Of a DNA stretch of 64,000 nt, positions 1-64,000 are shown in pieces. A program made the position numbers and the translations under genes. The notes beneath the pieces were generated by a model. It did no database searches. It was not told the origin of the DNA and saw nothing but the letters and a program-made list of their open reading frames with translations. Source of the DNA: Cucumis sativus. Lineage: Eukaryota > Streptophyta > Magnoliopsida > Cucurbitales > Cucurbitaceae. Numbering within the stretch: position 1 is the first letter of the stretch; each line of letters starts with the position of its first letter. Where the stretch lies: NCBI RefSeq assembly GCF_000004075.3, contig NC_026659.2:23206272-23270271 (forward strand). The letters run 5' to 3'.

Positions 1-2476
1 TGTTAAAAGCTTTGTTTTATAGTACAGGAGATTTAATCATAACTACAACTTTGGAGGTTAAAAATTGAGAGGTTTAATAAAAAGATTAAGGATATAGGGA
101 CTAAAATTGAAACTTTTAACCTTTCTAACAGAGTATAATTCAACAAATTATAACATTTAGTAATCCTCCAAATCTTTATTTTTAAGTTCAAATAACAAAT
201 AAACAACACATAAGATTAGGGCATTCAAATATTGACTTCTTTGGTCTATGATTTCCATACATTAATCAGCAAAGTGTTTTATATTTGACTAATATTTAAA
301 TTCTTGAAAAATTCATAACTCAGTTTCATGGTTATCCTAATTGACTATACAAAATGATCAAAATAAAAGATCTAAACATGGATGTAAACCGTAATCCATA
401 AGATTATAGAATTACCTGGAATTAAATTATTAATAACATATAAACATATATGAGACTATAAAGGCATAGTGTTTTTGGTACTATAACTTTATATCAATAA
501 GCTGATTCTGAGGATTAACTTCCATAACGCACAATCACACTTCCATATCAAGTTATAATCCCACGATCAAAATCACACAGTATGTCCATTAAATAACCCA
601 AATATAATTGTCGGTTATCTACATTTAAGCTAACTATTACCTTAGTTCCAACACAAATCCCTATTTCATGTAATTGGTTGCAATAAAAAAATATATACAT
701 ATTTGAAATTATGTGCATCATCACCCACTTGAATTTAATATAATGTATGCTTCACATTTCATTAAAGTCATCCATTATTTTACGTAGTACTATATAAAAT
801 AATCAATTAAGAAAATTTCATACAAACACATGTGTGCATGTAATCAAAATTTTGAAAAGAAAAAGATAATGATGATCATATACGTACCAACTTATTTGTT
901 TGCTATTTAATTCACAATACTCTTGAATGTGACCAACTCTTGAACTAAACCAATAGTTAATTTGGTATAAAGTTTTGAAACTTCAAGTTGTTGTCATAAT
1001 TAAGGCATTATTTATAACTAGTAAAAAAATTATTTGATTTAAGTATTTGTGTGGAATCTTCATACAATTAGATATTTTTTTATGTAAAAGAAAATAGATA
1101 ATAATGTGTGAACATTATTATGGGGGCAAAAAGGTCAAATTTAGGGTCCAAAGTGGTTATCCATGTCAGCACGGAAAATAACAAAAGAAAAATGGTTTGG
1201 TTTAGAATTAACCCTATTATTGAAACAGAAATGACATAGATTCCCTAGTTGCTTAATTACTATTTTACCCATATGGCCACATCCATCATTATCTTACAAT
1301 TCTTTTTTTCTTTTCACTCTAGATAATAAAAAATAAATTATATTTTCAAAAGTTTGAATGTTATTCACTTGTATTCTTCGTTTGTTTTAATGTATTGGAC
1401 AAATCTAAAATTAGATTGAAATATCCCAAATTTATCGATGAATTAAGAGTGTTTCGTGTATGAAAACTATTTTACCTATATGGACACATATCTACTACTG
1501 TTATAATCATTTCTACGGCTACCATTATTGTTATTGTTACAGTCGAAAAATTACCAATTTTGATATTTTTATTGTTACGAGAATTAGAAGTAGAGGTAGA
1601 GATAATAAATTTAACAAAATCTACAATTTGAAATAAATACGATTAAAACTGATATCTATGATTTAGGCGTGTTACAATTAATCAATAAAAATGAAAATCA
1701 CTGCCATTAGATCAATTTTTTTTCTAGAGTATGATAATTGTGTCCTTAATATTTGTCCATGTCAGGCTAAAAGAAAAAGAAGCAAATTAAAATTTATAGG
1801 TAGGTTTGGTTATTATTTAATTGGAAAGAAAAGTTGGGAAGAAATAAAAAAGTGATATATTTTATGGGTGTTGGAGGGTTGTAAATAAGAATATATATAT
1901 ATATATATATATATATTAGGGTGAAGTTGAAAACCAAAAGAGAGAATAAATTGGAAAAAGGGACAAATTACAAACTCCAAATTTGATGACTTTAAAGGGA
2001 ATGGTTAGTTAAGGTCACAAACCCTAATAATTGTAATCATGGCTCTAATTCTAAAACATATCACCCCAATATCTTTAACCTGCTATGTACCTTTTAACAT
2101 CAACAAAAAGTTGTAACATCTTAGGAATTTTTCTTACTTTATGAACTGAATGGTGGGTGATGAGAAGTTAAGTTAAGTTTAATTTAAAGGCATTTAGAGT
2201 GTGTTTAATTAGTTTATTTGTTAAATTTTGAAAACACTTTTAGTTAACTTGAATAGATAATATAATGAGTTGGTAAATTGTACTATTCATATATTTATAA
2301 TTTACACCAACTTTAAATTCTTGAAGCTCTGCAAATTAAACAATAAACTTATATAAAAGATATTTTTAGTTGTATTAGATTAGGATGTTGAAATTTTATT
2401 AAATATAAATTTAATAGCTTGATTGGTGTTTATATAGTATAATATTATTAAATATAAGCATTTTATAAATAAACAA
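1..2476. other. Intergenic AT-rich DNA
   Basis: No open frame with protein character was seen on either strand. The stretch holds homopolymer runs, an (AT)n microsatellite at 1891-1916 and anonymous AT-rich sequence. It may include the distal promoter of a gene outside the window, but nothing shows that. Confidence 0.6.
1891..1916. repeat. (AT)13 microsatellite
   Basis: Uninterrupted AT dinucleotide run of about 26 bp. Confidence 0.95.
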
Positions 2477-2548
2477 GCCGTCTTAGCTCAGTGGTAGAGC
2501 GCGTGGCTTTTAACCACGTGGTCGTGGGTTCGATCCCCACAGACGGCG
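2477..2548 (+). tRNA. tRNA-Lys (anticodon UUU)
   Basis: Complete intronless nuclear tRNA gene. The acceptor stem GCCGTCT pairs with AGACGGC, followed by discriminator G. The D arm is GCTC...GAGC, the anticodon stem CGTGG/CCACG encloses loop CTTTTAA, giving anticodon TTT, and the T arm GTGGG/CCCAC encloses TTCGATC. The internal pol III A box (TAGCTCAGTGG) and B box (GGTTCGATCCC) are intact. CCA is not encoded, as expected for a nuclear gene. A CAA motif directly upstream (2474-2476) and a TATA-like stretch about 10-15 bp upstream match typical plant tRNA promoters. A TTTT run about 25 bp downstream could terminate transcription. Confidence 0.97.
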
Positions 2549-3380
2549 TGCATCTGTTTATATAAATTTATATTTTGGAGAGAAAAAACAGTTAAAGTAC
2601 TCTTCAATATAAAAGAAATTAAGCAGTTAATTAAGTAGAACAATTTGAATTACTCAATTGAGAATGTTAGGGTTAAGTCGAGTTAGAAAGAAAATTTGTT
2701 AATTTTTATAAATAAAACAAAACACCAAAATATTTACGATCTATAGAACAATGGAAGAAAAAATAATTAAAACTTATTGTTTTTTTCAAAATTTCGTTCT
2801 GGTTTATAGGGATAAAATCGTGTTTGGTTGGGTTGGGTTGGGAGACATTCTCAACCCAACACATATTTTCAAGTTATTTGGTCGGCAACTCGAATAACTC
2901 GAATTTAGTTTCCAACCCAACCCGGTTGTATAGGTTTCTTCTTCTTCTTTTTTCTTTCTTTTCTTTCGTTTCTAGTTACATTTAAATCAAATTGTATAGG
3001 TTTGTTACATTTAAATTTCAAACATATATAATTCAAAATTTCATACAATAAATTCAAGCTAAGAATTCATAAATTTAAAGTTACCAACACAAATAAATTC
3101 AAAATACTTAAAATACATAAATAAAAACTCATAAATGTTCATAAAGTTCATTTTTAATAATAAAGTTCAAGATACAACCCAACCTAAACCTAAAAAATTA
3201 AGAAATCTTATTGTTTTTTAATTAAATAATAATAATATATTATTATAATATATTATATTAATTTTGGTTGGGTTTGGTTGAACCGAATTTCTCAACCCTC
3301 CAACCCGAGACACGACCCAACCCAAAAAAAATATTATTTTGTTGTTGTCAAGAAGAATAGCAAATTATGAGTTTTACTTT
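2549..3380. repeat. Intergenic DNA with a degenerate TTGGGTTGGG inverted repeat
   Basis: At about 2823-2870 the strand reads TTGGTTGGGTTGGGTTGGG and then CTCAACCCAAC; at about 3262-3330 there is TTGGTTGGGTTTGGTTG and then CAACCC and GACCCAACCCA. The two ends are roughly inverted, which suggests an old foldback or hAT-like miniature element of about 500 bp. A related motif recurs near 5625-5735. No target-site duplication could be fixed, and no gene is visible. Confidence 0.35.
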
Positions 3381-4219
3381 GGGAAAATAGCAAAAATAAT
3401 TTTAAATTGTTATAATAGCATAACATAAAAATTAGAAAAATAAATAAATGAAACAATCCCTCAAATGCCTCTATCCAATATAAAAAGTATAATTATTTAT
3501 CTAAATCTAAAATACATTGTAATTGAAATAACACATGCTATATAAAAAATCTCTCACTAAAACATAAAGATTAAAATTTGCCATTAATGGAAAGCTCAAC
3601 CTCATACCTGCAAAATTTAAAATCTATTTCAATATCTAAAAGATGCAATTCAATTGAAGTTGGTAATTGCAAAATTGAGACACATTCAATCAAAGGGTTT
3701 GGCTCTACACCTGTCGAACATCGTTGATATTACAATAAAGATGAAATCATGAAATTATACCATAGAATTGAAAACTTATATGCAAGATACGCATCGGTGA
3801 GTTCGTCGTATATTCGAGATTCATTTGAGCTATTCTCTCTTGTTTGCAATAAAAAAAATTCTCTTTCACATTGAGTTTATCTCTTGTTGGTTGCCTCACT
3901 CAAACTCTTTCTTTTCTTTTCTTTAATAAAACCTAAAAGAAAAATATTCGAATAAATTCAAAAATGTCATTGAGGCCTAATTAAATCCTAAAATTTAAAT
4001 TCAAATTTTTATTAAAAATATATTTTCAAATTGTTATTAAAAATATATATTCAAATTTTTATTAACAGTTATATATTACGTGTTATTTAATAAATTGTTT
4101 AAAATATAACAAATTTGAAAATAGTCATTAGCATAAATCTAGCAACAAAATAGCAAATTTAATTAAGATTTACCAAATTTGGATATTGTTTGCAAAATAC
4201 ACTTCTATAATAAGAGAGA

Positions 4220-4600
4220 CACAATAAATTAATTTTTTTAAATAAAAATCAATCAAAATAAGTTTACTTGAAATATAAATTAAAATAACTATGTATTATC
4301 TAATAAAGTTTTTAAAAATAATTTAAAATATAAATCCTTTGAAAACAGTGGATTAGTGATTGTCATTATTTTAGGAATTAGATTTCATAATATTTAAATT
4401 CAAAATAGTATGAAATACAAGGAAAGGGGAAAGTTGAAAATCTTTTAACAATTTTTAGGAAAAATATTTATTAAACCTAAGTTTTATGAATTAAATAAAT
4501 AAATGTTAATTAATTTGATTTGAATATTAAAATTAAAAAATTTGTTATGAATTATAGACATATATTTAAGAGGTATTGAGAAAATCTTATCCATCTCGAA
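4220..4600 (+). repeat. Internal dispersed repeat, copy A
   Basis: This block contains the series AATCAATCAAAATAAG, ACTATGTATTATCT, TTAGTGATTGTCATT, TAAATAAATGTTAATTAATT and AATTATAGACATATAT. The same series recurs in the same order at 4848-5400, with base changes and small indels. No coding sequence. Confidence 0.6.
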
Positions 4601-4847
4601 AATATCTAATAGTTTGCAAATACACTGGTATGATATTTGGTCTCATTATTTGTATCATGTAAATACAAGTAAAACACGTATTATTATACATAAAGATATA
4701 ACACATGTATTATACATTATACATGTATAACAATGATGATTGGAAATAAAAACGTCACATATAAAATAAAACGTCTAATTAAAATAAATATTAATATTAA
4801 TGTAATTAAAAAACACAATGTGAAAAATAATTATCCAATACAAGAGG

Positions 4848-5400
4848 CACAATAAATTATTTTTTAATAAAAATCAATCAAAATAAGTGTATAATCATAA
4901 TCAACACGATTGTAGCGATGATAAAACTTTGTTTTAAAATTATTATTAATCATACATACTATGTATTATCTGATAATTTTTTTTAAAATAACTTAAAATA
5001 TAAATAATATGAAATGCTTAATTTATGTTTGCCATTAAGAAAATGATGTAATATTTGAAATCAAAATATTATGAAATATAATGAATTGGAAATAGTTGAA
5101 ATTCACGTAACCATTTTTTTTATTAATCACAGGTACTATGTATTATCCTATGAAAATAATGAAGTAGTGATTGTCATTGTTTTATGGATTAGATTTTATA
5201 ATATTTTGTGAAGAACGGTTGAAATTCTTTTAGCAATTTTGTAGAGAAAATCTTTATTAAACATGAATTAAATAAATAAATGTTAATTAATTAGATTTAA
5301 ATGCTAAAAATTCGAAAATTTGTTATAAATTATAGACATATATTCAACGGATATAGGAAAAATCTTGTTAATCCAAATTAGTTAATATTTTTCAAAACTA
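4848..5400 (+). repeat. Internal dispersed repeat, copy B
   Basis: Diverged second copy of the 4220-4600 block, in the same orientation, with its motifs spaced further apart. The opening motif is at 4848-4893 and the closing AATTATAGACATATAT is near 5328-5343. Direct duplication within a transposon-like unit is the simplest reading. Confidence 0.6.
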
Positions 5401-5605
5401 ATTGTAGTTTGCAAATATATTGTATCTGTGATGGTGTGTTATTTGACAAATACATTGTATCTGAAAACACCTATTATCCTACCTAAAGGTATAAATGTGT
5501 AAAAAAAATCCAAAATATTCTGCAACCATCAGTTTTGTTAAAATTCTTAATATTTTTCAAACTTGCTATTTTTAAGTTTGTTATATTAAATTTTGCTATT
5601 TTCCC

Positions 5606-8600
5606 AGTTATCTTTTTTTTTTTTTACTCAAACCCAACTCATATTTTAATCCAACCCGTGCAATATGAGTTGGGTAGTATATGTTATTTAGGTTCAACTA
5701 TTTTTAACTATTTTAATCTAACCCAACCTGTTTATAACTATTTTTCAAATTTTCTTCATCTTCTTCTTGATATTTTATGCATCATTATCTATTCTTTATT
5801 CTTTATGATATTCGACAATATTCTTTCTTTTCACCGTCTTTCTCATTTTCTTCTTTTTATTATCATTTTCTCTTCTTCTGCAATTTTTTTTAATTTTTTT
5901 TCAACTTATTATTTGGTTCAAGATCGTGTACCAAATATACATCTTTTTTATTTTTTTTCAAACTGTTATTTGGTTATTTAGATTGTGTGATAAATATAAA
6001 AAATCGTGAAAAAAATCATTCGAAAATTGGATAGCCAGATAGCCAAATCTTCAAATTTAAACTAATCTTTAAAAAAAATTGTGTTAGATTTGACTTTTCA
6101 AATTTAAACGATCAAGTCTAATAAATCATGGACAAAAATAGCCAAATATAAACAATTAGAATCTTTTAAAAAATTTAAATTTAAATGATCAAATCTAAAC
6201 GATAGTGTACAAAAAAAAAATTATTAAAAAACATTTAGATTTAAATTTGGGAAGTCAAATCTAAACGATTATTTCTCAAATATATTACGCGTATCGGATG
6301 TCAATTAATCGAAACATTTTTTGAATTTTCTATTGTGGGCTTGTGGACTCTTTTAGTTTTCGAAATTATTGTATAGTACTTTGTTCTATTATTAAAATAT
6401 AAATTTTTTATTGATTAATTTGTTAAAAAACAAATTATATTTTTGTTTAAGCTTTGTATTAAATATTATAGATATTTAATATTTTATAGGCTGATTTTTA
6501 TTGATAAACTCACATATTTAAAATTGAAAGGAAAAAAAAGGTGTAAATATTTATGAAATGTCAAGAGTTGTCAAGAGTTGGTAGGAAAATTGATTTGGGT
6601 AATTTTTATTGTCAAATGAATCCAGTTGAATATTTTGAATTGATCCAAAAAGTACCCTCAAATTAATGAATCCAACCCATTCACATTCACAGTCTCAAGT
6701 TTGTGAAGTCACATATAGTTTGGAAATATTTATGAAATGGATTGGTAAAAATTAATTGCTTTTATCTAACTAATTTGCTATTAAAAACTTAGAAGGAATT
6801 TATGGTCCATTGCATATTATATATTCCCACCTTTTCATACACTTTCCCTTTTGTTGGAAAAGGAAAAAGCAAATTACTTAATTAATTAAGATAAGTTTTG
6901 CTTTATATCACACCATTACATGGGGAGAGATCACGAGAAATATAACAATTTCGATTTATTCTTTAGACATCTTTTCTTTTATCAATGCTTTCCTTTTCCA
7001 TTATCATTCTTTGGCATGATTTTGAATTGAGATTGATTTTATCATCTAACTTAAAGTTCAATGCCTTTATATTTATTTTCAAATGCAACAATTATGAAGA
7101 TTCCTTATTTTTTAAACAAAAAGCTTTAGGAGAAAATTCATTTAGAGTAATCTCACACCCTAATTTATTTATTTTGAAGAGAAATTATTTCTAAAAAAAA
7201 AAATCAAATAATTATTTTTAATAGAGAGAGAAATAATAATGGAGAGCAAAAGGGGATGGGGTTTAATAATCAATATTTCTTATTTTGGTGATGTTTGGAC
7301 AAAGCATGCCCATCTTCACCTGCTTCCATTTACTATCTCTATTTTTATTCAAATATTATTTTTGAACCAATTTCTAATATTACTTTTCTCTACATTAAAA
7401 ACAAATACAAAACAACATCAAATCAAATCAAATGAGTGCCAAAGTATAAAATTGAAAAGTAGCCTATCAATTCTATTATTTCCAATTTATTTCTACATGC
7501 AATTGATTTTATATATAGTTGAAAACTTGTCTTTCTATTCAATTTGAATATACATAAATTTAAAAAAAAACAAAACAAAATCATATTTTTACTAAAATTG
7601 TCCATTTTAATCTACTCTCCAATTGAGTTTGATTATTATATTCTTTCAACCAAAAAGGTAAGGCTCCAATATTTATCCTTACCACAGCCGAGTCTTCAAT
7701 TGGGGTGAAGGTTGAAACTACAAACACTTTTAAATTATACAATTATAATTGCTACACTTTTTTAAGTTTATGAACAAATTTGATGAAATTAATAATTTTT
7801 TTTAGCTTATTGACCTATGATTAGTGAGAAAAGTCAATAAGAAACCCATCTTAATCTACCCACTAAGTTGACAATTGAAAAACAATTTTAGTCCTTTTCA
7901 GACATATATATAATTTTAAAATAATATTTGTTAATATAGTTGGAAATTGATTGATTGAAAACGTAGTTAACTTAAAATGAGATATGTATTATTAAATCTG
8001 TTCGCAGTATCAAATGGGTTAAATAACAAAATTATACCGAAAAATTGACCATTTCTTTATTCAAATAAAATAATAAGCTTTCAAATTTTACATTGCTACA
8101 TGCTCTATTTGATAAGATGAACATCATTTTCAACTTAAAATTCAATAATTTCACTTGCATAGGAGAATTAAAGTCAAAGAAAAAAAGAAAAAAAAAAGAG
8201 TAAAGATTTGAGAGACCGAAGGAGAGAATCATAATTTTGAAACAACACCTACTACATTAATCATAAAGAGAAAGGAAAGGAAACAATCATAATTTAAACA
8301 TCTACATCAACCGAATTTGTAAGAAAACACGGTTGAATTTGAAGTACTAAAATTGAAATAGGGGGTGTCAATAATTGGGGAGGGTTCATTAATGCTTATC
8401 CTTGGGTTTCTTGAGACCAAAGACCAAAAACCTATATGTCATTTAGTGAAGATAAGATTTGTATGTCTTATAAATCAATGTAATAAATTCTTGGGTAGCA
8501 ATGAACCATTACATGGGGGATGCCTAAATCTATATGTATAGACCCCATGTGACATGGTTATCTAACATTGTCTAAAGGGCATCTACTTTTTTCACCAAAT

Positions 8601-9081
8601 AAATAAATAAATATATGTATGTATACAGTATGCATAATTTTGATGATTGAAAGCGACTATGCTTACAAAAATAATTACATTCTTATTAAATGAAGAGCAA
8701 ATAAATGATTAGATAAAATAATGTTAAATCATTTCTATATACTTGTGTTAAGGTAATGAATTCAAAGATAATTTTATCTTTTTGATACATTCTTTAACAT
8801 TCTTCCATGTGGGGTCACCACTAGAATTTTTAGAAAGCTCTCTTCAAATATAAAAGTTGCATGATTTCTGTCAATAAACAATAAAATAATAAAAGAGTTA
8901 CACCTTTTATTTTGCCATTTGTTTCAACAAAGTAAACTCCATGCTAATCATCCATCTCTTCACCTCCCAGGTTCAAACTTCTCCCTACACAGTTGTTATA
9001 TTGAAAAACAAATAATAATGTTTCCAAAACGTATCACTACATCGCTTTTCACACTTCCACTCTCCTAATTTTAGTATGTAA
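5606..9081. other. Intergenic AT-rich DNA
   Basis: Only short frames without codon bias or recognisable domains are seen (for example near 6985 and 7239). They contain long Phe/Ile/Leu runs, as expected for translated AT-rich DNA. No gene is supported. Confidence 0.6.
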
Positions 9082-10543
9082 GGGGCCGTTTCCCGATGGA
9101 AAGGAATAAGGGAGAAAATTAATTAAAAAAAATTGAAGATTAAGGGAAGGAATTATTATAATTCTTGTTCGGAAGAATGATTATTTGGAAAAGGATTACT
9201 GGTACGTTAACCCCAATATGAAAAATGATACATAATTTTTTTCTTTTTTTCGTGAACCCAATACAATATAAAAAAATATGATAATATTTTTTGCATTTGT
9301 GTAAATTGTTCATACCATAAAATCTCTGCAACCAAAAATTGTATTCAAATTCATTTTTTTAGTTAGGTTGTATCTTAATCCAACCGTTCACAAAAAAAAT
9401 TGTATTGATTTTCTTTTGTTGATTTTGTATAAATATTTTTTTTACTTTAACATACACCTAATATATTTTCAAAACTAGAGTATTTTTTCTCATTTGTATA
9501 GTAGTTTCTTTCTTTCTTTTTTAACATTAGATCAAGTGCACAAAATAAAGTATATTATTTTTTTAATTGTGTAAAATATGTTTATGAAATTTATACCGTC
9601 AACTCAATTCACACATAAATTGTATTATTTAATTTTTTTATTTGTGTTCAATTTGTAGTTCAATTTGATCTGTAAATCCAATACATTAAAAAAATATGTT
9701 ATTTTTTTTAATTTATAGCAAATATTTATTTTTCTCCCGCAACCCATATGAGAAAGAAATTGAATTACATTTTTTTTTCAATGTGTAAGAAATGCTTATG
9801 AAATGTTTTCTGTAAACCAAATACAAACAAAAATTGTATTTTTTTTTTTTTTTTTTTTGCGTTTGTATAAACTTAATTATTTTGTTCGTACTACTTTCCA
9901 AAACGACGAAAAAGTGTATTAAATTAATGTTTATATTGTAACCCCAACACACAGAAAATATGTATTAATTTTTAAATTTATTTTGTATAAAAAAAATTTG
10001 GATCGTACACGCAAATATAATACAAACAAATTGTATTTTTTTTCATTTATGTAAAATATGTTTATCCAAATTATACAGTAAATAGAATACAAAAATAAAT
10101 TTTGTATTTTAAATTTGAATAATCAATCCTATACAGTAAAAAAATTGTATTATGTTGTTTTTATTTTTTCTTTCGTTTTTTATATTTTTTCTTCATGAAA
10201 ACGATAAGTAACATATGAGAAAATGACTAATTCGTTTGACACATAAAGAAGAGAACTGAATTAATTTGTTAATTTGTTTGGAAAAGAGAAAAAATAAAAG
10301 CATTAATTTAGAGAAAAGAATAAATAAATGAGGAAAGAGAGAAGAAATAAATGAAGAAAGAGAAGAAGGAGAAGAAAGAGAAAGATTATATTGAAAAATG
10401 AAAGGATTAAGTGGAGAAAGTAGGATAATAAATGAGGAACAAAAGGATTAAGGGTATTCATTTCCCTCCCCTTAATCCATAGGCCAAACAAGGAAGAACT
10501 AGAGTCTTTCCTTTCGTTTCCTTTCCTTCTCCGAAACGGTTCC
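9082..10543. mobile_element. Non-autonomous PIF/Harbinger-like element
   Basis: The left terminus reads GGGGCCGTTTCCCG and the right terminus, on the minus strand, GGAACCGTTTCGG. Both continue inward into GGAAAGGAA-type sequence, giving imperfect inverted repeats of about 25 bp. TAA is present on both sides (9079-9081 and 10544-10546), the 3-bp target duplication usual for PIF/Harbinger elements. The interior has no transposase. It is built of degenerate repeating units in which a T-rich tract and TTGTAT alternate with GTAAAATATGTTTATGAAA-like sequence, followed by a purine-rich AGAAG tract at 10320-10400. Confidence 0.65.
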
Positions 10544-10546
10544 TAA

Positions 10547-11878
10547 AAATTTATTTGGTAAAAAATTTGAAAATAAAAGATGAAATAAAAACATGATTGT
10601 GTTTTATGTTTTTCGATAAGTGGCCATCAAAGATTAAAAATTTATAATCTCTAAATTAATTAGTGAAACGATGATGGGTAGCAATTACAAATTGGTTGTA
10701 GTTAAGTTATCACTGAGGATTAGTTGATAATAAATTATAATTGTTTTATTTATGAACATGTTTATGTTAAAAATTATAATTATCTTTTTATAATATTATA
10801 TAATTAAGGATTTAGCAAACCAAGTTACTATGAAATTAATTATAGGATCAGGCTTAAAGTTTAAGCTAATTTATTATATAACAATACATGACACATGTTC
10901 TAACTTTTTTTTAAAAAAATGAATTAGGTTTATAACATGATATACCATATTTTAAAATATTTTTATCTTTGTTTAATATAATTTTACATTTTAAAATTTA
11001 AAATTCAAAGTTTGGATAAACAAAAAAACATAAAATGTTGTTTTTAGAACTTACACGGTTCGAATCACATCACATAAGTAAAAAAATAATACTCAATGAA
11101 TCTAAAAACATAAAGCAAAATCAGAATTCCAAACTAAACCTATCCTAAATTTCCGTTCATATTCCATTTTTTGAGTTCAATTTTTAAATATTTTATTTCA
11201 ACTTTTGAACTTTAAACATATATACATACATACATTTTTAAACCTCTTTAATCTTGTTAATTCACCACCCAAAATTAGATATCTAAGTAAACAGCAACTG
11301 AAACCCCTATAAAGACTAAAATATACTTTAATGCAAAACTTTGAAACTTAAAAACGATTTCAAGAGGAAACAATTAAAACAAATCACTTGAAAATTTAAA
11401 GGCCAAAGAGAACTAAATAGTTCAAAGAAGTGAATTCAATTCTACGTAGATACAACAATCTGCAATCTCAAGATAATAATGGCAATGATAGAATAAATAA
11501 AGGGAGAAAGTTCTCAATTTTGTTCACAACTGTCAGTCAAATAGAGGAAGGGTTAGTGGGGAACAGAATCTACAAAGATTTTGATTGACTTCTATTTAAC
11601 ATAACTTGTATTTGTCTTGTTTCACTTTTATCTCTTTTGCTGATCTTTTTATTTAGAACAGCTGAATGGAACACATCTCATCAAAGATGAGCTGTTGGAA
11701 AAGGGAAGGGCTATAGGCAAATAGCATAGAAGAAAATTGACATTCTGACAAACAAACATGTCACTTTAATGGAAAACAACTCAACTTCATTCATATGCGT
11801 GTAGACATCAGCATGTTGCTTAAATAGTAACATCAAATGTCTGTGTTTATTTACATTATCATATTTGGCCTTTTTACC
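10547..11878. other. Intergenic DNA and 3' flank of the UEV1 gene
   Basis: AT-rich, with no open frame of interest. The part next to 11879 should contain the UEV1 3' untranslated region on the minus strand, because the stop codon is at 11879-11881. A poly(A) site cannot be fixed by eye. Confidence 0.55.
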
Positions 11879-14800
11879 TTAAAGAATGCAACATTTCAAC
11901 ACTAACCCCTTTTGGTCTATTCTTCCATCTTCATTACCTGCAACAAGTATGTCCTTTCAAACTTCAATTCCCTACCCTCTTACCGAAAGAAATAAAAAAG
12001 ATAAGCAACTGAAAGGGCCTTAAAAAATATTTGAGAATCATGAGCAAGTTATTAGCACAACCATCTAGCTTGCCTACAAAAGGAAATCATATTTATCAGC
12101 AAGTGAGGAGGGGCAATGTTTCTTCAAGAATTTCCGAATGAGCTCTAACCAACTAGATATCTAGGATAGTTAGTTATAGCTTGAGACTTCAGCGCTGGAA
12201 AGCGATTTACATTATCCTGTAATTTGCACTTGCAGAGATGATGGATCAAAATTGGAAAGAATAAAAAGGAGAGATTTGAGGAACATACAAGGGGCATGGC
12301 TCAATGGAGCAATTTCTTCTTTGATCTGCACGGTAAGTATGTATGAAGAGTACCACTCCTTGAATTTACTAAAGGGCATGGCCCGAAAGAGATGTTTTAC
12401 CAACTGCCCCAAGCGAGCCACTAACTCCAAAAGTAACAACTGTGGGGACATTTCTCTCAAATTCGACCACATGATGTCACCATCAACATATGAAGCTCCG
12501 TCAAGGACAGATGGTTGATGAGATTGTAAGAATCCTTTATCCTTCCAGATATGGAATCACAGGAGAGCATCTCATGAACCCACCTGATGGATGACACTGG
12601 TGTCACCCCTGATATGCCAGCACGGCAGCACCACTAAAAGCCCCATAAATATCCTCTAATTTAAACAGTTTTTGCTAATATTGGACATTTAAGTTTGGTA
12701 GGCGTAAATGTGTTCCAATAATCAAAGACTAACCAGATGGTTCAGCAAGGTTTTCATGAGGCATTTGGTTTTTTTCCATCTATTACATTAATCCTTTTTT
12801 TTATCCAGCCTTTTCTTCGGTTTGGGCTATTAAACCACCAATTCATCCAAAAGCTTAAGCTAGTGGTTGAAGGCAAATTTAATTATATATCACCAACACT
12901 CCCCCTCACTTGTGGGCTTGAAATATCTGAAAGGCCCAACAAGTGGAAATTGATTTTAATTGGGGAGGAAACGACAATGCAGGGGCTTGAACACAGGACC
13001 TCCCTAGACCACCTGCTCTGATACCATATTAAACCACCAATTCATCCAAAAGCTTAAGCTAGTGGTTGAAGGCAAATTTAATTATATATCACCAACATGG
13101 GCAACCAGGCTGTTCAATTTTCAATTTCAATATAGGTACTCAGTTCGATATTGTATTGCAGAAATGAACCAATTGGTTCAGTTCGATTCTCGATCTTGTT
13201 ATAAATTTATAATGTGGTGTGGTATCCGGTCCCATCCCACCACTCCAAAGAAAAATAATAATAACAAGACCTCACGATGTCCCATGCCAGCTCAAGCAGG
13301 AGATAATGGAAGCACTTTCTTAATAAACATTTCACCTAGACGCTAGAAAATCTGGATTTTGGACTAGGCTGCCACCCACAGCTCCAAGCCTATACACCAG
13401 TGCTCCCACAGGTGAATAATTCTCTATTACACAAATTAAGTAGGAAGGAAATTAATTAAGCAGGATTATCATGCATAAAATATGCCAACTTTGAACATTC
13501 CTCTCACATGCACTAGTTCCTTTTCGATAATTAGAAGTCCTTTGTCTTTACTTGGGTATGCCACCGGGAGCCTGAAGAATCCATAATTTTTCAGGAGTCT
13601 GATGGCACGAGTGATTTGCTTCTAAGGCAGCATATTGATACTGCTGAAATCTCAGTCTTCCAAGAACACCCCATACCTGCTATCTAGATTCAATATGCCT
13701 TGGCAACTTGTTACGAGGATGATGAAAAAAAGATGAAAAGGAAAAAGAAGAAGACATCTTCTGACAAGAGACGGCAGTGAAAAAGGTTATCATCAGGTTG
13801 GATGGGAGATCTCCATTATTTTTTAAAGCTGGTCTTGGTATTGGTGGCCTGAAGCACAGAATTGCTTTTGTTATCGCGATGGAGATGACGGCTAAATTCA
13901 AAGGCATAAGCCTTATGGGTTAGATTTTTATTAGTATAAAGGGGTTGATGAAGTGGCTGGAAACTGTAAGTTCCTATAACGCCCCAAGTTATTGGGTGTA
14001 TATTTCCATACACATTCTGTAAACAGGCTTGTGCTTAAAATGGTCAGAGAAGATAGAATTAAGTCTTGGGAAGCTTATTCTTGGAAGAACTATTTCCAAT
14101 TATTTTCCCTGCACTCCACGGTTTGAAATAGCCCAAAGAACGATTCATATGCCAACAGAATAGCTTGTGATGAGGGTTACCAGAAGTTCAATTTCAAAAG
14201 AACCCCTTTCTCTTTGAAGCACAGGCTCGTGAATGGGCTACTTTTTATAACTTAACCCAACACCAGTTATGTGGAGTTGAACCTTGGATATGTCAATCCA
14301 ATGCACTCGGATGTCTTTTCAATCAGCTTTTACATTTGTACCTAGCAATATAAATGAACCTGACCCTCAATTGCAAACCGAATGCCAAAACCCCTAAAAA
14401 AGTCCAAGTTTTTCTTTTGCACTCGGGTGCCTGTGCTTATTTACACTAGAAACAGAATTAGGATGGAGTTCCCAAGCTTTGCTTTATATGTCAACTGATG
14501 CATTATGCATATCGTTTTGGAGACCATGACCATAATTTATTTTCTTCCACTTCCAATTCATCATGCTCCTGTAGATTGCTCAATAGCTCTGGATTGGCAA
14601 TTGTGCTTCCTCAAGATAGAAACAAGCCGTTTTCCAACTCCTTTGAAGCCATACTTTCAATGATTAAACTGATGGTTAAAAGATTAATGCCATGAATTTG
14701 ATCTAGTAGGAGACGTGAGCAAAAAATAGTCGAACGGTTTTGAGGAGAATATGCAGGAACCTAGATGTTATGGGATATACCTAGATTTCTAGCAACAAAT

Positions 14801-17800
14801 TGGAGTACTAGCTCCAATCAATTTTGCATGCAGATCTTTTTTGTTTTAAACAAATGAAGAGTCATCTTGGAACCTCCTTGACTGGATAGCCTTATTGGTT
14901 GTAATCTTCTTGACTGGACATAGTATATCCATCTTTCCTCAAATACAGTTTTGTTTTTTTTAATAGATAGTTTATCATTAAAGAAGCATGCAAATATATT
15001 AAATATGGTTTATATTCGAAAGAGAGGGATATGCTCTCCATGATGAGAGGTGAATAACTCACCTTCAGAAGGCTGACTTAGTCTCCTGTTCTGGGGAGAA
15101 GTCATTTCTTTCTTCAATTGCATTAATATATCCTCCATTGTATGCTCCCTTTGCCAATTAGCAAGCATGGGGAAAAGGCTTGGTTCCACCTAGTCATACA
15201 GATGGGCCGTCAATTTATTTTCAGTCGCATCATAGAAAAAGTGCATCACAAAATCATCACATACCACCCCAGTTTCTGAATTGACACAGGTCATATTAAT
15301 CCGAGTTTGAAATCTAACATTTGGAGGATTATCAGGATAATCCTGTCCACAGAATAACTTGAGTTGATAGATGCGTCCTTCATGAACAGTCTGCAAAGCA
15401 AGAAGGCAGTGATTCAATTTACAATTTTGTTAGAATGTAACCTAACAAGAGATACTCAAGAACACATAAGCAACCCAAGAAAATTCAAGTTGGAAATATA
15501 TTGAAATATATTCTATAATATCACAAGAATAAATAACAATATAACTCCTAGCCTTTTGAGAGGGCCAGACTCCCAAATTCCCACACAAGGAAATTCTACT
15601 ACAAAATACTTCACATCTTTCCCTAATCCCCTCACCTCCTATTTATAGCAAAATAACCTAGCCTACTTCCTAACTATTTACTAATATGCCCCAACTAACA
15701 ACCATATTAATATTCTCCTAAGAACTCTACTATTTCTATCACTAGGGGTCTTACAAATTTCTTTCATCCCCTCCCAATAATAACAATAAAGAAGAATACA
15801 TCAATTGCCACCGTTGCAATGGAACTGTGATGCTGAAGACAGTCATTTTATCAAGAAGAGAGCAGAAATCAGACTTACCAGTTTTCTTTAATTGTCAATT
15901 TTTAGGTAAAGACAATCAGGATATTAGTAATTGAACTACATTAATAATCAAAACTGAGCACTTTTTGGGAGTTTTTAGGAGGTAGAAACTGAAGATAGAA
16001 TTTACCCAGTAAAAGAACAGAGGAAACACAAAGACCAGAGAATAATGTACTCAGAAGAAAATCAATTCAGATCGTTTAAAAAATCCCAAGAACATAAATA
16101 AGATCAGATGAGATCAGGTGTATCAACTCCAAAATTTTACTCCTTTAGCATGGTAATAACAAGAATGTAGGCTAACTACACACATGCTAAAACCTTCCTG
16201 TGGTGAAGTAATAATCCTATTCAAAATTTAAAATGTTAAAAATGGCATGAAGCTTTTCTTAATCTGCAGATCTCCAGTGGTCTAATCACACATAACCAAG
16301 ATTATGCTCAAATGAGAACTAATTTCAGAATAAAAAAAAAGTACAGGGAAAAACAAAAAGAGCCATACAGAAAAAAGAAGGCCTCAACCAAAGGGAACTA
16401 AAAGAACAACAGAAAACAAAACACAAAAAATTAGAAAAGGGAATTACATAGGAAAAAATATTTTCATCATTGTTTGTCACTATCCATATCAACGTATATA
16501 AAGGCTGATTCAAATGTCATCAGAAACCATAAGAAAAGAGGTAAAAGGGATGAAAAATGAAATTACGTTAGGAGGCCCAATGATAGTTCCCGTCCAAGAC
16601 GCCATATAGATATCATCAGCATCATCCATTCCATAACTCACAGTTCCATCTCCAATTCCTTTTTCACCTCTTTCAAGTTCTTCCAGTAATCTGAAATTTC
16701 GAGGAACTGCACAAAATGAAAATATTGTTAACATTAGAGATTTTTTTAGAAACAACTTTCATTGAGATAAAATAAAAGCGTATAAGGGCGTTATATTTAG
16801 AGTTCATAGTGCAATGTACAAACTTTTCATTAAGATAGTACCAGCAAGTCAATAACCAAGGAGTAAGTCATGGTTTGTCTGAGTCTTATTTTATTTTATT
16901 CTATTCTATTTTATTTATTTACTATTGGAACAAAAGAAAACAAAATTTTGAGTAATGTTCTTAAACATAAAACCAACTCTGGAAACAAAGAGAATGAACT
17001 TCTGAAAACGAAGAGGATAAAGGGCTCATAATTCATAAATAATTGTTTAAGCTCTTACTTCTAAGCTTAAGGTGGAACAAACAAGTATTTTCTATATGCT
17101 TCACATGCCAGCATCATCAGAATAATAAATACAGGCCGTTTCATTTTGTGATTATAGTCAACAATATGACCGTTATAGCAAAAAGTACAATATATTAACA
17201 CCCACTTGATTTGATTATAACAAAAAGTAAAATATATTAACACCCTCTTGATTTGATTATCTCCTGTCAGATCAAACCAAGCCACTCTGCTAAATCAATC
17301 TAACTTATTAATATAACAACATATACCCTCCATCCGGCTTCTTATGAGATTGCTTCAGAAACTACATCTTATCTAACGAGTAAGAAATCCATAGCAAAAT
17401 TAGATTGAAAAGATCGTAAGTCAGCGCAAAACTCCAGCAAGTGAATGAACCCAAGGAATTTCAAACATTGTAACTGTAGTTGAATACAATCACTCGAAGA
17501 AGTAAAGCTGTATGATTAAATCCATAAGCAGAAGTCCAATGTCACAAATAATCAACATTTCCACGAGTCTCTGCTGCTCACACAGCAATCCTCATATAAC
17601 ACCTTCATTTACTGTCATCCAGCCATGACGATCTTTCATAGGTTAATTGACATCTTTTCAATAAGTTACAGATTGTCAGAAAAAAAACATAAAACACCAA
17701 TTTTTAATGAGAAACCAAGAATAAGACAGTAAAGGAAATCAAACAATCAGATTCTCCTTCAAATTATCTGTTTATCTGTTATAACCCATACAACATAATA

Positions 17801-18226
17801 CAAAGCAAAAAGTAAGACGTCCAGGATTAAGGAAACAGTGAGTACAACACAACCTGCAGAACCAAAATGACCACACCATCTTCAATTCGGAGTAAACCAT
17901 ACCACGAAACAAAGATATACCCAAACATTCCTAACCACAACATTAGCAACCCAGCAAGATAAAACAAAATCTGAACTAACAAACATAGTTTCCACTTCCA
18001 TCACACTCACTTATAGGAGGAAAAACCAAAATAGAAGTTGATTACCAAAGAGAAAAAAACTCCAACATCCCGAAGAAGAAGAAGAAATAATTGTAAGAAG
18101 CAGAATTGACATAAAAAAAAAAAAAAGAACAAAAAAACCTAAAAAGAGTGAAAATGTCGGACTGTGCAATTGAAATTAGAGGCGTTTGAAAGACTTACCA
18201 ACAACCTTCGCGGCTTCATCACCCAT
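11879..18226 (-). CDS. UEV1: Ubiquitin-conjugating enzyme E2 variant 1 (UEV1A/B-like)
   Basis: Five coding exons on the minus strand: 18199-18226, 16567-16706, 15265-15390, 15063-15189 and 11879-11937. Together they are 480 nt, 159 residues, and phases agree at every junction. The start is ATG in MGDEAAKVV, which joins to [20 protein letters not shown]. The UEV fold follows, with [33 protein letters not shown] and [13 protein letters not shown]. UEVs lack the catalytic cysteine of true E2s, and none stands at that position here. In known plants UEV1 pairs with UBC13 to build Lys63-linked ubiquitin chains for DNA-damage tolerance and signalling. The C-terminus, in an exon 3.1 kb away, ends [14 protein letters not shown] fits a CaaX prenylation box and is typical of UEV1A/B rather than UEV1C/D. 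Intron 3 is only 75 nt. Intron 2 holds a solo LTR and intron 4 a miniature LTR element. Confidence 0.93.
11938..15062 (-). other. UEV1 intron 4 (3.1 kb)
   Basis: Bounded on the minus strand by donor GAAG|GTGAGT and acceptor TTGCAG|GTAATG. It contains the miniature LTR element at 12828-13097. The rest (about 12.2-12.5 kb and 13.2-14.9 kb) is less AT-rich than the intergenic DNA, but I recognise no conserved protein in it. Reading into the intron from exon 4 stays open for 17 codons and stops at 15010-15012. Confidence 0.8.
12828..13097 (-). mobile_element. Miniature LTR retroelement (SMART/TRIM type), copy 1
   Basis: Complete 270-bp element oriented on the minus strand. Two identical 71-bp LTRs lie at 13027-13097 (5') and 12828-12898 (3'). 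Each starts TGTTGGTGATATATAATT and ends GGTGGTTTAATA. The primer-binding site TGGTATCAGAGC follows the 5' LTR directly (13026 downward) and fits the 3' end of initiator tRNA-Met. A polypurine tract AAGTGAGGGGGAG precedes the 3' LTR (about 12899-12911). A perfect 5-bp target duplication, GCCCA on the minus strand, lies at 12823-12827 and 13098-13102. There is no coding capacity, so mobilisation must depend on proteins from another element. It sits in UEV1 intron 4 in the sense orientation. Confidence 0.92.
15428..15755 (-). mobile_element. Solo LTR in UEV1 intron 2
   Basis: A 328-bp unit with ends TGTTAG...CTTACA on the plus strand, so on the minus strand it begins TGTAAG and ends CTAACA, the TG...CA form of an LTR. 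A perfect 5-bp target duplication AATTT lies at 15423-15427 and 15756-15760. On the minus strand it carries a TATA box, GCTATAAATAGG (around 15640-15647), as expected in the U3 region. No internal retrotransposon sequence or second LTR is adjacent, so it is a solo LTR left by recombination. Its 3' end is 38 bp upstream of UEV1 exon 3. Confidence 0.88.
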
Positions 18227-18480
18227 TGCTTGAAGCTCGGGGTAGTGAGTTTAGGGTTCCGAAAGTTAAAGAAGCAAGTGTAGAGAGAGAAAGCGTGTCA
18301 TAAAAAATAGATGGGAGAGATAAAACAGTCAACCGCTGTTCATAAGCAAAAGCTTTGAGAAAAGAGGCCAAAAGGTTGAGTAATAATCAATCTTTCGCCT
18401 CCACATCACAACCGTTCAATTGATCTTAACCACTCACTGTGGCTTAAGCGGTGGCACACATTTTATCTTAACTTTCATTC
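18227..18480 (-). promoter_or_regulatory. UEV1 5' flank with a telo-box-like motif
   Basis: On the minus strand GAACCCTAAAC lies about 25-35 nt upstream of the start codon (18250-18259). It resembles the AAACCCTAA telo-box common in promoters and leaders of plant housekeeping genes. No convincing TATA box was found, which fits a constitutive gene. The transcription start cannot be fixed. Confidence 0.3.
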
Positions 18481-19792
18481 ATAATTCCGTCCACTCTTAA
18501 ATTAAATTGTTTTTTCTTTTCTTTTTTTTCAAAATATATTAAATTCGATTTTGACTTTAATCTCGTTTTTAAACCCTTTCTTTATAAAAGCAACCATTTT
18601 TTTTTTGTCTCTTTGTATTTTATTTAAATGCTTCTTTCTTCTTTTATCATTAATTTAATCTGCTTCTTTTCCTAAATAATAATGATCATGATCAAAAGAT
18701 TAAAATGGATCTATAGATGATTTAGAATACTATATGAAGCTTAGGTTAAAAGACCAAAAAGGAAATAAATAAGAAAGTTAAAAGACTGCACCACAATTTA
18801 AATACCATTTATAATTAAAAAGACGAATTACTTGAATTAAAAATTAGTATACTCTAGACAATAAACTCAACCTTAAGTTTAAATTATTGGATTGTTTCCA
18901 TTGTAACAAAATCAACCGAAACATTATTAAAATATATTTTAAAATTTTATTATATTTATAAATATTTTTAATAGATTTATCATTTAGGAGGAAGATTGTA
19001 ATCTTTGTAATCTTTATTATTATTATTATTTTATCGGCAGGCTTCCAAGTTGAATGATAAATTAAAATTACAAATGATTCAACAAAACGGTTCCTATTCG
19101 ATTATATAATTAAATCATTCTTTTTATAAAATAATAATAATAAACAATGTGTAAGTTGCAATGTTGCGTTTTAATTTTTCCAACTAAAAGCAAAACAAGG
19201 ATCACAAACATCACAGAAGAAAAGAAAAAGACAGATAGGTTCGATAGGGTGAATTTGTGATAGTTAAGTTGTTTTTATTATGATTATTTTGTCGATTATG
19301 TTTAGTATAAACTAAATTGATTTGAAAGGATTATTTGGGTTAAATATTGTCAGTAGGTCATCTGTGAAAACATTTTTTAATCCTTCACTAAAATGATAAA
19401 CACTGCATAGATATTTTGAATTTTCTTTTCATACTTATTATACATCAATTTTTCTAAAAAAATCAATCATGCTATAAATTTAACAATAAAAGTAGATATT
19501 TATTAGTTAAATAAATTCTTAAAATAGAAAAGTAATTCTAAAATAACTTTTGAAACCAACCATAATTATTTACAATCACTTTTAGATATATGAAAATCGT
19601 TTTAAAAGCTTAGAATTAAACATAAATATTTTCGTACAAACATCAATGATACTTGAATATCTTTTTCTAAAATCACTACTTCAATAGGCATGTTGATGTG
19701 TAAAACGAAATTGGGTAAAAGGAATATGATGGTTTTCTATTCAGCAAAAAGAAACTTGATTTGGATGAACTTCTGGTCCATGAGTACGCAAC
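18481..19792. other. Intergenic AT-rich DNA
   Basis: Separates the UEV1 5' end from the 3' end of the zinc-finger gene; both genes are transcribed leftward. The part next to 19792 should include the 3' untranslated region of the zinc-finger gene. A short (TTA)n run lies near 19013-19030. No other feature is supported. Confidence 0.5.
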
Positions 19793-22431
19793 CTATTTGC
19801 TTGATTCTGGCTTGTGTCCAAACCATTCGATTATGTTTTCATCATCAGAAGATTCAACAAACTCGAATCTTCTTTCAATATTGTTAGATCTCAATATTAG
19901 ATCTTCTTCTTTCGCTACTGCATTTTCCATTAATTTTCTCTTCTCTAACATCTCCACTTTCCTTCTTTCTTGTCTTTCTGTACTACCAGAAGAGCGAGCA
20001 ATAGGGAAATCTAGAATTCCGGAATCATCTTCACTCTCATTTTCACCAAATCTCCACATCCAACCATCATTTTTTCTACTTGCATTATTTCCAACTTCAC
20101 CAAAAGAGAGTTTAGGCTTACTGAAACTGTAGTTTCCATTCTCAAATGCAGGTCCAGCAGAAACGCTTCGCGTATTTAGTGCTTTCCGCCGTTGGTGATC
20201 ACACTTCAAGCATTGCGTGTTCTTTCGAAAATTGATATAGTTGCACCTATAAAAGTTAAGTAACTAAAGTCTGAATCAAACATTCAAGGATACCATAGAT
20301 AGATTGTGAAAGGGAGAAAAGGACTCACGATTCGCATTCCCATTCCCCTTGATTCAGCCGTCGATTCAAAGGCTTCTCTTTGCATTGCAAACATGTAGAA
20401 TTTTTAGCAAAGTTCAAGAAATTACACCTGCAGATATGTTGTCTCCATGAGAAAAAGAATCACACACTTCAAAATCTTAAGGAAATCGATGGGGAGTTTA
20501 TTACGTGTCGCAAATCCAGTCGCCCTTCTTCAACGGAAGATTGACTTGATCCTCATTAAGTTTCCGAAGTCTCTCAAGGAATATATGACCACAGCGTAAG
20601 CACTTGACGTTTCTAGAAAAGTTGAAAAAGTTGCATCTACCAAATGAAGAATGGATAGAAAATCCATTATGCACATTTGAGAAATATGAAGTGGATGAAT
20701 GTAACTTATGACAAATAGTTAGTTATCTATACTTTGGACAATGCCAGTCGCCTCGTGTCGCCGAAGCACTTGTGTCATGACTTTCTGCTGAAGTAGCCTC
20801 CTTAGACTTTAGAAGATCAGATTCACGTTCTCCTGTACTATGTTCAACAATATCTTTCAACAGCTTTCTAACAGAGTCATTGGCTGTTTTGTTCAAACAT
20901 GGTCTGTTCTCCACTATAGCAGAGATGTGATCGAGCCCATAAAATAATAAAACGCACATGACATCCAAGGTCCGACCTCCTTCATCTCCACATGCCTTTG
21001 CATATGCCCTCTCACATTCTCTTTGCAGGTCACAAGAACTGCAGACCTACTAAGAAGCTTAATCATATTAAAGATGATATAAAGTTCCACAAATCGTAAA
21101 AACTGTTTTGCTTGAAGAAAGACAAATTGGAGTTCGTAAATACAATGAAAACTATAAATATAATTCCTTTATGATAAGCATTGGATCCATTTAGTCTTCA
21201 ATCCCTACACAGAATGTTTATGTGGCATATCCATTACACTAATTTTGGCTAAGTTGGGATTTTATAGATAGGTGATGGATTTGCAGACAGAACAAAATAG
21301 TAGTACTCAACGTTAAAGGTAGTAATTGCATGTGGCATAAACGGTAGGAAATTCAATACATACATTTCCCTCATCAATGCCCAAATGTGCTCTCAGACGC
21401 TTCCCTGAGTTCACAACTTTCCTATCTGTGCTTGGGCATCCACATCCTGCAATCACCTCTAAGTCTTTCCTGGACAAGGACCTGGAAGAAAAGATACTGC
21501 ACTTTCTCAGACATGTGACAAAAGGAAACTGCAACAAAAGATGCGAAGTTAAGTAGATACTTGTACTTCTTGGTACTTAAACCCAACTTAGTAGGCTGTT
21601 TTTACACATCAGGAAAGATGATACCAATAGAGAACTCAATTTTTTTTAGAAGAATGGTAAGCTTTACTTCAGAGAGTACTAATATTGCACAAATACCCTA
21701 GCAAGGCAAGAGATTATGGATAAAACATCTTTTATGAAAATAAAAAATGCAATAAGAAGAAAGAACAGTAAAGAAAGTCACAGTAACATTCAAAATTCGG
21801 GTTAGTCTCTAACTTGGCAATGCAGCAATAAACCTGTTTGATTAACTACATTCTTCAAAACCAAGGAGTTCGTAGACATATTTGGAGCCCAAAAAGACAA
21901 GAGATATAACACCCTTTTTTTGTTCAAAAAACACGATTTTGATAATACCGTTGGTCTCTCAGGCAATTTATCAAACAGATAGAGTGCATTATTGAAAATA
22001 CCATATTACCGTATCAGGTTAGACCGATCCCTTGCGAAATCAAGAGACGCAGTCCGAATATGATTGAAATCTTTTGCACCCAATTCGGCATTTAGAAGCG
22101 GGATTCTGTCTCCTTCAAAGTACCCTTTCTTTGACAAACATTCCATGAAGTCCACCCATTCCGGCCATGGGTCTAACTGAACTTTAAACTCCCTTGCTTT
22201 TGAAACCTCTCTAAGATCAACCTGTTCTTCAGAAATCCAGCGTCTTCGAGACCCGGGTGGCCGATAACCGAGATTGTCGGAATCGAGTTCCAGCTCCGAA
22301 TCTGAGATCAGGTTTTTGTTAGAACCATGAAAGAGTACAAGCGGAGTGAGAAGTTTAGGAGTTCTGAGAGAGAAATTGAGTAATTTATGAGTTGAAATAT
22401 TGATATTGATAATCCGGAAGATTTTTTCCAT
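19793..22431 (-). CDS. OZ/VAR3-like protein with three RanBP2-type zinc fingers
   Basis: Six coding exons on the minus strand: 22010-22431, 21364-21481, 20733-21046, 20505-20636, 20329-20427 and 19793-20246. They total 1539 nt, 512 residues, with all phases consistent. The N-terminus MEKIFRIININIS is basic and amphipathic, like an organelle targeting peptide. Residues about 75-205 include PWPEWVDFMECLSKKGYFEG, SLSRKDLEVIAGCGCPSTDR and RLRAHLGIDEGNVC, in the pattern of the plant OZ (organelle zinc finger) family that includes VAR3/OZ1. Three fingers of form W-x-C-x2-C-N-[FY]-x-N-F-x2-N-x2-C-x2-C start at W281, W325 and W358, with every zinc cysteine present. Known OZ proteins act in plastid RNA editing and mitochondrial intron splicing; which role applies here cannot be read from sequence. 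The C-terminal 120 residues are acidic and low-complexity. Confidence 0.88.
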
Positions 22432-25400
22432 TTGAAAGTTGAGATTTGCGAAGAACCCTTTGGAATTTTGGCGGGGAACTTCAAAGGTTCAAACTGTCGA
22501 TCTGGAAAAATGATTACAAACAATTTTTAGTGTGAATTTACAGGCTTGTTTGGTAACAAAAATACCTTATCCCTGCCCCGAATTTCGTATGTTTGGATAC
22601 TTGAAAAGGAAAAACACCCTTCTAAAATGTTAATGGTTGTGAAATAGGGAACCCAAAATATATAATATTAAAATAATAATATATAAATAAATAATATAAA
22701 TGAAATCAATTAAGATAATTAGAAAATCATAAATTTCTCCATATTCTCTCTCTTTCAATCAATCACTCACCGCAGACACATGACATTAGTGTTGGATGAT
22801 TGATGGAAAGACACGTAGCTATGACTATTAATCACATTAATTCACATCTATTTAATACAATCACATAGTTATTTATATTTGGACTTGGGATCTCTATGGT
22901 AATATTTGACATTATATGGTACATTCATAGGTCCCTTGCACAACCTATGCATATGAGTCCCATTTCATTATAAGAATTTCAGAAGTAAGAAGTTCTTAAG
23001 GAAATTTTGAGAATTCAAAAAACCATTATACTCAACTCTTGAGGATTAAATAATACTCATTCAAGAACAAAAGTACTTCAAATATTAGATAACCTTTAGA
23101 TCCAAATTTCGAAAAATATGTGTTTTTTCCTGTAAGTGAAACATGCATGTTTGAGACAAATCAACATTGAAAACAAGACATAAAGCTAGCACTCAAGATA
23201 AATTTACTTTTAAAGAAAATGAGTTATATAACAAATATTAGAGAGGTTGAAATAGGCTCCTAAACAATTTAATACAATTCAAGCTCATTAAATGAATAAC
23301 GTAATGAGACAAATAATCGATTTAAAAGAGAAGTGTTAAAAATGAAAGAAAAACAATACTCATAAATGTGAGAAAGAAAGACATTATGTACACTTCTCTC
23401 TAAAGAAAATTAAACAAATAAAATTGTCTCAACCATAGATTAGTTGAAAATCTATCATTTCATCAATATTGGATAGAGTTGATTAAGTAAACAACAAAAA
23501 AGAAGAGAACGATTCTTTCCTTTCCTTCGAACAAATGTGACTCTACTTGTAATAAAAATCAAACCAATTAAACTAATTTTGGGAGAAAACAACCATATAG
23601 ACAACTCTCAAACCTTTTCAAAATATTTTTTAAAATCTATATATGTTGGGCATTAGGGAAGAGACAGTTGCCAACTTTGGCAAAACCAAAAGGGAAATGA
23701 TAATTAAAGTAAGAAAGAGTGGAAGGAAGCAAACATATTATTCCCCACATTCTATTTTTGACCAATAGAAACCCAAGCCAACAACCTTTAGGGCTTCTAA
23801 TTCTCTTCCTCTTCCAAAGATCAAACAAAAAGGTGGAAATATAAAATGGTATCTAACAACTTGGGAAGCCCATGTCCTAAGCTTCTTCACCCTCACCAAT
23901 GCTTCTCCTTCAAATTGCCTTACACTACACTACACTACACATATTAGGTAAGGGCATAAATGTCTTTTGAGCCCACTTATATGCTTCCTTCCTTTTTTTT
24001 TTCCTTTTGACTTTTTAGTCTATTTTGTAATGAAGAAATAGTTTGTGCCTTTATTTTTCTTTTTGCAAAACATTCTCATCTCTTTCTTTTTTTCGTAAGT
24101 ATTTCGTTTTTTTAAAAAAGTAAGCCTATTTTTTTCTCTATGTTTTACATTTATCTTTATTAAATACCATTGTTGAATTCTTGGTCGAATTACAAAAAGA
24201 AAAGACAACTTTTTAAAAGTCACCCTTCTTAGTTTCTAGATTGTGGTTTGTTTTTTAAAACTATTGATTGAATATAGACAATAAAAAAAATAGTTTTGGA
24301 TGGAAGCAACGTCTATAGACTTAATTTTTAAAAACAAAAAAATATAAAAAATATTTAACTAATAGCGTATCAATTATTCAATAATCACGCATGTCTTTGT
24401 GCTTATAACCTAACTGTGTCCAACAATAGATTTTAATGTACCAATCTTTTTCTTCTTTTGATACTTTGGTATATTGTTATACTGAGATCCACTTAATTAT
24501 TGTTTTTTCATTCATCCATATCACAAATAAATGTATACATAATTTTTTTTAAAGAAGAAAACAACTCTCTCAAATATCATCCTTTTGATATTTATTTATA
24601 AGAGAATTGTTAAATAGCAAATTTGATAAAATATTTACAACATATAACAAAATTTTTAAATTTTATCAATAATAGACATTAATACACGTTAACATGTTTC
24701 TATCAACAATATTGATAGAGAGTGATAAAAATCTATTAGGAATAGAATTCAAAATTTTACTATTAACTTGTAAAAATTTTAATTTATCTTGCTATGCTTA
24801 AAAATGTCTCTTATTTATATTTATAATTGTTTAATATTGTAGTTAAAATGGCTAATCAAAATTAATATAACTCAAATAAGATAAATTTGTTCTTCTAGAA
24901 AATAAAACATAAATTTATACAATCAACAATTAAGTATGAAGTTTGATGTTGGAATCGTTTAATATATATAAAATGAATTGGAAAGAGTAAGAAACAAATA
25001 TAAACACGTAATGACAATTGTGAGGGTCTTTTTCATTTTACCTTTGTGATTGCTTTTTTATAATTTCCAAGAGAGAGAAAACAAGAAAGGTTTGTTTAAT
25101 AATGACCTATTCCCTCTTTCTTATAATAATATTCCTGAAATGCTTCGGAAATTTAACAAACAACAAAACCATGTTTTCAAATCTATAATGCACCATTAGG
25201 GTTTTAGGACTAAATAGAGAAAGATTAACTAAAACAAACTTAACCAACTTAAGTTACTTCTTACTCAATGGAAACAACTATATATAGCACTACAACTTAA
25301 TTAGTGAATTATAGAAGACAACTACTACACAACTAACTAAACTCCCCCTCCACACTCATTTGCATGCAAGTGATTGGTACTATATCTCAATTTCTCATAA

Positions 25401-26352
25401 TAAGTATAGTTCAACGGCATAATATTTTACTATCAAATTTGATATATGTCGATACGGTCTTTTATGTTTTTCTAAGAGATCATAGAACGGTTTGCTATAT
25501 TGATATGAAATTTGTTAAATAGAATTTTGAAGTTAATAAAGTTGTAGATGGGTTTAGACATATATCTTAAACCAAAATTCAAATGTTGAATTCTTCCTAA
25601 CTTACACAAATGAAACTAAAACATTAAGGGATAAACAAAAATTACATGGACTCGGAATGGTTATTTAGGGATAAACACAAATTTTCAAATGTTCCCTTGA
25701 AGCATGTTACAACTCTGCTTTAGATTGGAACACTTCAATCTGACAAGTCACACAATCAACCAAATAAGTTATGGCAAGCAATCATAGGGTTTGGATAACT
25801 TCAATTTGTGGCAAGAAAGGTCTTTAAAAAGAAATGGGAAGTTTGATTTTAGGCAAGAAAGAAGTGTATGGGAAAAGTGAAAGTATTGATTTGATAAGAA
25901 CTGAGGCAATTACCAAAAAGTTGCAAGTGGATTAGATCAGATGCTATCTTTCAATAATATCTAATTTGTATTTTCTTTCAAAATTGATGATACATAAAAC
26001 AAAAAGAAAAAGAAACTATGGCACAATTAGTCATGAACAGCCCCAACCATGTACAAGTTCATTTTCTGCAATAGTTTTTCCCCATATCCCTTCCCTACCA
26101 TTGTCCTTTCCCTTTCACTTCTCTTTCCCGTGTCTCTGTTTTTTTTTTTTTTTTTTCTAACAGCTTGTGCCAGATCAAGCTTTTGGTGATATCATGAGCA
26201 TGGCTTCCTTTCTTTCTATGAGTTGATGGCATCAGATTTCAGAAGAGGAAAGATCCAACCAAACCATTAACTTTTATTCACATGACTCCCCCATCCAGAA
26301 TCATTTTTTCTCTCCATATTTACAAGGGGAAAAAACAAGACTGAGCTTTCAA
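22432..26352. other. Intergenic AT-rich DNA
   Basis: Includes the upstream region of the zinc-finger gene (22432-22700, no clear TATA box) and the 3' flank of the Nudix gene (just below 26353). A possible small MITE lies at about 24610-24800. The short frames at 23637, 24020 and 25966 have no protein character; the last ends in a poly(Phe) run from the poly(T) tract at 26140-26157. Confidence 0.55.
24610..24800. mobile_element. Possible Mutator-type MITE
   Basis: AT-rich unit with AAATAGCAAATTTGATAAAATATTTAC at one side and CTTGTAAAAATTTTAATTTATCTTGCTAT at the other, which are roughly inverted. Inside is a TCTATCAACAATATTGATAGA palindrome. A related arrangement of TCTATC and GATAGA motifs is at 40190-40350. 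No target duplication was fixed. Confidence 0.3.
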
Positions 26353-27422
26353 TCACAGATCATCAGTTGCTAGAAGATCATTATCATTTTGCTCTCCAAT
26401 GGTTAGTCTTTTAACTAAGATGTCTAAAGCTTCCTTCATCCACCAGTGTCTACACACTTCTCTAGCTTCAGCTACAGGCATCTGATTAAAGAGAAAATAG
26501 TTCAAACTATATATTAGTACTGATTATACTTTCTAATATACAAATAAGTTGATTTTTTTGTTTAAGAATTGAGAATTGGGATGGGATCAGCAAGCCAAGT
26601 TATTGTACAAGACTAGTGATCTTAATTGTTGTGTTTTTGATGAAATCTAATGAGTTTTATGTGTATATGAGCTTTAAGACATACCCATATTCTTTCTCTA
26701 ACATGTTTTTCTGGCCAGAGGTCAAGTTGTTCCTCAACAAATAAAGGGAACATATAGCCTTCATAATATGTGCCTTGGCTTTTGCTGATGAATCTCCATT
26801 TTCCAAGTTGAGACTGCAAAATAAACAAAGAACCAAATCCAATTCAAAACTCAGCTTGAAGAAAGTTACATGATAACAGACATCAACATTGACATTTTTG
26901 TTTCCATAGATTCAAAAACAGTGTAGTTCTTCCAAAACAGATAAAAAATTGAAAAAGATTTGCAAAAACACACAACCTACCTCAACTTTGCCAAGAACCC
27001 CAGCTTCTTCAAGTGACTCTCTAGAAGCAGCTTGTTCCAAGGATTCATCAAGTTCCCAACCACCCTATAAAACCAAATGGATTAAAATCAACAACCCAAT
27101 TGATAAAAATAAGAAATTATTCATCTGAAATTGCTTAATTTGAAGTACCTTAGGAAACATCAGGCCTTGACCCTTTTGAGAACTTATCACAAGCACCTCA
27201 TATTCATTAGAAATCTTCATCCCGTCTTCATTATATTTAAATCTGTAAGGTATACAACTGCAAGAATCCAACATTTGCCCATGTCAATGAATGAAATCCC
27301 ACTAAAAAAACAACAAGAACAAAATAAAAGAAACAAAACAACACCCACCCCACAACTTGACGAAAACCCATATGATTATATCTCTGCAATTCTCTTCCGG
27401 TACGAGAAACCAAGCAAGCCAT
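26353..27422 (-). CDS. Nudix hydrolase (plant NUDT12/13-like)
   Basis: Five coding exons on the minus strand: 27349-27422, 27149-27257, 26981-27064, 26685-26813 and 26353-26481. They total 525 nt, 174 residues, with all junctions in phase. The start is ATG in MACLVSRTGRELQRYN, and GCIPYRF follows. The Nudix box lies wholly in exon 3 (residues 62-84): G62, E68, R76-E77, E80-E81 and G83 match GX5EX7REUXEEXGU, with Ser where U is usually hydrophobic. The C-terminal part, GTYYEGYMFPL, WPEKHVRERIW and CRHWWMKEALD, is typical of the plant subfamily around NUDT12, 13, 16, 17, 18 and 21. Members hydrolyse nucleotide-linked or inositol pyrophosphates; the exact substrate is not deducible. Some members are mitochondrial, but the short N-terminus here is not a strong presequence. 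Confidence 0.92.
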
Positions 27423-27535
27423 CTTTTTTGTGAAACGAAATAGAATCTTGAAACAAAGCCCAGAAAGCAGAGAGAGATGTAGATCGAAATTATCCAAGAA
27501 TATCAGTTATTAGGATTGAAAAGGAGGTGAAAGAA

Positions 27536-27556
27536 GAGAGGTATATATATAGAAAA
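27536..27556 (-). promoter_or_regulatory. TATA box of the Nudix gene
   Basis: On the minus strand the sequence reads TCTATATATATACCTC, about 120-130 bp upstream of the start codon. That spacing would give a leader of roughly 90 nt. Inferred from consensus only. Confidence 0.55.
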
Positions 27557-29001
27557 TGGTGGTTGGTGATGGAAATTGGAAGGGATAACCGCGGGGGCCA
27601 AAAGTACGCGTAAAAAGGGGGGCGGAAAATTGGAGAAAGGTCTTTGAGTGCGTGCGATGAGCGTGGAGACAGCGTATAGCCCACAAACCCAAATGAGCCC
27701 ACGCTCCCAAGTGGTGACATCGCAATCAACCCTTTCCTTGTATTGAGTTTCCATGCCGCTTCCTTGGCTTTCAACAACGAATCCTAGCTCATGAAATGCG
27801 ATCCCATCCTCATCCTATTAGCCAACTCCTTCGTTTTTATGACACACGTTGACTATTTTGGGATTTCTATACCTTCCCCTTACCCTTTTTTCATTTCACC
27901 TCATTACCTCTCTTTCTTTTTTTGGGACTTCCGATCTAATAAATGCATTTTTTTTTCATTCTTTTAATATTATTTTAGTATTCTAGATCGTCACCGACGT
28001 CTTGGTCGGTGTAACCGTGTTGAGTAACATAGATAGATATTCAAGATACTTACCAATTACACTAAACCACAACTTCACTTCACACCACTCCACTTCTAAA
28101 AGCTAACATAAGCATCTATAAACAAAAGGTCGTTTATTTGCAAAAAGGAGAATCAAAGTTTATACCCTAATAGATTAAAAGATAATTGAAATACAAAAAG
28201 CTTGTTTGGCCCCCATCCATAAACAATACTTTTGTGTTTTGTAGCACAAACATTCAACCTTTAGTTTGTAGGGAAAATATGTTTGAAATAAGAAAATAAT
28301 TATAAATTCCAATATCAAAATATTTCTCATATTCAATTTGATAGAATTTTTATGAATTTTCGCATGTTCTTTTACACTAAATTTTTAGTAAAATTATGGA
28401 AGTGAACATAATTGAACACAAATTATTTGAGTAGGTAAGAAAATTGAACTTATCTTTACATGCTAATCGTGGTTAGTTATACATAAATATATATATATAA
28501 ATATTTGTAATAAAGAGAGGTGTTACTGTGGAGCCTTAATCCCGCGTGAAATGATTAGTGAGTCAAAAAGAAAGGATGGGTTTATGTCCAAATTACTATA
28601 CAGTGAATAAATTGGGAAATAGTTGCTTAAATATTATGAAAACGTTTTGTTGTTATTGTAATATAAATATTTAAGTGTTTGAATAAACTTGTTGAAACAA
28701 AAAAAATGAAAAAGTTGAAAGAAATGAAAAGTGAAAGTAAGATATTTTAGGGTAAAAATGAGTCAACACATAATAACAAGAAAGATGTCCCCATTAAGTT
28801 TAATATAAAGAAGGTCAAATAAAACAAAGCTTGAGAAAATTTTATGATTTGTAAGTGTTTGAAAATGACTTTTATATTATTCTTTTAATGTCTCTCTACA
28901 TATTATTTTTTAAGTTGTCCCACGTCGGTGTCCTTTTTTCTTTGCCTTTTTTCATTTGTTTTTTTTCTTAACAAAACTTTTTTAAATATTTTTCAATTTA
29001 A

Positions 29002-29041
<40 letters not shown>

Positions 29042-30636
29042 CGATCTCTTTATGATACAAATAGACAAGAATAGTAATATATCTTCTTGGTCTATTGCCG
29101 TTCATCGATTATTAATAAATTATGATATTTTACTATATTTTGTAAATGTTTTGGTTCGTTTTTCTATATTTGATTTTATGAAATCAACAATTAAGTAATA
29201 CAAAAATGTATAGAGATTGGTGTAGAGATATACGTGGTTCACTAATAATTTGTTAACTACGTCTGTAGAGTAGAGGAAGAACATTATTTTGTGTATTACA
29301 TGTCAAATGGTAGCATTATTGCATCTTTTGTTGGATTTTAGATAACTAAACGTACTGGTAAACAAATTACATCTCAACTAGATACAATACACAAATTATA
29401 TACTATGATAATGTTTAAACACAAAACCAAATCAGATTGTATAACAACGCTTATCAATTGTAAAAATAAATTTTAAAAAAATTCAATAATCTTTTTAAGA
29501 TTCAAAAGGTAATCAAAACACACCTAAGCATTGTCCGGATAAGAAAATTATTCATTGTAGTTTGCTTGAAAATTATTGATTGGTTGCAAGCAAACTACAA
29601 TGATTTTTGTCTCAACACACCATATACTACTACTAATTTAAGTAGAACTACGACCTAAAGACTAACAACATACAAACTCTACAAAATAAGAAAACAAATT
29701 AAATATTTAGAATAAAATTGTAATTAAGTCATCTTCAAAAGTTAACATTAGATATAATTTTTATTTTTTACAAAAAGAAAAAAAAAAATCAACCAATTTG
29801 GCCAACATAATTCATAATCATGGCATCTCAAACAATAAACTTTAGATCATTTCATCTGTTGAGATCTCAAAACTCAGGATGCTTACATATTTTACTCAGT
29901 TTATAAAAGTAAAGTAGTAAAAAATACAGAAAAAAAAACGATTAAAATAAAACGCATAGTGTGTATGAAATAATCCTAGCTAGTGTAGTGTTGGTATGTA
30001 AGCATGTGAGATTGTATACGATTGACATACACTATTATTTAAGCACGATCATCTATGTGTCTACTACATGATCTTGATCACATGCATACTACGCAACCTT
30101 CATCATGCATGTGCTTCATTTTATTCTAGTATTGTTTCCAGTTGTTTTCATTGTTTGCTGTGTAAATATTTTACTAAGCATACTTATTCAATGAGGAATA
30201 TGGTAAAGTATATTATATAAGCTATATATATATATATATTTATATGGCTTTTTGAGATCTACACAGTGAAAAATGTACCTTATTTGTCTACTAAACCTAA
30301 AACAATTTTGGCACTGAATTTTAGATTACACATGTTTTTCTTTAACATTTTGAGTGTGGATGCTAAAGCTAGCATGGTGGAATAAGAAAGAGAAATATGG
30401 TTGAGTTAAAAGGGAAAAATAATCTCATTTTTGTTTCAACATCTATTGTTCAAACATCTTTGAAGCTTTTGTAGTTAGATTGATATAACTCCTAAACTTC
30501 GATTAATATTTGAGAGTGTACTTAATTTAACTTTAATTTCTAGAGTTGTATATATATCAATTTAATCGTCCAATTTTGGTGCTAAACAAAAGTTGTTTGA
30601 CAACCACTCAAATGGACAACCGTTATTATTTCTAAC
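27557..30636. other. Intergenic AT-rich DNA
   Basis: Begins with a comparatively GC-rich 5' flank of the Nudix gene (to about 27.8 kb), then AT-rich DNA with an (AT)n run at 29006-29041 and another near 30220-30240. No coding sequence recognised. Confidence 0.55.
29006..29041. repeat. (AT)n microsatellite
   Basis: Uninterrupted AT dinucleotide run of about 36 bp. Confidence 0.95.
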
Positions 30637-31039
30637 TAGGAGTGAGCATCGACATCCAAAAAAATCGATAAACGACCAAAATCGACTGATTTAGCACCCG
30701 ATGGTTGGTTTTATTAAAATATGGTCGGTGGTCGGTTTAATTAAAAAGTTTCGAACATCTGACCAAAACCAACCAAGCCTATATATAATATAATATAAAT
30801 ATTATTTAATATAACATTATATAAATATAAATATAATATAAATATTTGAAGTAAAAGAAAAACTCAAGGGCGAAAAAAACGAAAAACAGGTGAAAAATCG
30901 AACTGACCCTTAGTATAAATCGATCGAAATCGGCTCTTGAACATCGATTGTCGGATTTCCTAAGTATAAACACACTAGGTTGATTTTCGACCTCGATTTT
31001 TATACAAAATCGCCTCTGTCCAACCATTGATCACCCCTA
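30637..31039. mobile_element. Non-autonomous hAT-type element
   Basis: A 403-bp unit whose left end is TAGGAGTGAGCATCG and whose right end on the minus strand is TAGGGGTGATCAATGG, matching at about 10 of the first 12 positions. The flanks TTTCTAAC (30629-30636) and ATTCTAAC (31040-31047) agree at 7 of 8 bases, fitting an 8-bp hAT target duplication with one change. The interior is AT-rich and has no transposase; the 73-codon open frame on the minus strand (30806-31027) is an incidental reading of it. Confidence 0.7.
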
Positions 31040-31814
31040 ATTCTAACATCTCACAATAAACTCAATAAGTCGCCTTTTATATGGATCACATCCATACAAA
31101 AACGAATTCATGCAATGATGCACATTTGATGTAGAGCTACCTACAAACAAAAACAATAATTAACATATACTTAAGTAGTAGTGTAACCACTTGCACCCAA
31201 TAAAATTGTGTTCCGTCAACGTAAGGTTGCTTCTCTGTTGTTTTAACTTTTTTTTTTGTTACTGAGATCAATTGAAAGTTGTGCGACAAAGTAATCATAA
31301 AAAAAAAAAAAGCAAAAAGAAAAGAAATATAAGAATTCTCGTGTAAACATAGTAGTGCTAAAATTTCAAATGATTTTTATTTGCTCTGTACAATACATAT
31401 TATTTAACTAAGACAAAAAATAATTTATGTAAATTTTAAGTCGAATTTAGTGAAACACCAGAATTTAAGGTCCAAAACTACCCAAAAGAGAAATAAAAAT
31501 TATGCAAAATTTATAAACCAAAGGAAACCATTTGCAAATTTTAAGCATAAATAAATGTGAAAAAGGAAGAAAGTAGGATTTTACCTTAACCCTTCGTGTA
31601 TGTATATATATAATTTGAAAATTAGACTAATAAACGTGCATGCATCTATTTATTCATTTAATTATTTTAGGGTAAAACATGCATGCATCTTGTGAGAAAG
31701 AAGAAACAATTGTTTCCAAAAAAGGGGAAAAAAAAGGCAACAATATCCAAGACTTTTCTCATTCTTCAAATTAGATGTATAAAAGGAATAGTCATCCAAA
31801 AATGAATTAACACC

Positions 31815-31815
<1 letters not shown>

Positions 31816-31851
<36 letters not shown>
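31816..31851. repeat. (TTA)12 microsatellite
   Basis: Uninterrupted trinucleotide run of about 36 bp, which read on the minus strand gives a false poly-Asn tract. Confidence 0.95.
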
Positions 31852-34800
31852 GGGTTTATTTTCAATAGCCTTCAAAAAGAATCACATCCACAGTTTTCAT
31901 AAACCACTAATTACTGTTTTATTATACTTATCCTTTTGACATTATTGCTTCAAAAATCAAACAATATAACATTATTAATTATTGAATTCAAATTCAAATT
32001 AGCTTCGTTCCATATTCTAATTTGGAACTCATTTAACAACAGTCCTTCATTTTCCCTTTTTAAATTTAAATAAATTTTTACCTTTTTACTTATTTCTAAA
32101 CTCTCTTTTCTTTTTTCTTTTTTAAAGGGTTTTTCTTAATTCGCGAAAAGGGAGAGAATGAATCCATGTATAACATATGATCTAAGAGAGAATTTGGATG
32201 ACGAAATAACCAGCATCACATCATCACAGAAATATTTAGAGATTTATTGTTTCCAACGTCAATTTCTTTTTATTATTATTATTATTTAGTTCAGCAAAAA
32301 CGATACTGGAAATGGAACTTTTTAAATTCAAAAAATGTAGTAGCTGTCTTATCCATATTCAAACTATGCCAAGGTTTGTGATATATTTTTTTATGATATT
32401 TTTGTGTCTATTGAAGTCCTTAATCACTAACAACTTTCAATATTTGTCGATAATCTCGCATTCAAAAGTTCCAAGGATTTCATACTCTTTAAAAATAGAT
32501 GTGTTATTTATTTATTGTCAATTGATTTTAAGATAAAATTTAATGTTTTCTAATACGGTGTTAGAGCCAATGAATTTCAAACAAGTGTTTGTTCCAAAAA
32601 ATAAAATAATACTGTTTGATCAATAATAATGTTAAACTCAAAGAATGCACCATCTTGAAATAACATGCTGGAGCATCCTCACATTTAAAAAAAAACTAAG
32701 TGATCTCAAGCTTCTTATAAAATAGGTACATGAGATAGTTACACTTCTTTCTATAGTTAACTAATTTTGAGAAATTGGAAACTCACATTTTAAAATAACA
32801 TTTCCCCTAAAACATTTGAAATCACCATCATTATTACTTAAATATTGGAATAATTAAATTAATGAACAATGATCCAGCAGAATAAAAGAAAAAAAGAGAA
32901 GAGGAATATATTTCTAAACCAAAGTATTGTTGATGCAATTTGGAAGAAATATATGAATGACTCTATTCTTTAGCAACTCATCAATGTAACTCAGCTCATG
33001 ACTTAATCTCCCATGTTGGCTTGTATGGATATTATGTTGTATGGCTTCAAAACCACCCTCAATTGGTAGATATTGCTCCTTCCTCTTATTTTACTTTGTC
33101 TTGAGTTCTTTACGTTAGTTTGGTAAAGAAAATAGTGTTTTGGCCCGGTTTGTGTATTCTTATCATTATACCACCAATTGGTATGTCATGCCAACTAATT
33201 CTTCACTTATCTATTAAATTAGAGTGCCATCCCAATCTTTAAATTAAATAGTGATGCCTGATAAACATAAATACCTAATAAAATTATATTAAATAGTTTG
33301 CTTAAGACTTAAAATATCTTATAGTATTTATAGTAGATTTAAATAAAATATAATGTGTAAAATTTAAGAATAACGTAAGAAGTGATTGTAGGATAATATG
33401 TCAAATTTGAAAACCAACATGAAATATATGTTTGATGAGAAATAGAACAGTATTAAAAGGTGTAAAATTATGTTATGATTAGGTTATTTGAATTATAATT
33501 AATTCCAAATCCAAATAAAGAAAGCAAGAAGCAATCACATTTTCAATGCAGGAAAATGAATAAAACCATTAAAAATAAAAGAAACACAATTGAGGTTGTC
33601 GCACTCAAAGGAAGACTAAGCAATAGTGTTTTCATTTTGAAAACCTTTGACTTGGTCTCATGCTCTTCCCACGTGCCACATGCTTTCTAATGTGAAAATT
33701 ATATATATATATAATACTACTAATAATTAATCCACACATAATTAATTATGGACCCGCCCACTTTTTCAGAACATTTTGTCATTATAAACTATTCTTATTC
33801 TTATTATTAATTTTGTTGTTATTTTATTTTGGGTTTTTCTTATTTATTTAAATACCAAAATAGAATTGACTTGTAAAGACTCTGCATTTATGGAGTAGCT
33901 GAGAACTCACCTCCACAAAAGTTTATTTGAAAATTTTGCTATGTGGTTGGTCTTCCACCACATCTCAACAACTATACTCACATTTATTTATTATCAGTGG
34001 ACCATCGTCACTTTGAAGTCGAATCAATTTGCGATTAATTGACCTATAGTCTATATCAATTGATTTTTTATTATTTAAAATTTACGTCACATCAAACATG
34101 AATTTTGAGAGTTTAACTTTTTTGTTAATGAATTTTAAAGTTATTTTAGTCATGTGAGTATGGATAAAATTTTGTAATGAATACATCCTCTCTAACAACC
34201 CATAGAAAGAAGAATAGTATAGGGATGATAAAAATAAGATGTTGGAAAAAGTTAGCATATTAATTCTAGAAATAAAATAAAACAAATGGATAGAGGTGGT
34301 TGTGAATATCAGAAAAGAGAGGTTTACCAAAATAATAATTAAAAAATAAAAAGAGAGAGGAAATATATTGGTGAAATGAAATATGGATACGAAATTCACA
34401 CAAATTTTCCAATTTTGCGGCGGAGAAGAACAAAAGAGATGGATGAAATTTCACAATGGAGTTTTCATTTATATATATGTATGTTTGTATACACAAGTAA
34501 GCATGCATACGTATTATATTTATCAATTTCGTTTTTTTACTTTTAAATATTTAAATATGTGTTATCCAAAGCAGAATAAAACTTAAAAAATATTGTATTC
34601 TTGAGAAGAACGATAATTTAAATTTAATATAATAATATAATATATATATACACACATTATTTTTATCCTTAACATCCATCCCCTTACAATAATATGTGTG
34701 GACAAATCAAATAGTATAAAAAGGGGTTTAAAAAAAGATACTTACAATTCATATAAAAATATCACTAGAACATAAAATCTATTAAAATTGATTTTTTATA

Positions 34801-37800
34801 TCAATTATTTATTTTTGACAATTTTTCTATAAAATGAGTTTTATTGTTGAGTTATAACCGAAGAAAAATTCAAATATTCTAAACTTTCTTTAGTTGCGCA
34901 AATAAAAGATAAAATTTTGAAGATGAATCTAATTATTGTTGAGGTGACAATAAAAATTATTGTCATACACATCAACGTGGCATTTGTATGAATATTGTGA
35001 GTATTGGGATTGATAAATTAAATTACGTGGATGATAATTAACAAAAAGAAAAAGAAAAAAAGACAAGACACATCACATAAGGAACGAAAAATATAATTTT
35101 AGTTTATAAAATTAAATTTGCAATTTGTGTGGAATGAATAAGACTTAAGATTTTAAATATTGATATAATTAGTATTATATATGTAGGAAAATAAAGTATA
35201 ATAAATTGACTTTCAATTAAAATTTAATATATTCTATTCAGTGTCCTTATATGGGTTAGTATGATCAAAACAATAATTTACAACGCCTATCAACTTCATG
35301 TTTGCATAAAAATTTGAATAAGCTTCATTTGGATTAGACTGAAAATTAAAATTTATTAATATACATTTAATTAAATTAAATAGAAAAACCCAATTTAATT
35401 AAAATTAGAAAAGGCTAAATAGAAAGGACGAAATTTGTGTTTTAAAATAATTGAAGTTGAAGATAAATTTGTAGTTGCTTTCCATCTTGGGTCAGATGAT
35501 TAGATAATGAGGTGGAAATTGGAACTTTTTACAATATTTTAAAATATTTTAATTATTTTTAAATTTCCATTTGTCTCAGGTGGCATAACACTTTAACCTA
35601 ATTTGGATTTTTTTAGTTCCATGCAAAATCCATTTTTTAATATTTAAATTATTTTCTTATATTTCTTTACTGATCTATGCTTTATTTTATGATTAAATTA
35701 TACGAAATAGTCTTTCAGTGTTAAATGGAGATGAATGTTAAGGAAATTGATGGTGTCAAGTTCAAAAAACTGTGCTCCACAAATTGATTATAATGTGATT
35801 AATGCTTTAATTGTCGTGTTAATTGATGCTTAAATTAGATTGTTGATGTAAATATATTTATAATGATATATTTGAAATGAAATAAAGGGTAACAAAATGT
35901 GATTTAAATCTTCAATAGAATTGCAAATATAGTATATACGTCTCCAAAGAGTTTTTGCACATTAATATCCATCATTTATGTAGGGAAAGTTATGTATATG
36001 GACACAAAGAAAGCAGCTCTTTGCATGTCACACTAGGTTCTCTCTCCACTGTCTTTTCATTTCCCTTTTTTCTCTTTGAGTGTAAATATAGATTATGATT
36101 AAAGAAAAACTCTCCAACCTTTCTTCTTTTCTCTGTGTTTTATTTCTCTTAGTGATGGCTTTTAATGCCTTAAAAGATGGTGAAATGTGAGAAGATAAAG
36201 AGAAGGAGAAGGGGAAGACAAATACACACCAAATCTACGTTTATCATGCTTGGAAGCAAGATGTTATTTATATTCTATGTGTATTTTGAAAATGATACGA
36301 GGTATTTATATTATTCTTTCCTAAGACTCCAGCTAATTAATTTTTAACTATATTTCTTCTACACAGTGATAACTAATTTGTTAGGATTTCTACAATTTAT
36401 TTTAATAAAAATGTCAAAAATATATATTTATTTTAAGTAACTTCTAGACCAAATTTCAAAATTAAAGGGTAATTACTAAAGTCTACAAGCATGTAGTAAT
36501 TAAAATATGCTGTTGTTTTTGTATAATTTATCCATACTTTTACTATAACTTTAATATTAAAGTGTCTTGATTTAATCATGTTCTTAATAAAGACATCAAA
36601 CCTTCTAAGACGCTATTTTTGTATCGAATATGTTTTTTGTTCAATTTGAAGACACATTATTAGGGTTATGCTTTATAGAGATATTTGTCTTTACTTATAT
36701 ATCTATAATATCACTTTCTTCGCTCACACCCATACAAGATTTTATTAGCCACATTTCCTTATGTTTTCTTAAGTTGTTATTCTTTTTCGGTTAGACTTTT
36801 TAATAATCCACAAATTTTTAATACTTATAAACGCTTTTAAATTTCTAGAAATAAATTATATGTATATATATATAAAAAATAAATTCTCATGATTTTATTA
36901 GTTAAAAGATATAGTTGTTCTCATTTATGTACCTACAACCGTCATTTTCCCTAACCTAATCGTGTAAAAGTTAAGATTGTATCTTATTGACCGGTTGACA
37001 CTAAGACGTATTTGATGATGCATTCAAAATTTAATTTTTTATAATGATCGTTAAAAAAACAAAAATAGATGAACAAAGAAACATAAAATTTTGAAGAGAA
37101 GGAAGTATTTAATCTTTCCTTTAATCATTTTTTCTTCAAATGGTTGGCAGACAATAAGATGACAAAACTGAATCAAACAGTTGGAATAAAATGCCATAAA
37201 AAAATTAATTAACGCTGTTTTACGCCAAGATAAAAAAACTTTTTCCTTTTTTTTTTAAAAAAAAAATTAGTTATTAATTTATTTTACTATTATTTTTTAC
37301 TTTCAAAGAACGTTCTATGGAAATTACAAGTAAATTGAAAGATCTGGATCCCACATATGAAAATATAATAATATAAAGTTTCAAAAATTTCCACAACAAC
37401 CTTATATATTAAATGTTATATTAAAAAACTACATGTCCCACTAAAATCTATCTTATGGTTAGAGTTAAGATGTTATGTGTCACACTTCACATGTTTAAAA
37501 TTTATGTGTAGTTTTAGGTTATACCATAAAATAGATATGAACTCACATTTTAATTAAATTAGATTTTCATCCATTAAATGAATAGATAGAATTTGTAATA
37601 TTTTATGTGGAAAGTTATAGATAGATTGTAAATTGACAAATTGCCAAAAATTATATACGGAAAGATGTTCAAAATAAAATAAAATAAAAACTTATTGAAT
37701 ATACAAAATGTACATGTGTTTTAAGAATTAATCTAATTTTTCTTAATTTAATCCTAAACTAAATTAAAAAGCATAGAAAATAATCAATGTTTTTTCTAAA

Positions 37801-39873
37801 TAATAGACTCATAATAGATTCAAGATACTTGTACCTAACTAAATAGCTCTCAATTGAAAGAGTTCGACAAAAGTTAATCGTAAGAGGTCGAAATAACATC
37901 TAAAATAAACGACCTACCAAATAACTTTCTCTTCAAATTGTTATCATACTTTTTCTTTAACAATGAACATTAAAGGACAAACAAATGCATGTATTATCTC
38001 AACAATGTAAAACATAAGAACCAAACTTTTCCAACAAAAGTTCTAACACAAGAAATTTAATGGAACTTTCATATAACCATACAAAATTTGTAAAGCAAAA
38101 CTCTTTTCTAAAAAGTAATAAAAAGTAAAATAAAAAAGTCTTTCGATAAATAGATATTTGTTTCATTACCAATTGCCTTCTCAAATTTTCAAAAAGATTG
38201 GTACATATATCTATAAGTATAGATTCCACATTCTCATTAATATATAATTAAGGTTTCTAGAAATAAAAAAGGGCTCTTTTTTTTTTCTTTTATGGAGAGA
38301 ACCTCTTGCTGTAGATAAGGTTATTTGTGAATTATTTTAAATTTGCTATTAGAACTGTCAAATATCTATTAAATTTACCATTCCCATGTTGTGATGTATT
38401 TTCAAAGAGAAAAAAAAAAAAAGGTTATAAGTAGCAAAACTTGAATATCCAAATGGTAATATAAAGGTATTTCTAGAAAATTTGCTCTTCTATAGTACTC
38501 TTTTTTCTAAAAGGAAAAAAAATATATCTATACTATTATAAGTCAAATTTTATTTAGATACATGTATATTAGAAAAAGTATCACAAATAATGAAGCTCAT
38601 GATCGTTTTGTGTACGCATCCTTTTAAGAAAGATCAATATTACTCAAAATTTCTATGTCACGTACAAATCAACGATTTAAATATACTTATTAACTATAGA
38701 TTATTAAATCAATCTAATAATAGTATAAATTTATTTTTCAACCACAACTTTTAAGGCACTTTTTAAACCACTCATTAAACACTAAATTTTGCTACTTTTA
38801 TATAACAAGAATTATTCTTGGTTTGGGAATACTTACGTAAGGATGATTTTAACAAATTTTATCTCTAAAATTAAAATATGATATTACTTAGGAGTCAAGT
38901 CAAGCAAACTTAGATGTATCTAGAAATGATGGGCATATGAGAAATAATAAATGTAGATGTCACACCTAAGTCTTTTAACTTGTAGCCAAGTGATAACATG
39001 TGAAAACGTTTAGAATAAAACGGTCCATTTGTATTTCAACACTTGGCAGTTTTCTTGCCGTTATTTTGTGTACTACACTAATAGAATCTTCTTTCAATTG
39101 CCCAAAGAAAAAGAAAAGGGAGATCAGCCTACAGAACTTCATGTGTTCATATTCAACTATATCTATATAAACCTTTTTACATTCTTTTTCATTAAAATTG
39201 AACGTACTAAAATTCCCCATGTTCATATTGCTGACACTTCATTCATTTATATATTACATACTTCAGTTGTGTATACCTAACTCAATTTCGTTATTATTGG
39301 TAAGAAAAATGCCTTATATCTTATTAACTGTATTATATTTGACGTGAACATAACTTATGTTCTCCAAGTGGTTAGCTAGGGTGGCGTGTGGTTTGAGGTT
39401 GTTTATTGTTTTCAATGGGCTCGGGACTTCTACTTGGGATTCTCAAGGCAAGTTCTTCTCCTTGGGATGTTTTTCTTTGAGGTGGGTATGCATTTTTTCT
39501 TCTTCTTGGTTTGTTTTGGTTGTGTATGACATTGAGTTGTAAAGTCTTTGCTTTCACTTTATTATAAGTTCAATACCTTTGAAAAAAAACGAACCCTAAA
39601 TAAGTGCTATTTTCAACCTAAAAAACGGAATCCTTTATTTTCCATCCTTTATTATATTTACAAACGTGAAAATATTTGTATCCATAAATGGATGAAAATA
39701 AGAGTACCAAATTATTCAAATGGAGATTGTTTAAATTTTAAATCAAATTGTATTTAAAAATAAATTAATTCGGAAGAAAAAAATCAATGATTTATGGCAT
39801 TACATTTTGGATATAATGTATCAATCAATACTACTAAACTATAATTAGGACAATTTTAAAAAGAAAATAATAT

Positions 39874-39923
39874 ATAAAAGACTAAAGGGTAGCATGGAAA
39901 AAAGCTACCCTTTGGAGTTTTAT
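39874..39923. repeat. Short perfect hairpin
   Basis: AAAGGGTAGC (39884-39893) and GCTACCCTTT (39904-39913) form a 10-bp perfect stem around a 10-nt loop. After a 4x4 mismatch bubble the stem resumes with ATAAAA against TTTTAT. Function unknown; it could be the core of a tiny foldback element. Confidence 0.6.
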
Positions 39924-40189
39924 GTAATAAACTAAAGAAAATAATTGGATCAGATATTTAGAGTAATTTATTGAATTATATTCACAATAAAATCATTTGA
40001 TCACTTCCTATACTAATATTCACAGAAGAAATACCCTAAAATTCCTAATGGGCTGGATTTTCACAGGCCCATAGCAGTACAGCTCTAAAAGCCCATTAAA
40101 CATGGGACACTGAGATTTTCAAATTCATAACTGAAAATATAAAATAATTAAATATATAATAATAATTTTTAAAAAAAATCAGTATAGAA

Positions 40190-40350
40190 AAATATGTTAA
40201 AGTCTATCGATAATAAAAATCTATCATTAATAGATCATGTTGCAAATATTAATATAAACCATAACAGTTTATCAACTATAGAAATCTATCATCACCAATA
40301 GATTTTGTTATATTTACAATTTTTTAAAATATTACTATATATTTAATTAT
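40190..40350. mobile_element. Possible MITE with TCTATC/GATAGA motifs
   Basis: AT-rich block containing AGTCTATCGATAATAAAAAT, ATCTATCATTAATAGATCAT and ATCTATCATCACCAATAGAT. The repeated short palindromes resemble those in 24610-24800. Ends and target duplication are not resolved. Confidence 0.3.
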
Positions 40351-40781
40351 TATTACTAAAATTGGTATGCATTGTAATTTCTATTTTCTAAATTTTCTAA
40401 ATATTTTAAAATTTAATAATAACTTGTTTTAAAAAAATATATTGTATAAATAGATTTCATCTATAGTGAGGACAAATTTTAACCTTTTGATGGACTCTAT
40501 CTCATCGTTTAGTTTTTTAATATTTTAAAAATGAAAAAAAAAAAAAGGATCATTTCTGATTTTATTATTTAATTGTATAAGTACTTTCTTAAAAAAAAAA
40601 AAAAGAGATATCACATGACATTTTTCGTCAATAATTTTTCTAAATATTTAATTATTTTTTATTAACATCAATTTCGAAATTCTGACTTTTTGTTTTGTTT
40701 GGTTATTTATTAATTTTGGATGATATTTCTTTGTTTGGGGCGGAATAATTTAAATTTATGATTCCTTCCTTTTAAAAAGGG

Positions 40782-42375
40782 CACTCTTCTAACGATGTGT
40801 TAACTCAAGCATTGGGTACAAAAGAGCATAACGGTCGTGTTCGTGGGGTCGGTGGGTATGTTACTCCTACCAATTACTTTCATTCTGTAAAAAAGACATC
40901 TAAACGTGAGGATGGGATTATACTTGAGAATGAAGAACTTCGAAGGCGTGTAAGCGAATTAGAAGCACATATCCACTCAAACTTGTCTAGATCATTATCT
41001 GGACATGGTAGCTGTTCGAAACCAAATATCTTAGAAGAGAGTGACTCGATGAAAATAATCAAAGGGAAGAGTAAGTTGATGGATACAATTGAAGGGAAAG
41101 AGGTGGATGAGATAAATGTAAATGACGACAAAGTAGAGTTGGACATCTTTAAGGTATGCAATCGATCCTCTAATAAACTCAAATTCTTGAATTAGGAGAG
41201 AGCCTTAAAAAAAATGCCTAAGGAAAGAGAGGTTGTCTGTGAATCAACGTCAGTTTTGCCAATGGGAATGAAGTTGATTCTCAGATACGCTGAGAAGATA
41301 ATGGAGAAAGATTCTAGTATCACTATTCCACTACCTGTAAGGATTTTTGGTGTTAGTCGAAAGACTTCTGTTCTCCGAGAGGACATCATTGATCTTTGTA
41401 ACATGAATGAGGTCAAAACATTTACATTAGTGGCCTATATGACGTAAGTCAATTTCATTTCTTTAGATCTAATTTTATGTATCTCGTTTACAAGTTTATA
41501 ATATTTTGTAGGTAGTTGTATTCATCTGTTCTTGGTTCGAAGGAAAATATACAGTACGTCTTTGTAGATCCATCCCTCACCTCTGTCGGACACTCACAAG
41601 AATCTCAAGTTCGAAACTTATGCAGTAGATTGATGGTCTCGAAGATTAACGAAATAGTTCTTGCTCCTTTTAATCCTGGGTAAGTCAAGTTATTTTATTA
41701 CTTGCATTGCAAAAAACTAGTACTAATATTTTGTATAATTAGGGGTCATTGGGCACTGCTGGCCATAAATGCGTATGATGATACAGTATTTTACCTCGAC
41801 TCACTAAGGACCACATTGAAGTCAACTATAAGATACGTCACTGACACGTAAGTTAATCTAGTATTTCATTTAGTGTTGATTCTTATATGCATGTACACAA
41901 TATTAAAATTATTTGTTCAATCTTATCTTGTCAAAACAGAGCAATAGCGATGTTTCAGTCACAAAAGAACATTAAAAAAGTAGAAAACAAACGTTATGGC
42001 GAACAGTAAAGGCAAGTATCAACTTTTAAAGTCATTATATTTTTGTAGACTACTAGCAATTAGGATTACTTTGTTATTCAAATTTGTTGCTTTTATATAG
42101 TGTCCACTACAAGTCGGGAGTACTGAGTGTGGATACTACGTCATGAGGTATTTGAGAGAAATTGTGACTAGGGGAAGCATTGTCATATCCGATGCGGTAT
42201 GTTATATATCAAACTATTAATTTTGTGAGTTAATTGGTTTATTTGTATAGTCAGTTAATTCATTTAATGTATTTTGCATGTTTATATATAGATTGATACA
42301 CGAAGATCATACTCACAGGCAGAACTAGACGAGGTGTGAGTTGAGTTAGCTGACTTTTTGGGTTCTTACATATGA
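40782..42375 (+). pseudogene. Decayed CACTA transposon gene with a Ulp1-like (C48) protease domain
   Basis: Plus-strand remains in seven exon-like blocks: 40782-41153, 41196-41443, 41512-41679, 41743-41847, 41940-42011, 42101-42196 and 42292-42375. Block 1 carries LTQALGTKEHNGRVRGVGG, the plant Ptta/En-Spm transposase signature, and a coiled-coil segment. Blocks 3-6 form a C48 cysteine-protease fold, with His in GGHWALLAINAY, Asp in FYLDSLR and Cys in STECGYYVMRYL, as found in many plant CACTA proteins. It is broken by a stop at the start of block 3 (TAG at 41513-41515), a frameshift near 41980 and a stop in block 7 (TGA at 42337-42339, where Arg is usual). The 5' part is missing; an in-frame stop lies just upstream of 40782. 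Block 5 ends at a GC donor. Confidence 0.75.
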
Positions 42376-42813
42376 CTATGACTAATATTTTGTGATTCTG
42401 AAGTAGGAAGTTTTTTGTTGTGTCGCTTCTTTATGACCTTAAACTTTATGTATAGAAACTTTAGCCGATAATTCTTTTGAATTGTTCATATAGAGGAGGG
42501 GGGTTCATTCGTATATACTTTTGATTATTGTTATAGCTGACATGTTTTGTGACTTTGTAAGTTGATTTGAATTCATGCCAATGTAATGCCATATGAAATC
42601 TAATGTAAAGCCTATTTCATTATGTATATGTAAAGTCTTGGAATTAAATATATATGGTGAATGGTTTTATTTATATATTTTTTAGATTTGAAACTATATT
42701 TGATGAATATAAAATATCTATGAAACTGTTGCTGGACAATTACAGGACAATCATCTTTTCATTACAGCATAATTCAATTACAAATTCTTTTTTAAAAAAA
42801 AAATTAAAAAATG

Positions 42814-43140
42814 CTTGACGGTTTTAAAATGTCATGAACAATTGCAAGCTTGACGGTTTTAAACTATCATGAACAATTGCATTTTTTACGGTTGACAAAT
42901 GTCAAGAACAATTACATTCTTGACAGTTTTAAAATGTCATGAATATTAAAATTCTTGACGGGTTTAAAATGTCATAAACAATATCAGTCTTGACGGTTCT
43001 AAAACGTCATGAACATAAGTATACTTGACGTTTATAAAACGTCAACGTTCACTATTCTTGACGTTTAATCAACCGTCAAGAACTTTGCCTTTCTTGACGC
43101 TGGCTTCAACGACGTTTTTAAAAACGTCAAGAGAGCCTGT
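42814..43140 (+). repeat. CACTA subterminal repeats (CTTGACG family)
   Basis: About ten units of CTTGACGGTTTTAAAATGTC and variants, spaced 30-38 bp, several followed by ATGAACAATTGCA or similar. Nearest the terminus they become palindromic (TTGACGTTT ... AACGTCAAG). In CACTA elements such subterminal arrays bind the transposase-associated protein. Confidence 0.85.
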
Positions 43141-43153
43141 TTTTGTAGTAGTG

Positions 43154-44970
43154 ATATTAACGGTTGAAAATTGAGCTCTCTCTGTTAAAAATTCAAGTAT
43201 ATGTCGAATGTAATAGGAATATATTAAAACATGTAAATATTCTATTTGCATATACCATCATTTAGTTTGGGTGTGTGTTTACAAATATACTAACAAAATG
43301 TATTTATATATATGAAATATACAAATTATCTTGCTCCTGCATTTTATTCAAATTAAATATACATTGATTTATTTCAAGAAAATTCAAATATATATGGGTG
43401 TATTATTAAACAAACCATATAGAGTACAAATGGAAAGGGGAAAATGTTTTGTATATGTGGTGGTCAATATCAATACTCAATTTTGGATGATATGAAGGAT
43501 TGAACACGAGGGGACGAGATTTGCGAACATGAAGGGTTTATGGAAAGAGATCATCAGTTAACAAAGCTTTAGATTAAAGATGCACAACGACAAATGACAG
43601 CAAACGAGCGATGCTCGTAGTGAGAAAAAGAGGGTTTCATGGTGAAGACATCGAGGTTTTTGAAATTCAATCGATCGTGTGGAGGGTCAAGCATGATGGA
43701 TGTCACCAACGGAAGAAGAGTGAAAGTCCTTAATGATTTCAACAATTTCAATGGTGTGGTTCCATTTTTTGTGATTTCATCTGACGTTTGGTTGCATACA
43801 GGGTTTCAAGTATAAAGAAATCGTCAAGTAATGATTTACATGTAATTTTTGAAGAACTAAATGAAAGCATTTATATTTACGTAGTATTCTTAACATTTAA
43901 AAAACGACAACAAGAAAATATAGATTCAACTTGATATTTTTAAAACGTCAAGCAATGTGTCAATGCGAATGTCCAAAAAATATCAAAACTTTACGTTTTC
44001 TTAACAAATTTTGTATGTTTTCTTTAAAATTAAATCACATGTTACTTACCTTTATTTCATAAAAAAAAGTGTCTAAGTATTTAAAATTTCAAATGTCAAA
44101 AAATTAAGATGGTTGTGTGAATGCATGTTATGGATCTTCTTCAAAACTTTTTGCTGATTCTTGTTTTGATTTATAGATGCAACAATATGTGTAGTGTATG
44201 GTTTGATGATTAGAGATTGAGAATTGTGGATTTTAATTTTGTTTGACAAAAGTTGTTAGAGAGTCGCCCATAACTTGCCCAATGGAGTGCCTAACCATAC
44301 TATTCTTTCCTCTCCATGTTGTATTCGGATTCATGTTTTCTCTAATAATTACTTTTATTATTTTTTTTATAACGATTTGAATACAAAAATTTAATTATTG
44401 GTCAATTTTAAAAAACAAAATTTTACTGTTAAAAACTATTTTTTTAGTTTTTAAAATGTGGCTTTCGCTTTTTGAAAACATGGATAAAAAATAGATAAGT
44501 AAAGCAATAAATTTAGAAATTAAAGTTGTTTGCAGACTATCTTTCTTTAAAAAAAAAAAAACATAAACCAAATGAGATTTTAGTTTTTTGCTTTTTTATT
44601 TTTAAAAAATTATCTTATAAAAACTTGTTTTACTTTTCAAAATATTTCTTATTTTATTATTTACTTCATGACAATTTCTTAATATATATACCGTTTTTAA
44701 AAATTGATTTTTGTTTTTAGAATTTAGCTTAAAATTTACCTCAATTCAGTTAGAAAAAGAAAAAAAGAAAATAAGTTTAATTTAAAAAGAAAAAAAAGAA
44801 AAGTCGGTTACTAAACAACTTAACAGTCTAGTTTCATAATATTATAAAAAGAAAAGAAAAAAAAAGCACGTTATTAATATTCTCCAAAGATAAAAAAAAA
44901 AAAACTCAAATGAGATAAAGCTTGGTGACAAAGAATCTATGCTTTCAATGGCGGTTAAAATGGGTGCCAA
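43154..44970. other. Flank of the CACTA element
   Basis: Mostly anonymous. A CTTGATATTTTTAAAACGTCAAG motif at about 43929-43952 and an ATCGTCAAGTAATG stretch near 43820 resemble the CACTA subterminal repeats although they lie outside the terminus. No gene is supported; the 60-codon frames at 43069 and 43569 have no recognisable content. Confidence 0.45.
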
Positions 44971-45785
44971 TAGAGATGTCCATTTAACGGGTTTTATTCA
45001 AAGCAAAGAGTCGCTAAATATAAGGAAGGAAGTGGAAATTTTTTTTCCATTGGCAACATGGGGCTGGGAATACATTTTCTGACCTTGATCCTAGCCTCTC
45101 TCCGATTCCCCGTCGTGTCCCGAACAAAAATTAAATAAATAAGTAAATACATACACATATATATAAACTTATTTATTTAATAATTTGCATAGGAGTAAAA
45201 AAAAACTTATTTTGATATTATTCCTTTCATTCTTCTGTATTCCATTTCTTTATTTCTTTTTCCTAATTCTACTTTTATGCTGTGAACTTTTCTTACAAAG
45301 TATATGTATACGGTGTGTCTTGACTTGTGATTTGTAGATTGTTTTTTAAAATATACGTTGTCTTAAAAAAATGATATAATTGAATACTTTGTTAGAATTC
45401 TTATGAATTGATATTTTATTTTTTTATGTATGGAATTTTTAATTTATTAGATGAATTTCTAAATGTATCTTCTAATAGTTGAATTTTTTTTCTTATATAA
45501 ATAACGAGAATTTAACATTTTAGTTGTTTTAAATAAGAAAATTGGTGATATTCTATCGAAAATAAAACAACACTACAAAATGTATATACATTTCAAGTAA
45601 ATATGAATTAGAAAATTAGATTAAACTTTAAGAAAAAAAAAACAGAAAATATTTTCCTACAAAGATTCGTTTCCAGCAGGAAATCTTCACCCCATCCCCT
45701 ACAAGAAAATTGGTGGGATGGAGAATGAGATAGAGGGCGAGGGCAGAGACGGAGAGTGGCATCCCCTGTCCCACGAACATCTCTA
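44971..45785. mobile_element. Non-autonomous hAT-type element
   Basis: The left end is TAGAGATGTCC and the right end on the minus strand is TAGAGATGTTCGTGG. The flanks GGTGCCAA (44963-44970) and GGTCCAAG (45786-45793) could be a diverged 8-bp duplication, but they match only if a one-base indel is allowed. The ends are GC-richer (CCCCGTCGTGTCCC; GGGGATGCC) and the middle AT-rich. The two overlapping minus-strand frames near 45608-45835 read the GC-rich end and are not genes. Confidence 0.5.
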
Positions 45786-47164
45786 GGTCCAAGTGAAAAA
45801 TATCTAATTCTCTGATAGTACATACCACATGTCAATAAATAATTTATTAAATATTTATTGCGTAGACTTCATGCCATTCTTAATTTTTAATAGTTGTTTA
45901 GGTAAGTAAGAATGAAGGTAGTATGAAATTTTTTGCTTCTTATAATAGTACTACAAAATTTGCTGACAATGCAAGCCATATCCGAAACCCAACGTTTGGA
46001 ATGCCATTAAGTGCACATTTCACCTTTAGCATGTGCTTATCCGGCAACCCGATTAATGTTCATACAACATAAATACAAATTCATTATTTTATTGATAATT
46101 ACTTCAATTTCATGTATTTAACAAATAGGAAAATTGTATTGAATAGCAATACCAACATAGGGTTTACCAATTCTAATTTATAACACCAATAATCAAATTT
46201 CAATAAGCACTAAAATACGTTAGATTTATTTTCTATTTTCTATTTTTATTATTACCAAACTGCCCCTAAACATTCTTTCTCCCTTCTCCTCCTCTTTTCT
46301 TTTTTTTTTTCTCTCTCTCTCTTGGCTCCCTCTCATGCACTTATTTGACTTCCCAAAATTGAAGAGCAAAAAAATAAATGGAAACATAATAAAATAGATG
46401 TAAAATTAGGTACATCAACGAAGCACTATAAGTTTATAAGTCATATGCTCAATGTATATTAAATTTGAGTGTATTAGTTATAAAATATATAAACTGTATT
46501 AACAATATATCAAATCTACCAAACTACTAATCAAGTGTGTATAAGTAAAAGAGTGGTTTTGTAATTTTTTCTCTTCAAATAGATTGGAATTTAACATTTT
46601 TGTTGCAACAATCCTTATCTTGATGAAACTCCAATAAAACCTTACATGAATAACTTATCAAAACTTACAAATTTGGAGATAGTGTCCATATTAGTTCACG
46701 TAGCATTGATTTTTTTTTAATTTTGGAAAGGGGTATAATTTGATAGAATGGAAAGTTTAAATAAAAACTGAAACAACTCCCTAACTATTAAGGTTAAAAA
46801 ATATGTTGGTCTTATTAATTAAGAAAAGATAATTTCCTATTTAAGAAGAAAATGGTTGGTGAAATATTATTATTATTAATGAGATTTGGTTATGTTTTAG
46901 AAAAGCTTAGTGTACTGGGTATTTGATAATTATCATAATTTAGTCTTTAAATTTAAATTTTTTAACAATTAATCTTTAAATTTTAATAAATAATAATTTA
47001 GTACCGAAATAAATAGATCAGTGAACAAATTTATCATAAACTATAAAGATTAGAACGAGGAGGTAGACCATAAAATTTAAAGTAAATACAACTTTTTTGT
47101 AAAAAAAAGTATAAATGAAATATAGTTATCAAATATGACTTAAATTGTTACGTCCCATTTCATA
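45786..47164. other. Intergenic AT-rich DNA
   Basis: No open frame of interest. A GGAAAATTGTATTGAATAGCAA motif near 46128 and AATTACAAAACCAC (minus strand, near 46565) could be ends of another old Mutator-type MITE, but they match poorly. Confidence 0.45.
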
Positions 47165-47764
47165 GGAAGAATTTGTACAAACGACCACTTTTCAACAGCT
47201 CACGTGATTTTTATCCCCAGATTAAAAAACACTCAAAATGACCTTTGTGTGAAAGTTTGTATTTGGTCCCAAAACGTGCAAATAATGTACATTTTCCTCA
47301 CTTTTTCTTCTTGCTACTCACTCCTTACTCTCACTTCTTCTTGTTTCTTACCGACATGTTTTAATTCTTCTTCTTCTTGTTTTCTCTTGCTTTTTCCTCG
47401 ACTTTCTTGGTCTAGGTTCTTACAAATATTTTCCTTTCGCCTCTCAATATTTTATCTCGCTTCTTCGTCTAGGTTCTTTCTTTCTTGATTTTGATTTCGA
47501 TCCTTAATTAGAAGCAGAAAGAATGCAAGAAAAAAGCATAGAAGGAAAAAGAAAAAAAGGAAGAGGAAGATGAATGAGGGATGAGGAATGTGAAGAAAAT
47601 TAAAAGAAAAAAGAAGAAGAAATGCTGCAAAAGAAAAAGGATGAAGGAATAAGCGTCAAAGCTTGTGGTAATTTCACATGGTGATGACATTAATATAAGG
47701 CCAAATTTCATTGTCTTCAAACTTGGGGTTAATTTTCATTTTGGCTTTTCTGTACAATTTTCCC
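47165..47764. mobile_element. Foldback-like element candidate
   Basis: The left end GGAAGAATTTGTACAAACGACC and the minus-strand right end GGGAAAATTGTACAGAAAAGCC are similar inverted termini. Between them a pyrimidine-rich tract (47295-47480) is followed by a purine-rich tract (47505-47660), so one strand could fold into a long imperfect hairpin. No target duplication was confirmed. The plus-strand open frame at 47204-47488 is Ser/Phe-rich because it reads CT-rich sequence and is not supported as a gene. Confidence 0.35.
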
Positions 47765-47984
47765 TTTCCTAATGCATTCCTCATTTTTCTAAGCTCTTTA
47801 TTTTCGAAAAAAAAAAAAACTACAAAAACCAAACAACTACACAAACATATTGCAAGATGTTAACTATACAAATAAACACATAATCCTTCAAAGCCTTTCA
47901 CGTAATACTAATGTGCCAACATATTCTAACTATCACGAATATGAGTAAAAAAGACAACATTCATCTCCCCACCTCAATCTTTAG

Positions 47985-48720
47985 TCTGCTCAATTTTAAA
48001 AAAAAACTTTAGAAAAATCGACACTAGCCTTGTTCAGTAAATTGATGGCCTCCAAGCAATTAGACTCCACCAAGATATTCAACATGCAGATGGAAGAACA
48101 CACAATGTTCAACCTGAAGTAATTTTTCAAGGCTTCAAGAAGCCTCCGTTATGGCACTTGGGAACAAACTTCAAACTCAAGCAATCTCGAGGCACCCAAC
48201 CCACTTGAAGTGGATGTGGAGCACCATGTTGGAGTCAGTGTTGAACTTCCAATAAGACGACACATGTGGGATGCCACCTGATTTGAGATGGGACGTTGAG
48301 AGGAGGAATCTACGTGTATACCCCTTTCCATTGCTATCATTCCTAACCATAGCTAGAACATGACTCTTGAAATATGTTTGGCTATTGCACCACAAATTGA
48401 CTAAGCATCCAATTGTTGTCTAAAAATTAAAATACAAATTTATTCCAAGTTTCCTAAAGTATTGCCACACCAAAATCACGATATTATCAATCTCCACATA
48501 AATCATATGCTTGATTAAAATCCAATCCCAACCGTCTTGCTAATTCAAGAGATCCTTGTCATTCCAAATAACATCAACATAAATTATTAAAATTACAACC
48601 CATATATCCTTAGAGATCAAACAATTATGTATAAGATGGTTGAAGTTGCCACAATGTTTGTTGTAAAAGACACAATAGATCAACATAGACACCTTTTTCG
48701 TTTTGGTTTTTAGTTGCCAC
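47985..48720 (-). pseudogene. LINE-type retrotransposon remnant (zf-RVT and RNase H-like)
   Basis: On the minus strand, in broken frames, there is NFNHLIHNCLISKDIW (zf-RVT pattern H-x3-H/N-C...W) near 48630, then IVILVWQYFRKLG, then MVRNDSNGK and YWKFNTDSN (RNase H/RVT_3 start), and finally ILVESNCLEAINLLNK near 48040, typical of the RVT_3 acidic motif. Several stops and frame changes separate them. This is the 3' end of a plant non-LTR element or a host RNase H-like gene derived from one. It is not functional. Confidence 0.5.
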
Positions 48721-49310
48721 TTTCAATGTATAGTTATACAATGTTTCTTCTTCACTTTTGTCGTTCTTGTATGCACTAGATGTTAACTATACTTTTCAAT
48801 TTTAAAATCATCCATAATAATACATTAAATTGTTACATATATCTATCAAAGTTCAACTTAACTTTTGTCTTTTAAAATTTGTATTCACACTTATCCAAGT
48901 TATACCCTTCTAATCAAAACTATCCATAACAATACTTGTTACATCTATCAATCAAAAACACTTTTTTTTAATCAATATTAAAACAAGTATTTGAAAAAAT
49001 GAATGGGAAAAAGAATAGTTTTCTAAACTCTTCTTTCTTATTTATTATTTTTCTTAAAAAATAGATTTAAAATTCTTTTGTTTCTTTTTTGGGAAAAAAT
49101 TTAAATTTCTTTTGTAGCGTATGATTGTAATACACGAAAATAATATTGATCAATATATATATATACCAAAAAAGTTATACTTGATGACAAGAAATAATGA
49201 AGATATTATTTCCTAAGTTGACTTCTTTGTACTTTATAAATATATTTTCATCAAAGGATCTTTATAGTTTATATATATATATGATAGAATTATTATTATT
49301 ATTATTTTAG

Positions 49311-49340
49311 AAAAGAAAAGAAAAGAAAAGAAAAGAAAAG
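49311..49340. repeat. (AAAAG)6 microsatellite
   Basis: Six consecutive AAAAG units, followed by a degenerate GGAAG. Confidence 0.9.
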
Positions 49341-49481
49341 GAAGTGAAGAGGTAAATGGTAATGAAAAGAAGACGATAAGAGAGGATAGAAAGAGAGTGT
49401 GAGAATGGGCATTCAATTATGGTTAGCGAATCAAGAAAATATTCATTGCCAATATCATATCTTCTTTCTCTCTCCTTTTTC

Positions 49482-49496
49482 ATTTATATATATATT
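49482..49496 (+). promoter_or_regulatory. TATA box for the 75-residue protein gene
   Basis: ATTTATATATATATT, followed by a C/T-rich leader of about 35-55 nt before the ATG at 49553. Confidence 0.55.
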
Positions 49497-49552
49497 CCAT
49501 TCCCCACCCCTTTCTCATTCTTCCTCTCTTTTCTTTTTCTTTTCCCCCAAAC

Positions 49553-49780
49553 ATGGACTACTCCGCGGCGGCCCTCGATTCCGATTCCGAGGTTTCTCAC
49601 CTTCCCATTCACAGCCAGGTTGAGAAGATCAAGAAGGAGATTGAGAAGATCAAGCATCCCTCTCTTCAGCAATCCGACATGAACACTCACCTTCTTCTTC
49701 GAGGGATCTCCATTTCCAAGCCACGCTCTCGCTCCCCCTTAGGCCTTCCCTCCGACACCTCTATTTCTGTCGGCAACTAA
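49553..49780 (+). CDS. Small plant protein, function unknown
   Basis: Single-exon frame of 75 residues with ATG at 49553 and TAA at 49778-49780. GC content rises sharply over the frame compared with its flanks, as for real coding sequence here. The N-terminus is acidic and Ser-rich (MDYSAAALDSDSEVSHLP). Residues about 20-37 (IHSQVEKIKKEIEKIKHP) are a charged amphipathic helix. The C-terminus has a basic Ser/Arg stretch SKPRSRSPLGLPS and ends SISVGN. There is no signal peptide or membrane segment. I think the RSRSPLGL...ISVGN ending recurs in unnamed short plant proteins, but I cannot name the family or its role. Confidence 0.75.
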   Translation: MDYSAAALDSDSEVSHLPIHSQVEKIKKEIEKIKHPSLQQSDMNTHLLLRGISISKPRSRSPLGLPSDTSISVGN

Positions 49781-49896
49781 TCTCTCTCTCTCTCTGTAAA
49801 CCCTAGATTCATTCTTCAACCATCCATCTACAAAGTACATACTTTTTGTTTTAGGCTTTCCGACCTAATCTATGAATCCAATATTATGCTGGAATT

Positions 49897-49923
49897 TCTT
49901 CTTCTTCTTCTTCTTCTTCTTTC
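49897..49923. repeat. (CTT)9 microsatellite
   Basis: Uninterrupted trinucleotide run in the 3' flank of the small gene. Confidence 0.9.
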
Positions 49924-50351
49924 TATCAAACTAATTTTACTCTTTAACTCTCCTTTCAATTTTCTTCTTATTTTTCCATTTTCAACTTTATTATAATTCT
50001 ATTTTAAATATTTAAATTAGTTTTTCTTTTCTTCTTTGTTTATGGATTGATTATTATTATTATCTATTATGAAGAATTATACAATCCATATGTTAATAAC
50101 AGAGAAATAATAGTGAATGGTAGATAAATTGTGATATTTTATAAATACAAAATCAGTAATATTTAATTTATTTATGTATATATCAATATATTAACACAGT
50201 TGATTAAGATAACTTTTATTTTTAGCACAGTTCACAAAGGTAATTAATTAATTAAAAATGTTGGAAGTTCCAAAAGAGTTTTTAGTTTCCTAAAGTTTAG
50301 GTTAAATTATGAATTTGGTAAAGTTATAATTTAATTCTAATAATATATGTA

Positions 50352-50374
50352 TGTGTGTGTGTGTGTGTGTGTGT
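50352..50374. repeat. (TG)n microsatellite
   Basis: Uninterrupted TG dinucleotide run of about 23 bp. Confidence 0.95.
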
Positions 50375-52838
50375 TTCTTATCAATTTAGGAGTATGAGTT
50401 TAGTTGCTTGAAGAAATGTGAGATTTAACCTAAGTTTAAGGAATTTTTTTAATTTGAATATCTATTGATCCAATATTGTCAATTTCAACTTGCGTCCTCA
50501 ATTTATGTGTAAAAGTAAACCAAAATAGAAATAAAATTTCAACTGTGCATATGATTTTTAATTCGATACTAAAACTTTTTCTTTCCTTTTTTGAAATAAT
50601 TTAATACTTAACTTAATTTGTTTCTATATTTCACATGATTTTCTTAAATTTTATATGATTTTGATTACCATATATATAATATATATGTAAGCTGTTTTCA
50701 CTTTTAAGTCATTCCTTAATAAGGAGGAGAAATAATTGTTATAATAAATTTAAATTATTGCAAAATTCAGTTTCAATTAAAAGGAAATGTAAAATTAAAC
50801 ATTATCTATGTTGCTCTTGTCAAATTTAGAACAATATCTAACTTTTAATGATAAAATATATTTGTTTAAAGTGATTTTCTCTAAGAATGTTACAATATTA
50901 AATGATATGACAGAATGATATTTAGCAGAGAATAATATAATATGCATTGTGTTACAAAAAGTTCTTATATGCTTATTTGAGACAATTTTCCTCTGTTTTG
51001 TTTTCTAAAAGAATTAATATACAAATATAATGAAATTCGATACTTTATAATTAATTTTCTAGTACAACAATATTACGTAAGAATTTAAAACTCTAAAATT
51101 CAAGAGTAGGAAGATTTATAAAGCCATTTTAGTTATCAAAATGATAATTAGTATGACCTAAATTGAAAATTGGCCTATATGTAATTCCTCTAAACTTTTT
51201 TTTTGCTTGTATTGATGTTTTTTTTTTTTTTTTTTTGCAAAACTTTAAACTAAGAACAAAATTTGTGGTTACTTTATGTGTTTAGTTTTTTTTTTTTTTT
51301 TTGTAAATTAATAATAGTGTCACAACTAAAAAGTGTGTTTGAGATATTTAATTTTAAAAATTAATCATTTTGTAAAAATTTGAAATGTTGAAAGACCACT
51401 AAAGATAAACTCTTCAAAGTATATTTTACATTGTTTTTTTTCTAATCAAAAGTGTTATATAAAAACGAGTTTTTAGAAAAATCATTTTTTAAAACAAGCC
51501 CTAAAACGGAAAAAAAAAAAAATCATTTCAACATTTTCTTCCCCAATGTTTAAATTCCTTAAATGATTTTAAGTTGATAAAGAACATAAAGAAGTTCAAC
51601 ATTATTTTAGTTTATGAAGTTTAACTTAAATATTTGTAAACAACACAATGATGGTCAGAAGGACTAAACCAATTTTTAAATGATGCCCACAAGAAATAAA
51701 CCAATTTTTCAAATGATTCCCACAAGGACTAAACCAACGTTTATAATCTTGGTGAACATAAAAACAAAAACACAAGGCAAATCGATTCCAAGTTCTTCTG
51801 TGAAGATTTGAAAATCTAATTTTGAAAATAAATATATAATGTCTTCAATAATTAAGCCTCAAGTTCCTTGAATCCTTTTAATAGGGATAAAGAATATAAA
51901 CGAGTTACACATGAGGTTTAACTTAAATCTTTGACTATGTAATTGTTAAGAAAATCAGCAATGAAATGAACATTCACAAGTTCTCAATAAAAAAATAAAT
52001 AAATAAAGCATTAGGAACCAAAAATGGAACTCAGTCAAACCTATACTTTTCCCATCATCATACGAAAGATAAATAAATGCACCCAATATCTTTGATTTCC
52101 ATCCACCCAAATTGTAGATGTCACTTAATCCCTACTCGTCACTCATAAGCTAATGATGGCATCACCCCCAACACTTATATCCAAAAGATATTGGGTCCTC
52201 ATTGCTTAGATTTACATAGAGAATATTTCCACTAAACAATATGGGTATTCACCTAAAGAGAAGAGAAGAGAAGAGGAGAGAAGAAAAGGTCACTTTGAAT
52301 ATTTCTAAAAGGAAAATAGAAGCGAACCGAAGGGCCAAACCCAACTTGTCCATATTCTCAGAATCCATACCCACATACGTACCCCAAATGCCCACTAAAC
52401 ATATTTTTTTCAGGAATCTTTTAATCAACTAGTGCTCTTGGAATTCCATAAAGTGTTCTCCAGAGACAATTCCATAAGCATCTAATTGGCTTTGTTATAA
52501 GTTTCTAACTTATTCCTTGTGCCTTATGTCATGTGTCTTGTCTAGAAAGAGAGAGAGAGAGAAATGGTTAAATATTTTGTTATAACAAAGCATGCAAGTT
52601 TTAATCAAATTGCAAATCCCACGCCTCTTGGAATTCAAAGTTATTCCTTATGGCATCTGTCTAGAGAGAGAGAGAGGTGAATGTTGATATGTAACAAGAG
52701 AACCATCAACATAGAAGAAAAATGAAAAATGGTTATATATTCTTTATGTCAAACGTGTAAGTTTCATATATTCTTTCATGTCAAAGCGTGTAAGTTTCAA
52801 TCAACACACCTTTACGAATCTAAGGTGGTAACTAGGAA

Positions 52839-53036
52839 GTGCTGCCAGTTGCAACAACTTTTTTAAAATGGGTCTCTGCTAATTGGGTATCAGTCTTCCC
52901 ACTAATGTTGCCTCGGGCATTGAAATTCTTAGACGAGAAGATTCCAAGTTTTGTTATGCCTTTGACTCCCATCGACTGGCTTAAAGACGAGAAGATTCCT
53001 ATAAAGACACTACGTGAAAAGCTTACAAGAGATTAA
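52839..53036 (+). other. Unrecognised open frame, possible gene fragment
   Basis: Frame of 65 codons with no ATG at its head (it opens at a GTG), ending TRD* at 53036. Composition is more protein-like than the surroundings, and it holds an internal near-repeat: FLDEKIPSF and WLKDEKIPI come from the same 15-base motif AGACGAGAAGATTCC used twice. I do not recognise a family. It could be an exon of an unseen plus-strand gene, a captured fragment in a transposon, or chance. Confidence 0.25.
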
Positions 53037-53378
53037 TAAATTTTAGAAATTGCAACAGTTGTACAGTCTCTCATGAATTGTTTGTTTGTAACAATGGGAA
53101 TAGAATTCCTCAAACGTCTTGTGAATTCTCATGTAGACTGTTTCGAGATAGTTTTTTATACTTTACCCAAAATTTTATTGTCACTAGCATGAACATAGAC
53201 GAACTATATGGGGGGCAAAACAACGCAATTCTGATGAAAAGATGTGCAGCTCAAGCAGTAATTAACATCAAAATTTCCATACCTCACATTCGAACAGAAA
53301 ATAGAAGAAAAGTTAACTATTTTCATAATGAGACAGTTGAGAGTAGGGTGGAGATAGTATATCACTGTACCATCATTT

Positions 53379-56300
53379 TTAACCCTGAGAGACCGCTTTG
53401 GATGAAAGTAACTTCACCCTTCTTGTGAGGTTGCTCATCACATCTATGATAACTGATTTCTTTTGAAGTCTGAACTGGATTGCCAATTTAGATGTTTCGC
53501 TTTCACACTTTTTCAAAAGGGTTTCGTCGTCCATTATCTTGGTCGGGAAGTGTCCCAACGCAATTACACATAAAGCAATTACTGTACGTAATGCAGCTAC
53601 TTCATTTGCAATACCAAGAGGTGCTTCAGCTGATAAGGATTTGAGCACGCTCAAGTCATGCTTCTGTACCATTTCCTCATCAACTGAAAGCAAGACTCTT
53701 AATGCAGCCAATAAGCGACCGTCAACTATTTCTGAACCACCGATGCTCACCTATAAGGAAAATAGAAATTAAGTTGAGAAAAAATAAACTTCTCACCCTA
53801 CTATTTCGGTCTTCTATTCAATTGTTTATCTACCCAGGCCACCATGGGCATGATGTAAAAGACAATTTATAATTTACTTACAGGTGACATCATATAATTT
53901 AAAATCAACTCCCTAGGATAAGTTAGACAAGAAACAAAGATTTATTGTTTAACACTAAATATGTCAAAAGAATGTATTGGATTTTCCAGTTCTTTCTATG
54001 AAAGGAGGTTAGCTTCTAATCATGAGAAGGTTGAACAACTTTTCTCCTTTATCTCCTTACCCCTTCTTGAGATGCTCGTTTTGAAATAAAAATGTTAGTG
54101 ATATATAAGTAAATTTGCCTTAAACCACTAGCTTAAGCTTTTGGGTGAATTGATGGTTTAATATGGTATGAGAGCAGGTGGTCCAGGAAGGTCCTGTATT
54201 CAAACCCCTGCAATGTCGTTTCCTCCAATATTAAAATTGATTCCACTTGTTGGGCCTTTCAAATATTTCAAACCCACAAGTGAGGGAGAGTGTTGGTGAT
54301 ATATAATTAAATTTGCCTTCAACCACTAGCTTAAGCTTCTGGGTGAATTGGTGGTTTAATAAAAAACCATTGGTTATTTCTCATTTGCAAAACCAAAAGG
54401 GTCAGGTAGTGGTCTAGAGAACTAAGGATCGGAGAATATAAAGTAAAGCTAATCTTGTTGATACTGATTTTAGTGACAATAAAATGTTGCTCCAGTGGAC
54501 GGCCGTTTCCTCATGAAAACAATAATTAGAGGTAGAGAACTAAAGTTAAGGGGCGCGAACCTTGAGAAGAGCAGCTTCCCCATGTAGATTTAACTTGGTT
54601 AAAATAAGTCTTTGCCATGGAGCAGGAGAAGAAAAATTTTCTGAAGAAATCCCTGCAACAATGCTAGCAGCTTCTAAGAGAGCTTCATCATATTTTAGCT
54701 CAATGTAATCATATTGATTTGATGGTACCACAAATCCATAATCAAGCAGGAAAAGATCATTGTCCAGACAGCCATAATTTAGTGTTAAAGGAGCGTTTTC
54801 TTCAATTTCGGTCTCTGCTACAACCTGGATTGAAGCAAAAGAAAGGTGAGTGTTAAGACAGAGAATGGAATTAACTTGGCAAGAGGCAGTTTTCTTTTCA
54901 GTGTCCTCAAGCATAAAAATATCAATGGTCAGGGAAACAGAAATCTTCACCTTCACCTTCAACTTCATGGAGGCATCTTGTTCTTGGATAATACGTGCAT
55001 TTGAATTAAAGCTATGATTGCACATATCAATGAGAGGGAGCATCATGGGAACACTGGTTGGAGTACTATCTGTGAGATTTTTACTGTATAAACGAAATGC
55101 CCTTGATGAGACCGCTGCCATTGCCCATCCAAGGGATGATGCATCTACAGTTTGGCCACCAAAAGGGTGATTTTCAGGCTTTATACTGTCAAGAGTACGT
55201 TTGACTTCTTTCTCAAAATCAAGGAGGAAGCGACACCTTTTGTTTACCTGGTTAGCATTTTAATATTCAGCATGAACAGACTTCACATGGTATCAATGAA
55301 AAATGAGATGGAAGTATGAGACAAACAAACGTCTGAAAGGATTTATCTTTTTTCAGACAACAAAACAAATAACCCTAACTATATCTTTATCCATGGTTGA
55401 TTATGGCATCACAGAATGGCTTTCAATCTAACAAATAACTGACCTGGTAAAGAAGAGGAGCATACTGCAAGTTCTTTATGTCATCTCCAGGAAAAAATAT
55501 GGGAACGGTGAAAACTTCAGGGAGATTGCCAATATACGCCCACCAGAAGGATCCAACTTTTGCCCTTTCTTTCAAAAGCTTCAAACCCAATTTCATGGAC
55601 CACAGTTCCTCTGCCAAATACTTCCAATGTCCAATTTATTTGAATTCAGATTAAGATTACATAAAACCTAACGTGAAAAATATGAGGTTATCAACCTCTA
55701 TCAAGTATAAGAGTTTTCTGCTAGATTGATTTTGCTATCAAAAATGAAATACATCAAGCTTTCCATTTGTCAGGTGATATTTGAATTTAAGGAGGGAAAT
55801 ATCAAGCAAGTTTTTTGTTACACTGTTCTTTATTGAATAGGTGTAAATATTGGCCATTAGCTATTAGAATGCAAAATGATCTGATTCTAGCTCCCATGAA
55901 ACGCTTTTACCATGATTGAAAGTCAAAGAAATAAATAGTGAAATTCAACTTTGGTATATCATATTACACAAAGCTTAAAACTCACTAGAATTATAAATTT
56001 TACTCTCTTTTCAGTACTTCATAAATGGAACAGGAAACAAGAATCTTACGAGCTTGTCTTATTTTTTTTCTTCACCAGAATACAACTGTCATTTTCAATC
56101 ATATTCAATGAAAACCTTACGTACAAGCATCAATAGAAATATATACACACACACATTAATTAACCTAATGAGAATGACAAAAGTGCTGTTTAAAGTTCAT
56201 GAAATTAGAAGGTGCTGAATTACAGTTTCAAAATGGTATGCCCGAAAACTATACTCTTGAATGATTTTTATGTGGATATTAGGACATAGTTGGTATTAGA

Positions 56301-57166
56301 TAAGAGTTAGTTTAATGAAGGGTGGTTAAAAATATCATCTCAGAATTCTATTATTCAATACCTATCCTTACCATTGTTGAACTAAAAAAGACTTCCTATC
56401 AGAACTCTCTGGCTGTTAACGCCTTACTTGAACAAGATTCGTTTGTAAAGCTGTGTCCTTGAGTATTAAAGAACTTCGTCACTACAGCAATTCTGATGAA
56501 TGTCAATTCTTCTTCGTCTGAGGTGAAGGGATACTATTTGAGCTTGTCATCCTATCTCACTAGTTTTCCAATCAAACCTACAAATGAAATTTCAATCCCC
56601 TGTGGCTTTTCCATGGATATGGACTAGAAATAAGTCATCGTAATAAGTTACCAGATTCAAGAATCCTCAATTTTTAACTAAAAATGAAGCGAAGTGTAGT
56701 AAATTGCAAGGTCAGCACATGAAACAGCAATTCATCTCAGATACACAACTCTCCTACAAACAAAACAACAAACGCAGCTCAATTGAGATATTTCAGATAA
56801 AAGAAAAACAATACCAGGAACTTGGCGAGCCAAATTGACAAGAACGGAGTCGGCCTCATCAGAATCGCCGGCTTCCGGGGACTCAAAGCGCAAGGGAAGA
56901 TTGTGAGGAAGGATAATAAGTTCAGAACCTTTGGGAATGTGGTGAGAAGCGAGGAGTCCAAGGCCAGTATGGGCACCGGGAGCGGGAGCTATGTTGAGAG
57001 CGTGGTGGACAAATCCACCTTCTCTACGGACCCACTTGATGAGGTCCGGCGGATGAGGAACCAACCTGGAGGAGAAAGAAGGAGAAAGAGAGGGCATGGA
57101 GGCGGAGGAGAATGGGCGGAAATGGGTAAACGATAGAGAAGCCATTGCAGTCTTGGAAGCAGTCAT
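53379..57166 (-). CDS. SET-domain protein, Rubisco LSMT-like lysine methyltransferase
   Basis: Five coding exons on the minus strand: 56815-57166, 55444-55610, 54957-55247, 54561-54824 and 53379-53750. They total 1446 nt, 481 residues, with phases agreeing. The start is the first true ATG (MTASKTAMASLSF); the Ser-rich first 35 residues look like a plastid transit peptide. The SET domain begins about residue 64 (GAHTGLGLLASHHIPKGSEL). It has the AdoMet/lysine-channel motif NHS in LIDMCNHSFNSNA (250-252) and NYG in LTLNYG (286-288), followed by DLFLLDYGFVVP. The C-terminal 150 residues match the helical Rubis-subs-bind domain. Relatives methylate Rubisco large subunit, plastid aldolases or other proteins; the substrate here is not known. 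Exon 3 could end 6 nt further (54951), adding two residues, because AAG|GTGAAG occurs twice. Intron 4 holds a miniature LTR element. Confidence 0.9.
54093..54361 (+). mobile_element. Miniature LTR retroelement (SMART/TRIM type), copy 2
   Basis: A 269-bp relative of the element at 12828-13097, here on the plus strand. LTRs of 71 bp lie at 54093-54163 and 54291-54361 and differ from each other at about five positions. The primer-binding site TGGTATGAGAGC (54164-54175) has one change from TGGTATCAGAGC. A purine tract AAGTGAGGGAGAG precedes the 3' LTR. The flanks AAAAA (54088-54092) and AAAAC (54362-54366) agree at 4 of 5 bases. It lies in SET-gene intron 4, antisense to the gene, and is older than copy 1. 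Confidence 0.88.
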
Positions 57167-60100
57167 TGTTGCTCTCAACAATGCTTTACACTCTCCACTT
57201 TGTGAAGTGAATTTTTGGGGATTTTTGTTTTATGAAGAAATTTCAAATTTTCAGTCTCTTCTCAATTGGGATATTTGTTGTAATTTTGAGGTTTAAATCC
57301 CATTTGCTCCTTAGTCCTTACCTTAGTATGCCTATTTTACTTCTTGATATCTTTTTTATTGTCCAACTAAATTTTGATTTAATTGTATGAAAAGCTCAAA
57401 TTAAAAAAAGAAAATGTCAAATCTCTCTTTGCTAATATCTCTATCGAATCGAGCAAGAGCAACTCGTGCCCGATTGTGAGAGAAAGCGAGACAGTCATTG
57501 ATTGCTTGTCCATGTGGGTGTGAGTGCATTTTGAAAATTTTACTCGAATTTGTCGTCATCAAAGGGTTACTCGACATCTTCTTCGAGTCCTAAAATTCTT
57601 ATTAAGATTTAATTGGATTAAGCGGATGTTGTTCTTTTAATCATTCAAGTAATTTTTTAGGAGAAAAATACATTTTTCTCCCTAGGTTACGTTTGTGGTT
57701 TTCAACTATTAAAACTTTTGAGTTTTAATTTAGTCTAGATTTTAGAATGTTAAAATTTTATTATTCAGACTTTAGTTTTATTATAACTTGCTTTTTCAGT
57801 AATTGTTCATACATTATCGTTGATATTAAATAATTCTTTTCGATGTAAAATATTATTTTAGTCCTTATTTTTAAAAGTGTCTTTTTTGGTGGATCAATAT
57901 TTGAAAAACAAACTTATTTTGGTCCCTGTCTTAGAATTTTGTTAAATTAATAAATAATCAAGTAATCTTAATAATTTATTATAGAATTCTTCTATGTTAA
58001 CACCACACTTGAATCCAATAATTCCATAATAAAAACTAATTTTGTTTTTTTTCTCTCCAAAAAACTTAAATCTCTCATTTTTCTTTTACTTGGACACATG
58101 TATAAAATAAACTATATAAAATTACAAATAAATATTTTCGTAGTGAATCACAAATTCTCAAAAAAAATTAAGAAAATATAATCGAGATAAAGAGAAAAAA
58201 AACAACTCAGTGAATCAGAAAATATCTCAAACTTGAGACATTACAAAATTTGTACGTGGATGAATTGCATCTACATATGAATTGAGAAAAGTGAAGTAGA
58301 ATGACAATCAAAATCTTGAAGAAAAAATAAGTTTTTGAGTTTTTCGATCAAACATCAATTTACCATCTAGTTATCCAAATATTGAAGTCACTCTTCATTA
58401 CGAGTTACGTTAGATGATATCTCAATATAACAATGACCAAAATATGCTATTTTCAAAAGTTTAGGGACGAAAACAGACGTTTTTGAAAGTTTAGGGACCA
58501 AAATAGATTAAGATACAAAATGTATGAACCAAGGTAGAATTTAAACATTCATTTAAAATAGTCAATAAAAACTTAACTCAATATGCATAAAATATGTACG
58601 CAAACATTAGATATATATATTCAAATTACTCAATGTCGATTTTTACTACAAAAATTATTTAAAGTAACTATGAAGCTATAAAAATGTGTGAAAGTTACCT
58701 AAATTAAACTCAAAAGTTAAAATCAAATTTGAAATTTAAACTCTCTAAATTGAGTTCATTTAAAATTTTAGAATCTCACATAAAAAATTTGATTTTCTCC
58801 CCTACTTGTGTTATATTTTTAGACTTTGAGAAAGGAAATTTGAAAATACATAATTAGAAAATGAAAATTTTAAAAATATATATATTTTCTGTTATAAATT
58901 CTTCTTCTTTCTTTAAAGGAATTTATTTGGCAAAAAGTACCCTTTTTTTTGTGCCCTTAATCATTTACAGCTTAATATGAATTTTATTTTAGGTAATTAA
59001 GTCATAATATTAATTTTCTTATTTAACGATAAATTAATATAGTTGTATATCCATTTTCACACATTGCACGTGGATGCTACGTTATTTTTTAAAATATAAA
59101 ATTAATAATATAAGTTAGTAGAATTTGACTAATAATTATATTTTTATATTTAGAAGGGTTATATCTCATCTTTTTTTACTTTTATTTATAATTAATATTT
59201 CATTTTTATAATATTTTTCTAGTTAATCTAAGTTGAGTTAAAATGTGATAACATTTAATTTATTTTTAAAAAGTTTATATTATATTTTTAAATTATATTA
59301 TATTATGAAAGATAATCGAAGCATAAGTTAGAAGAAATAAGAAAAAATAGATTTAAGTAATATATAAAAACATGATAACAATTACTATTGGATAATTGAG
59401 GCAAAAAAAATAGATTTAAGTAATATATAAAAACATGATAACAATTACTATTGGATAATTGAGGTAAAAAATATATGTATATATAGAATGTTAGGTTTTT
59501 ATAAGATTAAATAATTAATTTGTGGTATTTTACTATTTTAGAATTTGAATGTTTGTAACAAATATTCATAAGTAATCCATCGTTGATACATAATAGAAAG
59601 GTCATATAATATTTGTAAGCTAAGAATTAAAAAATGTGAAACTAAATTCATTTCTTTGATTTCCTAACTTTTTTGGTTTTGTAGTTGTCTAAATATTAAA
59701 ATTTTATCATCTAAAATAATATTAATTATTAAATTTAAAAACACACTCTCCAAAAAATGTTAGAAATTTTAGAGTGTTGATCTATGTAAACATAACAAAG
59801 AGATATACTAATTTAAGATAAAAGACATAATAAAAAATAAGATCTCGTGTTATTTTACTCTTGAAAAATAAAAGGAAGATATAATAAAAAATAATATGAA
59901 TGAAAATTTTTCATTCTACTCATTTATATCATTACAAAAATACCAAAAAGAAAAAATAATTCCAACCAAATAGAAAAATATATAATATTTACACAAAAAT
60001 GAAAGAAAATATTTATACACATCTCTAACACCAAATAAATAAATATTGTCTTCTTGCATTTCTCTCCTAATTGGTGATGCGATTTTATAGATTTATTGAT

Positions 60101-62005
60101 CTTATCTCTACTTAGAATGATTTGTTGCTCAATGAAACAAGGGATATCACACATTTATATTATCATGTCTATAAAAATTATTCTCCCGATGAAGATGAAG
60201 TTAATTAGGGTAATAAATATTTTTAAATTAAATATTGAATGGTCAGACAAATGAGGAGGAAGAGTTAAAATTCTTATAACTAAAAGAGGCAAGTGCTTTT
60301 ATATATACCGTAGATTATTCATATTTTACGGTAAGAATTATTAATTCAAATAGAGTTTTTGTATTCAAATTTGTCAGAGGTATATGTAATTAACACCAAC
60401 CATCCCTATTTCATTTTTGTGGTATGTAAAAGACGTCTAAAGATAAACATATATATAATTGAATTGAAACATAGCAAATTTCATTTAAGTAAATTAAATT
60501 TGTAGCTAAACTTTCAAATCTGGTTGAAACTACAAATTTAACCTAGATGAAAGTTAAATTTGTAGTTTCTTTCATTGTATTTAATTTGGATCAAACCACA
60601 CAATTATATTCAATTTAGTTAAATTTGATAAATTGTTAAATTTTTATGTTTACTTTGATTTTATTTTATATTTTAGATAATTACTAAATTACAAGTCTAT
60701 AAATAACAACATTTCCACAAAATCTGATATGCTAAGGTAATTCTCTGTAGCATCAAGCATGTCTCAACTATCTCCAGAATATTTTGAGGTTCTTAGTTAT
60801 TTCAATTCATAACATTTCACGAAACCAATATTCTACACAAAATTTCACCAATTTTATATAACAGAATATTATTATTTATTATCTAACATAATAGAAAATT
60901 ATGGAATTAGACATTCTATAAAGAAAAAGAAGTAAGTTTGAATGTATTTAAAGAATGAACCAATACATACCACCTAAATTCTTCCATTATTTTATTAAAG
61001 TAAAACAGTGGTCTCAAAATAAGTTAATATATCATCATTAACCATATGTCAAAATTTGAATATACATAAATGCACAAAATAACACCATAATAGATGAATA
61101 AAAATAAGAAATAAATTTTACAAACAAATTCAATTATGTCTTGGAGTTTTAAAAATATATACATTTATATCTTGGGAATTCAAACTTATATGAAACTAAT
61201 AAAACGTACCCCATGCGACTATTTTGTATGGTTCTGATTCAATTGACTTTCCTCTCTTTTCACAAAATACCTTATTCAAATTTTTATGAATCATTACTCA
61301 AATAATTTTTTTAATTATTTTATCAATTAATTTAAAAACACAGTATTCAATTAATTTTGTTTAACCTAAATAAATCAATCATAATTTATTATCATAAGTG
61401 GTAACTACAATCATATTTTATGATATTTATATTATATATTAGAAAACCCATTATAAACAATGCTTTAAATAGTTTTCCGAATTTCCCAACAACCATATTT
61501 GATTTAAAGCTTTTTTCAAGGTTACTTTCCAATTTTTCTCAATTTTGTAGAAATTAAACTTTTAATTCAAAATATATTAATTTGAAAAACCACTATATAT
61601 ATTATGTCCAATATAATGTAATTTAATTGGAAGGAAAGTTGAGTTGATTAATTATAATAATTTCCATCAATTTACATCTGTCTGGTATGGTATTAAATTT
61701 GGAGGATGCATTTTTTTCTTGTTTTCTTGAAATAAGAAATTGCCAATTAATTAATAATTATGAAATGAAAACCAAAATAGGGAACGTAAACAGAGATGAT
61801 GATAAGTCTTACCTTCCAAACAAGACCATTAATTGTATTTTTTTTTTTTTCAAAAGCATTTTCTACTCAATTTTGCTTTGAATTAGAAATAAAAATTAAA
61901 TTACAAACAAATAATTCCTAATTAGACGATAAACAAGAAACAGTAAAATGTTAGCAAAATAGCTAATTACTCATAAAATCATCAATTACTATTAATTGAA
62001 TATAA
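57167..62005. other. Intergenic AT-rich DNA
   Basis: Contains the SET-gene 5' flank (no clear TATA box in 57167-57300), a 63-bp tandem duplication at 59342-59463, and next to 62005 the 3' flank of the calmodulin-like gene. No gene recognised in nearly 5 kb. Confidence 0.55.
59342..59463 (+). repeat. Tandem duplication, 63-bp period, two copies
   Basis: The unit AATAGATTTAAGTAATATAT...GGATAATTGAG occurs twice in a row. The copies are identical except for the length of an A run at the junction, so the duplication is recent. Confidence 0.9.
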
Positions 62006-62554
62006 TTAGCCATTAAACCCTTGCGATCGAGAACCGCTCATCATCATCACTTTAAATTCATCGAAACTAATCATACCATCGCCGTTTTTATCAACGCCAG
62101 TAATCATCTTCCGGCAATCCGCCAAGGAGCAATCATCTCCCAAGCTTTTCAAAACCTCGTGCAATTCCTCGGCAGTGATGGATCCGTTTCCGTCAATATC
62201 GTAAACAGAGAAGGCGTCCTTCAGATTCTCAAGCACCTCATCGGAATCAACGCCCTTAGTGTTGAGTTCGATGAACTCATCAAGATCAATGTAGCCATCG
62301 CCGTCGGCATCGACCTCCTTAATCATGTTCTGAAGCTCTTCCTCGGTGGCGGGCTGACCTAGGCTACCCATAATAGATCCGAGCTCAGAGGAACAGATCT
62401 TACCGTCGCCATTGACATCGAATTTGTTGAAAACTTGCTCGAGTTCAGCGATTTGGGTACGGGATCCGAGAATGGGAAGGGTGGTAGATCCAAGGGGAGA
62501 ATCGGTGGAGGAATGGGATTTCTTCTTACGGGAGAAGAGAGATTTGAAACCCAT
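62006..62554 (-). CDS. Calmodulin-like protein with four EF-hands
   Basis: Single-exon frame of 182 residues, as usual for plant CML genes. Four canonical EF-hand loops lie at 46-57 (DVNGDGKICSSE), 82-93 (DADGDGYIDLDE), 119-130 (DIDGNGSITAEE) and 155-166 (DKNGDGMISFDE); each has acidic residues at loop positions 1 and 3, Gly at 6 and Glu at 12, so all four should bind calcium. A 35-residue N-terminal extension begins MGFKSLFSRKKKSHSS, with Gly at position 2, Ser at 5 and a basic cluster. That could allow N-myristoylation plus electrostatic membrane binding, though Ser is not at the preferred position 6. Family members act as calcium sensors. The start is the first ATG and its leader is open. 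Confidence 0.93.
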   Translation of the reverse strand: MGFKSLFSRKKKSHSSTDSPLGSTTLPILGSRTQIAELEQVFNKFDVNGDGKICSSELGSIMGSLGQPATEEELQNMIKEVDADGDGYIDLDEFIELNTKGVDSDEVLENLKDAFSVYDIDGNGSITAEELHEVLKSLGDDCSLADCRKMITGVDKNGDGMISFDEFKVMMMSGSRSQGFNG

Positions 62555-62644
62555 AATGAGGAGAGAATGAATGAATGAATGAATAAATATGGAAAAAGAA
62601 GGGGGGAAATTGATGGATTAGAGACAAGAAATGGGGGAGGAATT

Positions 62645-62658
62645 AGAGATATATAAGG
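62645..62658 (-). promoter_or_regulatory. TATA box of the calmodulin-like gene
   Basis: On the minus strand CCTTATATATCTCT lies about 95 bp upstream of the ATG, giving a leader of around 60-70 nt. Confidence 0.55.
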
Positions 62659-63542
62659 AGGGGGATTTGGGGGATTTGGAAGAAACAGAATGGGAGAATG
62701 AATTGGAGATTGTAACAGATTGAAATTCCATGGAATTTGATTTTTCTATTTGTTTTGATTTTCCAAATTTAGAGAGATGAAGCAGATTAGGAGATTTTTG
62801 GGGTGTTAAAATGGAGATGGAGCAACAGCACATGAAAGTTTTAATGTAAAGTCATGCAAAGCATGTTAGTCAATAATAATAATAATAATGGAACCCAAAC
62901 CATTTTTAAATAAATTACCAATTATAATTATAATAATAATAATATAACGTCTATTTAAATTTAATTATTCCTTTTTTCTTTTTTAAAAAATACAGTTTAT
63001 GTAAAGGAGGATTCCAAATATCTTAACTTCCCTGCATGTTGAAATAAATAAAGTAAATAAAATTCTTATTTAAGATTCTGCTTTTAAGTCTTCACAATCT
63101 TCTAATACTCTTTAATCATAATATAAACTATAAAAAAAATAAAACATTTATCACTCATAAAAATGTTGTTATATTTTATAAATATTTTTATCAACAAATT
63201 TTGTAAAGCACTTCTTGGATAAAAGATTTCATGGTTTTCTCTCAAGTATAAAACCCTGCTTATGTACTGTGTTAGTAAATTTGTAATTGGATAAAGTTTT
63301 AAGTTGTCAAAATTTACACTAGTTTGCTTATGTTTATTGTTTATAAGTTGTACTATTTTATTAAATATTTTTAAAAGTTTTAACATTTAAAATAAGTTTC
63401 AATTAATTAGGCCAGAGACATTTAATTTATAAACATTAACCATGATGCACGCTTAAAAATACAAATATCAATCATCGTTTAGAGACGACAATTATTTCAT
63501 ATATGTAGCTATATATCTAATATTAATTATATATCCAAAAAA
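62659..63542. other. Upstream region of the calmodulin-like gene
   Basis: AT-rich, with an (AAT)n run at 62871-62890 and another near 62925-62943. No gene seen. Confidence 0.5.
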
Positions 63543-63666
63543 TGTTGGAAAGTCTCATATTGAAAAAATCAACGAGACTCACACTCCATATAGTATAGAT
63601 ATAGATGGGCTATTCATTTAATAGCCAATTGATTTTGAGATGGAAATCATGCTATCAAATTTAACA
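63543..63666 (+). mobile_element. LTR-like fragment or solo LTR
   Basis: Begins TGTTGGAAAGTCTCATATTG and continues with GAGACTCACACTCC, ATAGATATAGATGGGC, TAGCCAATTG and TTTTGAGATGGAA, a series I recognise from the start of a common plant LTR type whose LTR is followed by TGGTATCAGAGC. The primer-binding site is absent here. The right boundary (TTTAACA) and target duplication are uncertain. A second TGTTGGAAAGTGTTTTGG occurs at 63933. Confidence 0.45.
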
Positions 63667-64000
63667 CAAAAATAATGCTAGCAACTAGAATTGGGTTATG
63701 TTCATTAATACATTTACTTTATATTCGTTTTTTTCTTAAAAGAGAATAAAAAAAGAGAGAAAATATATGGCATTAATAGATTCATGAACCATGAACCAAC
63801 AAATAAAAAAAAAAGGAAAACATCCGATGGAAAATGTGTTAAGAAAAGCATTAGCTAAATATATGATTAATGAAGGGAGGTCGATTGAAATTATTGATTG
63901 ATAGTACTTCTCGACAAATTTGGTACCCTATGTTGGAAAGTGTTTTGGCTTATGCAAACTTTTTTTCCTTTTTTTACTCTATTTTAACAAACAAAATTAC
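63667..64000. other. AT-rich window end
   Basis: No feature supported apart from the TGTTGGAAAGTG motif at 63933, which echoes the start of the LTR-like fragment. Confidence 0.5.

Follow-up and report, generated by a model that had tools for sequence, protein, structure and literature searches.

TRIM1 copy A, a 270-bp LTR retroelement, almost certainly belongs to a non-autonomous TRIM family with several hundred copies in the Cucumis sativus genome. Copy A itself is ordinary, a small intronic TRIM within the window (the whole stretch of 64,000 nucleotides analysed here); the notable part is the chimeras and one-sided joins found among its relatives. These rare hybrid copies probably point to a larger element that moves TRIM1. 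Our overall reading, which we consider likely, is that the non-autonomous TRIM1 is moved in trans by a Copia element and that the chimeras would have arisen via transfer at the primer-binding site (PBS). The names TRIM1, LTR1 and INT1 (internal region) are used here for the family of copy A.

In copy A, two identical 71-bp direct repeats start 199 bp apart, and the order on the minus strand is LTR, TGGTATCAGAGC, an internal part ending in AGTGAGGGGGAG, and the second LTR (Table 1). The flanking TGGGC is a perfect 5-bp match on both sides. The initial annotation had described a complete element with identical LTRs, a primer site abutting the 5' LTR, a polypurine tract (PPT) and a perfect 5-bp target duplication (TSD), and all of these were found at the positions tabulated. 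The 12-mer TGGTATCAGAGC presumably matches the 3' end of initiator tRNA-Met. It is also the PBS printed for Cassandra in the available part of PMC7215508. A point absent from that annotation is that the LTR termini are TG..TA and not TG..CA. LTR1 also holds an imperfect palindrome. Open frames crossing copy A reach at most 112 aa, and 270 bp is too short for gag-pol. A tRNA origin of the internal part was considered and dropped, as Rfam gave no tRNA match in 12700–13250 at E up to 1; the lone match there was mir-186, at 18.9 bits against a gathering score of 70.

Table 1. Features of the window and make-up of the chimeric loci. TSDs of chimeras are given as matching positions out of five.
Feature	Position	Strand	Details
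TRIM1 copy A, complete 270-bp LTR retroelement	12828..13097	-	repeats, TSD, genome matches
Copy A 5' LTR, 71 bp	13027..13097	-	TGTT...AATA
Copy A PBS	13015..13026	-	TGGTATCAGAGC
Copy A internal region, 128 bp	12899..13026	-	includes PBS and PPT; no gene recognised
Copy A PPT	12899..12910	-	AGTGAGGGGGAG
Copy A 3' LTR	12828..12898	-	identical to 5' LTR
Copy A TSD, left	12823..12827	.	TGGGC
Copy A TSD, right	13098..13102	.	TGGGC
UEV1-type ubiquitin E2 variant gene	11879..16706	-	exons 16706-16567, 15390-15265, 15189-15063, 11937-11879
Last intron of UEV1-type gene, containing copy A in gene orientation	11938..15062	-	predicted; donor GAAG|GTGAGT, acceptor TTGCAG|GT
TRIM1 copy B, complete, 92% identical to A	54093..54361	+	TSD AAAAA, 54088-54092 and 54362-54366
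Intron of SET / Rubisco-LSMT-like gene, containing copy B antisense to gene	53751..54560	-	predicted
L050, L054			LTR1 joined to TRIM2 internal region
L051, L052			Copia-like, unrelated LTR
L053, L057			head-to-head forms
L055			LTR1 joined to Copia-like internal region
L056			array with internal deletion; further on, LTR1-TRIM2 join
L050			TSD 0/5
L054			LTR1, TRIM2 internal, LTR2, TRIM1 internal, LTR1; TSD CAGAT 5/5
L060			LTR1, TRIM2 internal, LTR2; TSD GTATA 5/5
L062			Copia LTR, TRIM2 internal and LTR2, TRIM1 internal and LTR1; 647 bp; TSD 4/5
L080			Copia LTR, TRIM1 internal, TRIM1 LTR; TSD 4/5
L097			Copia LTR, TRIM1 internal, TRIM1 LTR; TSD 5/5
L100			Copia LTR, TRIM2; TSD 4/5
L107			Copia LTR, TRIM1 internal, TRIM1 LTR; TSD 2/5 as annotated

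We searched a genome of 226.6 Mb in 88 contigs. With the best 40 of 1,109 candidates scored, TRIM1 gave at least 47 matches, on contigs C1-C7 and C49, and many of the matches listed were 98–99% identical to copy A. A 20-base pattern across the PBS-internal junction occurred at 466 sites with two mismatches or fewer, and its reversed control at none. Besides the two window copies, the census of TSDs and LTRs took in 39 fetched loci, 41 in all, with the array L048 kept out from the start; after removal of L017, L023 and L028 (truncated or arrays), 38 simple copies remain. The TSD was perfect in 31 of these and had at most one mismatch in 33, while pairing flanks across loci gave 4 perfect and 44 with at most one mismatch in 1,406 comparisons. 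Copies without a perfect TSD were L015, L021, L022, L029 (truncated 5' LTR), L032, L034 and L045. Directly after the 5' LTR, 26/38 copies have TGGTATCAGAGC as the next 12 bases; 11 differ from it by one base, and L041 is shifted out of register. The 10-bp flanks differ among the 38 copies, which, with 31 of them carrying their own perfect TSD, shows that the family is not one larger repeat.

These counts, and the hundreds of further sites, bear out the earlier proposal of an independent mobile unit. We also used the flank 13110–14960 as a genome query; it matched itself alone, so this flank revealed no paralogous empty site of copy A, and the idea that 13–15 kb is a repeat was dropped. We give practically no credence to the reading that copy A is no mobile unit but two direct repeats paired by chance, or a piece of some larger repeat; nothing in its support was found, and the hundreds of sites, the perfect TSDs and the lack of a second copy of the searched flank all speak against it. 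The LTR patterns had no match in either the viral_contigs or the genome_contigs collection, and four stretches of copy A sought in the full-text literature gave none.

The initial annotation took the identical LTRs as a sign of recent movement. At a rate of 1.3e-8 per site per year, zero differences in 71-bp LTRs bounds the age only to less than ~1.6 My, and identical LTRs alone therefore date copy A weakly. Recent movement finds better support in the family, where LTR pairs are identical in 20/38 copies and many copies are 98–99% identical; the mean of 1.05 substitutions per pair corresponds to ~0.57 My at the same rate. The LTR pair of copy B differs at 5/71 positions.

Several variant forms of TRIM1 were seen. 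Tandem arrays sharing LTRs lie at L023:301-1069, L048:178-914 and L028:301-824, with some internal regions reduced to the PPT end. A subtype with an internal duplication (1-123 followed by 69-128) occurs in L076, L080, L081, L084 and L086, and also in L050 and L054; its presence at several sites makes it probable that it has multiplied as a subfamily. In L053:350-407, L057:349-406 and L059:908-963, 3' halves of LTR1 lie head to head as palindromes that meet at AAGCTTAAGCTT; the imperfect palindrome within LTR1 coincides with this meeting point.

Both window copies lie in predicted introns. Our model of the UEV1-type gene covers the recognised exons, with borders set by eye; these four exons join in frame to give a product of 147 residues, of which residues 1–130 match UEV1/Mms2 structures at 1.2e-45. 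The last exon lies outside this match and rests on its splice sites, its frame and a CaaX-type C-terminus. Other plant UEV1 proteins have a short C-terminus, which as a query for the last exon gave nothing convincing, whereas the CaaX-type C-terminus succeeded. This exon model supports a position for copy A in the predicted last intron, in keeping with the intronic location first suggested for it. The host gene of copy B matched Rubis-subs-bind at 7.7e-17 and SET at 0.0059, below the SET cut-off. Elsewhere in the window, ARAGORN predicted a tRNA-Lys(ttt) gene at 2477–2548, and an open frame at 62006–62617 on the minus strand resembles, by eye, an EF-hand (calmodulin-like) protein.

TRIM1 has the features by which TRIMs are recognised, namely LTRs around a short internal part of less than ~1 kb, the expected placement of PBS and PPT, no coding capacity, a 5-bp TSD and a dispersed distribution. 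The available parts of PMC4717578 survey 289 plant TRIM subfamilies, 129 with arrays and 4 from cucumber. TRIM1 resembles the elements described there in its lack of genes, short LTRs, 5-bp TSD and hundreds of copies, as well as in enrichment in or near genes and in tandem and inverted arrays; it differs from them in LTR ends of TG..TA. Those parts of the survey record larger related elements for 11 of the 289 subfamilies, 4 of them putatively autonomous. They were sought as longer relatives, whereas our candidate helper comes from chimeric junctions. The SMART element FRetro129 of grasses, as far as PMC3281118 was available, is near TRIM1 in size and layout (292 bp, with 85-bp LTRs and a 122-bp internal region) and like it has a 5-bp TSD and often lies in or near genes. 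In a comparison by description alone, FRetro129 ends in TGT..ACA and has homologs reported from grasses alone, whereas the TGT...ACA terminus of SMARTs is absent from TRIM1, whose 3' LTR ends in AATA in 38/38 copies. The initial annotation placed 71-bp LTRs at the extreme small end of known elements. They are small, but set no record: the pigeon pea TRIM CcaRetroS9, also very small, is smaller still at 233 bp with 52-bp LTRs (PMC4717578, in the part available). TRIM1 is thus a TRIM, SMART-like in form, and not the smallest known.

Two other families take part in the chimeras. TRIM2 is a second TRIM, with a clean copy at L049:282-613 (TSD ATTTT, by eye); it has ~126-bp LTRs, an internal part of ~80 bp, the PBS TGGTATCAGAGC and LTR ends AACA/AATA. 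It forms chimeras with TRIM1 in L050, L054, L056-L067 and L100. The other is a 4.9-kb Copia family, whose LTR end and PBS occur at 84 genome sites with three mismatches or fewer, chimeras included. The example L109 is 4,855 bp long, with LTRs of ~257 bp identical at 253/255 compared positions and the TSD GGAAT (5/5). It carries the domains gag_pre-integrs, rve and RVT_2 in Copia order, with gag-pol split across two overlapping frames; a second Copia copy, L108, has a 1,041-aa frame, also with Retrotran_gag_2 and the first half of RVT_2. No open full-length element was found in these two copies, the ones read at length. L050:614-3640 contains ~3 kb of Copia-like sequence, bounded on one side by LTR2 and on the other by the end of a Copia LTR (3615-3638), to which the TRIM1 internal region is joined.

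L109 and TRIM1 share 16 bp at each junction: AATATGGTATCAGAGC, spanning LTR end and PBS, and TGAGGGGGAGTGTTGG, spanning PPT and LTR start. LTR1 and the Copia LTR are alike at their ends only, and neither LTR1 nor the TRIM1 internal region as query matched L109 at E 1e-4. We considered TRIM1 as an internal-deletion derivative of L109 and rejected the idea; with contiguous likeness of just 16 bp per junction, confined to the ends, such an origin is not supported.

Nine genome sites have a non-A base directly after the LTR1 end and PBS, and the loci read out from them are L049 to L057. Among the eight chimeras tested for a TSD (Table 1), three match at 5/5 and three at 4/5, and cross-pairing of their flanks reached four or more of five in 0/56 cases. 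Of the remaining two, L107 reaches 5/5 (GTTTC) only on the assumption that the first T of its LTR was lost, and L050 has none. Five of the eight (L060, L097, L080, L100 and L062) combine a TSD of 4–5/5 with outer LTRs of unlike families. L062 is inserted within a gypsy-like reading frame (named by eye). Its left flank as a genome query gave 29 matches including itself, of which L111 and L112 (80–83% identical) reach the site; in both, the right flank follows directly after the left, with a 5-bp overlap and no L062 insert, and they are therefore empty sites for L062.

The arrangement Copia LTR-INT1-LTR1 is found in L080, L097, L099 and L107. Three of these (L080, L097 and L107) have three different INT1 forms and different flanks, which argues for an origin in several events. 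In L099 a PBS and the start of a Copia-like internal region follow LTR1. No 3' end defined by a TSD was found for the LTR1/Copia-internal chimera L055. Further mixed forms, L058, L061, L063 and L065, have a truncated end or no clear TSD.

We then counted the joins in 112 pieces, made up of two from the window and 110 fetched loci (11 were gypsy flanks); 11 duplicates were left out. LTR-to-internal joins within a family numbered 66 for LTR1-INT1 and 6 for LTR2-INT2. Joins of a foreign LTR to an internal region comprised 9 LTR1-INT2, 6 LTR2-INT1, 6 Copia LTR-INT1 and 2 Copia LTR-INT2. A foreign LTR thus stands on the PBS side in 23/95 joins, a proportion that is not a frequency because many of the loci were picked by patterns aimed at such joins; some of the 23 may also descend from one event. 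The 95 exclude L055 and, as judged by eye, L099, where the join is to a Copia internal region. On the PPT side, by comparison, there were 79 INT1-LTR1 and 12 INT2-LTR2 joins and no foreign ones (0/91).

Because the loci had been chosen in this way, the PPT side was tested genome-wide, for the TRIM1 PPT running into TGTTGGAR and for TRIM2 PPT ends running into LTR1. The first pattern had no exact site in the genome, its reversed control having one; among the 112 pieces, the TRIM1 PPT stem leads into TGTTGG 60 times. None of the 35 TRIM2 PPT ends found genome-wide (three mismatches or fewer) runs into LTR1. One feature that could be a counter-example to this PBS-only rule is GGGGGAG before the first LTR1 of L050, which could be a foreign PPT.

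During reverse transcription of LTR elements, the plus-strand strong-stop DNA carries at its end a PBS copied from the tRNA; the 5' LTR is completed only once this PBS has annealed to its complement on the minus strand. Foreign joins confined to the PBS fit an intermolecular form of this transfer. We propose that a helper in trans, most likely the L109-type Copia family, reverse-transcribes and integrates TRIM1 RNA, and that TRIM1 would keep just the signals that Copia reads: LTR ends running TGTTGG...AATA, the PBS of tRNA-iMet type that adjoins the LTR, and the PPT. If TRIM1, TRIM2 and Copia were co-packaged in one particle, the plus-strand strong-stop DNA made from one element could anneal to another element's minus strand at its PBS complement. 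The predicted product carries a foreign 5' LTR in front of an internal region and a 3' LTR that belong to a single family, and this is the pattern seen. Were the step repeated with a plus strand extended through the tRNA end of a complete minus strand, chains like L062 and L054 would result. The head-to-head forms L053, L057, L059 and L064 fall outside this model.

Since such a transfer would need all three elements in one particle, Copia or a close relative would be the likely helper. We think there is a good chance that the helper of TRIM1 is of Copia type, either L109-like with LTRs of ~257 bp or closely related, and we lean, a little less firmly, towards plus-strand transfer at the PBS as the source of the chimeras; both suggestions are drawn from assembled sequence. 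The helper in trans named in the initial annotation was a guess, for which the chimeras provide circumstantial support and a Copia candidate. A word search of the literature for intermolecular plus-strand transfer at a retrotransposon PBS found no match, and a reworded one three papers; this does not imply its absence from print.

The chimeras might instead have formed after integration, through DNA recombination at the short PBS sequence common to elements that lie close together or inside one another, in which case TRIM1 would be an ordinary TRIM with an unknown helper. Recombination is the usual account of multi-LTR TRIMs, and the multi-LTR forms of Wukong are explained in this way in the available passages of PMC4528315. 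It would also suit the tandem and inverted TRIM1 arrays (L023, L028, L048, L056 and L059), the TRIM2 nested within a TRIM1 internal region in L066, and L050 and L107, which as annotated lack a clean TSD. Recombination does not readily account for unlike-family outer LTRs within a perfect 5-bp TSD (L060 and L097), or for the uninterrupted site of L062 in two relatives. The 16 bp shared by TRIM1 and Copia at both junctions serve as a control here, because recombination by homology should join elements at both, yet foreign joins were found on the PBS side only. We therefore regard recombination as unlikely to be the general explanation, though it deserves some weight, and it may account for the arrays, L050 and the mixed forms without a TSD.

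Another alternative is that the template was switched abnormally at R while the minus strand was being made, the mechanism put forward for the Triticeae complexes (PMC1950507). Those complexes, like the TRIM1 chimeras, are TSD-flanked products of faulty reverse transcription, and the part of PMC13317346 available names Veju and BARE-2 as template-switch products. L054, with outer LTRs of one family and a 5/5 TSD, fits this mechanism. In the Triticeae complexes, however, the two outer LTRs match each other and the switching point is R, whereas here the outer LTRs are unlike in 5/8 chimeras and the switching point is the PBS. Template switching predicts identical outer LTRs, and the TSD-flanked copies with unlike ones (L060, L097, L080, L100 and L062) count against it as the only route; we judge it improbable as the source of the chimeras.

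A small TRIM with a larger partner has been proposed before, for Wukong and Sanzang of maize, which are linked by a 12-bp motif in both LTRs; Wukong is larger than TRIM1 (532 bp, with 230-bp LTRs), and the passages of PMC4528315 available contain no Wukong/Sanzang chimeras. On our preferred reading of transfer at the PBS, TRIM1, TRIM2 and one Copia family are linked here. The wider form of this reading is one for which we see the chances as evenly balanced: that chains of PBS transfer routinely join, within one particle, small LTR elements of unrelated families with the Copia that moves them, make multi-LTR TRIM arrays, and allow the helper to be named from sequence even for a TRIM whose LTRs have no likeness elsewhere. 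LTR swapping, reportedly described in soybean by Du et al. in 2010, is a likely precedent for exchange between autonomous and nonautonomous elements. The helpers of TRIMs are mostly unknown and, if our reading is true, mixed-LTR chimeras would let the helper be read from an assembled genome.
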